From the IMG/VR virus record IMGVR_UViG_3300036791_000553, positions 1 through 49,760 of that record: DNA of 49,760 nucleotides, one strand, 5' to 3'. The position numbers and the translations under genes are program-made. Positions 1 to 49,760 of this stretch are shown here, piece after piece (positions within the stretch are counted from its first letter, which is position 1; each line of letters opens with the position of its first letter). The notes under the pieces were generated by a model. It was not told where the DNA came from, did not search any database, and saw nothing but the letters and a program-made list of their open reading frames with translations. This DNA is from a virus.

Positions 1-2073
1 GAATCTGTCAGAGCGGCGGACGCCTTCAAAGATGTCGCCAGCGGGCTGGATCGGCTATCGCACCTATCTGGTAGTACAGTTGAAGACCTGGGAGGGATTG
101 TACGCAGTCTAGAGAGCCTCGGTGTTCCAGCCAAGGAAGCCGAAGCTGCAATGGGCAGTCTGTTCAAGCGAATAGCGCAGGATAGCCCCCAAGCAGCTAT
201 CCTGTTCGAGCAGTCCGCAATCAAGATCATTCAAGCACAGGAGAAAGTCGCTCAATCTTCACTGGCTATCGCTCAGGCGCAGCTTCAGGGAAAGCAGATA
301 GGTCTGCAGGTCCAGCAGCTACAGTTACAGTTGCAGTACCTCCCGCAGGTGCAGGCGCTGGAGACGAAGCGCGCAGACCTGGCACTGCGCGATGCGCAGG
401 GAAGACTGGCACTGCTCAATCTTCAGAGACAGTACAATCAGGGCGAGATTGACGACGTCGAGTTTGCCGAGCGCAAGGACTCGATTGACAGGGCATCGGC
501 CGCACGCCAGCTCGAGGCAGCTAGACTTGCTGTAGAAGCGGCCAAATTACAAAAGGATCAGCTTGCCGAGCAGCAGGAGCTGCAACAGAAGCAGCTAGCG
601 TTGCAGCAGCAACAGTTAGAACAGTCGAAGCAGGCCAATGTATTAGCGCAACAGCGCGCGGAAACCGAGCAGCGGCTCGCCACTGTACTGAACCAGATCG
701 CGCAGGCCCAGGATCTCTCCAAGGTAAGCCAGCAGGTCAAGGACATTAAGGATGGCATTCCAACTATAATCAGCCCGCTGACTACAGTCCAGACCATTAC
801 GACAGCAATCGCTTTGTCGCTGGGGCAGGGTAAAGAGGCTGTCCTGAACTTCGCAGAATTGTTGAAGAACGCTTCGGCTTTTGACAAGTCAAGGATACAG
901 GATGCGTTCAAGCTTTCGAATGCAGATGTCGAGGCATTGAGCAAAGGCGCCGAGGCGCTGCAGAAGGCAGCGGGGGCGTTCACAGATGAGAACGTAAAGA
1001 ACGCCAAGGCCTACGGTGATGCGGTGAATGTGCTAAGCGGAAACTTAGCAGATGCCAAGGAAAAGTTCGCCGCATTTGTCATCCCGGATTTAACCAAGGC
1101 CATCACGCAGATTGACAATCTTACGACAGCTTTTGGCAATTTGGCCAAGGCCATACCAGGTTCGTCCGCTGCTAGTCTCGTTTCTCAATTCGCTAATTCT
1201 ATTTTAAATATGGGCACTGTTATAAAAACAGCTCTCGGCTTTCTTGGCGAAGCGGGTGGTGCCAAATTTGATTTGTTCAAGACCATTCTCAATGCGATCT
1301 TCACGCCGGCAGCAGCTGCTGAGGCACCGCCAGATACGGGTCCGCTGACCAACGCGATAGTCAAGACAGTAGATAGCGCGGTAGTAGATGCCCAGCCGAG
1401 ACTCGCCGATGCCGCCGCGAACTTGGCTAAAGGCTTCAGCGACTCATTTGGTAACACTGTCGATTTTGGGCAGGCATTCCGGGGGCTTGCCGAAGCATTC
1501 GCCCAGATGGTCCAGCAGATACAACAACTGCTGCCGCAGATCACCAATGGGATGGTTCAGGCGTTTCAGAGCACGGAAGGCCCGATCACCACGATATTGG
1601 ACAACATCATCAATAAAATTCAGCAGGCAGTCCAGGCGGCGCAGCAACTTAATCAGCAGCTCCAGGGCCAGCAGCAGGGCGCAGGTGGCAGCGGCCTTCC
1701 GTACGCGAGTGGCGGAGAGGTTCATGGGAAGAGCGGCACCGACAGCAATCTCGCGTGGCTGACGTCTGGCGAATTTGTAATGAGCACACGTGCGGTGCAG
1801 AATTACGGTGTGGGCATGATGCATGCCATGAACTCGTTGCGTGCGCCCCGTTTTGCCGCTGGCGGGTTAAATTTAGGTTCCATAGGCTCCAGCTCGCCGC
1901 GTCTGGCGCATTTGAGCTCACCAATAACCGGGCAGCGCGTGCTTAATCTTTCGATCGAAGGGCGCTCGTTTTCTGGCCTGTCGATTCCGGAAAACACCGC
2001 CAAGTCGCTAGAGCGGTTTGCGGTGAGTTCGCAGATAGCGAGCACTGGCCGCAAACCGAGCTGGAGGCGCTAA
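1..2073 (+). CDS. Tape measure protein, C-terminal part (5' end outside window)
   Basis: The frame is open from base 1 with no start codon needed, so this is the 3' part of a longer gene; the N-terminal part lies at the other end of the window (49205 onward). Roughly bases 190-720 encode a Gln/Leu/Ala-rich coiled coil, followed by Ala-rich hydrophobic stretches. Near the end is the SGGEVHG...WLTSGEFVM region, which I know from the C-termini of many tape measure proteins. The protein sets tail length and occupies the tail lumen. The first ATG (151) is internal, not the real start. The following tail gene begins 1 base after the stop. No peptidase or lysozyme domain is evident in this portion. 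Confidence 0.85.
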   Translation, partial: ESVRAADAFKDVASGLDRLSHLSGSTVEDLGGIVRSLESLGVPAKEAEAAMGSLFKRIAQDSPQAAILFEQSAIKIIQAQEKVAQSSLAIAQAQLQGKQIGLQVQQLQLQLQYLPQVQALETKRADLALRDAQGRLALLNLQRQYNQGEIDDVEFAERKDSIDRASAARQLEAARLAVEAAKLQKDQLAEQQELQQKQLALQQQQLEQSKQANVLAQQRAETEQRLATVLNQIAQAQDLSKVSQQVKDIKDGIPTIISPLTTVQTITTAIALSLGQGKEAVLNFAELLKNASAFDKSRIQDAFKLSNADVEALSKGAEALQKAAGAFTDENVKNAKAYGDAVNVLSGNLADAKEKFAAFVIPDLTKAITQIDNLTTAFGNLAKAIPGSSAASLVSQFANSILNMGTVIKTALGFLGEAGGAKFDLFKTILNAIFTPAAAAEAPPDTGPLTNAIVKTVDSAVVDAQPRLADAAANLAKGFSDSFGNTVDFGQAFRGLAEAFAQMVQQIQQLLPQITNGMVQAFQSTEGPITTILDNIINKIQQAVQAAQQLNQQLQGQQQGAGGSGLPYASGGEVHGKSGTDSNLAWLTSGEFVMSTRAVQNYGVGMMHAMNSLRAPRFAAGGLNLGSIGSSSPRLAHLSSPITGQRVLNLSIEGRSFSGLSIPENTAKSLERFAVSSQIASTGRKPSWRR

Positions 2074-2074
2074 G

Positions 2075-2530
2075 GTGTCGGTCGTTAATCCCGGGCCACC
2101 GCCCAGTGGGCAGACCGTCCTGGTACTCAGCGCGATGGGTGTACCGCTGTACTCGGCGCGCGGTCTATCGCAGACGCTGGTGCCGATCGATGCTTCCGCA
2201 AACATGCGCCGCTCGATTAATGGCGTGCTGACGGACGTCGCGCACAGCCAATTTCGCAAGTACAAGTCGGTCATCACCTGCACCGATATGCGGGTGCCGG
2301 CCGCTGACGGTATCTGGCCAGGCATGACGCTGGTGGTCGATTGCGTTTCCTTCCTCAGCTATCCGGTTGGCGGCACGGCGCAGCGCACTGTCGTGTCTGG
2401 CAGCTCCTTCACCGAGAGCGGATTTGTGTTCTATCGTCCACGCTTGACCATGCTGGTGACCCACAGCACGGTGCAGACCGACGAATGGGCGGCAACGGTG
2501 CCTTGGGAGTTGGATCTTGAAGAGTGCTAA
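2075..2530 (+). CDS. Conserved phage tail protein, 151 aa
   Basis: Starts at a GTG immediately after the tape measure stop, which argues for translational coupling. The sequence (for example SARGLSQTL near residue 28 and FRKYKS near residue 60) resembles a small conserved protein that sits directly behind the tape measure in prophages of Rhizobiales; this is from memory of the family, not from a search. It is mostly beta-rich with no membrane segment. Its position between tape measure and the large tail-tip protein suggests a distal-tail or baseplate-hub component. The exact role is not known to me. An HNH gene has inserted directly behind it. Confidence 0.65.
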   Translation: MSVVNPGPPPSGQTVLVLSAMGVPLYSARGLSQTLVPIDASANMRRSINGVLTDVAHSQFRKYKSVITCTDMRVPAADGIWPGMTLVVDCVSFLSYPVGGTAQRTVVSGSSFTESGFVFYRPRLTMLVTHSTVQTDEWAATVPWELDLEEC

Positions 2531-2531
2531 T

Positions 2532-3191
2532 ATGAATTACCAAAAAATCTACGATCAATTTATTGCTGACCGCAGACTCAAAGAAAGTCTATTGGCAGCG
2601 CCGTATGATCGGCACCACATCCTGCCAAAGTGCTTCGGTGGTACAAATACCGCCGAGAACTTGATCGCGCTGTCTTTTGCGGATCATCTTTTTGCACATC
2701 TTCTGCTGGCTCAAATCTATCGCGGCAAGATGCGATACGCCGCACAAGTTATGCTGAACAGAGTTCCTGGCACTTGCGGGAAAATCGCGCGGCGGCAGTA
2801 TGGCTGGGTTCGCGCTCAACACGCTCGTGAGACGGCATTATGGCAAACGCAGCGGATGCAAAATCCTGAACTGCGCAAGCGGACTGCTGATGCGCTAAAG
2901 GGCAAGCCAAAATCAGCGGAGGCAATTGCAAAAAGATCGATCTCCCGTCGCGGTAAAAAGGCTTCAATGGAAACACGTGCAAAATTATCCGCCGCACATA
3001 TTGGCAGAAAGCTATCGCCTGAACACGCTGCCAATATCGCAGCATCTAGAAAGGGGCATATCAAAACAGACGCGCATAGATTAGCTCTCTCGCTTGCGGC
3101 CGAGCGCGATTGGAAAAAACGTCTGGCACAGGGTTATGTCATACCTAGATGTGCGCAGACTGGCAGGCTCGCCAGCAAACCAACGGTGTAA
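2532..3191 (+). CDS. HNH homing endonuclease with NUMOD3-type DNA-binding repeats
   Basis: I chose ATG 2532, one base after the upstream stop and with AGAG at suitable spacing, over the in-frame TTG at 2517. Residues 26-56 carry an HNH fold: the DRHHILP motif, an Asn at 43 (AENL) and His at 52 and 56. From about residue 105 to 180 there are several copies of a short Lys/Arg-rich helix-turn motif (KGKPKSAE, RGKKASME, IGRKLSPE), the NUMOD3 pattern that binds DNA in intron- and intein-type homing enzymes. It is a free-standing mobile gene wedged between two tail genes. It would cut phage copies that lack it. Its base composition is less GC-rich than its neighbours, which fits recent transfer. 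Confidence 0.85.
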   Translation: MNYQKIYDQFIADRRLKESLLAAPYDRHHILPKCFGGTNTAENLIALSFADHLFAHLLLAQIYRGKMRYAAQVMLNRVPGTCGKIARRQYGWVRAQHARETALWQTQRMQNPELRKRTADALKGKPKSAEAIAKRSISRRGKKASMETRAKLSAAHIGRKLSPEHAANIAASRKGHIKTDAHRLALSLAAERDWKKRLAQGYVIPRCAQTGRLASKPTV

Positions 3192-3194
3192 CCT

Positions 3195-5252
3195 TTGTTC
3201 TTCTTCGCATGGTGTGATGCTGGTCAGCCGTTTGACGGTACCATGCTGCGCGAGGACGAGATTGTCTTTGCCTTCGATCTTGTGCATCAGGAAGGTCAGA
3301 TCCCGACGCTGAGCATCGATGTGAAAAACCCGCACATCGGGCTGCTGGCGCCGGGGCGTTCGCAGTGGGTGTGGCTGTCATACCAGCCGCAAACCGGTGC
3401 TGCCGTTCCGCTGTTCAACGGCCGACTGGTGGCATTGCCGTCCAATCTGCTGGGCGAGGTGGTGACGCTGCAGTTCGTAGCGCGGCCGAACGATTATCTG
3501 GCGCAGAAGCAGGCACTCGCCAACACCATGATGGTCGAGCCGTTCTACGATCCGATCTGGATAGATCAGACCAAGCTGACTGACCCTGACACGGTGCTCG
3601 AAACCTACGCCATGATGTGGCACGTGGATCGGATCACGCACGAGGTATCAGTATCCGATATTCTGTTTGGCGAAGACGGCACCGAGGAGTTCCAACCGGA
3701 GGATTCGTTCTACGATAGCGTTTCGATCAGCTTTGCGCAGTCGCCGCAGACGCAGGTCGTATTTACTGGCACCGTTCAATGGACACAGGCCGCGACTGGC
3801 TTCATTCCGCTGCCTGATGTGAGCCTAAGCGCGTGGAATGGCCAGCAGATCGTCAACGACTGGCCGAAGACCGGTGACCAGCTCAGCAACGGCTGGTCGG
3901 TCGCGAATGGCGCCATTACCAACTGGAGCGACCAACTGGGTGGCGGCAATACTGTCGTTGACGTGGGTGGGACGACGACCAGCACCACTCCGAGCACCAT
4001 CACCGTCGGGGATAACACTCTCACTACCACACCAGCGGATATTGTCAGGGGGGCAAACATCACGGTCACACCGAGCGCGCCTGCAACGAGCAAGGCCAAG
4101 ACGATTACAATCAGTTGGCAAAACCAGGCGAAGACCCACCTCGACGGCGACACCATGTCGGTGAATGAGAATGTGCAATATGACGATGAGGGCAAGCTGG
4201 GCGGTAAAATCGCCCATAGCACCGCCACCAGCATATTCAGCGATCCGCAGACCGGCACACCCGCGTCTGCATCGATAAACATCAGCTATACCAGGACGGT
4301 AGGGGAGCTGCAGGTTGCACCACCAACTGCGCCGCCCGCGCCTGCGCCGCCAAGCGGTACAGGCAGCCAGCCTATCACCATTCCAAGTCTGTTCGGCCAG
4401 TTGACGATGCGTTACGACTTGAGCCGCCCGCATACCGAGACCATAAAATTCACTATGACCAGCGACATTCAGGCAATCGTGCTGCTGCCACCGGATGAAT
4501 CGGTTAACCAGATACAGCTTTCGATGCATGGGTCTGATATCGGCTTGCCCTTGGATAACAATGGCACCGCGCTGCCCATCGGCGACCCTGGACGGAACGC
4601 TTTCGTCCCTACCGATCGGGGACACCTTGCCGTGCAGTATCCCATGCTCGTCGCGCGCGCCAGTCTGGCGCAGGCGGCGCGTGCCGCAAAGATAACTTTC
4701 GACTGCACATTCGAGCGCGCACTCGATCTGAGTTGCCGCAAGAATGCCTTGCTGAAGGATTCCCGCCTTCCTGGTGGTCAGGCAATCGGCAAGGTCACCG
4801 AATATCACATCAAGGCCGACGGCGATAAGGGTACGCTGATCGGCAGTGTACAGATCGAGTCGACCATCGGGAACGGCACCTCTATCGTCGTCAGTGATGG
4901 CGCGCCAACCTACGCAGATGCGGGCTATGTTACCGTCGGATATCAGTTCTATTCGGATGCCACCGTCACCTTGCCGACTGGTGACGCCAACATCGTGCTT
5001 CCTCCGATAACCGCACCGGACAATTCCCTGTCCTTGCCGCTGACATTCGGTCAGGTCGTGCTGGTGTTTCAGATCCATGAAGGTACACCAGTAGACTTGG
5101 TGGCCTCTGGGCAGGCAGCGACCGCCGATCCAACATGGCTAGAAATTGCACTGGTACCGGTGACCGGTCAGAACTTTGCCGCGACTTACGACTTCGGTAA
5201 TTCCACGCTTGCGTTGCCGAAACTGATAGATCTGGCTGCCCCCAGTGCCTAG
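3195..5252 (+). CDS. Large conserved tail-tip/baseplate-type protein, 685 aa
   Basis: The start is a TTG at 3195, three bases after the HNH stop; the first residues (MFFFAW) and the block LREDEIVFAF match my memory of a family of tail proteins in rhizobial prophages, so the unusual start is probably right. An acceptable ATG at 3243 would remove that conserved block. The N-terminal half contains GLLAPGR and DPIW motifs; the middle (about residues 225-400) is Thr/Ser/Pro-rich and poorly conserved; the C-terminal quarter is beta-rich. It probably forms part of the tail tip between tape measure and fibres. No enzymatic motif is visible. Confidence 0.65.
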   Translation: MFFFAWCDAGQPFDGTMLREDEIVFAFDLVHQEGQIPTLSIDVKNPHIGLLAPGRSQWVWLSYQPQTGAAVPLFNGRLVALPSNLLGEVVTLQFVARPNDYLAQKQALANTMMVEPFYDPIWIDQTKLTDPDTVLETYAMMWHVDRITHEVSVSDILFGEDGTEEFQPEDSFYDSVSISFAQSPQTQVVFTGTVQWTQAATGFIPLPDVSLSAWNGQQIVNDWPKTGDQLSNGWSVANGAITNWSDQLGGGNTVVDVGGTTTSTTPSTITVGDNTLTTTPADIVRGANITVTPSAPATSKAKTITISWQNQAKTHLDGDTMSVNENVQYDDEGKLGGKIAHSTATSIFSDPQTGTPASASINISYTRTVGELQVAPPTAPPAPAPPSGTGSQPITIPSLFGQLTMRYDLSRPHTETIKFTMTSDIQAIVLLPPDESVNQIQLSMHGSDIGLPLDNNGTALPIGDPGRNAFVPTDRGHLAVQYPMLVARASLAQAARAAKITFDCTFERALDLSCRKNALLKDSRLPGGQAIGKVTEYHIKADGDKGTLIGSVQIESTIGNGTSIVVSDGAPTYADAGYVTVGYQFYSDATVTLPTGDANIVLPPITAPDNSLSLPLTFGQVVLVFQIHEGTPVDLVASGQAATADPTWLEIALVPVTGQNFAATYDFGNSTLALPKLIDLAAPSA

Positions 5253-5622
5253 CCTCGAGCAGATCATACGGCCATTCGTAGTCGACCCGACGACGCCGCC
5301 TGTGCCTGTCGTCACCGCGTCGAATGATCCGGCACCCGATGCGGTGCGGCTCAACATCGGGATCGGAGCCACCCTGCCGCAAAACCTGTCCAGCAATGTT
5401 GCGCCGATACTGCCGCCAGCGCCAATAGCAAACCCTGTATCTACAGCTCCAACTATAACATACAAGACATTGTCCAGCAGTTATTCGATATCTGCGACAT
5501 GGTACATGACCGGAGTGGTCTCAGAAAAGAAGAAAGGCGATCCGCTCGGGTTTGATTATAATCCATTCGGCCGAATCCAGGACGTCAATCCGATTGGGCC
5601 ATTAGGCTTCCCACGAGCTTAA
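5245..5622 (+). CDS. Small tail-region protein, 125 aa, unknown
   Basis: Starts at a GTG that overlaps the end of the large tail protein by 8 bases, so it is probably translationally coupled. The first 70 residues are rich in Pro, Val and Ala; the second half contains Tyr/Ser-rich beta-like sequence and ends in a Gly/Pro/Phe-rich tail. No known domain is recognised. The neighbours suggest a minor tail or fibre-attachment component. Confidence 0.55.
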   Translation: MPSLEQIIRPFVVDPTTPPVPVVTASNDPAPDAVRLNIGIGATLPQNLSSNVAPILPPAPIANPVSTAPTITYKTLSSSYSISATWYMTGVVSEKKKGDPLGFDYNPFGRIQDVNPIGPLGFPRA

Positions 5623-5637
5623 CCAGCCAAGGACACA

Positions 5638-6462
5638 ATGCCCATCATCTATCGCACTGCGGGTCCATGGGGCGCGGGCAAAGGCGCCAACCTCGTTGCT
5701 GGCGAGGTTGACGGCAATTTCCATGACCTCGATGGACGGGTTGGTGCGGTGGAGGACAATATACCCGCGGCGGCGGTCGGCATTGCCTTCTTTTCGGTGA
5801 CGCCGCCAAATCTGTTTTACGTTCATATGACGAACGGCACCATCCAAGGGCCGTTTGCGCTGCCGCAACTGGCCTGGAACTTTCGCGGCGAGTGGACGCC
5901 GAGCACCGTTTACAGCGTTAATGACGTCATCACTGCCAATGGCAGCACCTACATGGTGCTGATAAATCATACCAGCGCAAGTCTGTTTGACCCCAATGCC
6001 AACGACGGTGCTGGGCATAATGCGTACGGGCTTCTACTCTCCAATGCCGGGAACTCATTGCCGCAGGGCGGATTGATCGGCCAGTATCTGGTGAAGTCAG
6101 ACACTCCAGATTATGCAGTCAGTTGGCAGACCCCTGCAATCTTCCCAGCGCAAAACATATTGGAAGCCCCGGACGCTACCTATACATTGACGCTCAGCAA
6201 TATTGCCAGTTACGTGCGCTGCGTCAACGCATCCGGCTGTGCCGTCACCATCCCGGCCGACTCCACTCTCACTTTCCCGCTGTCTACTGAGATCTCGTTC
6301 CGTCAATGCACTGCGTCCGGGATCGTGCTGACTGCTGACACCGGTGTGCAGTTCAATTTGATTGCCGGCTATTCGGCCAGGACGGGGACCGCCGGCGCAG
6401 TGATAACCGCCAAGAAGGTAGATGTTAATAACTGGGACATATTTGGGCTGCTGGCAGTATGA
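5638..6462 (+). CDS. Tail fibre-like protein with carbohydrate-binding-type module
   Basis: ATG 5638 is preceded by AAGGA. The N-terminus (residues 1-75) resembles short virion-attachment segments of phage tail proteins. From about residue 82 the sequence FRGEW...YSVNDVI...GSTYMV follows the pattern of the small aromatic carbohydrate-binding modules (CBM5/12-like) often found in tail fibres. The C-terminal half is repetitive, beta-rich and lacks charged clusters, which would fit a trimeric fibre end. It probably contributes to host-surface recognition. The stop overlaps the next start as ATGA. The assignment rests on pattern and position. Confidence 0.6.
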   Translation: MPIIYRTAGPWGAGKGANLVAGEVDGNFHDLDGRVGAVEDNIPAAAVGIAFFSVTPPNLFYVHMTNGTIQGPFALPQLAWNFRGEWTPSTVYSVNDVITANGSTYMVLINHTSASLFDPNANDGAGHNAYGLLLSNAGNSLPQGGLIGQYLVKSDTPDYAVSWQTPAIFPAQNILEAPDATYTLTLSNIASYVRCVNASGCAVTIPADSTLTFPLSTEISFRQCTASGIVLTADTGVQFNLIAGYSARTGTAGAVITAKKVDVNNWDIFGLLAV

Positions 6463-8024
6463 GCAATGGCGACCATGTGCGCAAATCGCACATTCACCGG
6501 ATCTATCAGAACGACGACATCACATCACCTATCTGGGTGGACGTCGAGCGGCTGGACGAATTTTGGACTACCCAAGGGACAGGATACGCATGGCAGGAGA
6601 AACACTGGGTATTTGACTGGGCCAGCTTCAATCCAGATACAGCCAAAAAGAAAACGATTTCCGACCCGAACGACAAGTCCTCGACAATCGATGTGCCGGT
6701 TCGCGACAAGGTTACGCTTGAGACAGGCAGTGGGTATAACTGGCAAGCATATATTCACAACTTTGTAAACACCGCTGACAGCGTACGCAGCGTCAACGCT
6801 CGCAAGGTCTACCATTATGCCGTTCCAGATGGCGTACTCGACGAGAATAAGCAGCCGCCGCGTAATCCTGATGATTACCTGAACTCCTTGGGTGACAGGG
6901 ATAATTCCCAGTATGTGCGGACAGAAGTGATCGTCAGCTACCGGACGACTGAGGGGAGTGGATTCCGATGGCAGGAGAAGAACTGGAAACCGAGTTCCGA
7001 TGGCGACCCGCTGCTGAAAGATCCGCTGAAAGATGGCGAACCTACTGATGACGGTGTGCCTGGCATTGATGATGAGAACGGTGATGGTGATGTTGACCCG
7101 CCATGGCGGCTCGATCCGCTACAAAATATCGTCAATGTGAGCTGGTTGAGACCATTATGGTTTGCATGGGCAAATACTTACGGCACTCACTATTCGACTC
7201 GCTATGAACTTAACTGTTTTTGCGACCCCACAGTGTCATTTCCGGATATCCCACCAGAAGACTTTCCACCAGGCTTTGGGTACACCTTATTCACAGGTGC
7301 CAGTGAGGTCGATACCGAGCTTGGACTCGTATACAGATCTGAGGATGGGTTCAAATGGGAACGGATTGACCTATCCGGCGTATTCAATAATGGCATTGGA
7401 CGAATTGATAATTTCAACGGGTATCTCATCGCCCAGGGTTCTATGGCAAGAGTTGAGGGTGTCAATAACACTGCTATATGTAACATTACCAATACTGATC
7501 CCAATCATCCACCGCCCGTGCAGCCGCCACCGCCGTTTGAGGGTCCATGCGATGGTGGCGGCACTTTTGTTAATTTTGGCGTTGCCGCCATGGAATCCCA
7601 GGATCAGGGACGGACCTGGCAGCTTATAGATAGCAGTTTTGATTATGGCAATGTTGGCGTCCATTATGATAAGGATCAGGATCCGAGAACAATCACCGTA
7701 TCCTTCGGCGGGCCTGGTATTGATCTGGTTGTTTACAACATAACAATTCCATGGAAGGTTGGCGAAATCAGGCAACCCGAGCCGTTCCCATTTAGAGGCC
7801 TGAATGGCGGGGTTGGGAATACCGTCACCGTTGTTAAATCAACGTTATCAGTTACCGATCCAGGCAGTACTGCTGGCGTGAAAGGGTTCAATTCGACGAT
7901 TGAAACGTCAACAGACGGAGGTAAAACATTCAAAACGACACTGAGTCTGTCTGATACGTTAATTGTTGGGCCGGATTACATGCGACCCAGCCCTGAGGCA
8001 CTAAAGGTAGGTGCCAAAACATAA
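6459..8024 (+). CDS. Tail-associated protein with Asp-box (BNR-like) motifs, 521 aa
   Basis: Coupled to the preceding gene by ATGA. The second half carries three sequences of the Asp-box type (S-x-D-x-G-x-x-W/F): SEDGFKWERI, SQDQGRTWQL and STDGGKTFKT, spaced through about residues 290-490. Such motifs are the structural signature of sialidase-like beta-propellers. The N-terminal half contains two WQEKxW repeats (around residues 44 and 168), suggesting a duplicated module. No catalytic sialidase residues can be assigned, so glycan binding is more likely than cleavage. The position among fibre genes supports a receptor-binding role. Confidence 0.55.
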   Translation: MSNGDHVRKSHIHRIYQNDDITSPIWVDVERLDEFWTTQGTGYAWQEKHWVFDWASFNPDTAKKKTISDPNDKSSTIDVPVRDKVTLETGSGYNWQAYIHNFVNTADSVRSVNARKVYHYAVPDGVLDENKQPPRNPDDYLNSLGDRDNSQYVRTEVIVSYRTTEGSGFRWQEKNWKPSSDGDPLLKDPLKDGEPTDDGVPGIDDENGDGDVDPPWRLDPLQNIVNVSWLRPLWFAWANTYGTHYSTRYELNCFCDPTVSFPDIPPEDFPPGFGYTLFTGASEVDTELGLVYRSEDGFKWERIDLSGVFNNGIGRIDNFNGYLIAQGSMARVEGVNNTAICNITNTDPNHPPPVQPPPPFEGPCDGGGTFVNFGVAAMESQDQGRTWQLIDSSFDYGNVGVHYDKDQDPRTITVSFGGPGIDLVVYNITIPWKVGEIRQPEPFPFRGLNGGVGNTVTVVKSTLSVTDPGSTAGVKGFNSTIETSTDGGKTFKTTLSLSDTLIVGPDYMRPSPEALKVGAKT

Positions 8025-8046
8025 AGTCGCCCGGACGAGGTGGGAT

Positions 8047-8238
8047 ATGGCAGACATTGACGAGAAAACGCTGAACGAATTCGAGCACAGCCAGTACAGT
8101 TCGATGGTTCGTCTTTACAGGGGCTACAAAAGATTATCCGCATCCGAGTGCGAATACTGCAAGCAACAGAGGCAGAAAATTGCGGCTTTTCTGCTGAGCC
8201 GGTTGTCGCTCATAAAACTATATCAACAGAACAGATGA
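8047..8238 (+). CDS. Small hypothetical protein, 63 aa
   Basis: I chose ATG 8047, preceded by GAGGTGGG, over an upstream GTG at 8011 that would overlap the previous gene. The protein is charged, with one CEYC pair at about residues 37-40, and has no known domain. Its stop overlaps the next start as ATGA, so the two small Cys-containing proteins are probably made together. Confidence 0.55.
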   Translation: MADIDEKTLNEFEHSQYSSMVRLYRGYKRLSASECEYCKQQRQKIAAFLLSRLSLIKLYQQNR

Positions 8239-8417
8239 GTGAGTTTGTCAAAGAGCCATTGGCTGATATATATCAGTTTGCCATGATTTGCCCGTCGTGC
8301 GGTACGACATCAATAATCACCACAGCAGTGCCAGTTCCGCCGCAGGACATGGCATGCAGCATGTGCTTGAAAAAGCTCATGGTTGCGGCTCTCTACGCCC
8401 CTGGCAAAAAGCCATGA
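8235..8417 (+). CDS. Small zinc-ribbon-like protein, 60 aa
   Basis: ATG 8235 overlaps the stop of the preceding small gene (ATGA), which decides the start against a longer GTG option at 8148. The sequence contains two Cys pairs, CPSC and CSMC, about 21 residues apart, a spacing suitable for a zinc ribbon. No larger domain is attached. The function is unknown; an adaptor or nucleic-acid-binding role is possible but unsupported. Confidence 0.55.
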   Translation: MSEFVKEPLADIYQFAMICPSCGTTSIITTAVPVPPQDMACSMCLKKLMVAALYAPGKKP

Positions 8418-8426
8418 TGGCATAGA

Positions 8427-9458
8427 ATGCTCGCCGGGGTCTTTGGGGAAGAATTGCTGCTGCCTCATGCTGGGCATGGTGACTTATTCATCGATATCGA
8501 TTCGTTCCCATTGGCAACGCTCGGCGGCAACTTCGACAGTCTGCTCGTCGGGCAGGAGGCCTTTCCAGATCAGGACAATATCGGATCGGTGCTTGTCGAC
8601 GTCGCTGGATATGTGCTGCTCCAGACCGTCACTGATGCTGACAGCATTCCGGCCTTTACCAGCCAATTAAGCGGCGCTCCTATTGCGCCATTGATCGTGA
8701 TCGATGGCGATAATTTCTATGGGCCAATCGCCACAGGCCGCACGCTGGCTCCATTGTTGTTCGCCGATAATGATGGAATCACTTCTCCCAGTCTTGGCCT
8801 GACCATTGCGATTGCGGCTGTCGTTGATGCGGATATCGTCAACCCACAAGTCGTGGACCTCGGCAACGTCCGCCACTTGCTGTCGAGTGTTATTGTGAAC
8901 GACGATGCTATCACAGCTGATGCCATTGGCAGCGCAATATCATTTGGACTGCTTACCGATGTCGATGCTTTTTATGCACCCGCCAGGATCAACCGGATAT
9001 TGCCTGCCGTCTTTGCCGACAGCGAGACATTCGGCGCAGTACTCATTGCGGCCCCACTCAATCCGAGCACGTTCAGCGATACGGAAGTCATTTACCTGCT
9101 TGATACCATTCAGCCGGGAACACTTCGTGTTCCGCTCATGGTGGATAGCGATGCGATCTACAGCATCTTCCTTCCGAAGGTCTTTACACCGGGTCTGTGG
9201 ATTGAGGCTGACAGCATCGCAGCCGCCGGCACAGGTGCCGGGATTGGCCCCAGCGCACTTACCGATGTTGAGTCGTTCTATACGCCAATTGCCACCTCGG
9301 GGGCGACAACGTTGCTGGCGGCAGCTGTGCCTAGCGCGGATATCATATTCGCCCCGACAATTCCGGCCATTCAAACGTTCACCGCTTCAGGCGTGTTCAC
9401 GACTGCGGCAGGCTTGCTTGTGACCCCACCATTCACGCTCACCTTCATAACGATGTGA
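8427..9458 (+). CDS. Asp-rich tandem-repeat protein, 343 aa (short relative of the 958-aa repeat protein)
   Basis: Almost the whole protein consists of about 13 degenerate repeats of roughly 22-25 residues with the core pattern hydrophobic-x-D-x-D-x-hydrophobic-Y/F-x-P, for example TDVDAFYAP, VDSDAIYS, TDVESFYTP and IDGDNFYGP. The same repeat builds the C-terminal two thirds of the protein at 42869-45745. The pattern suggests a beta-solenoid or stacked fibre, and the alternating Asp residues could bind divalent cations. There is no signal peptide. Its place between small Cys proteins and a large fibre-like gene suggests a tail fibre or decoration. The repeat family is not one I can name. Confidence 0.6.
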   Translation: MLAGVFGEELLLPHAGHGDLFIDIDSFPLATLGGNFDSLLVGQEAFPDQDNIGSVLVDVAGYVLLQTVTDADSIPAFTSQLSGAPIAPLIVIDGDNFYGPIATGRTLAPLLFADNDGITSPSLGLTIAIAAVVDADIVNPQVVDLGNVRHLLSSVIVNDDAITADAIGSAISFGLLTDVDAFYAPARINRILPAVFADSETFGAVLIAAPLNPSTFSDTEVIYLLDTIQPGTLRVPLMVDSDAIYSIFLPKVFTPGLWIEADSIAAAGTGAGIGPSALTDVESFYTPIATSGATTLLAAAVPSADIIFAPTIPAIQTFTASGVFTTAAGLLVTPPFTLTFITM

Positions 9459-9461
9459 GAC

Positions 9462-11240
9462 ATGGCTCTATTTGATACGACGTGGTACGTCAACTTCGGC
9501 AACGGGACCAGCACCGGTTACTATGCCGTGCCGCAGTTTGCGACCAGTCATGCGTACAATGCTGGCGATCTGATTCGTCAGTTGACCGCTCCAGCGGTAG
9601 GCAGCGAGCGGGTGTTTGTGTGCATTGTCGCCGGCACTTCGGTTGCAGAACCGACGTGGACAGTAACGCGCGGCGCCAGGAATACGAGCACGACGCCGGT
9701 ATTCCAGGAATGCACCGGCGCGAGCGCGGTCAACGGTGACGTCACTAATACGCCAAGCTGGAACACGGTCAAGGGCTTGGCAGTCACGCTCGGGCAGATC
9801 ATCAAGCGCAACAATGCCGCAAGCTATCAGATCTGCTCTACTGCTGGCACAGCTGGCAGCGGCTCTGAGCCAGCATTCTCCGATACGGCTGGTACCACAA
9901 CAGTTGACAACACTATCACCTGGACATCGCTTGGCGTTGTGAGCAACTTTATCGGCGGCGGTGCCCCGCATGCTCGCCTGACCAATGCCATGACCGCAAC
10001 GTGGGCGGCGGCTGGAAACAAGGTTTATGTTGCGGACAGCAGTGCTGAAACTGGCACGGCAGGCATTACTCTTCTCGGCGCTGGGACTGCAGCTGTCCCC
10101 ATCCTGGCTCTCTGCAACGCGCACGCCGGAAACTATCCGCCACAAAGCACGGACATCACCACTGGAGCGACGATCACCAACTCCGGTGCGTTTAGCTTTA
10201 CTGCGGTGGGCCTGTATGCCTATGGTGTCAATTTCATTTGTTCCGGGTCAAATAGCATAACCTTGGGCAATGGCGCCCTAGGTTCATTGCAGAGGTTCGA
10301 CAGTTGCACCTTCCAGCTTTCCGTTTCAGGCGGAACTCAAGTCGGCTTTGGGACAAATCTTTCTAACCTCGGTTATACTGAGTTGTACAATTGCCAATTT
10401 AAGTTTGCTAGCACTGCCCAGCAGGTCCATTTTTTGACTGCAACCGTTATATTCAAGAGCAGCACTACGTTTTTGATTGCTGGCGGATCGATCCCATCGG
10501 CCGCCATCGGAGTAGGACAAAACAATAACCCAGCCGGATGTACCGCCTTCTTCGAAGGTGTGGACTTTAGTCAAATCAACACATCTCCACTGTTCACGCA
10601 CTTCAGCCAGGGGCCTGTGTGCAACGTTGTTTTCAAGGATTGCAAACTGAACGCAGCCACGACGCTGTCAAATACGCCGCCATTGCCCCAGGGCATCGTG
10701 CACGGAATACGCTGTGACAGCGCGGGAACAAACTATCAATCCAGCAAATTCACCTACGCGGCGACCGAGACAACCGAAATATCGATCACGCGCGTGGGCG
10801 GCGCCACGGATGGCGTGCAGACGCAAAGCCGCAAGATCGTGACGACTGCCAATTCCAGTTGGCAGTTCCCCTACATTATGCAGCCACTGGCAATTTGGAA
10901 TGTAAAAACAACCTCGACTACTGTGACATTGTTCGGAACAATCAACTCGGCGGCACTGCCAAACACCGATGATATTTGGATGGATGTCGAGTACTTGGGC
11001 GATTCGGCCTCGCCGCTCGGCTCCGTGGCCACTACCACCAAAGCCAACGTCCTGGCGGCCAGCGTGGCAAACACGACGGACAGCAGCACATGGAACGGGG
11101 GCGGATCTGGTGCAGGATGGTCGCCGTTCAAAATGGCCGTCACTATTACGCCAGGGCAAGTGGGACCAATTACGGTCTATGTCAAAGCGGCGAAGCCAAC
11201 AACAACATTCTACATCGATCCCAAGCCAGTCATCACATGA
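9462..11240 (+). CDS. Large fibre / beta-helix-type receptor-binding protein candidate, 592 aa
   Basis: Starts 4 bases after the repeat gene. The N-terminal 40 residues contain NFGNGTSTGYYAV, an anchor-like segment. The remainder is Gly/Ser/Thr/Asn-rich with many short beta-strand repeats (for example FDSCTF, YNCQFKF, FKDCKLN), the spacing expected of a right-handed parallel beta-helix as in tailspike proteins. The C-terminal 90 residues (from about DIWMDVEYLG) form a separate jelly-roll-like end. It is probably the main host-binding spike or fibre. No catalytic residues are assigned. It is the last gene of the tail operon before mobile and accessory genes. Confidence 0.6.
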   Translation: MALFDTTWYVNFGNGTSTGYYAVPQFATSHAYNAGDLIRQLTAPAVGSERVFVCIVAGTSVAEPTWTVTRGARNTSTTPVFQECTGASAVNGDVTNTPSWNTVKGLAVTLGQIIKRNNAASYQICSTAGTAGSGSEPAFSDTAGTTTVDNTITWTSLGVVSNFIGGGAPHARLTNAMTATWAAAGNKVYVADSSAETGTAGITLLGAGTAAVPILALCNAHAGNYPPQSTDITTGATITNSGAFSFTAVGLYAYGVNFICSGSNSITLGNGALGSLQRFDSCTFQLSVSGGTQVGFGTNLSNLGYTELYNCQFKFASTAQQVHFLTATVIFKSSTTFLIAGGSIPSAAIGVGQNNNPAGCTAFFEGVDFSQINTSPLFTHFSQGPVCNVVFKDCKLNAATTLSNTPPLPQGIVHGIRCDSAGTNYQSSKFTYAATETTEISITRVGGATDGVQTQSRKIVTTANSSWQFPYIMQPLAIWNVKTTSTTVTLFGTINSAALPNTDDIWMDVEYLGDSASPLGSVATTTKANVLAASVANTTDSSTWNGGGSGAGWSPFKMAVTITPGQVGPITVYVKAAKPTTTFYIDPKPVIT

Positions 11241-11265
11241 CTAATGAAGGGAAATGTGATATAAT
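11237..11265 (+). promoter_or_regulatory. Strong sigma70-like promoter for a leaderless mRNA
   Basis: ATGACT (11237-11242) and a perfect TATAAT (11260-11265) are separated by 17 bases. Transcription would begin about 7 bases after the -10 box, at or next to the ATG at 11272, and there is no Shine-Dalgarno sequence. The homing-endonuclease-like gene therefore probably has its own promoter and a leaderless transcript. Confidence 0.55.
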
Positions 11266-11271
11266 ATTCCT

Positions 11272-11826
11272 ATGACCATCCGACCGTCTTTCATGTTACG
11301 TAAAGGGCAACGCTTTGGACGCCTCACTATTATTAGTCAGGCAGAAAGCGATGGCCATGGCAATAAACGTTGGTGGTGCCGTTGTGACTGTGGCAGCAAG
11401 AAAATTATCTACGGATTGGCACTTAATCACGCCAGACGGCCTACAAGAAGTTGCGGCTGCCTATTTCGTGACTGGCGAAAACAGACAAATATTGGTAATT
11501 CGTTCCGGTTAAAACACGGTGACTCGCCACGATTGGGAAAGCGCACTGCGGAATATCGCGCATGGAAAGCGATGATTGGCAGATGCGAATATCCGCGAGG
11601 TAATACCTTCAAATACTACGGAGCACGCGGCATTAAAGTGTGTGAGCGTTGGCGACAGGAGTTCTCTGCCTTTCTCGCCGATATGGGTCGCAAGCCTACG
11701 CCAAAGCATTCACTCGACAGAATTGATCCGGATGGGCACTATGAACCCGACAACTGCCGTTGGGCAAATACCGTAGAACAACGGCACAGCCGCAGAGACT
11801 ATCGGGTTAGGCATGGACATACTTGA
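11272..11826 (+). CDS. HNH/homing-endonuclease-like phage protein, 184 aa
   Basis: The N-terminal half has a small zinc-binding module: GQRFGRL at 12-18, then C36, C38, C40 and C61, C63. The C-terminal half has the conserved blocks EYRAWKAMI (about 94-102), YYGARGI (115-121), DRID (149-152) and NCRWA (161-165). I know these from free-standing phage genes annotated as HNH or homing endonucleases. It sits alone between tail fibre genes and an accessory gene, with its own promoter and lower GC content, typical of a mobile nuclease gene. The stop overlaps the next gene by 14 bases. The exact nuclease fold is uncertain. Confidence 0.65.
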   Translation: MTIRPSFMLRKGQRFGRLTIISQAESDGHGNKRWWCRCDCGSKKIIYGLALNHARRPTRSCGCLFRDWRKQTNIGNSFRLKHGDSPRLGKRTAEYRAWKAMIGRCEYPRGNTFKYYGARGIKVCERWRQEFSAFLADMGRKPTPKHSLDRIDPDGHYEPDNCRWANTVEQRHSRRDYRVRHGHT

Positions 11827-12415
11827 GCGCGGGGCAGCTGCCGGAAGAAGATGTGGCAGTTGTAGCCTTTGTTGTAAGTTGCTCCATGTTATTGAGCTTA
11901 ACAAACCTGCAGGAAAATGGTGTGGTTTCTGCAAGCCCGGCAGCGGCGGCTGCACCATCCACGCCACGCGCCCCAACATCTGCCGCGAGTACTTCTGCGG
12001 CTGGATGCTCACGCGCAACGTCAGCGATGACTGGTATCCACTGCGCTGCCACATGGTGATCAGCCTCGGCAGACTCGGCGGCATCCAAACTGTGACGATC
12101 ACGGTGGATGGCAAGTATCCGAGGGTTTGGCTTGAGCACGGATATCACAACCAGCTGCGGGCGCTGGCGCTGCGCGGGCTGCGGGTCGAATCACAGGAGA
12201 ACGTGCATCTGGTGCAAGTCCGATGCAATAATCGCGTCTGGCTGGTGCTGCCTGACCGCGACGTTGAGATCACCACCGGCTCGTACATCGTCAAACTCGT
12301 CAATCAGAGTGAATGGGATGTCGAGCAGTTTGCCACCGGCAGCGAGGCTGAGGCGCGGGTCGAGGTGCTGGTGCAACCGCGTGTTTCATCACAGTCCCGC
12401 TATCATGACGGCTAG
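11813..12415 (+). CDS. YkgJ-family cysteine-cluster protein
   Basis: The first 62 residues hold a dense set of cysteines: C14, C17, C20, C21, C37, C40, C47, C57 and C62, including the CxxCxxCC signature of the YkgJ (UPF0153) family, thought to bind zinc or an Fe-S cluster. The remaining 140 residues have no recognised domain. Related genes occur in many rhizobial prophages, though their role there is unknown. ATG 11813 overlaps the upstream gene. The gene converges with the minus-strand LuxR-type gene and overlaps its 3' end by 27 bases. Confidence 0.7.
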   Translation: MDILERGAAAGRRCGSCSLCCKLLHVIELNKPAGKWCGFCKPGSGGCTIHATRPNICREYFCGWMLTRNVSDDWYPLRCHMVISLGRLGGIQTVTITVDGKYPRVWLEHGYHNQLRALALRGLRVESQENVHLVQVRCNNRVWLVLPDRDVEITTGSYIVKLVNQSEWDVEQFATGSEAEARVEVLVQPRVSSQSRYHDG

Positions 12416-12568
12416 CGCCGTGCGGTTTGGTACGCCGAGCTTGCCAAAAATGTTATGTAAGTGAACTTTGACTGTGCCCTCGGCGATGCCGAGGAACCGG
12501 GCGATCCGCTTGTTGGGATGATGGACGAGCATGCACACTTCCCACTCGCGTTCTGTCAGCCGGCTCAT
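12389..12568 (-). CDS. Minimal LuxR-type HTH protein, 59 aa
   Basis: This gene is only 60 codons long. Nearly its whole length is a LuxR C-terminal DNA-binding domain: LTEREWEV at the start, then NKRIARFLGIAEGTVKVHL and the ending KLGVPNRT. There is no receiver, autoinducer or other sensory domain, as in the minimal GerE-type proteins. Its ATG overlaps the stop of the upstream membrane-protein gene (ATGA), so the two are made together. It would act as a transcription factor on phage or host promoters. It is encoded opposite to the tail operon and may be expressed in the lysogen. Confidence 0.8.
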   Translation of the reverse strand: MSRLTEREWEVCMLVHHPNKRIARFLGIAEGTVKVHLHNIFGKLGVPNRTALAVMIAGL

Positions 12569-12894
12569 GGCTGGCCATGCCGTGTTTTAAGTGCATCTGC
12601 GCGGGCTTTTACGTCGGCGCATTTAGTTAATGCTTCCTGAATTGCACCTGATTTTAGCAAAACTTCACATTCCGAAATTTGCTTTAGGATCGCACCAGCT
12701 TCTAGTTGGCATTGCCAACCGCACTGTCGAAATTTCTTGATCTCGAGGTTAATACTCGGCCACATCTGTAGAACGACGAGTGCCAACGCGAACGCCACAG
12801 TAAATGCCGCACAGATCCTCGCCACACCGAAGCGCCGCAGTGCCTTGGCCAGCTGTTCCTGATCGATCGTAATGTTTGCCACAATAGTCTCCAT
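12565..12894 (-). CDS. Small membrane-anchored coiled-coil protein, 109 aa
   Basis: ATG 12894 is preferred to the upstream start at 12942, which would lie on the inverted repeats of the intergenic region. Residues about 28-47 (ICAAFTVAFALALVVLQMW) form one transmembrane helix; the N-terminal 27 residues are charged and the C-terminal 60 residues are helical with four Cys. No family is recognised. It is cotranscribed and coupled with the LuxR-type HTH gene, so a membrane partner of that regulator is possible, but this is speculation. Confidence 0.6.
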   Translation of the reverse strand: METIVANITIDQEQLAKALRRFGVARICAAFTVAFALALVVLQMWPSINLEIKKFRQCGWQCQLEAGAILKQISECEVLLKSGAIQEALTKCADVKARADALKTRHGQP

Positions 12895-12915
12895 AGGGAC
12901 CCATGTCCCAATGGA

Positions 12916-12948
12916 GGCAACATAATGTTGCCGCGCTTGCAAAGCAAG
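12916..12948. promoter_or_regulatory. Two inverted repeats in a divergent promoter region
   Basis: A perfect 17-bp palindrome with 6-bp arms (GGCAAC ATAAT GTTGCC, 12916-12932) is followed by a second one with 5-bp arms (CTTGC AAA GCAAG, 12936-12948) that overlaps the -35 box of the rightward promoter. They lie between divergent genes and are likely operators for a local regulator, perhaps the HTH protein at 13240. Confidence 0.5.
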
Positions 12949-12964
12949 GTAAAGTTGCTAAAAT
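12937..12964 (+). promoter_or_regulatory. Candidate promoter for the 12986-13431 gene pair
   Basis: TTGCAA (12937-12942), a 16-base spacer and TAAAAT (12959-12964) form a reasonable sigma70-like promoter. The start would be near 12971. It is followed by a strong Shine-Dalgarno sequence (GGGAGGT, 12973-12979) six bases before ATG 12986. Confidence 0.5.
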
Positions 12965-12985
12965 ATATTCATGGGAGGTGGCACC

Positions 12986-13243
12986 ATGAAAAAGCCGAAG
13001 GAGCAGAGGCTAAGCCCGAAAAGGCGGATGCGTGAGATAATTGAGCCTCCGGATCCGACTGAATATAGCTGGACGGATCCCGCGCTGGCTCTGGAGGCAG
13101 TACATCGCGAATTGGCGGCGATCCTCACCGAATTGAGAGACTTGACCGCCAATTACGATACGTTTGGGCAGTCTATTGCGACGATGCAAAGGGAGGTTCG
13201 GGAGACGCTCAAAATAGTGAGCAACTTGAAGCCCCGCACATGA
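12986..13243 (+). CDS. Small hypothetical protein, 85 aa
   Basis: The Shine-Dalgarno GGGAGGT fixes the start at ATG 12986 and not at 12971, which is part of the ribosome binding region. The N-terminus is basic (MKKPKEQRLSPKRR); the C-terminal half is a predicted helix with heptad-like spacing of Leu and Ile (about residues 40-80). No family is recognised. It overlaps the following HTH gene by ATGA and shares its promoter, so it may be a partner of that regulator. Confidence 0.55.
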   Translation: MKKPKEQRLSPKRRMREIIEPPDPTEYSWTDPALALEAVHRELAAILTELRDLTANYDTFGQSIATMQREVRETLKIVSNLKPRT

Positions 13244-13431
13244 TGGACAGGGGACTGAAACGAGCGATCGAAGCTGCAGGCGGGGCGCGGGCGTTAGCCG
13301 ACAGGCTGGGGATCTCCCGCCAAGCGATATCGCACTGGACGCGTGTACCGTCCAAGCGGATCGTGGACATCGAGCGGCTGACTGGCGTCGACCGCGAGGT
13401 GCTACGGCCCGACCTCTATCGGCGCACCTAG
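13240..13431 (+). CDS. YdaS/Cro-like HTH DNA-binding protein, 63 aa
   Basis: The protein is a single helix-turn-helix domain: AGGARALADRLGISRQAISHW (about residues 12-32) followed by the typical C-terminal TGVDREVLRPDLY. This is the pattern of the YdaS/Cro-type regulators (HTH of about 60-70 residues) of prophages. It is coupled to the upstream small gene and overlaps the convergent GIY-YIG gene by 30 bases at the 3' ends. It lies outside the main immunity region, where a second Cro-like gene (19823) ends in a similar LRPDL motif. It may regulate this accessory region or the integration module. Confidence 0.75.
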   Translation: MMDRGLKRAIEAAGGARALADRLGISRQAISHWTRVPSKRIVDIERLTGVDREVLRPDLYRRT

Positions 13432-13791
13432 CCGTGGCCGGCGCTCTGATGCGATTCGCCTAGTGGCCTCTCGGATTTGCTCTGCCAGCGGCGATGTCTC
13501 CTCGTCGGTCATCCTTGAGAACAGATCGGGGCGCCGAGCTACGGCGCTGGTGATCGCCATCACTGCGATGTCCGGGTCGCAGGCAAACCATTCTCCGTTT
13601 TTCCGCCATGGCTCAAGCAGTCGGTGAGCCTCCTTTTCGATCTGGACGCCCGAATTCACCCACCGCGCATATTCCAATGTCAGTAGCGAGCCATTGGCGG
13701 TTTGCAGTTCCCGTAATCGAGCATCGGGGTCCTGAGACCTGCCGACCTTGACGAGCGCCCTGCTGGCAGAAATCACATAGATTGAATGCAT
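13402..13791 (-). CDS. GIY-YIG family protein (T5orf172/MUG113 type), 129 aa
   Basis: ATG 13791 is preceded by AGGAGGA; the longer frame to 14019 would read through attP and is rejected. The sequence IYVISAS...VKVGRSQDPDARLRELQTA (residues about 4-35) with IEKEAH and GEWF further on matches the T5orf172/MUG113 branch of the GIY-YIG nuclease superfamily. Such proteins are common in phages; their role is mostly unknown, and some are nucleases. It lies next to attP, beyond the integrase. Confidence 0.7.
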   Translation of the reverse strand: MHSIYVISASRALVKVGRSQDPDARLRELQTANGSLLTLEYARWVNSGVQIEKEAHRLLEPWRKNGEWFACDPDIAVMAITSAVARRPDLFSRMTDEETSPLAEQIREATRRIASERRPRLGAPIEVGP

Positions 13792-13822
13792 TGGTCTTCC
13801 TCCTGAACACTTGGGGAACAAT

Positions 13823-13840
13823 GCGACCACCTGGCGACCA
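13823..13840 (+). repeat. Candidate integrase arm-binding direct repeats (left pair)
   Basis: Two copies of GCGACCA start at 13823 and 13834, 11 bp apart. A matching pair lies on the other side of the tRNA-like core at 14041 and 14052. The symmetry about the core and the one-turn spacing suggest arm-type sites for the tyrosine recombinase. Confidence 0.5.
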
Positions 13841-13934
13841 TATCCAGATGTCGTGTTCGTGCTTCGTTGCGTATCCAATCGACATGAAGCCGATTTGGAG
13901 CAATGCAAGAAATGCCGATCTGGCGGCCTTTTAG

Positions 13935-13985
13935 TGGTGCTGCCGCAAAGGATTGAACTTTGGACCTCCCCCTTACCAAGGGAGC
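13935..13985 (-). other. attP core: 3' half of a tRNA-Thr(GGU) gene
   Basis: On the minus strand this segment reads as an anticodon arm with loop TTGGTAA (anticodon GGU), a variable AGGTC, a T arm with stem CAAAG/CTTTG and loop TTCAATC, then CGGCAGC-A-CCA. The 5' half does not fold: no acceptor complement and no D arm with GG. It is therefore not a functional tRNA but the segment a phage carries to rebuild the 3' end of a host tRNA-Thr gene on integration. The integrase gene begins to its right. Having phage genes on both sides shows attP is intact here. Confidence 0.75.
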
Positions 13986-14026
13986 GCCTTACTGAAAGAT
14001 GTTGGCCATTCATCGGCATTTATCCA

Positions 14027-15013
14027 CTAGCCTGAGTTACGCGACCGGATTGCGACCGGAAGCATCACGGCCTTGCGGGCTTCTTCGGTGGGTTCGACGT
14101 GCGCGTATCGGGCGGCGGACTTTTGGTCTTTCCAAGCACCGGTACCGACCAACCCTCTTGTGTCCAATCCAGCGTATCGGCGCATCCAGGTGGCGTAGGT
14201 GTGGCGGAAGATGTGGAAGGCGGATCGCTCGGGGAGATCGACGCCGGCCTTGAACGCGGCGGCCCGTAGAAGCGAATAGAGATGGCCGCCTTTAGCAAAG
14301 GGGAAAACCCGTAATGTGGTAGCGCATAAAGACGCCAGCGCAGCCACGGCCACCGGCGGGAGAAAAACAGCTCTAGGTTCACCATTTTTCGTGTCTGGGA
14401 CATAGGCAAAGCGCTCCTGCAGCCGCACGTCATTCCACTCAAGCCCCAATGCCTCACTCAGTCTCATCCCCGTGTAGCAGAGGACGACGAGGAGGGCCGC
14501 GAACGCCGGGGAAAGCTTTTCCGCTTCCGCGAGGAGGGCTTCGAACTGCTCGGGCCAGAGCCAAGCGGTTGATTTATTGCCCAAAGCCCCTCTAGGACGC
14601 CGTAGATTGAATCCCGAGCCTGCATGGCGCATGACTGCACTGATTGGGGTGTAGACGTGTCTGTTGCGAGTTGCCACAGAGCAAAGCGGATAGAGATGAG
14701 CTGCTGCCGCGTCGATCTCCACTTGTCCGATTTTGGCGAGAGGCTGATCACCAAAATGCTCCAATAGCTTCCCGAGGTATGTCCGTTCCCCGCCCGCTTT
14801 CATGTACGCCGTAGCGGCGCTGGCGAAGGTCGGCTCTCCCGGCTCGGAAAACTCACCACGCTCGATCTGCCGCTCAATCCCTTTGAGGACCTTGGCGGCG
14901 ATCGCTCGCTTGCCAGTGCGAGCGCTTCGCTCAACGTGCCGCCCGAGGTACGTGCCCCGGATGCGCCAGGACGTTTGCCGCGGGCCTGTCGGCGGGTAGA
15001 GGCGTAGGGGCAT
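14027..15013 (-). CDS. int: Tyrosine recombinase integrase
   Basis: 328 residues with an N-terminal arm/core-binding region and a catalytic domain. Visible catalytic residues are Arg184 (TGMRLSE), Lys209 in the beta-hairpin, His267 and Arg270 (HIFRHTYATW) and Tyr303 (AARYAHV); the usual second His is replaced by Trp294, which several integrases have. ATG 15013 has an AGGTGA ribosome binding site and the start MPLRLYPP is typical of rhizobial phage integrases. It directs recombination between attP (adjacent to its 3' end) and a host tRNA-Thr gene. It is translated after, and overlaps by 214 bases, the excisionase-like gene. Confidence 0.92.
   Translation of the reverse strand: MPLRLYPPTGPRQTSWRIRGTYLGRHVERSARTGKRAIAAKVLKGIERQIERGEFSEPGEPTFASAATAYMKAGGERTYLGKLLEHFGDQPLAKIGQVEIDAAAAHLYPLCSVATRNRHVYTPISAVMRHAGSGFNLRRPRGALGNKSTAWLWPEQFEALLAEAEKLSPAFAALLVVLCYTGMRLSEALGLEWNDVRLQERFAYVPDTKNGEPRAVFLPPVAVAALASLCATTLRVFPFAKGGHLYSLLRAAAFKAGVDLPERSAFHIFRHTYATWMRRYAGLDTRGLVGTGAWKDQKSAARYAHVEPTEEARKAVMLPVAIRSRNSG
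14041..14058 (+). repeat. Candidate integrase arm-binding direct repeats (right pair)
   Basis: Two copies of GCGACCGG or its GCGACC core start at 14041 and 14052, again 11 bp apart, inside the last codons of the integrase gene. They mirror the pair at 13823/13834 in sequence, spacing and orientation. Confidence 0.5.
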
Positions 15014-15174
15014 GGCAATTCACCTATGATCTGGGCCACGTCTGCGTCAGTGAACAGCCTTGTACGGCCAGCGGCCTTTCCAATCGGTTTCCCACGCAGG
15101 AAAGCCAACAGCCAACGGCGGCTTTTGCCAAGCCGGGAAGCCACGTCGTCCACGCTATAAACTGAGGGGATCAT
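14800..15174 (-). CDS. Excisionase-like MerR/HTH protein, 124 aa
   Basis: The first 58 residues form a winged-helix excisionase-type domain: SVDDVASRLGKSRRWL as the HTH, then a basic turn and RLFTDADVAQII as the wing. Small proteins of this type assist excision or repress integrase. The rest (about 65 residues) is Ser/Arg-rich and overlaps the integrase N-terminus in another frame over 214 bases, so the C-terminal half may be non-functional read-through. No earlier stop exists. It begins 76 bases after the preceding small gene. Confidence 0.6.
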   Translation of the reverse strand: MIPSVYSVDDVASRLGKSRRWLLAFLRGKPIGKAAGRTRLFTDADVAQIIGELPCPYASTRRQARGKRPGASGARTSGGTLSEALALASERSPPRSSKGLSGRSSVVSFPSRESRPSPAPLRRT

Positions 15175-15249
15175 CAGGTAGTCATCCCTCCACAGATCCA
15201 GCGTGCAGCAGTCATTGTGCAGCCTCCAACTCCATGTCTGGTCGCATCG

Positions 15250-15486
15250 TTAGCTCCCTGGAGGCCTTGGTCTTGGCAGCGGCACCGGCGGCTGAGTTCT
15301 GCTGCGACTTTCGCCAGGTGACTTGCGCTGCTCGATCTCCACGCATTTGAACCGGACCACCGCGGGATCAATTGCGAGGCCATTGGCGACGCAGACGTTC
15401 TCCGTCCTGAACCGGCCGACGCGCTGCCACATGCAATCGCCGTCATAGCTATTGCAAATCTGCACCATCAGGACAAATTCAATCAT
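15250..15486 (-). CDS. Small hypothetical protein, 78 aa
   Basis: ATG 15486 overlaps the stop of the upstream gene by one base (TGATG). The N-terminal 14 residues are hydrophobic (MIEFVLMVQI), then come several Cys, and the C-terminus is Pro/Arg-rich. This resembles the small Cys-containing proteins with a short hydrophobic start common in phage early operons. No function is recognised. Confidence 0.5.
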   Translation of the reverse strand: MIEFVLMVQICNSYDGDCMWQRVGRFRTENVCVANGLAIDPAVVRFKCVEIEQRKSPGESRSRTQPPVPLPRPRPPGS

Positions 15487-16037
15487 CAACCCGCGTCTGG
15501 CTTCGGCGCGAACCGTGCGCCGAACTCGCGCGCGTTCTGCTCCTCCTCGGGAGTGAGCGGTGTCAGCTCGCCGGGTACCTCGACGCCAGCGCTGATCAAC
15601 GCGCTCTTGACGGACGCGAGCGTCGCGCGTGCTTGGTCAATCACGCTCTGACATGCTTCCTCGGCAACTCTGCACGCTCCCTCCGCGGCCATGATACATG
15701 CGGATTTGGCAGCATGGACTGCCGCCTTGGATTGCTCGCAGGAGTTGACCGCGCTTGTGACGATCACTTCCAGACTGATTTTCAATTCGCAATATTGAGC
15801 TTGGAATTGATCCCTGGCGCGGGCAATTCTTTTCAGTTCCGTATCGGAATATCCGATACGCGAATGCAATTTCTCTATCTCGATCTCTTGGCGCTCTATT
15901 TCGCGTCTCTGGTTTTGGACGGCCTCGCCGGTGGCCGCAAAATCGGACAAGAATTCCTGGATGCGCGGATCGAATTTCGCCTTCGGATCAGGCACCGCGG
16001 CGAGCTTGCGCTGTAAAAACGTAGGCTTGTCAGTCAT
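15486..16037 (-). CDS. Coiled-coil early protein, 183 aa
   Basis: ATG 16037 overlaps the upstream stop by 8 bases. Residues about 35-110 are strongly heptad-like (EIERQEIEIEKLHSRI) and the following Ala/Glu-rich segment with several Cys is also helical. The sequence begins MTDKPTFLQRKLAAVPDPKAKFD. No domain is recognised. It follows the recombination genes in the leftward early operon, so a role in replication or recombination is possible but not shown. Confidence 0.55.
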   Translation of the reverse strand: MTDKPTFLQRKLAAVPDPKAKFDPRIQEFLSDFAATGEAVQNQRREIERQEIEIEKLHSRIGYSDTELKRIARARDQFQAQYCELKISLEVIVTSAVNSCEQSKAAVHAAKSACIMAAEGACRVAEEACQSVIDQARATLASVKSALISAGVEVPGELTPLTPEEEQNAREFGARFAPKPDAG

Positions 16038-16221
16038 TTTCCAGTCCCTCTCCCTCACTGGCCAGCCATCCGGCCACAATCTCATTCAGTGCTTTGGTTG
16101 CTGCCTCTTTGCTCGGATAGCGCACACCGAAGAGATCGCCAGCCTCGGGATCGTCGTCAGCGATGAACCAGCCCAGTTTGTCGAGGTCCAGAAACCAATA
16201 GCGCGGATCCGAATTGGCCAT
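16030..16221 (-). CDS. Small hypothetical protein, 63 aa
   Basis: Two starts are possible: ATG 16221 with GAGGA in front, or GTG 16233 overlapping the upstream stop as GTGA. I favour ATG 16221. The protein is acidic, with RYWFLDLDKLGWFIADDD near the N-terminus. No known domain is seen. Confidence 0.5.
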   Translation of the reverse strand: MANSDPRYWFLDLDKLGWFIADDDPEAGDLFGVRYPSKEAATKALNEIVAGWLASEGEGLEND

Positions 16222-16229
16222 CGCTATCC

Positions 16230-16385
16230 TCACCAGAGATACTTGCTGATCGCCTGCAGCCCGACCACAACGGCCGCTGCCAGCAGCACGGCCACCAGCA
16301 GCGCGGCGCGATCGATGGTGCGCCTGCGCAGTCGTTCTTGCTCGACGAACTGACGGCGCTCCCTCGATATTCGGTTGTTATTCAT
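16230..16385 (-). CDS. Small single-span membrane protein, 51 aa
   Basis: This gene encodes MNNNRISRERR, a basic stretch, then a transmembrane helix (AALLVAVLLAAAVVVGL, about residues 27-43) and a short tail. The ATG overlaps the stop of the RecT gene (ATGA), which supports real translation. The topology is N-in by the positive-inside rule. The function is unknown. Confidence 0.6.
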   Translation of the reverse strand: MNNNRISRERRQFVEQERLRRRTIDRAALLVAVLLAAAVVVGLQAISKYLW

Positions 16386-17305
16386 TTGGCCGCATCGGCT
16401 TTCTTTGCGGTTTCCCAGTAGCGCCGCTTGGCCGATTCCAGCGCCTGCTGGAGTCGTTCCGGTTGTGCCTTCCAGGCGACCTCAATGGCGTCCTTGCCCT
16501 GCTTGGCCGCGTCACCGAGCACCTTATCGGCGGCAAATATCTCCTCGGATGTGGGCGCCATCGGTTCCGCGTCCTGACCGGGGAAATCATCATCCGGGAA
16601 TCCAGCCACCCCGGGAGGTACGGCCGGGGCAGCTGGTCCCGCAGCCGGGCGTGCCTCGCTGCCGGCGTGCTCGATGTCGATGATCTCACCCGTCTCGGGA
16701 TCGTGCGGCGGCAAATCCGACCGCAACACACTCGGCGCGGCGCGCGGCTTGCGCCTGTCGGTCCTCTGCTCCTCAGCAAATTCTTCTGGCGACCACACTC
16801 CCAACATCAGTTCCGGCATATGGCGCCGCGCCCAGACGCGTACGCCATGGTACATCAATTGCTGCTCGGGCTGGATCTGCCACATGCGGTTAGCCGTCTT
16901 GGCATTGCGCAGTGTAATCTCGACAATACGCGGCTCCGCTTCGCCTGCGATTCGGCCGCCCACGGTGATGGTGAGATCATCGCCTTTGCCGGCGTAGCTG
17001 TATGTGAGCCGCTCGGCCAGATTGCCACGCACGTTGATAACGGCGGCGACAAGCTTTCCGGAATACATCAGCTTACCCTGGATCACTGAGCATTCCTGTG
17101 CGACCGCGAATGGATCCATTTGCCAGCGCACCGCCTGCTGAATGATCAACATGCAATCGGCTGGCGATTTCTGCAGCGCGGCGGGGACCAGCTTGGCGTC
17201 GGACATCATGTCGGCGAGGCGCATGGCCTGATCCAGGCTGGTGGGGACCAGTCCGTAGGATTGAAACGACGGTTCAGGCTTGATGGGAACGATGTTGTTG
17301 CTCAT
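16382..17305 (-). CDS. RecT-family single-strand annealing protein
   Basis: 307 residues. The N-terminal two thirds follow the RecT/Bet-like pattern: KSPADCMLIIQQAVRWQMDP, GKLMYSGKLVAAVI, then YHGVRVWARRHMPELMLGVWSPEE. The C-terminal 100 residues are a Pro/Ala/Asp-rich linker with a helical end. It pairs complementary single strands during phage recombination. It lies two genes after the YqaJ-type exonuclease in the same operon and is coupled by ATGA on both sides; exonuclease plus annealing protein is the standard phage recombination pair. Confidence 0.85.
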   Translation of the reverse strand: MSNNIVPIKPEPSFQSYGLVPTSLDQAMRLADMMSDAKLVPAALQKSPADCMLIIQQAVRWQMDPFAVAQECSVIQGKLMYSGKLVAAVINVRGNLAERLTYSYAGKGDDLTITVGGRIAGEAEPRIVEITLRNAKTANRMWQIQPEQQLMYHGVRVWARRHMPELMLGVWSPEEFAEEQRTDRRKPRAAPSVLRSDLPPHDPETGEIIDIEHAGSEARPAAGPAAPAVPPGVAGFPDDDFPGQDAEPMAPTSEEIFAADKVLGDAAKQGKDAIEVAWKAQPERLQQALESAKRRYWETAKKADAAK

Positions 17306-17496
17306 GGTGTTGGCTCTGGCTCTTTTGTTTGCTGGGAATGTGCATCCAATTCCTTCAGATAGGAAACCAACCGTTCAGCAATTGGTAGCATATCGGCGTG
17401 TGGCAACCGTCTGAGGGTTTTTGTGTGCGCGTTTATCATATCTACTAGCAATTCGCGGCGAGGATCGAATTGATGGCGAGGATCAAGGGTCTTCAT
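17302..17496 (-). CDS. Small protein between exonuclease and RecT, 64 aa
   Basis: The start ATG 17496 overlaps the exonuclease stop and its own stop overlaps the RecT start, both as ATGA. The sequence is helical and charged (HTKTLRRLPHADMLPIAERLVSYL). No family is known to me. The tight coupling suggests a cofactor of the recombination pair or just compact packing. Confidence 0.5.
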   Translation of the reverse strand: MKTLDPRHQFDPRRELLVDMINAHTKTLRRLPHADMLPIAERLVSYLKELDAHSQQTKEPEPTP

Positions 17497-18284
17497 TTTT
17501 CCGCTCGCAATGACAATCGCCCGACGCGGTCGCGGCTGATGTAGATGCCAGCGCCGACGACCTTCTTGGCGTCCTCGGGGACGAGGCTTTTGAGCAGCTT
17601 CTCGGCATCCTTGCACTTGTCGGCTGCTACGCGGTTCTCAAGCCACGCGAATGCCTCGCTGCACCACTGGTTGTTCTCGCTGAAGTCGTAGATGCGATTG
17701 GCGATGATCGGCGCTGGCACGGGCGGCAGATCCACTGGTGTCTCGCCGGTGAGCACGCAGCGCCAGAACTCCATGCCACGCCGCAGCATTTCGGTAGCGT
17801 AAGGAATATCCAGATCGAGATATTCCACGACCGGCTCGCTCGCCCCCATGATCACGGATAGGCCGCAGGTCAGGGTGTTCGTGCATGTCATGATAGCCTG
17901 CAGCTGCGGCTGATAGCGCTCAATGATGATGTCGATTGGCTCCCGGCCGCCGCAGTGCTTGACCTCCAACGGGCAGTTCAGTGCGGAATCCCAGCCGTCC
18001 AACGTCACGCCAAACCAATCATGTCGTGGGTGCATCACGACCTCGCCGCGGCGCGTGACGACGCTGCCGCTCTTCTGCTCGTACCAGTCGAGGCTGAGCT
18101 GTTCTGTTGCCTCGCCTAGGCGCACCGCCCAGACCCGACTGAGATCCTCAGGTTCGACCTCGCCCCGTTTTTCCTGCCAGAGGCGATAGACGTCCTGCGC
18201 GGTGCCGCACATGAGGACGCGCATATCCGATCCGCCGAGGCGTTGGCGGCGATCGGTGATCTGGTCAGGACTGAGCATCTGCAT
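17493..18284 (-). CDS. YqaJ-type (lambda-exonuclease-like) recombination exonuclease
   Basis: 263 residues. The N-terminus has RRQRLGGSD (12-20), the GGSD motif of YqaJ viral recombinases. The PD-(D/E)XK core is seen as Asp96 (TLDGW), then Glu107-Val-Lys109 (PLEVKH), with the conserved Gln-rich helix YQPQLQAIM (124-132) and LGEATE near 57. It would resect double-strand ends for the RecT protein downstream. ATG 18284 overlaps the preceding small gene; a second ATG at 18278 is also possible. Confidence 0.85.
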   Translation of the reverse strand: MQMLSPDQITDRRQRLGGSDMRVLMCGTAQDVYRLWQEKRGEVEPEDLSRVWAVRLGEATEQLSLDWYEQKSGSVVTRRGEVVMHPRHDWFGVTLDGWDSALNCPLEVKHCGGREPIDIIIERYQPQLQAIMTCTNTLTCGLSVIMGASEPVVEYLDLDIPYATEMLRRGMEFWRCVLTGETPVDLPPVPAPIIANRIYDFSENNQWCSEAFAWLENRVAADKCKDAEKLLKSLVPEDAKKVVGAGIYISRDRVGRLSLRAEK

Positions 18285-18447
18285 CCCCGTTCATCATCAG
18301 GTATATGTCCGTTGCCGTCAGGCTTCGGCCCACTGATCTCTCCTCGAAATAATCGAGTGCTGCGTTGAGCACTGCCCGTATGCCGTAGTCGTCAATCATC
18401 AATTCGAGCTGGGCGCGCTCGCGATAGGTGAGTTTGGTGTTGTTCAT
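18265..18447 (-). CDS. Small early protein, 60 aa
   Basis: Starts at ATG 18447 two bases after the upstream stop, and its end overlaps the exonuclease start by 20 bases. The sequence (LTYRERAQLELMIDDYGIRAVLNAALDYFEE) is helical and acidic, resembling small unnamed proteins of phage early operons. No function is assigned. Confidence 0.5.
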   Translation of the reverse strand: MNNTKLTYRERAQLELMIDDYGIRAVLNAALDYFEERSVGRSLTATDIYLMMNGDADAQS

Positions 18448-18449
18448 TG

Positions 18450-18614
18450 TCAGCCCACGACATATTTGAGGATGGCGTGCATGCCGATCAGGACGCCTGT
18501 GGTCAGGACGCCGGCCACGATCAGACAGTTCCGGTCGAGGCTGCGGTTGCGCACACGTCTGGCCTCCTCGGCGATCCAGTCGTGCGGCTGGTCGGAAAGT
18601 TGGTGAGGTTTCAC
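18450..18614 (-). CDS. Small single-span membrane protein, 54 aa
   Basis: GTG 18614 overlaps the stop of the upstream gene (GTGA), which decides the start; a longer frame to 18974 runs over two other genes. Residues about 29-50 (NCLIVAGVLTTGVLIGMHAIL) form one transmembrane helix after a charged N-terminus. The function is unknown. Confidence 0.55.
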   Translation of the reverse strand: MKPHQLSDQPHDWIAEEARRVRNRSLDRNCLIVAGVLTTGVLIGMHAILKYVVG

Positions 18615-18865
18615 GTGTGACTGTGCTCCTGCACGCGCTGCTGCAGGCGGCGGATGGCGACCACCATGAGGATGAAATCGGAGGCGTCTTCGAGCGGGTA
18701 GCGGCAGCTGTAATCGGAGTAGGCTTGGCTCCAATCCTCGTACTGCTGGCGCAGGAATACCGCGCGCTGGTGCACATTCAGCGCCTGGGCGGCGATTTCG
18801 ATGTCGCGCAGGGACAGATGCGCGTGGGGGATTACCGTTGTTCCTCTCGGGCGTAGAGCGGTCAT
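18611..18865 (-). CDS. Small helical early protein, 84 aa
   Basis: ATG 18865 overlaps the stop of the preceding gene by 4 bases. The sequence is helical, with LSLRDIEIAAQALNVHQRAVFLRQQYEDW in the first half and a Gln/Arg-rich end. No domain is recognised. It is part of the leftward early operon. Confidence 0.55.
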   Translation of the reverse strand: MTALRPRGTTVIPHAHLSLRDIEIAAQALNVHQRAVFLRQQYEDWSQAYSDYSCRYPLEDASDFILMVVAIRRLQQRVQEHSHT

Positions 18866-19218
18866 TTGCCTGACCCTTGCTCAGATACCGGCGGCGCGGA
18901 ATTTCGTTTCTTTGACGACCCCGCAGACCAAATTTGACCCTTCTGCTCAGGATCGAACGGCCGCCAGGTGGCAAAGCGCACGTTAGCCTTGTCGACGGTC
19001 AACTTGGCGGCCGCTCCCAGTGGCGTGGTGAGGTCAACCTGGTCCCGGCCGGCACGCATCATGATCAACCGGGTCTGCGGGTCGCAGCCGCGCTGGATCA
19101 GGATGCGGGCGGAATCGAAGAATGGTTGAGTTGATCGAGTCAGCACTTCGCCGCCGTTCAGAGTGGCCTCCCATCTGCCGGCGTTTGCGATTTCGCGGAT
19201 GGTTATGGCGATATTCAC
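18862..19218 (-). CDS. First gene of the leftward early operon, 118 aa, unknown
   Basis: I chose GTG 19218 because AAGGGA precedes it; a longer frame to 19320 would extend over the operator region. The N-terminal 75 residues look like a compact alpha/beta fold (ITIREIANAGRWEATLNGGEVLTRSTQPFFDSARIL), a pattern found in small phage proteins of unknown function; the C-terminus is Lys/Ser-rich. As the promoter-proximal gene it should be the first made when the repressor is lifted. Confidence 0.55.
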   Translation of the reverse strand: MNIAITIREIANAGRWEATLNGGEVLTRSTQPFFDSARILIQRGCDPQTRLIMMRAGRDQVDLTTPLGAAAKLTVDKANVRFATWRPFDPEQKGQIWSAGSSKKRNSAPPVSEQGSGK

Positions 19219-19320
19219 GTTATTTCCCTTTTGGAACGAAGCGGGATCGGCAACCGGTACGCAACCGGGATCCGGCTGCCTCCCAACGGCGACGCAAGAC
19301 AGCCACCGTCGGTCACTCAT

Positions 19321-19337
19321 GTAACCGAGACGGTCAC
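19321..19337. promoter_or_regulatory. 17-bp operator (left region, site 1)
   Basis: GTAACC-GAGAC-GGTCAC is an imperfect dyad of the pattern GTRACC-N5-GGTYAC. It lies upstream of the leftward early operon, 35 bp from a second copy. Confidence 0.65.
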
Positions 19338-19355
19338 ATAATGCAAGAACTATTT

Positions 19356-19372
19356 GTGACCTATGCGGTTAC
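19356..19372. promoter_or_regulatory. 17-bp operator (left region, site 2)
   Basis: GTGACC-TATGC-GGTTAC has the same pattern as the site at 19321. Both would let the XRE repressor block leftward transcription. No clear -10/-35 pair could be fixed between them. Confidence 0.65.
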
Positions 19373-19419
19373 AAAAGGGCCGGGCGTGGATTGTGGGGAA
19401 AACTAGGAATTGCGAATTG

Positions 19420-19719
19420 CTAGGGATTGCGCCGGCGGCGGCGCAGAACCTCGACGATAACGTCGGCTATTAGCTGGGTCTCTTCATCGGACATTTTGGC
19501 CGCCGGTGGCTTCCATAGGGTGTCGGGGGTCTGACCCAGGGCGGCGGCATATTGCACCTGCGATTTGGCCGCTCTGGTCTGCTCACGCTCGATCCGGTAG
19601 ACGCTCTCGCGCGCAATATGGAGCAATTCGGCCATGCGACTGGCCGATATCCCCTTGTTCAGCCTGTGCTCCTTTAGATATAGCCGCGGCTTACCCGGTT
19701 TTGGTGGTCCAGTAACCAT
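19420..19719 (-). CDS. XRE-family phage repressor (CI-like), 99 aa
   Basis: The HTH lies at about residues 20-50 (HRLNKGISASRMAELLHIARESVYRIERE), followed by a helical C-terminal extension with a polyarginine end. It is short for CI and has no LexA/S24 cleavage domain, so induction is probably not by RecA-stimulated autocleavage. ATG 19719 begins the conserved part; ATG 19731 or a start at 19740 would add 4 or 7 residues, and no ribosome binding site is evident, so the start is uncertain. It lies between the two operator clusters, opposite to the Cro-like gene, as a lysogeny repressor would. Confidence 0.75.
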   Translation of the reverse strand: MVTGPPKPGKPRLYLKEHRLNKGISASRMAELLHIARESVYRIEREQTRAAKSQVQYAAALGQTPDTLWKPPAAKMSDEETQLIADVIVEVLRRRRRNP

Positions 19720-19728
19720 GGTGGAAAC
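19712..19728. promoter_or_regulatory. Weak operator-like site over the repressor start
   Basis: GTAACC-ATGGT-GGAAAC matches one half of the 17-bp operator exactly and the other only partly. It overlaps the repressor start codon, so it could mediate autoregulation. The match is weak. Confidence 0.35.
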
Positions 19729-19755
19729 CATACACAACACTACTCCACCAGATTG

Positions 19756-19772
19756 ATAACCAAGATGGTCAC
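19756..19772. promoter_or_regulatory. 17-bp operator (right region, site 1)
   Basis: ATAACC-AAGAT-GGTCAC differs from the consensus GTRACC-N5-GGTYAC at one base. It lies between the divergent repressor and Cro-like genes. Confidence 0.6.
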
Positions 19773-19791
19773 CATAACACGTTTGACCGCC

Positions 19792-19808
19792 GTGACCAAA
19801 TAGGTTAC
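19792..19808. promoter_or_regulatory. 17-bp operator (right region, site 2)
   Basis: GTGACC-AAATA-GGTTAC is a full match to the consensus, 36 bp from the previous copy. It lies just downstream of a TTGACC (19783-19788) that could be the -35 of the rightward early promoter. Repressor bound here would shut off the Cro-like gene. Confidence 0.65.
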
Positions 19809-19822
19809 AGGTTGTATCCGCA

Positions 19823-20032
19823 ATGCCCGTTCATCCCCTCACGCAATTCCGCGAGAACCACGGTCTGACCAAGACGGAGCTCGCGCGCCGGATTGGCGTA
19901 TCTAAGACGACGGTTATGCGTTGGGAGAAGGGGTCGCGTAACGTCGAGCTCGATCTTCTGCAAAGGGTGAGCAAGGCAACCGGCATATCGGCGCGCCTGC
20001 TGCGGCCGGACTTGGCAGAAGCAATCGACTGA
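19823..20032 (+). CDS. Cro-like XRE HTH regulator, 69 aa
   Basis: An HTH domain fills the protein: LTKTELARRIGVSKTTVMRWEKGSR at about residues 15-39, then LQRVSKATGISARLLRPDL. It is divergent from the XRE repressor across an operator pair, the classic position of cro, and heads the rightward early operon. It would repress the repressor promoter and tune early genes during lytic growth. The LRPDL end also occurs in the HTH protein at 13240. Confidence 0.8.
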   Translation: MPVHPLTQFRENHGLTKTELARRIGVSKTTVMRWEKGSRNVELDLLQRVSKATGISARLLRPDLAEAID

Positions 20033-20055
20033 CGCTGCCGTGTGGGAGCGCGCGC

Positions 20056-20481
20056 GTGGCCGAGCAGTATCAACGCGACCTGTTGACTGGCCGTTGGCGC
20101 ATGCTGGCGAAGTCGGGCAAGGAAGTTACATCGCTCCATATCCCGCTAGTGATGGCACTGCGCCTCTGCCTACGCCCAGAGGTGGTCATGTTCCATTGTC
20201 CCAATGGCGAGCTGCGGGATCCGCAGACCGCGCGCAAGCTCAAGGCGATGGGCACCATGCCCGGGGTCGCCGACCTGACCTTCCTCTGGCCGCCGAGCCG
20301 GATGCTGTTTCTTGAGCTCAAGCTGCCATCAATCAAGCCGACACCAGCGCAACTCGACTTTGCCCGGCGCGTCGAGGCTGCGGGTGCGCAGTATTGCATC
20401 GCCAGATCGGTCAGCGAGGCGCTCGAGCTGTTGCGCGAGCGGGGCATGATCAGGCCCGGCATCAAGGTTGGGCGGCCATGA
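20056..20481 (+). CDS. VRR-NUC domain nuclease
   Basis: 141 residues starting at GTG 20056, preceded by GGGAG. The VRR-NUC (PD-(D/E)XK) core is clear: HIPLV at 28, FHCPNGE at 46-52, PGVADL with Asp73, and LELK with Glu87 and Lys89, then TPAQLDF. Such proteins are stand-alone phage nucleases that act on branched or flapped DNA. A shadow frame starting at 20040 encodes nothing recognisable. It is the second gene of the rightward early operon. Confidence 0.85.
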   Translation: MAEQYQRDLLTGRWRMLAKSGKEVTSLHIPLVMALRLCLRPEVVMFHCPNGELRDPQTARKLKAMGTMPGVADLTFLWPPSRMLFLELKLPSIKPTPAQLDFARRVEAAGAQYCIARSVSEALELLRERGMIRPGIKVGRP

Positions 20482-20504
20482 CCGCTTTTTTGTGCTTTTG
20501 CCCA

Positions 20505-20529
20505 TTCTGCCGGGGCACCGACGGCAGAA
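20505..20529. promoter_or_regulatory. Perfect hairpin upstream of the ParB-like gene
   Basis: TTCTGCCG and CGGCAGAA form 8-bp perfect arms around a 9-base loop, ending 20 bases before ATG 20550. There is no T-run after it on either strand, so it is not a typical intrinsic terminator. It may be a leader hairpin or protein-binding site. Confidence 0.4.
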
Positions 20530-20549
20530 ACTAGAGACGGACCTACGCC

Positions 20550-21572
20550 ATGTTAAATGTGCAAGACGCTGCCGTTGCCAAAGCCATGCTGAGCCGAGGT
20601 GACAATCAACACGACATCGCTGCCCATTTCGGAGTCAATCCAGGTAGGATTGCTGAAATTAAGAGCGGCGAAAAATTTCCAGAGGTAAAGGCTGTCCCAC
20701 TTTCGCAAATACCATCTTCGAAGCAGCCGAGATTTGTCGATCCTAAAGCGCCAGCTGCGCAACAATACGAGCAGTTAAGATCTTTCATCAATCAACCGCC
20801 TGAAGGCAGTCGAGTGTTGATCGTCACGCCGGGACTCGCCGAACTCGTGCTCGACCGTTTAAACACCAACAATCGCAAACGGCGCCCGTCAAATATCAAA
20901 CGGTTTGCCGACGCCATGTTGGCAAACAATTGGACTCTAACTGGCGATACAATTAAGTTTTCGCGTAAGAGCGGTTTGTTGCTCGATGGACAAAACCGAC
21001 TCGCTGGATGTGTCAGATCTGTAAAGGCGTTCAAGACCCACGTGGTCTTCGGCATCGATGACGATGCTTTTAGCCGAATTGATGCTGGTGCGACACGGAC
21101 AAATCCCGACACGTTTACGATTGCTGGAGTGCCTTATCCAGCAGTGACGGCCGCAGCCGTGCGATGGTTGATCATTGGGACAGATCGCGGTCGCAAGGTC
21201 GAAAACCAAGAGTTGCTAGATTACTACAACAAACACGTAGAAACGGATCGTATTGAGCAAGCAGTACGAGATGCAATTGCGGTGGGACGGGTACTGCCGC
21301 CCGGAGCACTCGCAGCGCATTTTTATTTGTTTGCCGCCAAGAATGATCGGATAATGATCAAGTTTGCAACTGATCTTATCAAGCGTCGTTCTGGTGGCAG
21401 GAAACTCCTCGAAAAGATTGAGCGGCTTCGCCAGCAACAAATGCGGCGGGTAAATGAGCTACAGATCAATGCACTCACGATCCAGGCATGGAATGCATAT
21501 CGTGCAGGCAAAAGCCTGACGGCAGCAATGCTGAACTGGGACGAGAACAAGGAGTTCCCCACCATTGCCTGA
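20550..21572 (+). CDS. HTH plus ParB/DGQHR-like domain protein, 340 aa
   Basis: Residues 18-42 look like an HTH (NQHDIAAHFGVNPGRIAEIKSG). The middle has NTNNRKRR and ANNWTLTGD, then LLDGQNRLAG with DGQNR at 146-150, a variant of the DGQHR motif found in ParB/sulfiredoxin-like proteins of phages. The C-terminal 170 residues are helical. The family is believed to bind or cleave nucleotides or DNA, but the role in phages is not established. It overlaps the following ParB/methyltransferase gene by 8 bases, so the two act from one transcript. Confidence 0.65.
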   Translation: MLNVQDAAVAKAMLSRGDNQHDIAAHFGVNPGRIAEIKSGEKFPEVKAVPLSQIPSSKQPRFVDPKAPAAQQYEQLRSFINQPPEGSRVLIVTPGLAELVLDRLNTNNRKRRPSNIKRFADAMLANNWTLTGDTIKFSRKSGLLLDGQNRLAGCVRSVKAFKTHVVFGIDDDAFSRIDAGATRTNPDTFTIAGVPYPAVTAAAVRWLIIGTDRGRKVENQELLDYYNKHVETDRIEQAVRDAIAVGRVLPPGALAAHFYLFAAKNDRIMIKFATDLIKRRSGGRKLLEKIERLRQQQMRRVNELQINALTIQAWNAYRAGKSLTAAMLNWDENKEFPTIA

Positions 21573-22839
21573 GGGCGTGAAGACTCGGATGGTTGGGCTG
21601 CGCGGCATTGCCGTGCAGTCCGATCGCCGCATGCGTAAGTTGCGTCCCGAACTCGTGGACGAGCTTGCCGAATCCATTCGGGTGCAGGGCCTCCTGCATC
21701 CTATCATCCTCCGTCCGCGCTCGCGCGATGGCATCGGCTACCTCTTGGTGGTAGGGCGTCATCGACTGGAAGCGGTACGCAAACTCAAGCACGACAATAT
21801 CCGCGCCGAGATTCACGACGGTATGGATGCGGATGCTGCTGAGCTGGCTGAGATCGACGAGAATCTGATCCGGGCCGATCTCACACCAGCTGAACGCGCA
21901 CAGCACATCGGCCGGCGTAAGGAGCTGTACGAGGAGCAGCACCCGGAGACGAAGCACGGGGCAACCTTAAAACGGGGAACAAAAAAGGCTCCAAGATCTC
22001 AAAATGAGAACTCGGCTTTTGTCGATGACACTGCTGCCAAGACCGGCAAAGGCCGCAGCACCGTTGCCCGCGACGCAACGCGGGCCAAGGATTGTGTTGT
22101 GCTCGACCAGATCACCGGTACGTGCCTCGATCAGGGCGACGAGATCGACGCACTCTGCAAGCTGCCGGAAAAAGAGCAGCGCATTCTCGCCAAAGCCGCG
22201 GCCAAAGGCAAAAAGGTTAGCGCCAAAACCCGTTTCAAGCAGATCAAGCGCGACGAGCGCGAGCAGCAGCTGGGCTTGAAGTTGCTAACCCTGCCGATCC
22301 AAAAGTACGGAGTAATCGTCGAGGATTATGAATGGGATTTTAAGGTCTGGTCAGAAGAAGGGATGGGCCGGCACGCAGCGAACCATTACCCAGTCAGTAG
22401 AGACGCCCATACCGCACAAGAGATTGTCGAGCGAACCAAGGATCGAATCGAATGCGCAGCGGACGATTGTGCATTGTTTGCGTGGACGACAGTTCCACAC
22501 CTTGCCATTTGCATCGATGTCTTGCGCTTACGCATGTTTCGTTACGTGTCGAGTTGGACTTGGGACAAGGTCAAGTGCGGAACTGGCTATTGGAATCGCA
22601 ATCGACACGAAATTCTCTTGCTTGGCATCAGAGGTAATATTCCATGCCCTGCCCCAGGTCAGCAATGGGAATCTTTGATCAGCATCAAATCCACCGAGCA
22701 CTCGGCAAAACCGGAACAATTTCTAGCGATGATCGAGGCCTATTTTCCAAGCCTACCGAAGATCGAACTAAACAGACGCGGCGCACTTCGTGCTGGCTGG
22801 GACGCTTGGGGGTTGGAGACGAAGGAGGCCGCTGAATGA
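21565..22839 (+). CDS. ParB-domain / MT-A70-like DNA adenine methyltransferase fusion
   Basis: Residues 1-110 form a ParB-type N-terminal domain (LRPELVDELAESIRVQGLLHPI, GRHR at 64-67, IDENLIRADLTPAER). After a linker with a possible HTH, residues about 245-420 form an MT-A70-type methyltransferase: DCALFAWTTVPHL, WDKVKCGTGYW.RN.HEILLLG, and EHSAKPEQF...PKIELNRR. The catalytic motif DPPW appears as DYEW (254-257), next to the variants DPEW/DPPW I know from related phage proteins. It probably methylates adenine in phage DNA to evade restriction. The fused architecture occurs in other phages. Confidence 0.8.
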   Translation: MPEGVKTRMVGLRGIAVQSDRRMRKLRPELVDELAESIRVQGLLHPIILRPRSRDGIGYLLVVGRHRLEAVRKLKHDNIRAEIHDGMDADAAELAEIDENLIRADLTPAERAQHIGRRKELYEEQHPETKHGATLKRGTKKAPRSQNENSAFVDDTAAKTGKGRSTVARDATRAKDCVVLDQITGTCLDQGDEIDALCKLPEKEQRILAKAAAKGKKVSAKTRFKQIKRDEREQQLGLKLLTLPIQKYGVIVEDYEWDFKVWSEEGMGRHAANHYPVSRDAHTAQEIVERTKDRIECAADDCALFAWTTVPHLAICIDVLRLRMFRYVSSWTWDKVKCGTGYWNRNRHEILLLGIRGNIPCPAPGQQWESLISIKSTEHSAKPEQFLAMIEAYFPSLPKIELNRRGALRAGWDAWGLETKEAAE

Positions 22840-23393
22840 TGTCTCCCTTCTCTGCCGACGATATCTCCGTTTCCGCTGAACAGATTGAATGGTCCCGTCA
22901 GCTTTTCCGCACTCTCAAAAATGGTGGCCGCTGGGGCGTGCCGCGCACTGGCATTATTCTGGAGAAGCGCGACGATAAACTCGTGCTGGTTGGACAGATG
23001 CGCAAACGCGATCGTAAGTTAATGCAAAACTCGCCCAATGACATCGAACATCGATTCATTAATCCCAAAGTTAATCACCTCGAAGTGGTCAATAGTAAAA
23101 TTCTTAACGCAGAGCAACGGTTGGAATATCAAAGTTTACGCATACTGTTTGCAAAAGCCAATATCACAATGGCAGACATGACTGGAGACATGCCATATTT
23201 GGTTCAAGAGCATAATGTGTTCCGCTATGGTATTGTTAAGCAACTTAAAAACCGCGACATCGTGCAGCGTCTCGGCACCTGCTTAGATCAAAAGCAAGCT
23301 GTTACTGCCCTAGTTATGCAGGGCTTTGATCTTGCCAACATGGAATTGATTCACGGGACACGGCGTGACCAGTCACCGGAGAATGGTTTGTAG
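22836..23393 (+). CDS. Conserved phage protein of unknown function, 185 aa
   Basis: ATG 22836 overlaps the methyltransferase stop as ATGA. The N-terminal block (QLFRTLKNGGRWGVPRTGIILEKR) resembles a conserved unnamed protein in rhizobial phages, where Gly-Gly-x-Trp-x-Val-Pro-Arg is the diagnostic stretch; the C-terminal 100 residues are less GC-rich and not familiar. The context is DNA modification and replication. Confidence 0.55.
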   Translation: MMSPFSADDISVSAEQIEWSRQLFRTLKNGGRWGVPRTGIILEKRDDKLVLVGQMRKRDRKLMQNSPNDIEHRFINPKVNHLEVVNSKILNAEQRLEYQSLRILFAKANITMADMTGDMPYLVQEHNVFRYGIVKQLKNRDIVQRLGTCLDQKQAVTALVMQGFDLANMELIHGTRRDQSPENGL

Positions 23394-23403
23394 TGGTGAT
23401 CAA

Positions 23404-23694
23404 ATGAATTATTCTAATAAGGAAAAGATCGAGACGATGCAGCGCGAAAGCGCAGAGAGGCGTATCGCTCACCCAAATTGGCCATCGCATAAACCAACGC
23501 TTTACAAACCTGACGGGCGGGTAATTATTTTTGAGACTATGCCCATCGGCAAAGCTAAACATCGCGGCTATTGCAAGTATTGTTATACGACGCACCGTGA
23601 TTGGTGGACGATGGATCCGCGTGAGTCATTAGATGGCGACCAGATGCTATTATGCGGGAGGTGTGAACATACTAGCCTAAAATCTTTCACCTGA
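23404..23694 (+). CDS. Small zinc-ribbon-like protein, 96 aa
   Basis: ATG 23404 is chosen over an upstream GTG at 23365 that would overlap the previous gene. The C-terminal half has CKYC and CGRC separated by about 26 residues, a spacing suitable for a zinc ribbon. The N-terminal half is charged. No family is recognised. Confidence 0.5.
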   Translation: MNYSNKEKIETMQRESAERRIAHPNWPSHKPTLYKPDGRVIIFETMPIGKAKHRGYCKYCYTTHRDWWTMDPRESLDGDQMLLCGRCEHTSLKSFT

Positions 23695-23771
23695 TATATC
23701 GCAATTCATAACCATATCAGCGTCTTGCGTGCGTGCCATAACTATTAACTTCAACTGTGGGCCGTAAGCCC

Positions 23772-24503
23772 ATGAAATGGTACAAGCGCGACTGCGACGC
23801 AGCCATGATGGGAATGGCCAAACTGAGCCTTGCTGACCGCGGCGCATATAACAGCCTGATCGATTTGCTTTACAGCCTGGACGGGAATGTTCCCGACGAT
23901 GACCTCTGGGTTGCCAAAACTCTGAACATCCAATGGCTTCAATGGAAGCACGCAAAGGCCCGCCTGATTGCTGCCGGCAAGCTGTGGATAACCCAGGGGA
24001 AAACCGGTGCACAACTCATGTGTAAACGTGTGGAAAAGACCATGGAGGAGGCTGCTAGCCATAGGGCTAGCCCTAGGGCTGTGAACGCCAGCCCCCTAGC
24101 TAGCCCCCTAGCTAGCCCTAGGGCAAATCCTGAAAAACCTAATGATTTCAACAAAAATTCCAGACAGATGTTAGATACTACATATAAGAGAGAGGAAGAG
24201 GGCGGCTACGCCGCCAATTCAACTCGTTCAAAAACAGAAAAGAAGAAAAACCAGGGCGGAGCACCCTCCACCTGGTCCGACGAGTTCCCTTGGCGCCGCC
24301 CGACTACCGCTCGCCGCAACGGCGGACTCCCGTCAGATCAGGCCGCAATGTGGGAGCAGCTCGCCACCACCGCCCAGCCCAATCCAGACCGCGCCCAATA
24401 TCTGCAGCAATTCCGCAAGACCATCTTGCACGCCAAACCGCAGCCGCCACAGGATCCACCCGCCGAAACGGTGGCCGCAGAAAACGGGGACCAACCATCA
24501 TGA
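23772..24503 (+). CDS. DUF1376-type replication protein with internal repeats
   Basis: ATG 23772 is favoured over GTG 23757. The N-terminal 90 residues (MKWYKRDCDAAMMGMAKLSLADRGAYNSLIDLLY, then DDDLW) match DUF1376, a winged-helix-like domain found in replication initiators of phages. Residues about 94-118 are a low-complexity Ala/Ser/Pro/Arg segment encoded by a CTAG-rich repeat cluster, followed by AT-rich DNA. The C-terminal third is Pro/Gln/Arg-rich. This matches the plan of lambda O, where the origin lies inside the initiator gene. A helicase loader gene is not seen downstream. Confidence 0.65.
   Translation: MKWYKRDCDAAMMGMAKLSLADRGAYNSLIDLLYSLDGNVPDDDLWVAKTLNIQWLQWKHAKARLIAAGKLWITQGKTGAQLMCKRVEKTMEEAASHRASPRAVNASPLASPLASPRANPEKPNDFNKNSRQMLDTTYKREEEGGYAANSTRSKTEKKKNQGGAPSTWSDEFPWRRPTTARRNGGLPSDQAAMWEQLATTAQPNPDRAQYLQQFRKTILHAKPQPPQDPPAETVAAENGDQPS
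24054..24200. other. Candidate replication origin: GCTAGCC iterons and AT-rich stretch
   Basis: Four copies of GCTAGCC start at 24054, 24066, 24099 and 24111 (two pairs 12 bp apart), within 12-bp units close to GCTAGCCCTAGG. CTAG is normally scarce, yet the cluster has many. Directly after it, about 24124-24200 is AT-rich (many A runs). The location inside the replication-type gene matches lambda ori. This is inference from layout; initiation was not shown. Confidence 0.55.
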
Positions 24504-24571
24504 CCGAAATAGCATGGGGCATGCTCGCGCTCGTTGTCGTGCTTGCGGTTGCCGGCGGCTTGTGGCCATGA
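24500..24571 (+). CDS. 23-residue membrane micropeptide
   Basis: ATG 24500 overlaps the stop of the replication gene (ATGA). The peptide MTEIAWGMLALVVVLAVAGG and three more residues is one transmembrane helix with short ends. The coupling supports expression. The function is unknown. Confidence 0.4.
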   Translation: MTEIAWGMLALVVVLAVAGGLWP

Positions 24572-24705
24572 TTGCCGCGATAGTGCGTTGATAGTGGAAT
24601 CCGGGCTGCTGGCCGCCGGGGATCTACCACGAGCCTGCTGGCGAGCCGCGCCCGGCTAGGGGCGGATGGGCGCCATCGAGCGCGCGCCCTTTCGGAGAAG
24701 AAATC

Positions 24706-24861
24706 ATGATCGCCGCAATGGCCCTAGCAGCAGAGCAAAACGACACCGTTAAAGAATTGCGCGCCGAGATTAGGCGGCTGCGGGCAGCGCTCGCGGAAAT
24801 TGCCAGCGACCCGACAGGCGTGTCATATCAGGCTGACATTGCGAAGCGTGCACTTGCGTGA
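24706..24861 (+). CDS. Small coiled-coil protein, 51 aa
   Basis: A good ribosome binding site (GGAGAAG) precedes ATG 24706. The sequence has a heptad helix (VKELRAEIRRLRAALAEIA), a common type of small phage protein. Its TGA overlaps the ATG of the methyltransferase remnant by one base. Confidence 0.5.
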   Translation: MIAAMALAAEQNDTVKELRAEIRRLRAALAEIASDPTGVSYQADIAKRALA

Positions 24862-24975
24862 TGAATGTCCTCGACTTGTTCAGCGGGATTGGCGGCGCGC
24901 AATCGAGCCATCGGAAACGCGGTCGTGCCCGCCGTCGCAGAGATCATCGGGCGGGCGATCATGACTGCGGCTTGA
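24861..24975 (+). pseudogene. Deletion remnant of a cytosine-5 DNA methyltransferase
   Basis: From ATG 24861 the sequence reads MNVLDLFSGIGG, the exact start of C5 methyltransferases (SAM-binding motif I). At 24898, in another frame, it continues RNRAIGNAVVPAVAEIIGRA and ends at TGA 24975, the typical C-terminus (motif X, AIGNAVVP) of the same enzymes. Everything between, normally 200-400 residues, is missing and the join is out of frame. The junction lies in GGCGGCGCGC. So an internal deletion has destroyed the gene, or the assembly lost the middle. Confidence 0.85.
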
Positions 24976-25046
24976 ACATTCGCACAACATGCGGTAGTGT
25001 CTGCCAGATTTTGCCCCACAAGGGCTAGACTCGGACCACATCCCGC

Positions 25047-25619
25047 GTGCAGCTGATCACCGTCGCCCCCAACTGCGAACGCCAGGTTTCCGCGCTGCTG
25101 GCCGCGCGCAAGTTTGAATTTTACGCATTCAGGACTGGCCGCCGCACGGCTCGGCGCGGCCAGCTCCGGGAAACCCTGGTGCCCGCATTCCCGCGGTATA
25201 TTTTTGTTGATGCCAAGCACCGTTGGGAGGATGTCCGCTCGATCAGCCACGTCGGGGATTTTGTGCGGTTCAACGGTCAGATTTGCGAGGTACGGCAGTG
25301 CGTGATCGACGACCTCGTCGACCGCGCCGACGCCAACGGTGTCATCCAGTTTCCCGAGCCACCGCCGCGCTTTCGGCCCGGCACATCGGTAGTGGTAAGC
25401 AGCAACAGCAATCCGCTGTTCGGCAGCCGCGGCGTCTTCGCCCACGACCTCGGCGGCAGGGCCATCGTGCTGCTGCCGTGGTTCAACGGCCAGATGGTCA
25501 GCACGCTGGTTGACGCAAACGATATTGATTTGTTTGCGCTGTCACAGCAGCGCGGCAAGCGCAGGCGCAATCGGCGTCGGCGCAGCGGTACGAGTAGACC
25601 CGGCGCGGCGTTGCAGTAA
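25047..25619 (+). CDS. NusG-like transcription (anti)termination protein
   Basis: 190 residues from GTG 25047. The N-terminal 80 residues follow the NGN domain (TVAPNCERQVSALLAARKFEFY, then LVPAFPRYIFV and VGDFVRFNG). After a linker a KOW-like domain follows (FRPGTSVVV, FGSRGVF, VLLPWFNGQMVSTLVDANDI, about 110-162). The C-terminus is very basic. NusG paralogues such as RfaH modify RNA polymerase for long operons. Its place just before the terminase and the 24-kb late operon suggests a processivity or antitermination factor for late genes. This is inference from context. Confidence 0.75.
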   Translation: MQLITVAPNCERQVSALLAARKFEFYAFRTGRRTARRGQLRETLVPAFPRYIFVDAKHRWEDVRSISHVGDFVRFNGQICEVRQCVIDDLVDRADANGVIQFPEPPPRFRPGTSVVVSSNSNPLFGSRGVFAHDLGGRAIVLLPWFNGQMVSTLVDANDIDLFALSQQRGKRRRNRRRRSGTSRPGAALQ

Positions 25620-25680
25620 TTTGCGCTACGGCTCCTCGCTGATCTGCTAACAGGCGCGCTGCTGCGCCAAAGGCGAAGCC

Positions 25681-26043
25681 ATGGGTGGAATATTCACCAA
25701 AGGTCATCCGAAATACGCAGGTCGCACCCAAGGTGCGATGAACAAGCTCAGCATCGTCGTGATTCGACGGGTGGTGGCCGAGGCTGCGGGAAAGGTTGGC
25801 TACGACGGCAAAGGCCTGGACGGTCTGCGCGGCTGGCTGCAAATGATGTGTGAGAGGCACCCGTTAGAATATTTGAGTTTGATCGGTCGCATGATTGCGG
25901 CACCGTTGCCGAGTGAGACGCAACAGCAGTTGGACGATTGCGAGTATGAAACGGTGGACGAGGTCGAGCGTGCACTCATCGATGACGGACTGCGCGTGAC
26001 CTACAATGAATTCACCGGACGCGGCCCTACCTCTAACCATTGA
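25681..26043 (+). CDS. Terminase small subunit candidate, 120 aa
   Basis: The N-terminus (GGIFTKGHPKYAGRTQGAMNK) has the Gly-Arg-x-x-Gly-x-x-Asn-Lys pattern seen in small proteins preceding large terminases in many phages, though the sequence is not a clear match to a named family. The rest is helical (LRGWLQMMCERHPLEYLSLIGRMI). It overlaps the large terminase by 38 bases. Identification rests mainly on position. Confidence 0.5.
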   Translation: MGGIFTKGHPKYAGRTQGAMNKLSIVVIRRVVAEAAGKVGYDGKGLDGLRGWLQMMCERHPLEYLSLIGRMIAAPLPSETQQQLDDCEYETVDEVERALIDDGLRVTYNEFTGRGPTSNH

Positions 26044-27490
26044 TCCAGTACGGGTACGGCTCGGCGACGCGCGACTGGCGTGCGCCAAAGCGCGCGAGAG
26101 CTTCTGGCACTTCCGTGCACTGACCAACCCGGCGATGATTCCGTGCTGGTGGCAGCTCAATGTCGCGCAGCATGTGATGCGGTGGTATGCCGATCTCATT
26201 GCTGGCAAGCGGCCGAAGCTGGTGCTACAGGCACCGCCGCAGCACGGCAAGTCGGAGCAGATCCGCGATTTGATTTGTTGGATTGCCGGCAAGCATCCAG
26301 AGCTCAAACAGATCTTTACATCCTACAGCGACGAGCTCGGCACCACGACCAATTTGGCGGTGCAGCGCAAGCTGAGCAGCAACGCCTATCATAGGGTGTT
26401 TTACAGATTTCAGATGCCGGTGATGGGGCGTCGCGACGAAGACAGGTGGCGGCGCACGACGAACATCATCGAGTTCCCTGGCGAAGCAGGGAGCTTGCGT
26501 AACACCACGGTCAACGGCCAGATCACCGGCCAGACGCTCGACGTCGGCTACATCGACGATCCGATCAAGGGCCGCGCCGAGGCATTCAGCAAGGTCGTGC
26601 GCGACCGGACCTGGAACTGGTTGACCGACGATTTCTACTCGCGGTTCTCAAAGGACGCGGGACTGATTTTCATCTCGACACGGTGGCACGTGGACGATCC
26701 GATCGGGCGATGGCTCGAACGGTTTCCGGACACCAAGGTGCTGCGCTACCAGGCTGTGGCCGATACGGACGACTGGACAGTTAACGCCGGGTTCAGGGAA
26801 AGCGGGGAAGCATTATTCCCGGAGCATAAACCGCTTGATTTTCTGATGGAGCGGAGGAAACTGATGACGGAAGGTTCGTGGCTTTCCGAGTATCAGCAGA
26901 CCCCGATCGTCATTGGCGGCGGCATCTTTCCGATCGAGAAGATGACGCCCATCGCACGTGTGGATGGCACCGCCGTGAAGAAATCAGTGCGCTACTGGGA
27001 CAAGGCCGGCACGGCCAAGGACAACGCCGCGTACAGCGCCGGTGTGCTGATGCACGCGCTCAAAGATGGCCGCTACGTCATCGAGCATGTGGTGCGCGGG
27101 CAGTGGCAGGCGCTCGACCGCGAGAAGATGATCAAGTTCTGGGCCGAGCGCGACAAGGCAGCGCTGCGCACGCCGTATGAGATCGGCATCGAGCAGGAGC
27201 CGGGAAGCGGCGGCAAGGAAAGCGCTGAGGCGTCGTTGCGCATGCTGGCGGGCTATCGCTGCTATGCCGACAAGGTCACGGGGGCGAAGGAGGTACGCGC
27301 CGAGCCATTTGCCGCGCAGGTGCAGGGCGGCAACGTGAGCATCGTGGCGGGTGATTGGAACTACGCGTTCCTGGATGAGTGCGAGACGTTTCCGAACGGG
27401 CGCTGGAAGGATCAGGTCGATGCGGCGAGTGGAGCATTCGCGCGACTGACCGGCGTGCCGAGCTACAATCTGGAGGCGCTGGCGTCGTGA
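26006..27490 (+). CDS. terL: Terminase large subunit
   Basis: 494 residues. The ATPase domain shows Walker A APPQHGKSE (76-84), Walker B LDVGYIDDP (178-186) and the coupling motif STRWH (224-228). The C-terminal RNase H-like nuclease shows YWDKAG with Asp333, IGIEQEPGSGGKE (394-406) and the final acidic KDQVDA (469-474). It packages DNA into the prohead through the portal. The start ATG 26006 overlaps the small terminase candidate. The stop overlaps the next start as GTGA. The sequence alone does not tell headful from cos packaging. Confidence 0.93.
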   Translation: MNSPDAALPLTIDPVRVRLGDARLACAKARESFWHFRALTNPAMIPCWWQLNVAQHVMRWYADLIAGKRPKLVLQAPPQHGKSEQIRDLICWIAGKHPELKQIFTSYSDELGTTTNLAVQRKLSSNAYHRVFYRFQMPVMGRRDEDRWRRTTNIIEFPGEAGSLRNTTVNGQITGQTLDVGYIDDPIKGRAEAFSKVVRDRTWNWLTDDFYSRFSKDAGLIFISTRWHVDDPIGRWLERFPDTKVLRYQAVADTDDWTVNAGFRESGEALFPEHKPLDFLMERRKLMTEGSWLSEYQQTPIVIGGGIFPIEKMTPIARVDGTAVKKSVRYWDKAGTAKDNAAYSAGVLMHALKDGRYVIEHVVRGQWQALDREKMIKFWAERDKAALRTPYEIGIEQEPGSGGKESAEASLRMLAGYRCYADKVTGAKEVRAEPFAAQVQGGNVSIVAGDWNYAFLDECETFPNGRWKDQVDAASGAFARLTGVPSYNLEALAS

Positions 27491-27753
27491 AAACCATCAC
27501 GCTGGAAATGCATGACGACCCGCTGCACTACAAGGTGGTGAATATCACCGGCGCGTGGCTGAGCGAGGAAATAGTCGCGCAATTATGCGCCGATCCAAAC
27601 TGGAAGGTGTTCGTGCGCAAGCCGGGTAAACCGCTGGAGCGCATTTCACAAGCCTATGATGGGCGGCCAGCTGCGGAAGATACTGCTGGCCATGATCGAT
27701 TGCTGGAGGCGTTGCGCATGACCAGCATGCGCCGCGGCCCACATGGTTGCTGA
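27487..27753 (+). CDS. Small hypothetical protein, 88 aa
   Basis: GTG 27487 overlaps the terminase stop (GTGA). The protein begins with a beta-rich block (KTITLEMHDDPLHYKVVNITGAWLSEE) and is charged with no membrane segment. No family is recognised. It is the first of a row of small coupled genes between terminase and endolysin. Confidence 0.5.
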   Translation: MKTITLEMHDDPLHYKVVNITGAWLSEEIVAQLCADPNWKVFVRKPGKPLERISQAYDGRPAAEDTAGHDRLLEALRMTSMRRGPHGC

Positions 27754-27916
27754 ATGGCTGCTGGTGATCATGGTATGTGGTTCGTTCGATTGTCACTACG
27801 AGAGCGTCAGGCAGCACTCCTATTCGACGCGGCACGAATGTCTGCACAGCGTAGAGCGAGCGGGTGCGCTGACGCGGCATCCGAGTTTCAAGTGCGTGGC
27901 CGTGATCCGGACGTGA
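27743..27916 (+). CDS. Small exported or membrane-anchored Cys-containing protein, 57 aa
   Basis: This short frame was chosen over a longer overlapping frame (27754-28020). It starts MVAEWLLVIMVCGSFDC, a signal-like hydrophobic stretch, then a charged part with HECLHS and ends FKCVAVIRT. This has the same plan as the gene at 28741: hydrophobic start, a D/C-type turn, a central Cys and a C-terminal CV. It overlaps both neighbours, by 11 and 4 bases. Confidence 0.5.
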   Translation: MVAEWLLVIMVCGSFDCHYESVRQHSYSTRHECLHSVERAGALTRHPSFKCVAVIRT

Positions 27917-28020
27917 AGCCAGAGCTTGAGCGCCTGATGCTGTATGCGATCGTTGCGGTGGTGGTGGTCACCGTGTCGCTGACGTTTCTGTGGATCCTGT
28001 TTCTGGCGCGGCTCGGATAA
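27913..28020 (+). CDS. 35-residue membrane peptide
   Basis: GTG 27913 overlaps the upstream stop (GTGA). After VKPELERL the rest is one transmembrane helix (MLYAIVAVVVVTVSLTFLWI). It would be made by coupled translation. The function is unknown; a lysis accessory or membrane modulator is possible. Confidence 0.45.
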   Translation: MKPELERLMLYAIVAVVVVTVSLTFLWILFLARLG

Positions 28021-28033
28021 AAACATCACGCCG

Positions 28034-28744
28034 ATGCTTCCGCTGCGGTACATGATCGGCAAGAATTTCGATAACGGTAAGGACGGCTACATCACCGAGG
28101 TTGGTTACGACGCACCGCGCCATCCTAAATTTGATGCATGGCGCTACGGAAATCTATTCAACGAGAAGTACGCTGAGCAGACTGAAGCCGAGCGCGAATA
28201 TTACGGCCCATATCTCGACACTTCCGACACTGCACAGGAATACAACGAGGGCCAGATTGATCCGAATGGACAAGGCTGGCGGCGCAATCTCGACATGCAG
28301 ATTGCCAAATGCATGGAATTGGGATTCTCGGTGCTGGAACTGGACAATCCAGACGCGTATCTGACTTGGGATGTGCTGCAGGCGGTGGATTACGTTGCTT
28401 ATCGCGGATTGAAGACATTCGCGAAAAACCCGATGCTGTGTGGCGATCCTACGGCTTACGTCGCGCATCCGGCCGTGATCGCATGCGTGGTCGAACACGG
28501 TGCTGGCACGGCCGAGCAAATGGAAATATTGCGGCGTGACGCAGGCAAACCACTGTTGCCCGTGCGCTTCGTTGCATTTGGAAACGGGCTGCAATGGGCG
28601 CAGGGGAAGGCGCTGACTATCGCCAGAAGAAATTATCAGGATATGAGCGTCAGCTATTCTGCCGTGGGAGAATACTGCAGCAGCGAGCAGATAATCGTGA
28701 TGGGCTGCCCCGATACCGTGACGCTGCAAGGATCCGATGGATGA
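28034..28744 (+). CDS. Possible GH114-like TIM-barrel glycosidase, 236 aa
   Basis: The sequence contains GWRRNLDMQIAKCMELGFSVLELDNPDAY (about residues 80-108), resembling the active-site strand of GH114 and related endo-alpha-1,4-polygalactosaminidase-type TIM barrels, in which ELDN-type Asp/Glu residues are catalytic. At the end come GLQWAQGKAL and a Cys-rich finish. There is no signal peptide. If an enzyme, it could degrade host surface polysaccharide or take part in lysis. The call is tentative because only part of the family pattern is visible. Confidence 0.4.
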   Translation: MLPLRYMIGKNFDNGKDGYITEVGYDAPRHPKFDAWRYGNLFNEKYAEQTEAEREYYGPYLDTSDTAQEYNEGQIDPNGQGWRRNLDMQIAKCMELGFSVLELDNPDAYLTWDVLQAVDYVAYRGLKTFAKNPMLCGDPTAYVAHPAVIACVVEHGAGTAEQMEILRRDAGKPLLPVRFVAFGNGLQWAQGKALTIARRNYQDMSVSYSAVGEYCSSEQIIVMGCPDTVTLQGSDG

Positions 28745-28929
28745 CCTACGTTCTGATCTTCATGTCGAGCTTTGCGATCTCGGGTTTCACCGACATCAAG
28801 GAATGTATGGATGCGCGGGACATCGTCATGCGGCAGTTTGGCCGCAACCTTGACGCCGGTGCGGTGTGCGTGCCGGTGCCGAAGGATGGCGATGTCACTG
28901 GCAGCGGCTGGAGAAAGATAGGGCGCTGA
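28741..28929 (+). CDS. Small exported-type Cys protein, 62 aa
   Basis: ATG 28741 overlaps the upstream stop (ATGA). The start MTYVLIFMSSFAIS is signal- or anchor-like, then DIKECMDARDIVMRQF and VCVPVP follow. The paired Cys could form a disulphide after export. It is a relative in plan of the 27743 gene. Confidence 0.55.
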   Translation: MTYVLIFMSSFAISGFTDIKECMDARDIVMRQFGRNLDAGAVCVPVPKDGDVTGSGWRKIGR

Positions 28930-28931
28930 AC

Positions 28932-29279
28932 ATGGCCTCATATGCCGTCTTGCACGGCCCGATCATCGCTGCCGGCGAGAGCCTGTCGGCGCCGCTGGAT
29001 TGTACGTCCGACACTGCAGCAAGCATCATCATGCCGGCAGCGTGGTCGCCGGCTGAAGTGCTGACCTTCCAGATCTCGCCAGATGGTACGACCTACTACG
29101 ACGTCATGGACAAAGACGGCTACGAGATCACCGTGGTGGCGATACCGGCGACCGTGGTGATGATGCCGGTGGATGTCAGTCAGATAGGTGCTTTCGTCAA
29201 GTTCCGGTCGGGCAGCCGCGCGAGTCCGGTGCCGCAGGAGGAGCGGCGCGAGTTTGCGATGATCATGGGCAAACCATAA
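28932..29279 (+). CDS. Small beta-rich virion-type protein, 115 aa
   Basis: ATG 28932 lies 2 bases after the upstream stop. The sequence (for example SLSAPLDCTSDTAASIIMP and FQISPDGTTYYDV) has the alternating polar/hydrophobic strands of small decoration or adaptor proteins. No domain is named. It sits between lysis-type genes. Confidence 0.5.
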   Translation: MASYAVLHGPIIAAGESLSAPLDCTSDTAASIIMPAAWSPAEVLTFQISPDGTTYYDVMDKDGYEITVVAIPATVVMMPVDVSQIGAFVKFRSGSRASPVPQEERREFAMIMGKP

Positions 29280-29281
29280 CG

Positions 29282-29521
29282 ATGAACCCCGGCGCAATCG
29301 AGGAGGGTGCGAAGGCTGCCGGAACCTTCATGAGCATCATGAAGGAGCAACCCTTATCCCTCGCCCTTGCCGTGATGAACCTCGCTCTCGTCGGGCTTAT
29401 TTGGTGGTTTTCAGCCAAACAGGTCGAGGTTCGCAACCATGATCTGGAATTGTATTTTGCGCACCAGAAGGAAACTTCGCAGCTTCTGGCGCGCTGCATC
29501 ATACCGAAGCCGGCACAATGA
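29282..29521 (+). CDS. Holin-like small membrane protein A, 79 aa
   Basis: One transmembrane helix (about residues 26-44, LALAVMNLALVGLIWWF) is followed by a charged helical tail ending LLARCIIP. A following gene (29518) has the same plan and similar key residues. Proximity to the endolysin makes a holin or pinholin role likely, but this is based on topology and position only. Confidence 0.5.
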   Translation: MNPGAIEEGAKAAGTFMSIMKEQPLSLALAVMNLALVGLIWWFSAKQVEVRNHDLELYFAHQKETSQLLARCIIPKPAQ

Positions 29522-29721
29522 GCGTCCTTACCGAATGGCTGTGGCATCTCAAACCGCTGGAACTGTCGTTGATGTTCATGAACCTGATACTGGTCGCGCT
29601 GCTGTGGTATCAGCTCGACACAGTCACCAACGCGCGCTCGGTCAACATCGAGCGCTACGTTCTCGCCGACCTGGAGATTGATACGGTGCTGTCCAACTGC
29701 ATCGTGGAAGGCTTTAGATAA
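29518..29721 (+). CDS. Holin-like small membrane protein B, 67 aa
   Basis: Overlaps protein A by ATGA. Its helix (LSLMFMNLILVALLWYQL) matches that of A in the MNL-LV-L-W spacing, and the tail ends in NCIV against RCII, so the two are probably paralogues from a tandem duplication. They may form a holin/antiholin pair. This is inference. Confidence 0.5.
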   Translation: MSVLTEWLWHLKPLELSLMFMNLILVALLWYQLDTVTNARSVNIERYVLADLEIDTVLSNCIVEGFR

Positions 29722-29745
29722 GAATGGCAAAGGAGATGATCTAAT

Positions 29746-30117
29746 ATGGCAGCGCTTTCCGTTACGATCCAAGGCACCACGACGGGCCCGGACGGCATTT
29801 CCGTTCCCGTCACCATCGCCGGCGATCTGACAATCACCGGGCTCGGCGTCGGAGGCGGCCCTATCATTCCGCCCGATCCTGGCACTCCGCCGGGCCAACC
29901 ACAGTTCCCCATCGTGCTGCCGCCCGGTACGCCACCGTTCAATCCAGAGGCGCCGGAAGGCTATCCTCCCATGATTGGCGGCGGCCCGATCGTTCCGGAC
30001 ACTCCACCGGATCCGAGCAAGCCGCCGATGTTTATCCCGATCTGGCTCCCCGGCACTGGCTGGATTGTGGTTCCCGGTTTTCCTGTTCCGACGCCATCTG
30101 GCAGACGTCAGCGGTGA
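29746..30117 (+). CDS. Pro/Gly-rich protein, 123 aa
   Basis: Residues 1-35 are a small beta-rich domain (SVTIQGTTTGPDGISVPVTI), then a long stretch dominated by Pro and Gly (PPDPGTPPGQP and similar), ending in an aromatic/Pro block. The composition points to an extended linker or structural protein. The function is unknown. Confidence 0.5.
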   Translation: MAALSVTIQGTTTGPDGISVPVTIAGDLTITGLGVGGGPIIPPDPGTPPGQPQFPIVLPPGTPPFNPEAPEGYPPMIGGGPIVPDTPPDPSKPPMFIPIWLPGTGWIVVPGFPVPTPSGRRQR

Positions 30118-30152
30118 TGGGTCACCGTCGTCTCTTATAGCAGGAGGTTATT

Positions 30153-31748
30153 GTGCGGCTAGTCATGTCAAGCGGGCATGGCCTTCACATTCGCGGTGCT
30201 CGTGGTAATCCGGTTCCTCCGCAACTCGATGAAGTTGATGAGGCGAGAAAAGTTGTCGAGAAGGTCGCTGAATATCTACGTAGTGCCGGTGTTGAGGTAC
30301 AGACATTTCACGACAACACTTCGCATGATCAGAACACCAACCTCAACACCATCGTCAACTACCACAACAGCCATATGCAGCCGCATGATCTCGACACCTC
30401 CGTCCATTTCAATGCGTATGACGGCTCGGCGCACGGCGTGGAATGCCTGTACGTGACGCAGCAGTCTTTGGCCAAGAAAGTCGCGGACGCAGTGGCGGCA
30501 GTCGGCTTCACCAATCGCGGTCCAAAAAAACGTACGGATTTGTTCTTTCTCAACAATACAGAAGAGCCGGCGATCCTCGTTGAGGTTTGCTTCTGTGACA
30601 ACACCGGCGACTCGAATACCTACCGCGCCAAGTTCAACGATGTCTGCAAGGCCATTGCGCAGGCGATATCCGGGCAAGCGATCGGTACGCCACCTGATGA
30701 GCGACCACCGATCGAGCCGCCTGTCAGGCCACCGACCGAGCCTCCGTCATCAGGATCCAAGCCGGTGCTCGGCAAGGGTGATAATGGACCGTATGTGGTC
30801 GAACTGCAGAGCGACTTGAACATGGAGTTGGACGACTGCAATCTCACCGTGGACGGCGACTTCGGCTCGAAGACCGAGGAGGCGGTGTACGACTATCAAC
30901 GGTCGCGCAGGCTGGACGCTGACGGCATCGTGGGCGAGCAGACATGGAATGCGCTCGACACGCACATGCCACCTTATGTGCCGCCGGGTTTGCCGGCTCC
31001 GCTGAGTTCGAAGCAGCAGCTGGACATCGCTGCCATTGCGATCACTTCCAAGATCGCGAGTTACAGTTGGCGCGACCGCGGCCAGGCTCCCGCGGGATAC
31101 GTGAAAGGCTTCGCGCTGGCGTGGGCTAATACGTACAGGCAGCTGCTAATGGGCTATGAGCCCGCAGTGGAAATGGCCAAGGCCAACACAGGCAACGAGA
31201 AGGATGCGCTCTATCAATACAAAGATACGTTTAGATCGCTCGGAATGGACAACAGCAAGGATGGGCCTGACACGCTGCGACATCTGTGGACCTTGCTTAT
31301 GGGGCTCGGAATGAGAGAGTCGAGTGGCAAGCATTGTGAGGGAAGAGATCAGTCAGCCTCGAACACCTCCTCCGATACGGCCGAAGCTGGTCTCTACCAA
31401 ACGAGTTGGAATGCACACTCGTGTTCTGATAGTTTTGATCAATTGTTTACCGATTTCAGTGTTGGTGCTGCCTCGGATAATCCGCAAGGATTTTTGACGT
31501 TCTTTGAACAGGGCGTATCATGCTCAAGCTCCAGCTGGGATAACTATGGTTCTGGAGACGGTGCGGCCTTTCAGGAGATGTGCAAAACGCAGCCGAGTTT
31601 TGCCTGCGAGACCTGCGCTATCACGCTCCGTAATCTCTGCAATCACTACGGGCCAATCGTTCGTTTTGAGGTCGAGGTTAAACCTGACGCAGAGAAGATG
31701 TTGCGGGCCGTGCAGGATTATGTCGATCGGCTGGGAGGCGAGGTGTGA
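30153..31748 (+). CDS. Three-domain endolysin: amidase, peptidoglycan-binding, lysozyme-like
   Basis: Starts at GTG 30153, preceded by AGGAGG. Residues 1-175 are an Amidase_3-type N-acetylmuramoyl-L-alanine amidase with His9 (SSGHG), a Glu at 27 or 30, His85 (TSVHFNA) and catalytic Glu144 (AILVEVCF). A Pro-rich linker (179-200) leads to a PG-binding domain (about 207-268; LGKGDNGPYVVELQSDL, DGDFGSKTEEAV, DGIVGEQTWNAL). The C-terminal 250 residues are a helical lysozyme/transglycosylase-like domain; GMRESSGKH supplies a candidate catalytic Glu389. There is no signal peptide, so it needs a holin. Confidence 0.8.
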   Translation: MRLVMSSGHGLHIRGARGNPVPPQLDEVDEARKVVEKVAEYLRSAGVEVQTFHDNTSHDQNTNLNTIVNYHNSHMQPHDLDTSVHFNAYDGSAHGVECLYVTQQSLAKKVADAVAAVGFTNRGPKKRTDLFFLNNTEEPAILVEVCFCDNTGDSNTYRAKFNDVCKAIAQAISGQAIGTPPDERPPIEPPVRPPTEPPSSGSKPVLGKGDNGPYVVELQSDLNMELDDCNLTVDGDFGSKTEEAVYDYQRSRRLDADGIVGEQTWNALDTHMPPYVPPGLPAPLSSKQQLDIAAIAITSKIASYSWRDRGQAPAGYVKGFALAWANTYRQLLMGYEPAVEMAKANTGNEKDALYQYKDTFRSLGMDNSKDGPDTLRHLWTLLMGLGMRESSGKHCEGRDQSASNTSSDTAEAGLYQTSWNAHSCSDSFDQLFTDFSVGAASDNPQGFLTFFEQGVSCSSSSWDNYGSGDGAAFQEMCKTQPSFACETCAITLRNLCNHYGPIVRFEVEVKPDAEKMLRAVQDYVDRLGGEV

Positions 31749-31822
31749 CACGCCTTCTGTCTAGCCCACCTGCGCAGAGCGGCAGTTCGCATTCTTTTCT
31801 TTGTCTTTTCCGAAAATGCTTT

Positions 31823-31951
31823 ATGGTGTTTCGGCTGGCGCTTATTTTTATTTTGGTCGGTTCGTGTCGCCCACGTACAATTGTTGGGCTCATAGTTTCC
31901 GTTGGCGGCCCGAGCGTTCGAGCGCTCGGCCGCTGCCGCTGCGCACTATAG
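31823..31951 (+). CDS. Possible small lipoprotein, 42 aa
   Basis: A frame starting at ATG 31823 reads MVFRLALIFILVGSCRPR, a signal peptide with a VGSC lipobox, then a short remainder. The longer GTG start at 31745 (68 aa) overlaps the endolysin stop. Its position after the endolysin would suit an outer-membrane spanin, but no inner-membrane partner is obvious and the protein is very short, so the call is weak. Confidence 0.3.
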   Translation: MVFRLALIFILVGSCRPRTIVGLIVSVGGPSVRALGRCRCAL

Positions 31952-31967
31952 CACAAGAGCATAAACG

Positions 31968-32210
31968 ATGAACGACGATATGCATGAGCGCATTCAGGCG
32001 CGCTGGATAGCGAGCAATTTGCTCAACTTGCCGCAGATTGATCCAGAGGGCAGTAATTTCATATTGGCGCGGCAGTATATGCATGCGCTGGAGAAGATCG
32101 AACGGCTGACCAGGATCGTCAACCGACACCCTCGCCTTGGCGCTGATGCTGAATTAGTTGACAAGTGGCCAGCACCAGAAAAAATGCTGGGTTGGCCTCT
32201 AATGCCATGA
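31968..32210 (+). CDS. Small hypothetical protein, 80 aa
   Basis: The ATG is a clear start between lysis and head genes. The sequence is helical (MHERIQARWIASNLLNLP...MHALEKIERLTRI) and recalls small phage proteins of unknown function upstream of the portal. The stop overlaps the next start (ATGA). Confidence 0.5.
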   Translation: MNDDMHERIQARWIASNLLNLPQIDPEGSNFILARQYMHALEKIERLTRIVNRHPRLGADAELVDKWPAPEKMLGWPLMP

Positions 32211-32323
32211 AGCTGAATGCAGGCCACTGGCTGATGGTCTCCTTTGCCGTCGTGGCGCTGCTTATCCTGGCCATGGCGCTGTTTGGCTACCTGTCCGGTA
32301 CTTGGGAGCCCGCACCCCAGTGA
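32207..32323 (+). CDS. 38-residue single-span membrane protein
   Basis: ATG 32207 overlaps the upstream stop (ATGA). MKLNAGHWLM is followed by one transmembrane helix (VSFAVVALLILAMALFGYL) and an acidic tail. The function is unknown. Confidence 0.5.
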   Translation: MKLNAGHWLMVSFAVVALLILAMALFGYLSGTWEPAPQ

Positions 32324-32367
32324 AGTACGGGCATTTATGAGGCCTTTGGAACGGAATGTGAACACTG

Positions 32368-33867
32368 ATGGCCAACGTCGTTAGCCTTCGCAACTGGCGC
32401 GATTCGTTCACCAACCTGCTGGCCGGGCTGGGCGTCGTCGGCCGCGACAAGTTCATGAGCCAGCAGTACGTCTACACGCCGATGCCGCTGTCGGACTGCG
32501 AGATGGCCTACCGCGGCGACTGGATTGCGCGCAAAGCCGTGGACATTCCGGCCTTCGACATGACCCGCGAATGGCGCTCATGGCAGGCCGACCAGGACCA
32601 GATCACGCTGCTCGAAGAATGCGAGCGCAAGCTGTTCGTCCAGCAGAAGGTGCAGCAGGCGCTCATCACGGCACGGCTGTACGGCGGCTCGGTCATCGTC
32701 ATTGGCGTCGAGGCCGGCAATCCCGAAGAGGAGCTCGATCCGGAAACCGTGGGGCAGGACGCGCTCAAGTTCCTGCACGTCGTGCCCTGGCACTTTCTGG
32801 CCATGGGTCCGCTCGTGTGGGACGTGACGTCGCCGTACTACGGGCAGCCGAGCTGGTACCAGATCGATAATACCAAAGCGCGTTTTGGCCCGAACGGCGG
32901 CACCAGCACGACCTCGCTGTCGGCGCAAGCACCGTTGTATAACGTTCAACTACATCCGTCGCGCGTGGTTCGGCTGATGGGTCTGCCGCCTCCGAACGTG
33001 TTCGCGTCATACTCGATGTCGTTCGGCGACAGCGTTCTGCAGCCGATCAATGACACGATCAAAGCTGCGGGACTGGTCAACGGAAGTCTGGCGACGCTGG
33101 TAAGCGAGATGAAGCTCGACGTGATCAAAGTCCCAAACTTGAGCGAGGAGCTGTCGACCGACGCGGGCACGCAACGGATAGTCAACCGCTTCGCCAATGC
33201 CAATGTGGCCAAGTCGGTGATCAATACGATTCTGCTCGACAGCGGCGAGGAATGGCAGCGCATCGATACCAATCTGCAGAGCGGGCAGTCGCTGGTTGCC
33301 ACCTACATGCAGCTGGCGGCGGGCGCGGCCGATATTCCAGCATCGCGCTTTCTCGGCATTCCACATCGTGGATTGAACGTCACCGGGGAAGCCGACTTTC
33401 GGAACTATTACGACCGACTCGCGAGCGAGCAATCCGTCACGCTTCAACCGGCGCTGAATCGTCTCGACGAGGTGCTTATCAGATCGGCGCTCGGCAACCG
33501 GCCGGATGATATCTATTACGAATGGAATTCGCTCTGGCAGATGACGGATATTGAGAAGGCAACTTTGGCGTTCCAGAAGGCGCAGGCCTACAAGATTGAC
33601 GCGGACGAAGGACAAATCCCGGCGACCGCATTGGCACAGGGCCGCATCAATCAACTGATCGAGGATGGGTTCTATCCTGGTCTTGAACAGGCGATTGCCG
33701 ATGCCGAGGCCGCAGGCGACACCATCGAGGAGACCAACACGCCGAAGCCCCTCCCGCCGCAACTTGGCTTCGGACAGCCGGGGAATCCTAGCCTTCCCCC
33801 CGGCCAGACGCCGCCGTCCGGAACTCCAGCCCCCGCCTCCCCGGACGGCGGTGGACCTGCGGCGTGA
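32368..33867 (+). CDS. Portal protein (DUF1073 type)
   Basis: 499 residues. The blocks AYRGDWIARKAVDIPAFDMTREWR (about 48-71), ALITARLYGGSVIVIGV and GLNVTGEADFRNYYDRL (about 335-351) are typical of DUF1073/Acb1-linked portal proteins. The C-terminus is Pro/Gly-rich. The portal dodecamer is the DNA gateway in the prohead and docks the terminase. The next gene overlaps as GTGA. Confidence 0.85.
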   Translation: MANVVSLRNWRDSFTNLLAGLGVVGRDKFMSQQYVYTPMPLSDCEMAYRGDWIARKAVDIPAFDMTREWRSWQADQDQITLLEECERKLFVQQKVQQALITARLYGGSVIVIGVEAGNPEEELDPETVGQDALKFLHVVPWHFLAMGPLVWDVTSPYYGQPSWYQIDNTKARFGPNGGTSTTSLSAQAPLYNVQLHPSRVVRLMGLPPPNVFASYSMSFGDSVLQPINDTIKAAGLVNGSLATLVSEMKLDVIKVPNLSEELSTDAGTQRIVNRFANANVAKSVINTILLDSGEEWQRIDTNLQSGQSLVATYMQLAAGAADIPASRFLGIPHRGLNVTGEADFRNYYDRLASEQSVTLQPALNRLDEVLIRSALGNRPDDIYYEWNSLWQMTDIEKATLAFQKAQAYKIDADEGQIPATALAQGRINQLIEDGFYPGLEQAIADAEAAGDTIEETNTPKPLPPQLGFGQPGNPSLPPGQTPPSGTPAPASPDGGGPAA

Positions 33868-33956
33868 CGCTGAATGAATGGACGGCGCTCGTACTCATCG
33901 GCATGTCGGCAAGCGGAGTGATCGTCATCGTGGCGCTGTGGTTCATGCGAAGCTGA
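33864..33956 (+). CDS. 30-residue membrane micropeptide
   Basis: GTG 33864 overlaps the portal stop (GTGA). It reads VTLNEWTALVLIGMSASGVI and continues as a hydrophobic helix to ALWFMRS, one transmembrane span. It lies between portal and head-morphogenesis genes, the region in which a longer alternative start for the latter is rejected. The function is unknown. Confidence 0.4.
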   Translation: MTLNEWTALVLIGMSASGVIVIVALWFMRS

Positions 33957-34786
33957 CCGATCAGGCCGACGGCTATGATCCGACCGGGACGGCCGTCATT
34001 CGCCGCAGGTTCCGCGCGGATGGCCAGCGGCGGTTGCAGAAGATTCGCGGCGTGACGCACGATTTTCTGGTGGGCCAGGACTTCATGGGCCATCGCGGCG
34101 ACGGCAACGATATCGATCCTGGGTTCAAGCTCTCGGTCTTCAACAACTGGTTCTCGACGCAGGTCCATGCGCAGTTGGTGACACCGAGTTGGTGGAACGC
34201 ACATCTGACGCGGGCGTATGCGAGCGGCGTTAAGGTGGCGTGCACTTACGGCTCATTGCCGCTGATGGCGCTGCCAAACTTGCTCTCGCAGAGTGCTAGG
34301 AATGAATTCACCGGCATTGCCGAGGCGACGATCCAGCACGTGACGCGGACCATCGCCAGTGCGGCAAAGGTGCAGACCAAACCGCAGCTGATGTATCGGC
34401 AGACATTGCGAGCGGTCCAAAATGTGGGCAATCGGATAAATGCAACTGCCAACTTTACGACGGTCCAGGCGCATAACAGAGGTCGACTCGATGGCTTCCG
34501 CGCGCTCGGCATCGACAAAGTCGGCGTGCTGGATGAACGGATCAGAGCGCCAAAGCGGCTGCATGACAAGGCGCTGCCAGAGGCGGCATTTGTGAATGTC
34601 GAGACCGCTGGCGACCATTTGGTGTGCATCATCTGTCAGGACATCAGCGACGATGGTCCGTACAAACTGGACGAGGCCGAACTTCTAATTCCCGCTCACC
34701 CAAACTGCCGTTGCGCCTTCGTTCCAGCGTTTGATATGCGCTACAGCATCAATCGCGAGAAACGTGCGGAGGCCGAGGCCGCATAG
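33938..34786 (+). CDS. Phage head morphogenesis protein (Mu gpF / SPP1 gp7-like)
   Basis: About 282 residues if GTG 33938 is used; an ATG at 33878 would add a basic, non-conserved segment that overlaps the micropeptide. Features of the family include TTVQAHNRGRLDGFRALGI, DERIRAPKRLHD, then CIICQDISDDGPY and the final AHPNCRCAF (Cys/His-rich metal-binding motif). It acts in prohead assembly next to the portal. The N-terminal half carries the NWFSTQVHAQLV block. The start is uncertain. Confidence 0.75.
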   Translation: MVHAKLTDQADGYDPTGTAVIRRRFRADGQRRLQKIRGVTHDFLVGQDFMGHRGDGNDIDPGFKLSVFNNWFSTQVHAQLVTPSWWNAHLTRAYASGVKVACTYGSLPLMALPNLLSQSARNEFTGIAEATIQHVTRTIASAAKVQTKPQLMYRQTLRAVQNVGNRINATANFTTVQAHNRGRLDGFRALGIDKVGVLDERIRAPKRLHDKALPEAAFVNVETAGDHLVCIICQDISDDGPYKLDEAELLIPAHPNCRCAFVPAFDMRYSINREKRAEAEAA

Positions 34787-34795
34787 GAGAACGCC

Positions 34796-35035
34796 ATGTC
34801 GCTATCCGGTCTGATTCTCGGTGTCATCAACATTGCCATTGTGGTTGCGGTGCTCTTGCTCGTCGGTGCAATCATCCTATGGTTTTGCAATTGGCTCAGC
34901 TTTGCTGTGCCGGATATGGTGCGCAAACTGTACATCGCGGTCGTCGCGTTGATTGCTTTGTACATGCTGGTCGCGCTGGTGTTCGGAATTCCCAGTGTGC
35001 GCATCGTCGGGGCATTAGCGTTGGCGATCGTCTGA
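34796..35035 (+). CDS. Small two-span membrane protein, 79 aa
   Basis: A good ribosome binding site (AGGAGA) precedes ATG 34796. Two hydrophobic helices (ILGVINIAIVVAVLLLVGAI and ALIALYMLVALVFG) form a hairpin with a short loop. It sits inside the head module, an odd place for a holin. The role is unknown. Confidence 0.55.
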   Translation: MSLSGLILGVINIAIVVAVLLLVGAIILWFCNWLSFAVPDMVRKLYIAVVALIALYMLVALVFGIPSVRIVGALALAIV

Positions 35036-35073
35036 CCAACTAGCATTCTACAATCTTAGCAGGAGACATCGCG

Positions 35074-36480
35074 ATGAAACGCGCGAACAGCGCAGCTATG
35101 CGCAATCTGGTTGACAGCGTCGAGTTCAGCGAGACCTACGATCTGTCCGACGCCAAAGCAAAAACGACCATAACCAGCGACGGCTATCTGACCGCCGAAC
35201 CGCGCATCTCGCGCACCGGCATCCAGGTCTACAGCGGACACGAACTTGGAGACCCTACCCTCGACGAGGTGCGCGTCTATCGCCCTGAGGGCGAGGTCTT
35301 CCACAAGGCGGCCATGGCGTCGTTGGCATGGCGCCCGGTAACGCTCGATCACCCGGATGCCAACGTCAACTCGCGCAACTGGAAGCAACTTGCGGTCGGC
35401 CAGGTCACCGGCGACGTCGCGCGCGATGGCGAATACATCCGCGTCCCGCTCGCGCTGATGGATCAGGCCGCGATCGATGCCGTGAAAAGCGGACAGTCGC
35501 AGCTGTCGGTCGGCTATGCGGCCAAGCTCGTCTGGGGCGATGGCATGACCGACGACGGCGAACCGTATCAGGCCAAGCAGACCGAGATCCGCGCCAACCA
35601 CATCGCCATCGTGAGATCGGCGCGCGGCGGCAGCAATCTGACAATCGGGGATGACGACTACGAGGCGTATCTCGACCGCGAGTTCACCACCGAGCAGCGC
35701 AAGCAGGCGGCAAGCAAGGGCCAGGCAATGCCCGGCGGCGGCTATCCCATCAAGTCCGAGCAGGATCTGAAGAATGCGATTCAAGCAATTGGGCGCGCGA
35801 AGAATCGACAGGCGACCATAGCGCACATCAAGAAGCGGGCGCGTGCCCTCGGTTTGACGTCGCTATTGCCCAAGGGATGGGGCGACGGTGCCCCGAATGG
35901 AAAGGAGCCAACCATGGCCACACGAACCGTCGACGGCGTGCAGATCGAGCTCGAGGACAAGGACGGCCAGATCCTCGACCGTTACCTCGGCACGCTGACT
36001 ACCAAGATCGCCGACAGCGACAAGAAGCTCGGCGAACTGACGGCGCAACTCGCCGCGTTGGGCAAGAGCGTCGACACCAAGGACGGCGAGATTGCCGCCA
36101 TCAAGAAGCAACTTGCCGATGCCGAGATGACCCCGGATCAACTCGATCTGCGGATCAACGATCGGCTGGACATCCGCGAGCGGGCACAGCGCGTTCTCGG
36201 CGACAAGGCTGTCGTGAAGGGCAAGGCCGACGCGCAGATCAAGCGCGAGGTGGTGGCGTCCGTGCTGGGCGTCGAGTTCGTCAAGGACTGGAATGACGCG
36301 CAGATCACCGGCGCATTCTACGCCAGCACCAAGCCTGCAACGGCGCAGGACGGCTTTCGATCGATGGCGCAGAGCTTTTCGGGTCAGCCTACAATCGCAA
36401 TCCAGGATGTGCGCGAGCAAGCATATCAGGAGCGCAATGAACGTCTGCGCAATGCTTGGAAGAAAAAGGGCGTCGCCTAA
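35074..36480 (+). CDS. Prohead protease / scaffold fusion (DUF2213 type), 468 aa
   Basis: ATG 35074 follows AGGAGA. Residues 1-190 resemble DUF2213 head-maturation proteases (RISRTGIQVYSGHEL, RPVTLDHPDANV, ANHIAIVRSARGG). Residues about 205-275 form the FTTEQRKQAASKGQAMP...LPKGW module seen in actinophage and rhizobial phage head proteins. The C-terminal 190 residues are coiled coil and charged, like a scaffold. One polypeptide probably supplies both protease and scaffold before the cement and capsid genes. Confidence 0.75.
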   Translation: MKRANSAAMRNLVDSVEFSETYDLSDAKAKTTITSDGYLTAEPRISRTGIQVYSGHELGDPTLDEVRVYRPEGEVFHKAAMASLAWRPVTLDHPDANVNSRNWKQLAVGQVTGDVARDGEYIRVPLALMDQAAIDAVKSGQSQLSVGYAAKLVWGDGMTDDGEPYQAKQTEIRANHIAIVRSARGGSNLTIGDDDYEAYLDREFTTEQRKQAASKGQAMPGGGYPIKSEQDLKNAIQAIGRAKNRQATIAHIKKRARALGLTSLLPKGWGDGAPNGKEPTMATRTVDGVQIELEDKDGQILDRYLGTLTTKIADSDKKLGELTAQLAALGKSVDTKDGEIAAIKKQLADAEMTPDQLDLRINDRLDIRERAQRVLGDKAVVKGKADAQIKREVVASVLGVEFVKDWNDAQITGAFYASTKPATAQDGFRSMAQSFSGQPTIAIQDVREQAYQERNERLRNAWKKKGVA

Positions 36481-36511
36481 CTGAAGGCAACAGCAAACAG
36501 GAGCATCAACA

Positions 36512-36982
36512 ATGCCAGCAGTACAGACTACCTATGCAACCGTCATGCAGCCGGGCGTGGAGGGCCAAATTGCCACCATGTACGAGGACGACGATCACGT
36601 CACCTGCATCGTCGAAACCGCAGCCGGCATCGGCTTCGGCCGGGTCGTATCGGAAGGCGCCAACGCGAGGGGCGCGGTCCTTGGCGGTGCGACTAAGGCG
36701 ATCGGCGTCAGCGTCAGGGATATCACCATCATTCCTGCGGCCGGCGTGGCCGTGGATCTTTATCCGCGATACGCCAACATGGATGTGTTGACGTCCGGCG
36801 ACATCTGGGTGAGGCCAGTCGTGGGAGTTACTCACGGCAGCGTGGCGACTTATGACGGTACGACCGGCCAGCTCAATCCGGCTTCGGCCGGCATTACCAT
36901 CGTGAATTCACGCTACATCACGTCGGCGAGCGCAGGCCAGCTCGCGATTCTGCGTCTCACTGCACCGCCTCCCGGCGCGTAA
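36512..36982 (+). CDS. Structural cement / capsid decoration protein (Gp24-like)
   Basis: 156 residues after AGGAG. The N-terminal block (MPAVQTTYATVMQPGVEGQIA) and the later VSVRDITI and GDIWVRPVVGVTHGSVA are typical of the Gp24-like structural cement proteins next to DUF2184 capsids. It would stabilise capsid capsomers. It directly precedes the major capsid gene. Confidence 0.7.
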   Translation: MPAVQTTYATVMQPGVEGQIATMYEDDDHVTCIVETAAGIGFGRVVSEGANARGAVLGGATKAIGVSVRDITIIPAAGVAVDLYPRYANMDVLTSGDIWVRPVVGVTHGSVATYDGTTGQLNPASAGITIVNSRYITSASAGQLAILRLTAPPPGA

Positions 36983-37001
36983 TTCAGAAAGGATCAACAA
37001 C

Positions 37002-37934
37002 ATGTTTAATGACGCTCAGTCAGCGTTAAGCTTTGTGATCGCGCAAGGTGCGATCATAGAGCCACAAATTTATCGCATTCAGTATCCCGACATCCAATAT
37101 CCGAACCTCGTGCCGATCGTAACTGAAGGCGACGAGTGGGCAAAGGCTGTGATCTTCTTCAGCCTGGATCGCGTTGGACAAGCTACGTGGTTCAATCACA
37201 TGAGCGACGATGTGCCATTCGCCGACATCGTGCGCGGCCAATTCCAGCAGCCGTTGGAAATGGCGGCGGTCGGCTACTATTGGACCATCGAAGAAGTGGC
37301 GCAAGCACAGCGCACCAACATCAACTTGCAAACCGAGCGCGCTGCCGCGGCATTCCGTGCCTACGAAGAGTTCATGGAGCGCATCACCTTCTTCGGTGAT
37401 ACGACCAAGAATTGGACCGGGCTCACGAATGACGGCAATGTCACCATCGTGCCAGCAACGGCAGATGGTACTGGCTCGAGCGCACTGTGGTCGACCAAGA
37501 CTGGTGACCAGATCATTCGCGACGTCAATCAGATCCTCACCGGCATCTACACCGGTTCGGGAACGGTCGAAATGGCGGATACGTTGCTGGTGTCGCCGGC
37601 TAACTTCACCACCATGGCGACGACGCGCCTGACAAACACTGTCGCAAGCGCGTTAGGATGGTTGCAGGAATACAACAGCTACTCGGCTCTGAGCAACGGC
37701 ACGCTGACGGTCAAGGCGGTGCGCGGCTTGGAGACGGCTGGTGCCGGCGGCGTCTCGCGCGCGATCGCATACCGCAACGATCCGCAAATCCTGCGTTTGC
37801 ATGTGCCAATGCCGCACAAGTTCCTCAACCCGATGCAGGTCACCCCGCTGCGCTACGATATCCCCGGCATCTTCCGCACGGGCGGCATCGAAATCAGGCG
37901 GCCAGGCGCAGTGCGCTATTTGGACGGGATCTAA
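37002..37934 (+). CDS. Major capsid protein (DUF2184 type)
   Basis: 310 residues after AAAGGA. Typical blocks are EGDEWAKAVIFFSLDRVGQATWF, GYYWTIEEVAQAQ, FFGDTTKNWTGLTN, TLLVSPANFTTMAT and HKFLNPMQVTPLRYDIPGIFRTGG. This family is the HK97-fold capsid of many rhizobial and other siphophages. The next small gene starts 36 bases later. It is the most abundant virion protein by expectation. Confidence 0.85.
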   Translation: MFNDAQSALSFVIAQGAIIEPQIYRIQYPDIQYPNLVPIVTEGDEWAKAVIFFSLDRVGQATWFNHMSDDVPFADIVRGQFQQPLEMAAVGYYWTIEEVAQAQRTNINLQTERAAAAFRAYEEFMERITFFGDTTKNWTGLTNDGNVTIVPATADGTGSSALWSTKTGDQIIRDVNQILTGIYTGSGTVEMADTLLVSPANFTTMATTRLTNTVASALGWLQEYNSYSALSNGTLTVKAVRGLETAGAGGVSRAIAYRNDPQILRLHVPMPHKFLNPMQVTPLRYDIPGIFRTGGIEIRRPGAVRYLDGI

Positions 37935-37970
37935 ATGCTGCAATTTAGCCAACCAATAGAGGAGAGCCCT

Positions 37971-38444
37971 ATGGCTGAACAAGAGAAGATCGAGAAGCAG
38001 AAGACCACCGTCAAAAACGTGGGCAAGGCGAGCTACATCTTTACCGATGCCGACGGCGTCGCCAAACACGTCGGACCAGGGCAGGAGGTCGAGCTCGAAC
38101 TGCGAAAGCAGGAGGTCGAGCGGATGAAGAAGGTCGCCGAGAACGGCGGCGGAACGCTCGTCGTTGACGGCACCGATCCTCGTAAGAAAGCGGAGGAGAA
38201 CGACAAGGTCGAGGGCGCGCCCGAGACTCCGAAGGAGCACTCGGCCCGCAACACGGTCGCCGAGAAGGAGACCGAGCTGATGCAGGCCGGTCAGGATGCC
38301 GGCAAGGAGCAGCACGAGAAGTGGGCCAAGAAAGACTGGAACAAACTCGCCGCTGAGACCGGCATCGGCATCATGGCCCGCGGCGGGGTCGACGCGCTCG
38401 AAACCGTAGCCGCAGCACCCGACGCGCCCCCGAAGGAGAAGTAA
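37971..38444 (+). CDS. Charged capsid-module protein, 157 aa
   Basis: ATG 37971 with GAGGAGA in front is preferred over a start at 37935. The N-terminal part (TVKNVGKASYIFTDADGVAKHVGPGQEVELELRK) is a small beta-barrel-like module; the C-terminal half is Lys/Glu-rich and helical. No family name is known to me. Its place after the capsid gene suggests head completion or scaffold. Confidence 0.5.
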   Translation: MAEQEKIEKQKTTVKNVGKASYIFTDADGVAKHVGPGQEVELELRKQEVERMKKVAENGGGTLVVDGTDPRKKAEENDKVEGAPETPKEHSARNTVAEKETELMQAGQDAGKEQHEKWAKKDWNKLAAETGIGIMARGGVDALETVAAAPDAPPKEK

Positions 38445-38445
38445 G

Positions 38446-39081
38446 ATGGCTAATGCCGTTTACCCACTTTTTAAGCAGTCGCTTCTAACAGAAGCGGACG
38501 CTAACAAGTCGCTCAATCAGACCGGTAGCAACGCGCCCTACGCCGCGCTGGTCACCACGTCGAGCGGCTACGTCTACTCGGCGAGTCATCAGTTCTACAC
38601 CTCGCTGACCAACATCGTCGGCACGCCGCAGCCGATCACCACACCCACCGTGGTCAACGGCACGTTCGACGGTGATGACGTCACCTTCACCGCCGTCAGC
38701 GGCACCGTCGTCGGCGCCATCGTCATCTATCGGCAGAACGCCGGCGCCAACACGACATGGCGGCTGACGCTGTATGAGGACACGAGCGTGACGGGACTAC
38801 CAGTCACGCCTAATGGCGGGAACATCGTTATTACTTGGAATGCTTCTGGAATTTTCACCTTGTGTTCACTGTCACGAAAGCGTAATGTCGTGGAGGTTGG
38901 TCGGCATGGCCCGGTCGGCGTCTACGAGTACTCGTATGTCGGAGACGACTGTGCCAGCCGCTATCGAGGATTTATGGCACATGAAGTCAAAGAGTACGTT
39001 CCAGAAGCGGTCCAAGCGTTCCACGGCGTTGACTACGTCAACCTCCCGCTCGCGTTTGATCATCTGGAAATTCGTCCATGA
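38446..39081 (+). CDS. Head-module fibre-like protein with S74-type C-terminus, 211 aa
   Basis: Residues 1-141 match a virion protein known in rhizobial phages that usually ends at the block NGGNIVITWNASGIF plus one or two residues. Here the frame continues through a segment of about 65 residues (SRKRNVVEVG...YEYSYVGDD...GFMAHEVKEYVPEAV...VDYVNL) that resembles the S74 (endosialidase chaperone) domain, an intramolecular chaperone of fibres. The catalytic Ser is present (SRKR) but the usual Lys five residues on is Val, so autocleavage is doubtful. The end overlaps the HNH gene by about 100 bases. Confidence 0.6.
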   Translation: MANAVYPLFKQSLLTEADANKSLNQTGSNAPYAALVTTSSGYVYSASHQFYTSLTNIVGTPQPITTPTVVNGTFDGDDVTFTAVSGTVVGAIVIYRQNAGANTTWRLTLYEDTSVTGLPVTPNGGNIVITWNASGIFTLCSLSRKRNVVEVGRHGPVGVYEYSYVGDDCASRYRGFMAHEVKEYVPEAVQAFHGVDYVNLPLAFDHLEIRP

Positions 39082-39727
39082 GGATGGTGAATGGTGGATC
39101 AAGAACGGATCCACCGGCGCTCGTCACAGAGCACGTGTCGCAAATTGCCTGACTTGTAATAAGCAATTCAGGGATTACCCGCACGGCAAGACTGAGTTCT
39201 GTTCGGAGAATTGTCGGCGCGTGAACTGCGCGCGATGCGGCAAGCGTTTCCGGCCGGAAAGCGCTCGGCATAAATTCTGTTCCTTCGAATGCAAGCAAGG
39301 TACGAATACTTGCGAGCATTGCAGGAAAGAATTTGTGCCGAAGAAGAACACTAAAAATAGATTCTGCAGCAAGGAATGCTTCTATGATGCTACAAGTCCA
39401 GTCGGGTCGGTCATCAATGATCCAAGCGGATATACCTTAACGAAGACTCCGCCAGGAACTCCAGGGATCAAACTTGCGAGCATGGGCCGCTCGCATTGGA
39501 TGTGGACGCATCGTTACGTGATGCAGCAAAAGCTTGGGCGTCCGTTGCTCAGGACCGAGCGCGTTCATCACATCAATCGTATTAAGAGCGACAATCGTCC
39601 CGAAAACCTAGAAATATGGGACGGCGGTCATCCTCATGGTATGCGTAAGAAGGACAAGCTTAAGCAATTCACAGTCGCTGATCTTGAAGATGAACTAAAA
39701 CGACGACGAGGAAACAGTGAACCTTGA
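38981..39727 (+). CDS. HNH endonuclease with Cys-rich zinc modules, 248 aa
   Basis: The start is uncertain: ATG 38981 is used here, but the first 35 residues overlap the S74-like end of the upstream gene in another frame and look non-native; TTG 39056 is an alternative. The middle contains three zinc-finger-like modules (CLTCNKQF, CARCGKRF, CEHCRKEF with matching CxxxC partners). The C-terminal part is an HNH core (RVHHINRIKSDNRPENLEIW). It is a mobile nuclease inserted in the head-fibre cassette. The stop overlaps the next gene by 11 bases. Confidence 0.75.
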   Translation: MKSKSTFQKRSKRSTALTTSTSRSRLIIWKFVHEDGEWWIKNGSTGARHRARVANCLTCNKQFRDYPHGKTEFCSENCRRVNCARCGKRFRPESARHKFCSFECKQGTNTCEHCRKEFVPKKNTKNRFCSKECFYDATSPVGSVINDPSGYTLTKTPPGTPGIKLASMGRSHWMWTHRYVMQQKLGRPLLRTERVHHINRIKSDNRPENLEIWDGGHPHGMRKKDKLKQFTVADLEDELKRRRGNSEP

Positions 39728-40046
39728 TCCACTACGCAGCCAGCAGGGGCAGGAGAAGCTGCTGTTCGACCTGTTCGCGACGGCGGCAACCGGCAAGAAC
39801 GCGGATGCGGTGATGGGGGCGGCGGTCAACATCATCATGAACGCGATCCGGCAGAACTACCCTAAGCGCATGGACGCCGAGAGCAAGATGAGCGAGCTGT
39901 TCGGCCGTGCCACGCAGCTGCTGCTGGCCAACAGCTACGACAGCGTGACCGGCTTGCGCAGGACCGTGGTTCCGGCCACGCAGGTCGTGCGCATGCCGTT
40001 CCACCTGGAGGATGACATCCACGATCCGCGGATGCACCGGAAATGA
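39717..40046 (+). CDS. Small virion-type protein, 109 aa
   Basis: GTG 39717 lies within the end of the HNH gene. The protein is helical (QQGQEKLLFDLFATAATGKNADAVMGAAVNI) and its end overlaps the next ATG (ATGA). No family is named. Its location in the fibre cassette suggests a virion or assembly role. Confidence 0.5.
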   Translation: MNLDPLRSQQGQEKLLFDLFATAATGKNADAVMGAAVNIIMNAIRQNYPKRMDAESKMSELFGRATQLLLANSYDSVTGLRRTVVPATQVVRMPFHLEDDIHDPRMHRK

Positions 40047-40738
40047 TTCTGCTCACGAGCACGTCGGACAAGCTGCAGGTGATCACGTCGGCTGCGGCGA
40101 CCATCGATGTGCATGCCAGTTGGGTGGATAATGCCGCGAGCACAATCACGCCGGGGCGGACCAACACCGCTATCACGACGGCGACTACGACTGATGTTGT
40201 TGCCGCTCCTGCGGCATCCACGCAACGCAACGTCAAGACGCTGCACGTACGCAACACGCATGCCACACTATCGTGCGATGTGACCGTGCAGCATACTGAC
40301 GGGACGCATACCGTTCAGTTGCACAAGGCCACGCTGCCTGCTGGTAGCGCGTTGGAATATATCGACGAGGCCGGGTTTTTGGTCGTTGGCGTGGGCTCGC
40401 CACCATTGGCGCGGCTGGATGTAGCCGATCAACTGATTGCCGGCGGCGCCAACGTCTCATCGCTCAGCCTGACGACAGGCAGCATCACGCTTGATTGCGG
40501 GGCCAGGCCGACGCAGTACATCACCAACAACGGCGCGTTTACCATCACCGCTCCGAGCAATGACGGTTCCTGCATGCTGCTGGTAACGAACGGCGCATCT
40601 GCGGGTACGATTACCTTCAGCGGATTCACCATGGCAAATATTGGTGACCCGTTGACTACTACGAACACAAGCAAGTTCAGCGTGTTTATCTGGCGCATCA
40701 ATGGTGTGACCGGATATCGCATCGCGGCACATCAATGA
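40043..40738 (+). CDS. Fibre-like structural protein, 231 aa
   Basis: ATGA coupling to the upstream gene. The N-terminus (MILLTSTSDKLQVITSAAATIDVHASWVDN) is an anchor segment known from structural proteins of rhizobial phages, from memory. Residues 60-110 form a beta-sandwich-like block (NVKTLHVRNTHATLSCDVTV), and the C-terminal half (NNGAFTITAPSNDGSC...FSVFIWRINGVTGYRI) resembles fibre end domains. It probably decorates the virion. Confidence 0.55.
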   Translation: MILLTSTSDKLQVITSAAATIDVHASWVDNAASTITPGRTNTAITTATTTDVVAAPAASTQRNVKTLHVRNTHATLSCDVTVQHTDGTHTVQLHKATLPAGSALEYIDEAGFLVVGVGSPPLARLDVADQLIAGGANVSSLSLTTGSITLDCGARPTQYITNNGAFTITAPSNDGSCMLLVTNGASAGTITFSGFTMANIGDPLTTTNTSKFSVFIWRINGVTGYRIAAHQ

Positions 40739-41340
40739 TTCCAGCCTTCAGTCCGGTGATGATTGTGCCGCCTGTGCCGCCTACTACCTGGGATCCGACA
40801 GGAAAGGGGACTCTTGTTACGTTATCTAATGGCAACTTGGATGCGACGTCTTCCACTACATGGTCAGGAGTGAGATCAACAAGTGGTAAAACCAGTGGGA
40901 AATGGTACTGTGAAGTAAGAATTGTCACTGTCATAGCAAGTAATATCTTTATTGGAGTGATGAATAACGACACGGCCGGCGGTGCGAGCATGGATGTACT
41001 ATCTACCCCGCAAGTTGGCCAAGTTCGTGATGATGGATTTAATGCTTCCAGTTCGGGATTTGCTATTTCTGGTCTTTCACCGGCGTTGGGTTCATTGGCC
41101 AATAATGACATAGTTCAAGTAGCGGTGGATGTAAGTAACAAAATGGCATGGCTCGGAACCAATAATATCTACACTGCATCTGGCAATCCCGGAGCTGGCA
41201 CTAATCCAACATGGACTTGGACTTCTGCTTATACGATATTCGTGGGTGCCACTTTGGGCGCCAACCCTTTTATTCGCATCCAACCCAATGCTGCGGTTCA
41301 AACCTTTACGCCACCCACCGGCTTTAGTGCTTGGAGTTGA
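40735..41340 (+). CDS. SPRY-domain-like virion protein, 201 aa
   Basis: ATGA coupling. From about residue 40 the pattern follows a SPRY domain: TSGKWYCEVRI, IFIGVMN, VGQVRDDG, DIVQVAVDVSNKMAWLGTNN and NPGAGTNPTW, in the right order and spacing. SPRY domains in phage fibres bind surface ligands. It sits in the unusual cassette inside the head module. Confidence 0.65.
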   Translation: MIPAFSPVMIVPPVPPTTWDPTGKGTLVTLSNGNLDATSSTTWSGVRSTSGKTSGKWYCEVRIVTVIASNIFIGVMNNDTAGGASMDVLSTPQVGQVRDDGFNASSSGFAISGLSPALGSLANNDIVQVAVDVSNKMAWLGTNNIYTASGNPGAGTNPTWTWTSAYTIFVGATLGANPFIRIQPNAAVQTFTPPTGFSAWS

Positions 41341-41345
41341 GTCTG

Positions 41346-41933
41346 ATGATCGGCAGTGCAGACCTTCCCAACAACAAAGTGCTCGAGGTAGTGCGCGCCG
41401 CCACCATGACGCTTAACATTCCAGGTGAGTGGGCTGCGGCTAATGTCGGCCCCGGCTACGTGACGCCGGACAACAAATATGCCGTTTTGCCTGTAACCCA
41501 GTTCTGGCCGCCGCAGGGACAAATCAGTACCGGGGAGCCGAGCTATGCACTTGCCGGGAACAAGCGTTCGATTATTGAGACCTATGCTACTGCAGTGCCG
41601 CCGCCCAGGCAGCGGACAGTCATTCCAACGAATCCAGTATATTTGTATAATATCAACAGCGATGCCGCCAATTACGAACGGCATGCGCTGAATTGGTTCA
41701 ACAATATCTGCTATGCCAGAAACGAGAAGGCTGGTGGCGGGCAAGCCAGGCCGTACATTCCGGTGACTGGCGCCGTGACGGTTGCTCGGCTTCCGCAGGC
41801 ACTGCGAGCAGGCATCGGAGCACGGCTTATGGTCACCGACGCCACTGTCACCACTTTCATGAGTGTGGTGCAAGGGGGAGGAACGAACATAGTTCCCGTA
41901 GTATCTGATGGAAAACAATGGCTGATCGGGTGA
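41346..41933 (+). CDS. Virion cassette protein, 195 aa, unknown
   Basis: ATG 41346 follows the preceding stop by 5 bases (a TTG at 41331 is less likely). It includes blocks such as GYVTPDNKYAVLPVTQFWPP and NIPGEWAAANVGPGY, rich in Pro and aromatic residues. No domain is recognised. Together with the neighbours it probably forms a capsid-associated fibre. Confidence 0.5.
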   Translation: MIGSADLPNNKVLEVVRAATMTLNIPGEWAAANVGPGYVTPDNKYAVLPVTQFWPPQGQISTGEPSYALAGNKRSIIETYATAVPPPRQRTVIPTNPVYLYNINSDAANYERHALNWFNNICYARNEKAGGGQARPYIPVTGAVTVARLPQALRAGIGARLMVTDATVTTFMSVVQGGGTNIVPVVSDGKQWLIG

Positions 41934-41937
41934 CGGC

Positions 41938-42228
41938 ATGGCAACATTAGCTGTTAACTTCTCTGGGTCTGGCATCGCCGCCGCCAATGTGTCCAAGAAC
42001 TATACCATCAATGATACGGACACCCAGGCAATCATTGACTGGTCAAAGATTGCATTCGCTTCTGAAATCCAGTCCACTTACAACCCTTCCGGAAACCCCA
42101 GTTTTGTTGCGACCAATGATCAGATTATGCTGATTTGGATCCAATCATGGATCAATGGCACGATTGACGGCGTGCAGCGCAATCAGGCTGTACCCGCAAG
42201 TATTCCACCACCAATTTCAATACAATGA
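41938..42228 (+). CDS. Small cassette protein, 96 aa
   Basis: A small protein beginning MATLAVNFSGSGIAAANVSKNYTIND with Asp/Thr-rich central part and a Trp-rich block (MLIWIQSWINGTIDG). No family is recognised. It lies between two beta-rich cassette proteins. Confidence 0.5.
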   Translation: MATLAVNFSGSGIAAANVSKNYTINDTDTQAIIDWSKIAFASEIQSTYNPSGNPSFVATNDQIMLIWIQSWINGTIDGVQRNQAVPASIPPPISIQ

Positions 42229-42241
42229 AGCGAGAAATGCC

Positions 42242-42823
42242 ATGAGTCTAGGTTACTGGGAAACGCTGGCTTCTGTCGCTGCCGATGGCACGGCGCTGAC
42301 GGCGGCAGCGCGAGCGAGCCTTTTGCAAGGGCCAGCCAAGAGCGGCCTTTACACGATGGCTGCGAACCGCCTGCGCATTGGGGACGTGTTGCACATCCGC
42401 GCCTCCGGACGCATCTCCTGCGTCGTCACCACTCCGGGCACAGCGCGGTGGGATCTGTCATTTGGCGTCGGCGGCACGGCCAGCATGGACACTCTGGCGA
42501 TTCCGTTGATTACAACTCCCGCGCAGACCACTGTTGGCTGGATGCTGGACATGGAGGGTGTCGTCCGGGCGATCGGCAGCACTGGCAACATATTTTGGCA
42601 GGGCTATTGGTTGTCGCAGGCGGCATTGAACACTGCGGCCCCGGCGACTGGTCCAGGCCCAGGTGGCAATACGCTGCCGTACAACACTGCGCCCGTGATT
42701 GGAGCCAACGTCGACATGACGGTGGCGCAGATCCTCGATTTCAACTGGACGCAGACGGTCACGACCGGCAGCGTGACGCTGCACAATTACAGGATCTCGC
42801 TGGCGACTGCGAGCGGGTTCTAG
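42242..42823 (+). CDS. Cassette beta-sandwich protein, 193 aa
   Basis: ATG 42242 is used; the frame extends upstream to 42155 but would overlap the previous gene. The sequence (GDVLHIRASGRISCVVTTPGTARWDL, GWMLDMEGVVRAIGSTG, TVTTGSVTLHNYRISLA) fits a beta-sandwich or jelly-roll of the type seen in phage decoration proteins. It is next to the large repeat protein. Confidence 0.55.
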   Translation: MSLGYWETLASVAADGTALTAAARASLLQGPAKSGLYTMAANRLRIGDVLHIRASGRISCVVTTPGTARWDLSFGVGGTASMDTLAIPLITTPAQTTVGWMLDMEGVVRAIGSTGNIFWQGYWLSQAALNTAAPATGPGPGGNTLPYNTAPVIGANVDMTVAQILDFNWTQTVTTGSVTLHNYRISLATASGF

Positions 42824-42868
42824 ATGTACCCGATATCTATCTTCGCGTCGGCATAATTCGGGTGGTAA

Positions 42869-45745
42869 ATGGCCATCACCCTGGTTGCTGGCCAGACCGC
42901 TGTTACCGAGGTTGCCAGCAACGTCACCACCGCAACGGTCACTCTTCCTAACAATCCCACCCCTGGAAATCTGGTTGTCGTTCTATTTGGCGTTTCCAAT
43001 AGCGGCATCACGATCACATCACTCAAGGATGGTGCCGCTACTCCTAATAATTACACTCTGACATCCAAAACCCCATTTCAAAATACAACGACTCACGGGG
43101 GGGCCGCCAATACCACAGGTATCGGTTATCTGGCCAACACGCCTGCCAGTGCCACCAAGAGTATTACGGTTACAATTTCCATTGCGGCGCATATAGATAT
43201 CTGGGCAGCGGAATTTACCGGAGCTGCAACCTCTTTAACGCTTGAGAATGATGCGACGGGTACTGACCCCGGCAGTGCTGGCACAACCATCAATGTCCCA
43301 TCGTATACTACGACGAATGACGGAGATCTGCTGGTTGCTGTCTGTTCTGTCAGCGGGAGCGTTTCTTCGGCAAACAGTCCGTGGACGGAAATCGCGGGAA
43401 TTCCGGCCAGTGGTGATGGCGCAGAATATACGATCCAACCCACGCATGGAGCGCAGGCAGTAGGCTGGACTGCCAGCTCAAGCACCTGGGCTTCAATTCT
43501 TGCGGCATTCAAGGCGGCGACCGCTGCTGTCACCGACATCGGCGGTGAATCAAGAGCACGGGGGCCGCTTCGCGAATATCGCGCTCGTCCTGGTCGTCAT
43601 CTGTTCGACCGTAGTTTTGCCGGTGACCTTGGCTCGCCGACACAGACGCTGACTTCGGCTTTTGTCGATAGCGATGATGCAATCCCTGCACCTGTGGTCG
43701 TTGCCAGCATCTCATTGGCTCCGGGAGCGGTTTCTAGTGACGATTCGATTGTCGGGGCAGATGTTAGTCTGCCTGGGGCCGGGATTCCTGGTCTCAGCAT
43801 TTACGAGCCGTACTACCGGATCGAGGGCTGGTTCAACGATGCGGCGCTCATGCGCGCTGCGTGGTTTGATCGCGATCAGGCTGATGTGCTCGGTCCTGCC
43901 ACGCTGGCGCCAGGCTTGGTTGCCGTTGACGACGCGATCTATGCGCCGACTGCAGTTGCCACTGCGACGTTGGTATCGGCGGCAGTTGCATCTGATGATG
44001 TTTTCCGCGTCCCGGCCGTCTCGGCGACTGCTGCGCTACTGCCGCAGATCGTCGCCGCCGATGATGCAATCTATGTTGCCGCAGTCAGCCCGCTTCTTGT
44101 ACCGAGCCTCATTGGCAGCGACGATGCTGTTTCGGCACCGAGTGTTTCCAGCACGGCTAGTCTGCTGCCGGGGTTGGTTACAGATGCGGATGTGATCCCC
44201 GCGCCCAGCGTCTCCAGCCTGACAACGCTGCAGCCGCAGTCGGTTCCAGACACAGACGCGTTCTACATTCCAGTTGCCAGCGCGAGTGCGAGGCTGCTGC
44301 CAGCCATAGTCACAGACGGTGATGTGATTTCGGCGCCGAGTGTAGTCAATACAACGATTGCACTGCCAGGCCTCGTCACCGACACTGATGTCTTTCTAGT
44401 TCCGGCCATTGCGCCATTGGTGACGCTGCAGCCGGGAGCGGTTGTCGACGCCGATGGTTTCTACGCGCCCGTAACAAGCGCAACTGCTGGAATTCTGCCA
44501 TCCCTCTGGGCAGATCCTGACACGTGCTATGTTCCTTCTGCCGCTGCGGGGGCGGTTGCGCTGGCTCCGACGCTCTATGTCGACGGCGACACCATTCCGG
44601 CTCCCGTTGCGTCTGCAGTACTGGCGCCAGCGTCTTACGCCGATGCTGATAGCGTCCCTGCTCCGACCGTATTGCTCTATACCCAGTTTCTCACGCCATC
44701 GGCTGTCGCATCGGATGACGCTTTCTACTCGCCGGGGATCGTTGCTGGCGGCTCGTTGCTGCCGATTAGTGTTTACATCGACGTAGACGTGCTTCCTGCT
44801 CCAGCCGTTGCGCCTGGCGCAGTGGTGCTGGCGCCGCAGTTGTGGCCTGACGTTGATGCCTTCTTCGCTCCGATCACTGCAAGCACCAGCACGCTGCTGC
44901 CGGGGTTGGTCACCGACGCGGATGTAGTCTTTGCCGCCACCGTAGCTGGTGGCGCTTCGGCAATTGCGCCGAGCCTCGTGGTCGACCCCGATGCTTTCTA
45001 CGCAGCCAGCGTTCAGCCTGGAAGCGTCACGCTGCATCCAGGTTTGGTCACTGATCTTGACGTTGTCTCGGCTCCATCGATCGTCAGCGTGACTGACTTA
45101 TCTCTCGCCCTGGTCGTGGACCAGGATCAAATCTACGGCCCGGCTTTCACGGTTGGTGCTGCTCCGCTCAATGCAGCGCTGTATGTCGATGCTGACAGCT
45201 TTGGCGTACCTTTCCTTGGTGCGGGCGGCATAGTGGTGGCGCCCAATTTGGTGGCGGATAATGACATCGTTGCCGCGCCTGCGGTTGCGCAATTGGCCTA
45301 TCCGCTTGGCATGCAGCTGTATGTTGACTCGGACGCCATTCCGGTCGCCAACGTCCTGGCCACCATCGGCATCACGGCGGCATTCGTTGTCGATGTCGAT
45401 CAGTTCTATGCCGCCGGCGTGGTCACCGGGACTCTCGCGCCCGCGCGGGTGGTGGATCAGGATGCATTCTATGCGGTTCAGACCAGCATGGCCCTGGGGC
45501 CTTCGCGGGTTATCGATCGGGACGCGATCTATGTAACCAACTCCGCTGGCGGCATCGCGTCGATCAAGCATGGCCTGACTGGATCGGTGATCTATCCCAA
45601 TCCAGGTGCCAGCGTAACAGATCCGAGGCACATGCTGGGTAGCATGGGTGACCGTGTTCTGACAGGAAGCGCGCCGGAACGCGGTCTTACAGGCAGTGCC
45701 ACTGGCAAGCCACATCTGACGGGATCAGTCAAAAAGGCAGCATGA
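42869..45745 (+). CDS. Giant Asp-rich tandem-repeat protein, 958 aa
   Basis: Residues 1-220 are two beta-sandwich-like domains (LPNNPTPGNLVVVLFGVSN, NDGDLLVAVCSVSG). From about residue 255 to 930 there are about 27 tandem repeats of roughly 22 residues with the core L-x-x-D-x-D-x-F/I-Y-x-P-x-V (for example LVTDADVIPAPSV, LVVDPDAFYAASV). The C-terminal 60 residues hold four LTGS motifs. No signal peptide or membrane segment is present. The repeats recur in the 343-aa protein at 8427. The predicted shape is a long rod or beta-solenoid, possibly cation-stabilised; the role (capsid fibre or adhesin) is inference from position. Confidence 0.6.
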   Translation: MAITLVAGQTAVTEVASNVTTATVTLPNNPTPGNLVVVLFGVSNSGITITSLKDGAATPNNYTLTSKTPFQNTTTHGGAANTTGIGYLANTPASATKSITVTISIAAHIDIWAAEFTGAATSLTLENDATGTDPGSAGTTINVPSYTTTNDGDLLVAVCSVSGSVSSANSPWTEIAGIPASGDGAEYTIQPTHGAQAVGWTASSSTWASILAAFKAATAAVTDIGGESRARGPLREYRARPGRHLFDRSFAGDLGSPTQTLTSAFVDSDDAIPAPVVVASISLAPGAVSSDDSIVGADVSLPGAGIPGLSIYEPYYRIEGWFNDAALMRAAWFDRDQADVLGPATLAPGLVAVDDAIYAPTAVATATLVSAAVASDDVFRVPAVSATAALLPQIVAADDAIYVAAVSPLLVPSLIGSDDAVSAPSVSSTASLLPGLVTDADVIPAPSVSSLTTLQPQSVPDTDAFYIPVASASARLLPAIVTDGDVISAPSVVNTTIALPGLVTDTDVFLVPAIAPLVTLQPGAVVDADGFYAPVTSATAGILPSLWADPDTCYVPSAAAGAVALAPTLYVDGDTIPAPVASAVLAPASYADADSVPAPTVLLYTQFLTPSAVASDDAFYSPGIVAGGSLLPISVYIDVDVLPAPAVAPGAVVLAPQLWPDVDAFFAPITASTSTLLPGLVTDADVVFAATVAGGASAIAPSLVVDPDAFYAASVQPGSVTLHPGLVTDLDVVSAPSIVSVTDLSLALVVDQDQIYGPAFTVGAAPLNAALYVDADSFGVPFLGAGGIVVAPNLVADNDIVAAPAVAQLAYPLGMQLYVDSDAIPVANVLATIGITAAFVVDVDQFYAAGVVTGTLAPARVVDQDAFYAVQTSMALGPSRVIDRDAIYVTNSAGGIASIKHGLTGSVIYPNPGASVTDPRHMLGSMGDRVLTGSAPERGLTGSATGKPHLTGSVKKAA

Positions 45746-46455
45746 CAGACATTCGGCAGAACTTCTCGTTGATTGCAGGCGACGACGTCGATGTCGATTA
45801 TACCATCACGCCGCCGCCTCCGACCCCGATCAATCTGACTACTGCCAATTTGACCTGGAAAGCATTTCCTCAGGTTCGCGGAGTCGCCGACAAGACACAG
45901 CCGGTCATTGCGAAAGCGAGCGGTGATGGCGGCGTCGAGGTGACCGACCCTGGCAATTACTTGTTTACGGTGCATCTACTGAGCGCCGATACTCTGGGCA
46001 CATTGGCCGGCAATTACTATTACGAGACGGTGGTGGTGGACGTCGATAATAACAATCGGCGATCCACGATAACCGTCGGGACGATGACGGTGATAGATAC
46101 CGCCGATCCTCTCAATGTCATTGCTCTCAAGTCGATGTTTCCCTCGTTGGCAACTGCCGATGATGCGACGTTGCAGACGGCCCTCGATGAAGCTGCATTG
46201 TTCGTGGACGATACCTGGGCAGTGCAGGACATCACTGCGGCAACATTTTACTTGTCTGGCCATTTCATAACGGCCGCGCAGGCGACGTCAGGCGGAGGTC
46301 AGCTGGTAACGTCGGAGCGCATCGGCCAGATCGCGATCAACTATGCAACGGCAACGGCAGCCACGGGCGCATATCCGAGCTTGTCGACGACAAGCTTCGG
46401 GCAGATGTTTCTGGCGCTGATGCGCCGCAATAGTCCCGGCATTGCGGTGGTGTAA
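45742..46455 (+). CDS. BppU-like domain fused to DUF4054 head-completion domain, 237 aa
   Basis: ATGA coupling to the repeat protein. Residues 1-115 look like a BppU/Ig-like domain (RQNFSLIAGDDVDVDYTI, TTANLTWKAF), while the C-terminal 120 residues (LKSMFPSLATADDATLQTALDEAALFVDDTW...) match the DUF4054 head-tail connector family. The usual protein is only the second part. It may close the capsid neck and at the same time carry the cassette attachment. Confidence 0.65.
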   Translation: MTDIRQNFSLIAGDDVDVDYTITPPPPTPINLTTANLTWKAFPQVRGVADKTQPVIAKASGDGGVEVTDPGNYLFTVHLLSADTLGTLAGNYYYETVVVDVDNNNRRSTITVGTMTVIDTADPLNVIALKSMFPSLATADDATLQTALDEAALFVDDTWAVQDITAATFYLSGHFITAAQATSGGGQLVTSERIGQIAINYATATAATGAYPSLSTTSFGQMFLALMRRNSPGIAVV

Positions 46456-46793
46456 TGGACTACAGCGCCGAGATCAGGATCGCCGACCGTCTGATCAGCA
46501 AGTACGGCGCGCCAGCCGTCTTGCGGCGGAATACTGGAGATCGGATGTGCGTTGCCTTCATCTCGGAATACTCGCCGCAGGAGCGCATGGGCAAGGTGAT
46601 AAACCAGACCGACCGCAAGGCGCTGGTATCGCCTGTCGGCCTGGCGGCCGCTCCGGACAGTGAGCAGGATCGCTTGGTGACGCTCGATCCGGCCACCGGT
46701 TTGGAACTCGAGACGCTGCGCATCATTGCACCGATCGGCAAGATGGCGCCAGCGGGCGTCGTGGTATATTTTGAATTACAGCTTCGCCGATGA
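46455..46793 (+). CDS. Head-tail joining (neck) protein, 112 aa
   Basis: The start overlaps the upstream stop by one base (TAATG). The protein is small and beta-rich (GAPAVLRRNTGDRMCVAFISEY, TLRIIAPIGKMAPAGVVVYFELQ). Position between the DUF4054 head completion and tail terminator genes indicates a neck or head-closure role. Confidence 0.6.
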   Translation: MDYSAEIRIADRLISKYGAPAVLRRNTGDRMCVAFISEYSPQERMGKVINQTDRKALVSPVGLAAAPDSEQDRLVTLDPATGLELETLRIIAPIGKMAPAGVVVYFELQLRR

Positions 46794-47266
46794 TGGACAA
46801 GCGCGAGCTCATCCTTGAACGACTGCTGGCATTGCTAGGTGCGGTGAATGGCACGGCTGATCCGCTCAACATATTCCGCAATCGCGCCGAGATACCGATC
46901 GAAAAACTGCCGGCACTGGTGTTGCTCGATGGCAAGGAGGATCTGAAGTATCCAGATCTGCCGCATACGCGCGGTGGTGTGCGGGTGTCTGCCGTGTTCG
47001 ACCTCAAGCCGCAAGTGTTCATCGTGCTGCGGCCACGCGATGACATCAACAATGTGGGCGTCGGCGAAGAACTGTCCGGGCTGCGCATGCAGGTGATCAA
47101 GATATTCACTCAGGACGATCAGTTGATCAATGGTCTGCTCGGCAGCAATGGCGAGGTCATGTATCTCGGCCATGAGACTGACCTGCAGACCGGGTCGACA
47201 GTGCTCGGCCAGATGCAGCTGAACTTTCGGCTGTCCTACGTGCTGAATCCAAGCGACTTCAACTGA
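46790..47266 (+). CDS. Tail terminator protein candidate, 158 aa
   Basis: ATGA overlap with the upstream gene. The sequence (RELILERLLALLGAVNG, PALVLLDGKED, VFIVLRPRDDINNVGVGEELSGLRMQVIKIF) has the alpha/beta pattern of tail terminator/gpU-like proteins and sits right before the major tail gene, which is the usual place. It would cap the tail tube where it joins the neck. Confidence 0.65.
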   Translation: MMDKRELILERLLALLGAVNGTADPLNIFRNRAEIPIEKLPALVLLDGKEDLKYPDLPHTRGGVRVSAVFDLKPQVFIVLRPRDDINNVGVGEELSGLRMQVIKIFTQDDQLINGLLGSNGEVMYLGHETDLQTGSTVLGQMQLNFRLSYVLNPSDFN

Positions 47267-47279
47267 AGGAGAACAAGCC

Positions 47280-48113
47280 ATGACTGTTGGTGTCACCAGC
47301 CCGGACGTCGGCAATCTTGCCGTTGGTAAGGGTTTTATCCTGTTCAAGCCAACTGACCAATCCAGCTTCTTCCATGTTGGCAACGTGCCGACTTTCACCT
47401 TCACGCCGAAGGCGACGGTGCTGGATCATTATACTGCGATGGCTGGCAGCAAGATCAAGGATCTCAGCATCATCACCGAGAAGTCCGGTGAGGTGAAGAT
47501 GGATCTCGAAGAACTGACCGCCCAGAACCTGGCAATGCTGGTGATGGGCACAGTCGGCACTGATGCCAGCACTCCGGCTAATCCGCAGGTACAGATCTTC
47601 TCACGCAGTTCGCTTGTCGGAGAATTGAAGTTCTATGCCACCAATGAGGTCGGTCCGCGCTGGTACGTTGATCTGCTCAGCGTCAACCTGACGCCGTCCG
47701 GCGATTTCTCCCCGATCATTGATAACGCCTTCATGAAGATGCCCATCACCGGCTCGGTGCAGGCGATCGATGGCGTATTTGGAACCATGACGCTGATGGG
47801 GCCTGTCGGCGCAGTAGCGCCGACGAACGTGCTGTTGCCGACGATCACTGGCATGAGCGGCACACCGGCCGGCACGCCTCATGCTGCTGACGTGCTCACT
47901 GCCAACATCGGTGCGTGGGTGGGAGCCACTTCCTACACGTATGCCTGGCAGAGCGGCACCAGTGGAACGTTCACACCTATCGTTGGACAAACCAGCAAGA
48001 CCTACACCGTGGTGGCTGGTGATACTGGGAAGGCGTTCGAGGTGATAGTGACCGGAGTGAATGCGAAGGGCAGCACGCCGGCGACCAGTGCACCCACTCT
48101 CGCAACAGTATAA
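47280..48113 (+). CDS. Major tail protein with C-terminal Ig-like domain, 277 aa
   Basis: AAGGAGA precedes ATG 47280. Residues 1-180 are a tail-tube fold (NLAVGKGFILFKPTDQSSFFHVGNVPTFTFT, VKMDLEELTAQNLAMLVMG). Residues about 185-277 are an Ig-like domain (YTYAWQSGTSGTF, GQTSKTYTVVAGDTGKAFEV). Ig extensions on tube proteins are displayed on the tail surface and may help weak cell-surface binding. Confidence 0.8.
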   Translation: MTVGVTSPDVGNLAVGKGFILFKPTDQSSFFHVGNVPTFTFTPKATVLDHYTAMAGSKIKDLSIITEKSGEVKMDLEELTAQNLAMLVMGTVGTDASTPANPQVQIFSRSSLVGELKFYATNEVGPRWYVDLLSVNLTPSGDFSPIIDNAFMKMPITGSVQAIDGVFGTMTLMGPVGAVAPTNVLLPTITGMSGTPAGTPHAADVLTANIGAWVGATSYTYAWQSGTSGTFTPIVGQTSKTYTVVAGDTGKAFEVIVTGVNAKGSTPATSAPTLATV

Positions 48114-48125
48114 AGGAGGAGCGTA

Positions 48126-48608
48126 ATGTCCAGTCTGCTTGATCTCGGCCCATTGACCGAGGATGTAGAAATACGCGGGAAAAAGCTGACCGTCCACGGG
48201 CTCACTGCTGCCGATTTTTTCAAATTGTTTGCCGAGTTCCCAGACATGGGACAGGCGATGGGCCAACTCGGGAGCAGCGGGATGCTGAACATGGCGCCGG
48301 ACCTGATCGCCAAGGTCATCGCAATGGTGACGGGTGATGCCGACAACAAGGATGTCGAGGCCAAGGCGAAGCTACTGGGTGCAGCCGATCAGTTAACGAT
48401 CTTGTCAGCGGCGCAGCGGTTGTCGTTTCCGCAAGGCTTCGGCCCTTTCGTCGAGGAGATCACGAAGCTAATGGGTACGATGCCGGTGCCTACGATCCCG
48501 TCCGAGAATACGGGCGCGTCGGCGAACTCCTCGCGCGCGCAATCCAGCGCGTCATTGCAGACGGAGTCTCCTGGCATGACGCGTGGAATCTCACCCCGCG
48601 TCAACTAA
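48126..48608 (+). CDS. Tail assembly chaperone, gpG-like (upstream frame)
   Basis: 160 residues in the zero frame. Helical N-terminal block (LTVHGLTAADFFKLFAEFPDMG) and position between major tail protein and tape measure are typical. Near its end a -1 frame opens that continues past its stop to 48742, as in the lambda gpG/gpGT pair. The C-terminal part after the slip point is Ser/Thr-rich and less conserved, which fits a terminated product. Confidence 0.7.
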   Translation: MSSLLDLGPLTEDVEIRGKKLTVHGLTAADFFKLFAEFPDMGQAMGQLGSSGMLNMAPDLIAKVIAMVTGDADNKDVEAKAKLLGAADQLTILSAAQRLSFPQGFGPFVEEITKLMGTMPVPTIPSENTGASANSSRAQSSASLQTESPGMTRGISPRVN

Positions 48609-48742
48609 GCGCTTGGGTCCAACTCAGCGAGCGCAATCGCCAACTCCAGTTGGCTCACGAGTTCATCAATCTGCGTGCCGCCCAGGCTGATAACAAGCCT
48701 GCGCAAGAGCATCTCAATCGGCTGATCAAGGGCAGCGAATGA
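48126..48742 (+). CDS. Tail assembly chaperone gpGT-like product by -1 frameshift
   Basis: A -1 frame with no ATG of its own carries a helical, conserved-looking sequence (GELLARAIQRVIADGVSWHD, then LTPRQLSAWVQLSERNRQL) and ends at TGA 48740-48742, overlapping the next ATG. It is open upstream far enough to be joined to the gpG frame. The heptamer CCCTTTC (48443-48449) sits in the right frame (C CCT TTC) for a -1 slip; the exact slip site is inferred. The fusion recruits tail tube subunits to the tape measure. Confidence 0.65.
48443..48449 (+). promoter_or_regulatory. Candidate -1 slippery heptamer CCCTTTC
   Basis: CCC TTT C fits the X XXY YYZ rule in the gpG reading frame (codons CCT, TTC). 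Slipping would lead into the open -1 frame. No stem-loop was confirmed downstream. Confidence 0.5.
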
Positions 48743-49200
48743 AAGTTGCTGTATCCGGCCCAGATTTAACAAGCGCGTTGCAGAAGGGCGCACTCCAGAC
48801 TGCGGCGCAAGTCCGTGCGCGCATGCTGGAGACTGCTAATGTGGCGTCGGCTGAGATATTGCAGCGCGGCCGGGCCGACATCAGTGGCGCGGGCAAATTC
48901 GGATCGCGGTGGACGCAAGGTCTAACCGCCGATATCAGCGAGCAGAAGGACACTGTAACGATCACCGTGCGCGAGGCGGTGCCATATTGGACGGTGTTCC
49001 AGTACGGAAAGGTCATTCATGGGAAGCCGTTGCTCTACTTCAAGCCGGACCGGCCCATCCTGGTCCGCGGCAAGGAAACCAACCCGGCGGTCATCAGCAA
49101 ATACAGTGTCACCATCCCCAAAAAATTCCATCTGGTTGAGATCTGTCAGGACGTTGGGCAGCGGCTGGGGCAGTTGTACCGCGTGACGGCATCGGGATAG
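48739..49200 (+). CDS. Tail completion/minor tail protein, 153 aa
   Basis: ATG 48739 overlaps the stop of the frameshifted chaperone (ATGA). The block AEILQRGRADISGAGKFGSRWTQGL and the later VPYWTVFQYGKVIHGKPLLYF resemble HK97 gp10-like or DUF6441-type minor tail proteins. The usual place of gp10 is before the major tail gene; here it lies after the chaperone genes, next to the tape measure. Annotated from pattern and neighbours. Confidence 0.55.
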   Translation: MKVAVSGPDLTSALQKGALQTAAQVRARMLETANVASAEILQRGRADISGAGKFGSRWTQGLTADISEQKDTVTITVREAVPYWTVFQYGKVIHGKPLLYFKPDRPILVRGKETNPAVISKYSVTIPKKFHLVEICQDVGQRLGQLYRVTASG

Positions 49201-49204
49201 AACC

Positions 49205-49760
49205 ATGGCCGACGACATCGTCCAGAAAATCATAATCCAAGCCGATGACCAGGCAACGCCGGTCATCAATAATGTTGCGCAACAGGCGAAGCAGGCCTTT
49301 TCTCAATTATCGCAAGCCGGTCAAACTGCGGGGGATGGCACTCAGAAGCTTGCCGCAAGTTTCGATGACCTGTCAAAATCAACTCAAACTGTATCGACCG
49401 GAGCCAAGCAGGTTGCAACTGGCTTCGATGGCATTGATCAGATTGTTTCATCTATTCAATCGCGTAATCCTGGGAAAAGCTTTGAAGATATCAAAGCCAG
49501 CGTGCTGGCCGCTTCCGTCGCGTTTACTGGTACCACGCAGGCTGCGCAGCAGCATGGCGCGGCTCTCAATGAGACAGGACAAGCTGCGGAGCATACATCC
49601 ACCTCCATGCGCGGGCTACAGGGGGAAGCGCGAGCATTAAGAGAAGCATTTAATCTAACTGGTCTTGCTGGTGGAGGGGTTGCTGCCGGCTTAATCAATA
49701 TAGGATTGCATCTCGGCGTAGTTGCTGCCGGCTTCGTGGCTGTTGGTGCAGCTATTTACG
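49205..49760 (+). CDS. Tape measure protein, N-terminal part (3' end outside window)
   Basis: ATG 49205 begins MADDIVQKIIIQADDQATPV, a start typical of tape measure proteins (interaction with chaperones). Gln/Ala-rich helices follow (NVAQQAKQAFSQLSQAG), then hydrophobic GLAGGGVAAGLINIGLHLGV near the end. The frame is open to the last base. The C-terminal portion is read at 1-2073 in a phase that needs 3n+2 missing bases. Confidence 0.85.
   Translation, partial: MADDIVQKIIIQADDQATPVINNVAQQAKQAFSQLSQAGQTAGDGTQKLAASFDDLSKSTQTVSTGAKQVATGFDGIDQIVSSIQSRNPGKSFEDIKASVLAASVAFTGTTQAAQQHGAALNETGQAAEHTSTSMRGLQGEARALREAFNLTGLAGGGVAAGLINIGLHLGVVAAGFVAVGAAIY

Follow-up and report, generated by a model that had tools for sequence, protein, structure and literature searches.

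A probable replication origin inside the linker-coding part of a DUF1376 gene in a contig from a probable temperate phage

The DNA analysed here, which we call the window, is the whole of virus contig IMGVR_UViG_3300036791_000553 (49,760 bp). It encodes an integrase, RecT, a YqaJ exonuclease, repressor-type proteins, a terminase, and portal, major capsid and tail proteins, and tape-measure-like coding sequence occupies both of its ends (1-150 and 49203-49760), without terminal overlap. Because of this gene content, and because both ends lie inside tape-measure-like coding sequence, the record probably represents the genome of a temperate phage in nearly complete form; ends of this kind that do not overlap indicate that the contig is probably circularly permuted as well. 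The features considered below fall within a single DUF1376 gene, with the iteron units and spacer given as they appear in the sequence.

23757..24503, + strand: DUF1376 gene, the proposed initiator; GTG start, 248 aa, matches to PF07120 and phrog_9327
23793..24068, + strand: predicted winged-helix DNA-binding domain, codons 13-104 (AlphaFold2; topology H-H-H-H-E-E-H)
24054..24122, + strand: iteron array made of five 12-bp units and a 9-bp spacer, with 8 CTAG
24054..24065, + strand: iteron unit 1, GCTAGCCATAGG
24066..24077, + strand: iteron unit 2, GCTAGCCCTAGG
Between iteron units 2 and 3, + strand: spacer GCTGTGAAC, 9 bp, in frame
24087..24098, + strand: iteron unit 3, GCCAGCCCCCTA, GCTAGCC with one mismatch
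24099..24110, + strand: iteron unit 4, GCTAGCCCCCTA
24111..24122, + strand: iteron unit 5, GCTAGCCCTAGG
24064-24073: palindrome GGGCTAGCCC, within the iteron array
24070-24079 and 24115-24124: palindrome GCCCTAGGGC, iteron array
24125..24184, + strand: AT-rich stretch, proposed unwinding element, 28.3% GC

No DnaB helicase was found in the nearly complete record, and neither a helicase loader nor a primase was matched among the record genes scanned. The DUF1376 gene is therefore the sole replication-type initiator candidate recognised in the record. No P- or DnaC-type loader gene stands beside it, the next recognised gene being NusG-like (25047-25619, shortly 3'). A similar gene order, with DnaB, DUF1376, DnaA-like and NusG-like genes, occurs in phiLM21 (L149). 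Two genes upstream of the DUF1376 gene, a single protein (21565-22839) fuses a ParB N-terminal domain (ParB_N) to an MT-A70 adenine methyltransferase domain.

The first-pass annotation had proposed a lambda-like origin inside a replication-type DUF1376 gene, and the gene assignment is borne out by matches to PF07120 (E 6e-8, 33.4 bits against a cut-off of 30.1, residues 8-74) and to PHROG 9327, 'primosomal protein' (E 1.3e-10). AlphaFold2, run with a 38-sequence alignment, confidently predicts a winged helix at residues 13-104, with pLDDT mostly 89-97 over residues 21-100. The iteron-encoded residues are modelled as low-confidence coil and are predicted to be disordered, and the C-terminus is predicted to be helical at lower confidence. 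Within the gene, the array sits between the parts encoding the predicted winged helix (aa 13-104) and this C-terminus. The best VIA-align rows for the model are 4pql, 4pt7 and 5kbj, with Z scores of 8.9, 8.3 and 8.1 across 79-85 residues. Eukaryotic ORC winged helices are also among the matches, and since winged helices with no relationship to the protein reach a Z of about 8, values of 8-9 are near background for the fold. Entry 4pt7 is labelled 'Structure of initiator' and 5kbj is a Rep-DNA complex; PMC7145576 gives 4PT7 as a RepA protein of S. aureus. The predicted fold and its matches support DNA binding by the protein, and do not establish the family to which it belongs. DUF1376 was the only Pfam match to the window protein at E values up to 1, with no O-type N-terminal DNA-binding domain among the hits. 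PF06970 (RepA_N) is absent both from the window hits and from the 25 listed of the 31 families matched by 45 DUF1376 members, and when the family profile was searched against PDB sequences, a de novo protein was the sole match (E 0.97).

The four GCTAGCC copies described in the first-pass annotation lie where it had placed them (24054-60, 24066-72, 24099-105 and 24111-117, + strand), spaced by 12 bp inside each pair and by 33 bp between the two pairs; they occupy codons 100-122 of the gene as part of the five-unit array. The motif as such is not unusual in the window (6 matches against 5.1 expected), but 5 of the 6 fall inside 64 bp. CTAG, which had been noted as a rare tetramer, is indeed under-represented in the window (52 copies where 87 are expected) and yet clustered, with 8 of the 52 concentrated in the 67 bp from 24055 to 24121. 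The array encodes the peptide ASHRASPRAVNASPLASPLASPRA, with ASPR/ASPL repeats, in codons unusual for this phage: only 1 in 10,000 simulated versions was as unlikely. When the 27-residue peptide was synonymously recoded with phage codon usage, 200,000 trials gave at most 6 CTAG, once, and never 8; these trials treat codons as independent, and duplication of a unit is therefore still compatible with the result. At the codon usage of this phage, the peptide does not explain eight CTAG in 67 bp.

Across all 150-bp windows of the record, local repeats are densest at 24.0-24.2 kb (27 pairs, with 9 at the next separate place), and the DUF1376 linker holds 29 local DNA repeats where a synonymous-codon null expects 4.0 (p at the floor of 0.003). 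The AT-rich stretch that had been reported after the repeats proves to be the lowest-GC 60-bp window of the entire 49,760-bp record (24125-24184), with no other place as low. In other words, the record's densest repeats and its lowest 60-bp GC adjoin each other at the DUF1376 linker. A DNA hairpin was considered as the functional feature and rejected, the fold z-score being just -1.3. The GC-skew signal that had been suggested as a check did not appear: skew across the record has no clear switch at 24.1 kb and is not informative. We suggest, with a probability of roughly three in four, that 24054-24184 is a phage replication origin lying within the gene of its own initiator, where that gene encodes the linker, its activity and its binding by the protein being read from sequence features.

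We considered how the array might have arisen without such a role. The 12-bp units could be a neutral tandem repeat grown by slippage in a disordered linker, in which case the protein may still be an initiator and the repeats would not be its sites. The window alone is compatible with this explanation, because the 12-bp pitch is codon-phased, giving the in-frame ASPR/ASPL peptide, and because no relative found shares the iterons; the predicted disorder of the linker also fits. Slippage does not readily account for units that differ from one another while preserving CTAG at two registers, despite its scarcity in this genome, nor for an array that adjoins the genome's AT minimum, and the family comparison described below weighs further against it.

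Relatives of the window gene are distant. In the viral contigs, genome contigs, phages and plasmids searched, none exceeds about 30% identity to the window protein, and the nearest relative in alphaproteobacterial genomes is 33% identical and has no CTAG cluster. The iteron pattern GGCTAGCCCTAGGG occurs at 26 loci in viral contigs; none of these loci has a DUF1376 relative or shows a similar cluster within a gene. Among relatives of the terminase (50-63% identity), no DUF1376-type gene was recognised on reading through the listed upstream ORFs, one of these loci having just 866 bp upstream. In the comparison with related phages that the first-pass annotation had advised, a layout with repeats in the linker recurs in the family; the window's own iteron sequence is common to no relative found. 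The best reading of these searches is that the window carries a DUF1376 family member with what appear to be private iterons.

The family comparison drew on DUF1376 genes of phages, prophages and bacterial genomes, thinned to less than 70% identity. An excess of local repeats over the synonymous-codon null (p <=0.05) was found in 44 of 66 DUF1376 genes, whereas of 173 ORFs from their neighbourhood 24 had such an excess (Fisher p 5.6e-15). These control ORFs were picked mechanically and may include spurious ones, and all p-values given for the family overstate independence because the pooled genes are related to one another. A later replicate set was weaker, with excess in 11 of 19 DUF1376 genes and 9 of 29 controls (p 0.08). 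Within the same DUF1376 genes, the linker holds a mean of 11.5 repeat pairs, compared with 0.5 in the DNA-binding domain and 0.5 in the C-terminus (p ~2e-9). Repeat spacing across 85 divergent genes peaks at 11 bp (41 genes, null 4.9) and at 22 bp (24 genes, null 2.8), that is, at one and two helical turns and not at codon multiples. Among the iteron cores, GTTCAAC recurs most: 36 copies, where 5-6 would be expected, are spread over 22 genes from several host groups and five of the six frame and orientation classes. Inverted repeat pairs are likewise enriched (284 versus 107). A further 7-bp spacing (30 of the 85 genes, null 3.4) comes from an A/C-rich array whose AACCA[AG] motif lies almost entirely on the coding strand (155 versus 2) and occurs in each of the three frames; in 16 of 18 genes the array is downstream of the GTTCAAC iterons. 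For 45 of 83 DUF1376 genes, the 60 bp with the lowest GC begin at codons 120-159, and this AT-rich minimum usually lies near the linker repeats.

Taken together, the repeat excess, its location in the linker, the 11- and 22-bp spacing, the frames of GTTCAAC, the A/C-rich array and the AT minimum indicate, at the level of sequence, that the DUF1376 linker is shaped by DNA function. Spacing that is not codon-phased and an excess of inverted pairs are not produced by slippage, and we consider that explanation of the window array unlikely. The window differs from the common pattern in lacking 11- and 22-bp spacing (12 bp within pairs, 33 bp between) and in having no A/C-rich array in its linker. 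The clade nearest to it, that of rhizobial phages, mostly fails the repeat-density test, and several of its DUF1376 genes show 10-, 11- or 22-bp spacing. Strand-specific tandem arrays of A/C-rich units (AACCAAT, AACCAG; 6-7 bp period) are seen in the DUF1376 linkers of L169, L164, L167, L190, L251 and other loci; where it follows the iterons, such an array is a possible unwinding element. One alphaproteobacterial genome (L228) carries in its DUF1376 linker a long tandem array of TTCTATGGATAGC/TCTATGCACAG units. Iteron types mapped on a tree of the DNA-binding domain change 8 times over 25 typed rows, a raw count from which we draw no support.

Rac and PfDIW6 have a DnaC-like gene beside DUF1376, KEN_01, Lbo-JY16 and phiLM21 have a DnaB-like one, and most of the phages annotated have a DnaC, DnaB or DnaA-like gene there, not ParB. 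The Rac prophage, which has a known origin, oriJ, encodes the DUF1376 protein YdaU, whose C-terminal part matches lambda-O-type replication proteins. The linker of E. coli K-12 ydaU (L002:5972-6080) contains repeated and inverted TGTTCAAACA-type sites, and the adjacent ydaV is DnaC-like by annotation of a Rac relative. A literature search did not reveal where oriJ maps with respect to ydaU, and the titles, abstracts and selected passages covered contain no origin assignment for DUF1376 or YdaU. In phage Rac of strain 442/2, the gene called 'ydaU' (L150:1228-2016) shares its C-terminus with K-12 YdaU and has a different, non-DUF1376-like N-terminus, which suggests that DNA-binding domains have been exchanged. 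The lambda-O-type gene O of Gifsy-2 also scores strongly in the repeat test used here.

Slightly less likely than slippage is that the repeats serve another protein, such as the ParB_N/MT-A70 fusion (21565-22839) in a partition-like or methylation role, or an autoregulatory operator, with the origin elsewhere: the fusion gene is close by and clustered palindromes are a typical feature of such sites, but the position in the DUF1376 linker recurs family-wide, the neighbours of DUF1376 genes in annotated phages are mostly of DnaC, DnaB or DnaA-like type, and the record holds no second repeat cluster of comparable density.

Returning to an origin within the DUF1376 gene, we suggest that the N-terminal winged helix would bind the CTAG-rich, near-palindromic iterons, and that several copies of the protein assembled there would strain the adjacent AT-rich 60 bp until the duplex opens. 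The protein's C-terminal part, a host loader or an undetected phage loader could then bring in host DnaB and primase. The linker of the protein would tolerate any residues that the iterons encode. Helicase loading is the weakest point of this mechanism in the window, because no loader gene was recognised.

Since the same layout recurs in most other family genes, DUF1376 proteins probably initiate replication at a site within their own genes. Our evidence is evenly balanced on a fuller proposal, in which DUF1376, to which no function has been assigned so far, would be a large initiator family of phages and prophages with in-gene origins; 11/22-bp helically phased iterons would be read by the winged helix, many members would have after them a strand-specific array of A/C-rich units (AACCAAT/AACCAG, 6-7 bp period) serving as unwinding element and perhaps read as single-stranded DNA, and new iterons, such as CTAG-rich ones, would arise together with the DNA-binding domain in one gene. 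If this is true, it gives a testable function to DUF1376, a domain that many phages and prophages encode, among them the Rac prophage of E. coli K-12 with ydaU, and origin positions in DUF1376-bearing genomes would be predictable from sequence alone. Origins inside initiator genes are already known; the one proposed here would combine that layout with the uncharacterised DNA-binding domain DUF1376.

The best reading of the family is one of winged-helix initiators with a putative in-gene origin, organised like lambda O and the RepA_N plasmids. Lambda O is an initiator with an N-terminal DNA-binding domain whose gene has iterons and an AT-rich tract in its middle (PMC7466680), and the window gene likewise holds iterons and an AT-rich tract inside a proposed initiator gene. 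The likeness to lambda that had been proposed therefore stands as one of layout only, for the window gene directly and for the DUF1376 family statistically. As had also been anticipated, the iterons are unlike those of lambda, in both sequence and pitch (12 bp in the window, with 11 or 22 bp prevailing across the family). The DNA-binding domain is DUF1376, with no recognised lambda O domain, and the window protein has neither a recognisable O-type C-terminus nor a P-like loader gene alongside.

RepA_N initiators (pSK41, pTZ2162) have an N-terminal winged helix, origin boxes in the centre of the rep gene and origin-encoded linker residues that are dispensable (PMC5703833). The window iterons similarly lie in the predicted disordered linker of a proposed initiator, and the RepA-type structures 4pql and 4pt7 are among its top structural matches, at Z scores of 8-9 that are close to background; RepA_N proteins belong to Firmicutes plasmids, in contrast to DUF1376 in phages of Proteobacteria. 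SPP1 gp38 binds direct repeats (oriL) in its own gene 38, beside an AT-rich unwinding element (PMC6316719), but SPP1 infects Bacillus and itself encodes a loader (gp39) and a helicase (gp40). The repC gene of alphaproteobacterial repABC plasmids has an in-gene origin at an A+T-rich region, where silent mutations abolish replication (PMC3155836); no iterons were found in repC, unlike the window DUF1376 gene. The plan of lambda O and RepA_N, with initiator and origin in one gene, lets both move and change together, and if our reading is correct it is widespread in Gram-negative phages under a separately named DNA-binding domain.

Follow-up and report, generated by a model that had tools for sequence, protein, structure and literature searches.

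The window, by which we mean the whole stretch of 49,760 nucleotides analysed (IMG/VR virus record IMGVR_UViG_3300036791_000553, positions 1 to 49,760), has the gene complement of a siphovirus-like tailed phage, with portal, protease, capsid, the repeat protein described below (protein A), adaptor, closure, terminator, tail and tape measure. The tape-measure match is divided between the contig ends (49205-49760 and 151-2073), and the record is therefore probably a circularly permuted, near-complete genome. On the plus strand, the genes encode the major capsid protein (37002-37934, phrog_264), a SPRY-like protein of the head block compared by blastp with its relatives (40735-41340; a domain homologous to it matched SPRY with E=0.0013, below the Pfam cut-off), protein A (42869-45745, 958 amino acids), a head-tail adaptor (45742-46455, DUF4054/phrog_302), the head closure protein Hc1 (46455-46793, phrog_161), a tail terminator (46790-47266, weak match to phrog_4204) and the major tail protein with an Ig-like domain (47280-48113, phrog_807). 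The start codon of the adaptor at 45742 overlaps the end of the A gene by 4 bp, and the N-terminal part of the adaptor (aa 3-119) is an Ig-like domain of the phrog_1084 type, which is the proposed dock for A (see below). The tail-fibre block contains, on the same strand, protein B (8427-9458, 343 amino acids), and the tail block a 592-residue protein assigned to a head decoration cluster (9462-11240, phrog_20658). Two HNH/homing endonuclease genes (38813-39727 and 2517-3191) lie amid the structural genes. The C-terminus of the protein encoded after the capsid block at 38446-39081 matches the last ~70 residues of the virion/ejection PHROGs 6121 and 4287, and gives the impression of an intramolecular chaperone tail.

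Protein A was divided, on the basis of its ORF and of an iterated 20-column PSSM, into an N-terminal beta-sandwich-like domain, a shaft of 27 repeat units (aa 259-893) and a C-terminus with LTGS motifs. The units fall into a pair (units 1-2, aa 259-302, 43643-43774) and a main array of 25 (aa 344-895, 43898-45553; part of it modelled with AlphaFold), separated by a non-repeat insert of 41 residues (aa 303-343, 43775-43897). Each unit scored 17-35 bits, whereas the best scores obtained with shuffled sequences had a 95th percentile of ~8-10 bits, and the autocorrelation of Asp had its maximum at lag 22 (0.37, compared with a maximum of 0.17 in 1000 shuffles). The sequence-only reading of this DNA, which had counted about 27 Asp-rich repeats in a 958-residue protein, was thus correct in the ORF and in the number of units; the period of about 22 residues also held, but the spacing is not constant as had been stated, because it ranges from 20 to 23 (mostly 22 and 23) and is interrupted by the insert. 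At the nucleotide level no tandem repeat was detectable in the A gene, which indicates that the copies are old. The C-terminal module (aa 896-958, 45554-45742), a proposed anchor, has LTGS motifs at aa 903, 931, 940 and 950 with a spacing of ~10 residues, and is a second repeat as had been noticed earlier. The N-terminal domain (~aa 1-230, 42869-43558) was compared in an alignment of 11 proteins with 14-26% identity, and is probably a beta-sandwich. Domains weakly similar to it precede the repeats in contigs L014, L029, L032 and L045 and in Mwe-JY26, whereas in mycobacteriophage proteins the similar domain sits after the repeats. Protein B, in which the same reading had recognized the repeat of A, consists of repeat almost from end to end and has no LTGS module; the PSSM analyses counted 6-9 units in it and 25-27 in A, the number in B being at least 9 with the iterated PSSM and ~14 by eye. 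Both proteins conform to the family pattern L-x-P-x-L-[FYIV]-x-[DNS]-x-[DNEQ]-x-F-[YFG]-x-[PA]-x-V with a spacing of 20-25 residues.

Searches with A and B against Pfam, NCBIfam and PHROGs, and with A against the PDB sequences, gave no meaningful match, in agreement with the earlier statement that no named domain has this pattern. Neither tblastn of the whole of A or of a native stretch against phages, nor a native-protein search of the related loci, returned anything. Native queries failed because A is a divergent member, and it was a consensus query that opened the family: it led to 23 viral loci, and a paired-motif DNA pattern to 18 loci, some of which overlapped with the consensus loci and a few of which were without an array. 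The repeat was found in about 30 IMG/VR contigs, in two bacterial records (an alphaproteobacterial MAG and a Mesorhizobium contig that also has portal and scaffold genes) and, among annotated phages, in the cyanophages Pam2 and Mwe-JY26. A query in the S-x-E form returned 57 phage records; in 55 of these, which come from Mycobacterium phages and for the most part bear the annotation 'minor tail protein', the repeat has diverged to 'GIPSAEAFG'. With a family matrix 472 units were located in 39 proteins (0.15 hits per 1000 aa in shuffles). The PHROG minor tail clusters 8501 and 13352 were matched by proteins of L037 (3e-14) and L027 (1e-9) and by Pam2_68 (4e-9). A, like B, matched neither cluster. 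By sequence comparison, the repeat is a widespread module present in many unrelated phages. A plasmid of Promineifilum (Chloroflexota) encodes a 1057-residue repeat protein; in this replicon (Candidatus Promineifilum breve plasmid III, 40.8 kb, locus L049), which is probably a phage-plasmid, a gp77-like gene follows the gene of the 22-unit protein.

Several candidate relatives were rejected. Pentapeptide-annotated Streptomyces proteins (30% tblastn match) were weak, compositional matches, a Klebsiella phage match (E 0.05) was attributed to composition or chance, and sub-cut-off Pfam matches of relatives to eukaryotic families were disregarded. The consensus also matched the stopper of roseophage R4C (PDB 8gtf chain M, E 0.0078), whose N-terminal SIFTDPDVFGEPVTW resembles one repeat unit; because of its partly helical state in the virion and its contact with the adaptor (PMC10276861), this extension was not accepted as a homologue.

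Bulky hydrophobic residues occupy positions 3, 8, 14 and 19 in 90-100% of the units, position 5 is mostly Pro, position 10 is D, N or S, and position 12 is D, E, N, Q or S. Pairs at positions 10 and 12 among the 472 units included D.D (225), N.Q (56), N.N (54), S.E (52) and N.S (20). In arrays mixing D and N, 70 units had D.D, 12 had N combined with N, S, Q or A, and 2 were discordant; as the pairs shift jointly, the two positions are coupled. AlphaFold models were obtained for aa 408-741 of A (alignment of 18 rows) and for eight units of the L005 protein (47 rows), from which some rows of phage or plasmid records had been left out. Both models were all-beta and periodic, with low confidence (pLDDT 62 and 59, pTM 0.50 and 0.52), and nearly every unit of the L005 model contained four short strands, the same ones from unit to unit. 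Fold searches with these low-confidence models in PDB and viral structures gave no significant match; the top PDB matches were mostly solenoids, all with E > 0.06. Together with the hydrophobic positions, the four strands per unit suggest a shaft, for which the best guess on the basis of the models is a beta-solenoid in which each unit forms one coil of 22-23 residues. The beta-solenoid of the sequence-only reading accordingly gained from the regular short strands per unit seen in both models, and lost from their pLDDT of 59-62.

Two other views of the shaft were considered. The fold could arise between chains, as in the trimeric beta-spiral of the adenovirus fibre type: most phage fibres are trimeric, the length of the repeat falls within the range of such shafts, and the single-chain models had low confidence. 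However, hydrophobic residues spaced 5-6 positions apart (3, 8, 14, 19) fit a four-sided coil and not alternating strands, and the strands are identical from unit to unit in the model, which makes an inter-chain fold doubtful in our opinion. The two folds would differ in length, since a solenoid would rise by ~0.5 nm per unit (~13 nm for 27 units) and a beta-spiral by ~1.3 nm (~35 nm). Within the solenoids, the pentapeptide repeat (Rfr) type did not fit, because A has no match to its Pfam profile and no 5-residue period. The other view concerns calcium, which the Asp pairs had been suggested to bind. If the pair chelated Ca2+ and drove folding, as in RTX beta-rolls, the prevalence of D.D (see above) and the joint change of positions 10 and 12, as might be seen for two ligands of one site, would be accounted for. 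Yet entire arrays have N.N, N.Q or S.E in place of the Asp pair, and no RTX/hemolysin-type profile of Pfam was matched, so that we regard a calcium-dependent repeat as very unlikely. Because Asp is replaceable as a pair, the family can do without it and hence without calcium; judging from these substitutions, Ca2+ binding as a general rule of the repeat is unlikely. The polar pair would rather be a coupled structural element, in which a cation may be bound when the pair is D.D but need not be.

Three phages (G001-G003) whose capsid proteins are 63-69% identical to that of the window were compared with it. Each of the four genomes has a repeat gene immediately ahead of the head-tail adaptor gene, and a further one within the tail-fibre block. 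The C-terminus with LTGS-like decapeptides was present in four of the four neck copies and in none of the five tail-block copies, and by this comparison it is specific to the neck copy and marks the neck site. Homologues of the 9462-11240 protein belong to the head block in G002 and G003, whereas in the window and G001 they belong to the tail block. Domains homologous to the 40735-41340 protein occur in G002 and G003 as parts of tail-block proteins, where they are fused to the repeats. Since the same modules are found in the head block in some phages and in the tail block in others, fibre modules move between the two sites. In G002 the major capsid ORF (L060:873-2249) is preceded in frame by ~150 extra residues, possibly a fused scaffold or the result of a different true start.

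In unrelated phages the repeat gene was also found next to connector genes. It adjoins a phrog_442 adaptor in L011, L024 and L029, and other connector genes in L032 (Hc1, terminator), L046, L023 and L005; a portal or scaffold gene is nearby in L045, L027 and L016. In Mwe-JY26 the repeat gene is situated between the capsid and tail genes, and the next gene encodes a PF23148 'GP4 fiber-tail adaptor gp77' (Pfam 3.1e-27, PDB 8jou_D 6.3e-8). In L024 the head-tail adaptor itself contains a gp77-like domain as a fusion (4.5e-7), and with adaptor HMMs of our own, half of whose seed sequences came from the loci tested, a gp77-like domain was found after the repeat gene in L005, L006, L008, L038 and for the Promineifilum protein (Cfx). 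The phrog_1084 Ig-like domain follows the repeat gene in the window clade, L007 and L022. The type of the C-terminus correlates with the type of adaptor: the repeat proteins before gp77-like adaptors (n=7, to which JY22 with another repeat may be added) end in R-x-V/ExR decapeptides, and five of the six before phrog_1084 in LxG[ST] decapeptides, a pairing that represents 2-3 independent lineages, as the four window-clade phages are one lineage. No crossover between the two types was seen in the carriers compared. Neither adaptor was seen in the carriers L032, L027, L014, L016 and L037, and in Pam2 and the mycobacteriophages the repeat gene is in the tail region. In BcepMigl, a GP4-like phage, the gp77 homologue has a pectin-lyase-like protein on one side and an ordinary tail fibre on the other, and the decapeptide is absent.

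Some further arrangements were observed at these loci. The Microcystis phage Mae-JY22 (L066:744-1421) encodes a protein with another, His-rich repeat of 21-22 residues (V-x-D-A-T-H-A-H-x-x-D-x-x-x-L) and an ExR decapeptide tail, three genes ahead of a gp77-like adaptor, and in Itty13 an ExR tail is found beside a gp77-like gene. A 796-residue protein of L023 (L023:6803-9193) starts with a phrog_161 head-closure-like domain and also matches a lysophospholipase/esterase PHROG; apparently it is a connector protein fused to an enzyme.

We infer, with somewhat better than even confidence, that A is a neck or collar fibre. Its LTGS decapeptides would dock on the product of the following gene, the head-tail adaptor, at its N-terminal Ig-like domain, the 27 repeats would stack into a stiff shaft, and the N-terminal sandwich at the outer end would be the likely ligand-binding tip, so that the fibre may serve adsorption; B would be its paralogue in the tail-fibre block, with the same shaft and different ends. 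This reading follows from the position of the repeat gene beside connector genes in the window, its relatives and unrelated phages, from the next gene being often of a fibre-adaptor type (phrog_1084 beside A, gp77-like in relatives) that the C-terminal type tracks, and from the restriction of LTGS to the neck copies together with the swapping of modules between head and tail-fibre blocks. The matches of relatives to 'minor tail protein' clusters, and the hydrophobic positions with the four strands per unit, also speak for it. Counting against the neck fibre are the low AlphaFold confidence and the fold searches that gave nothing significant, the few lineages, the seed overlap of the HMMs, the carriers without either adaptor, the genes in tail regions and the case of BcepMigl, and also that neither virion proteomics nor images of a phage carrying the repeat were found.

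The place of A on the virion could be a different one. It might be attached to the capsomers or the vertices of the capsid shell, in the manner of the head fibres seen in flagellotropic phages; its gene does lie between capsid and connector genes, podovirus-like contigs have the repeat gene between portal and scaffold, and the alphaproteobacterial phage 7-7-1 has capsid fibres whose protein identity is unresolved (PMC12796354). We think this unlikely, because the gene that overlaps that of A encodes a connector adaptor with an Ig-like domain and the adaptor type tracks the C-terminal type. It is more improbable still that A is a side tail fibre or a minor tail protein on the tail tube or tip, as the mycobacteriophage annotation would have it. 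Homologues in the tail-gene blocks of mycobacteriophages and Pam2, and the location of B, agree with such a role, but the A gene is kept outside the tail block in the four related phages and its C-terminus is absent from B. Extending the neck-fibre reading beyond A, we tentatively consider it possible that one promiscuous shaft repeat serves both the neck and the tail fibres in phages of alphaproteobacteria, cyanobacteria and actinobacteria, that decapeptide and adaptor form a two-part docking code, and that the exchange of D.D, N.N/Q and S.E as whole pairs along the solenoid gives metal-dependent and metal-independent versions of a single fold.

Head and neck fibres have been seen on many phages, and the proteins forming them are often unknown. 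One repeat profile combined with the adaptor neighbour would allow such fibres to be recognized in numerous phage genomes that lack annotation. How fibres are matched to the neck could be tested simply through the adaptor/C-terminus pairing, and the coupled polar pair is a clean case in which to study how a repeat protein replaces a charged ladder by a neutral ladder. Repetitive shafts are already known among phage fibres; the repeat of A and the matching of C-terminus and adaptor are undescribed in the literature searched, no description of either having been found in the libraries or publications consulted. Searches of cryo-EM papers on Douge and other mycobacteriophages brought up no passage on the repeat.

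Among known systems, the RTX beta-roll and the pentapeptide solenoids resemble A in building single-chain beta-solenoids from short polar repeats, but have another period and consensus, and A has no Pfam match. The capsid fibres of Agrobacterium phage 7-7-1 (PMC12796354), long, flexible and located in the head region of an alphaproteobacterial phage, may be compared with A by analogy only; phage searches returned no repeat match in the 7-7-1 record. The minor tail proteins of mycobacteriophages (PHROG 8501, 13352; Konstantine gp36, Marvin gp88, Cosmo gp45, Kumao gp32) have the same repeat of 20-23 residues in diverged form and, like A, a sandwich-like domain in the same protein and a virion-type gene context. 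They differ from A in having 3-8 units (27 in A), S.E in place of D.D, the reversed order of domains, a location in the tail block and no LTGS C-terminus, and A does not match their PHROGs. Pam2_68 and XAI96042 of Mwe-JY26, both annotated as 'hypothetical protein', have clear repeat arrays as in A. Pam2_68 is unlike A in its N.N pair and its tail-region gene, whereas XAI96042 shares with A the sandwich, the D.D repeats and a gene between the capsid and tail genes. An adaptor homologous to gp77 of the Ralstonia podophage GP4 (PF23148, PDB 8jou) directly follows the repeat gene in JY26 and other carriers, and in the window phage its place is taken by the phrog_1084-type Ig-like domain. Mwe-JY26 combines ExR decapeptides with a separate gp77-like adaptor, and the window phage LTGS with phrog_1084.
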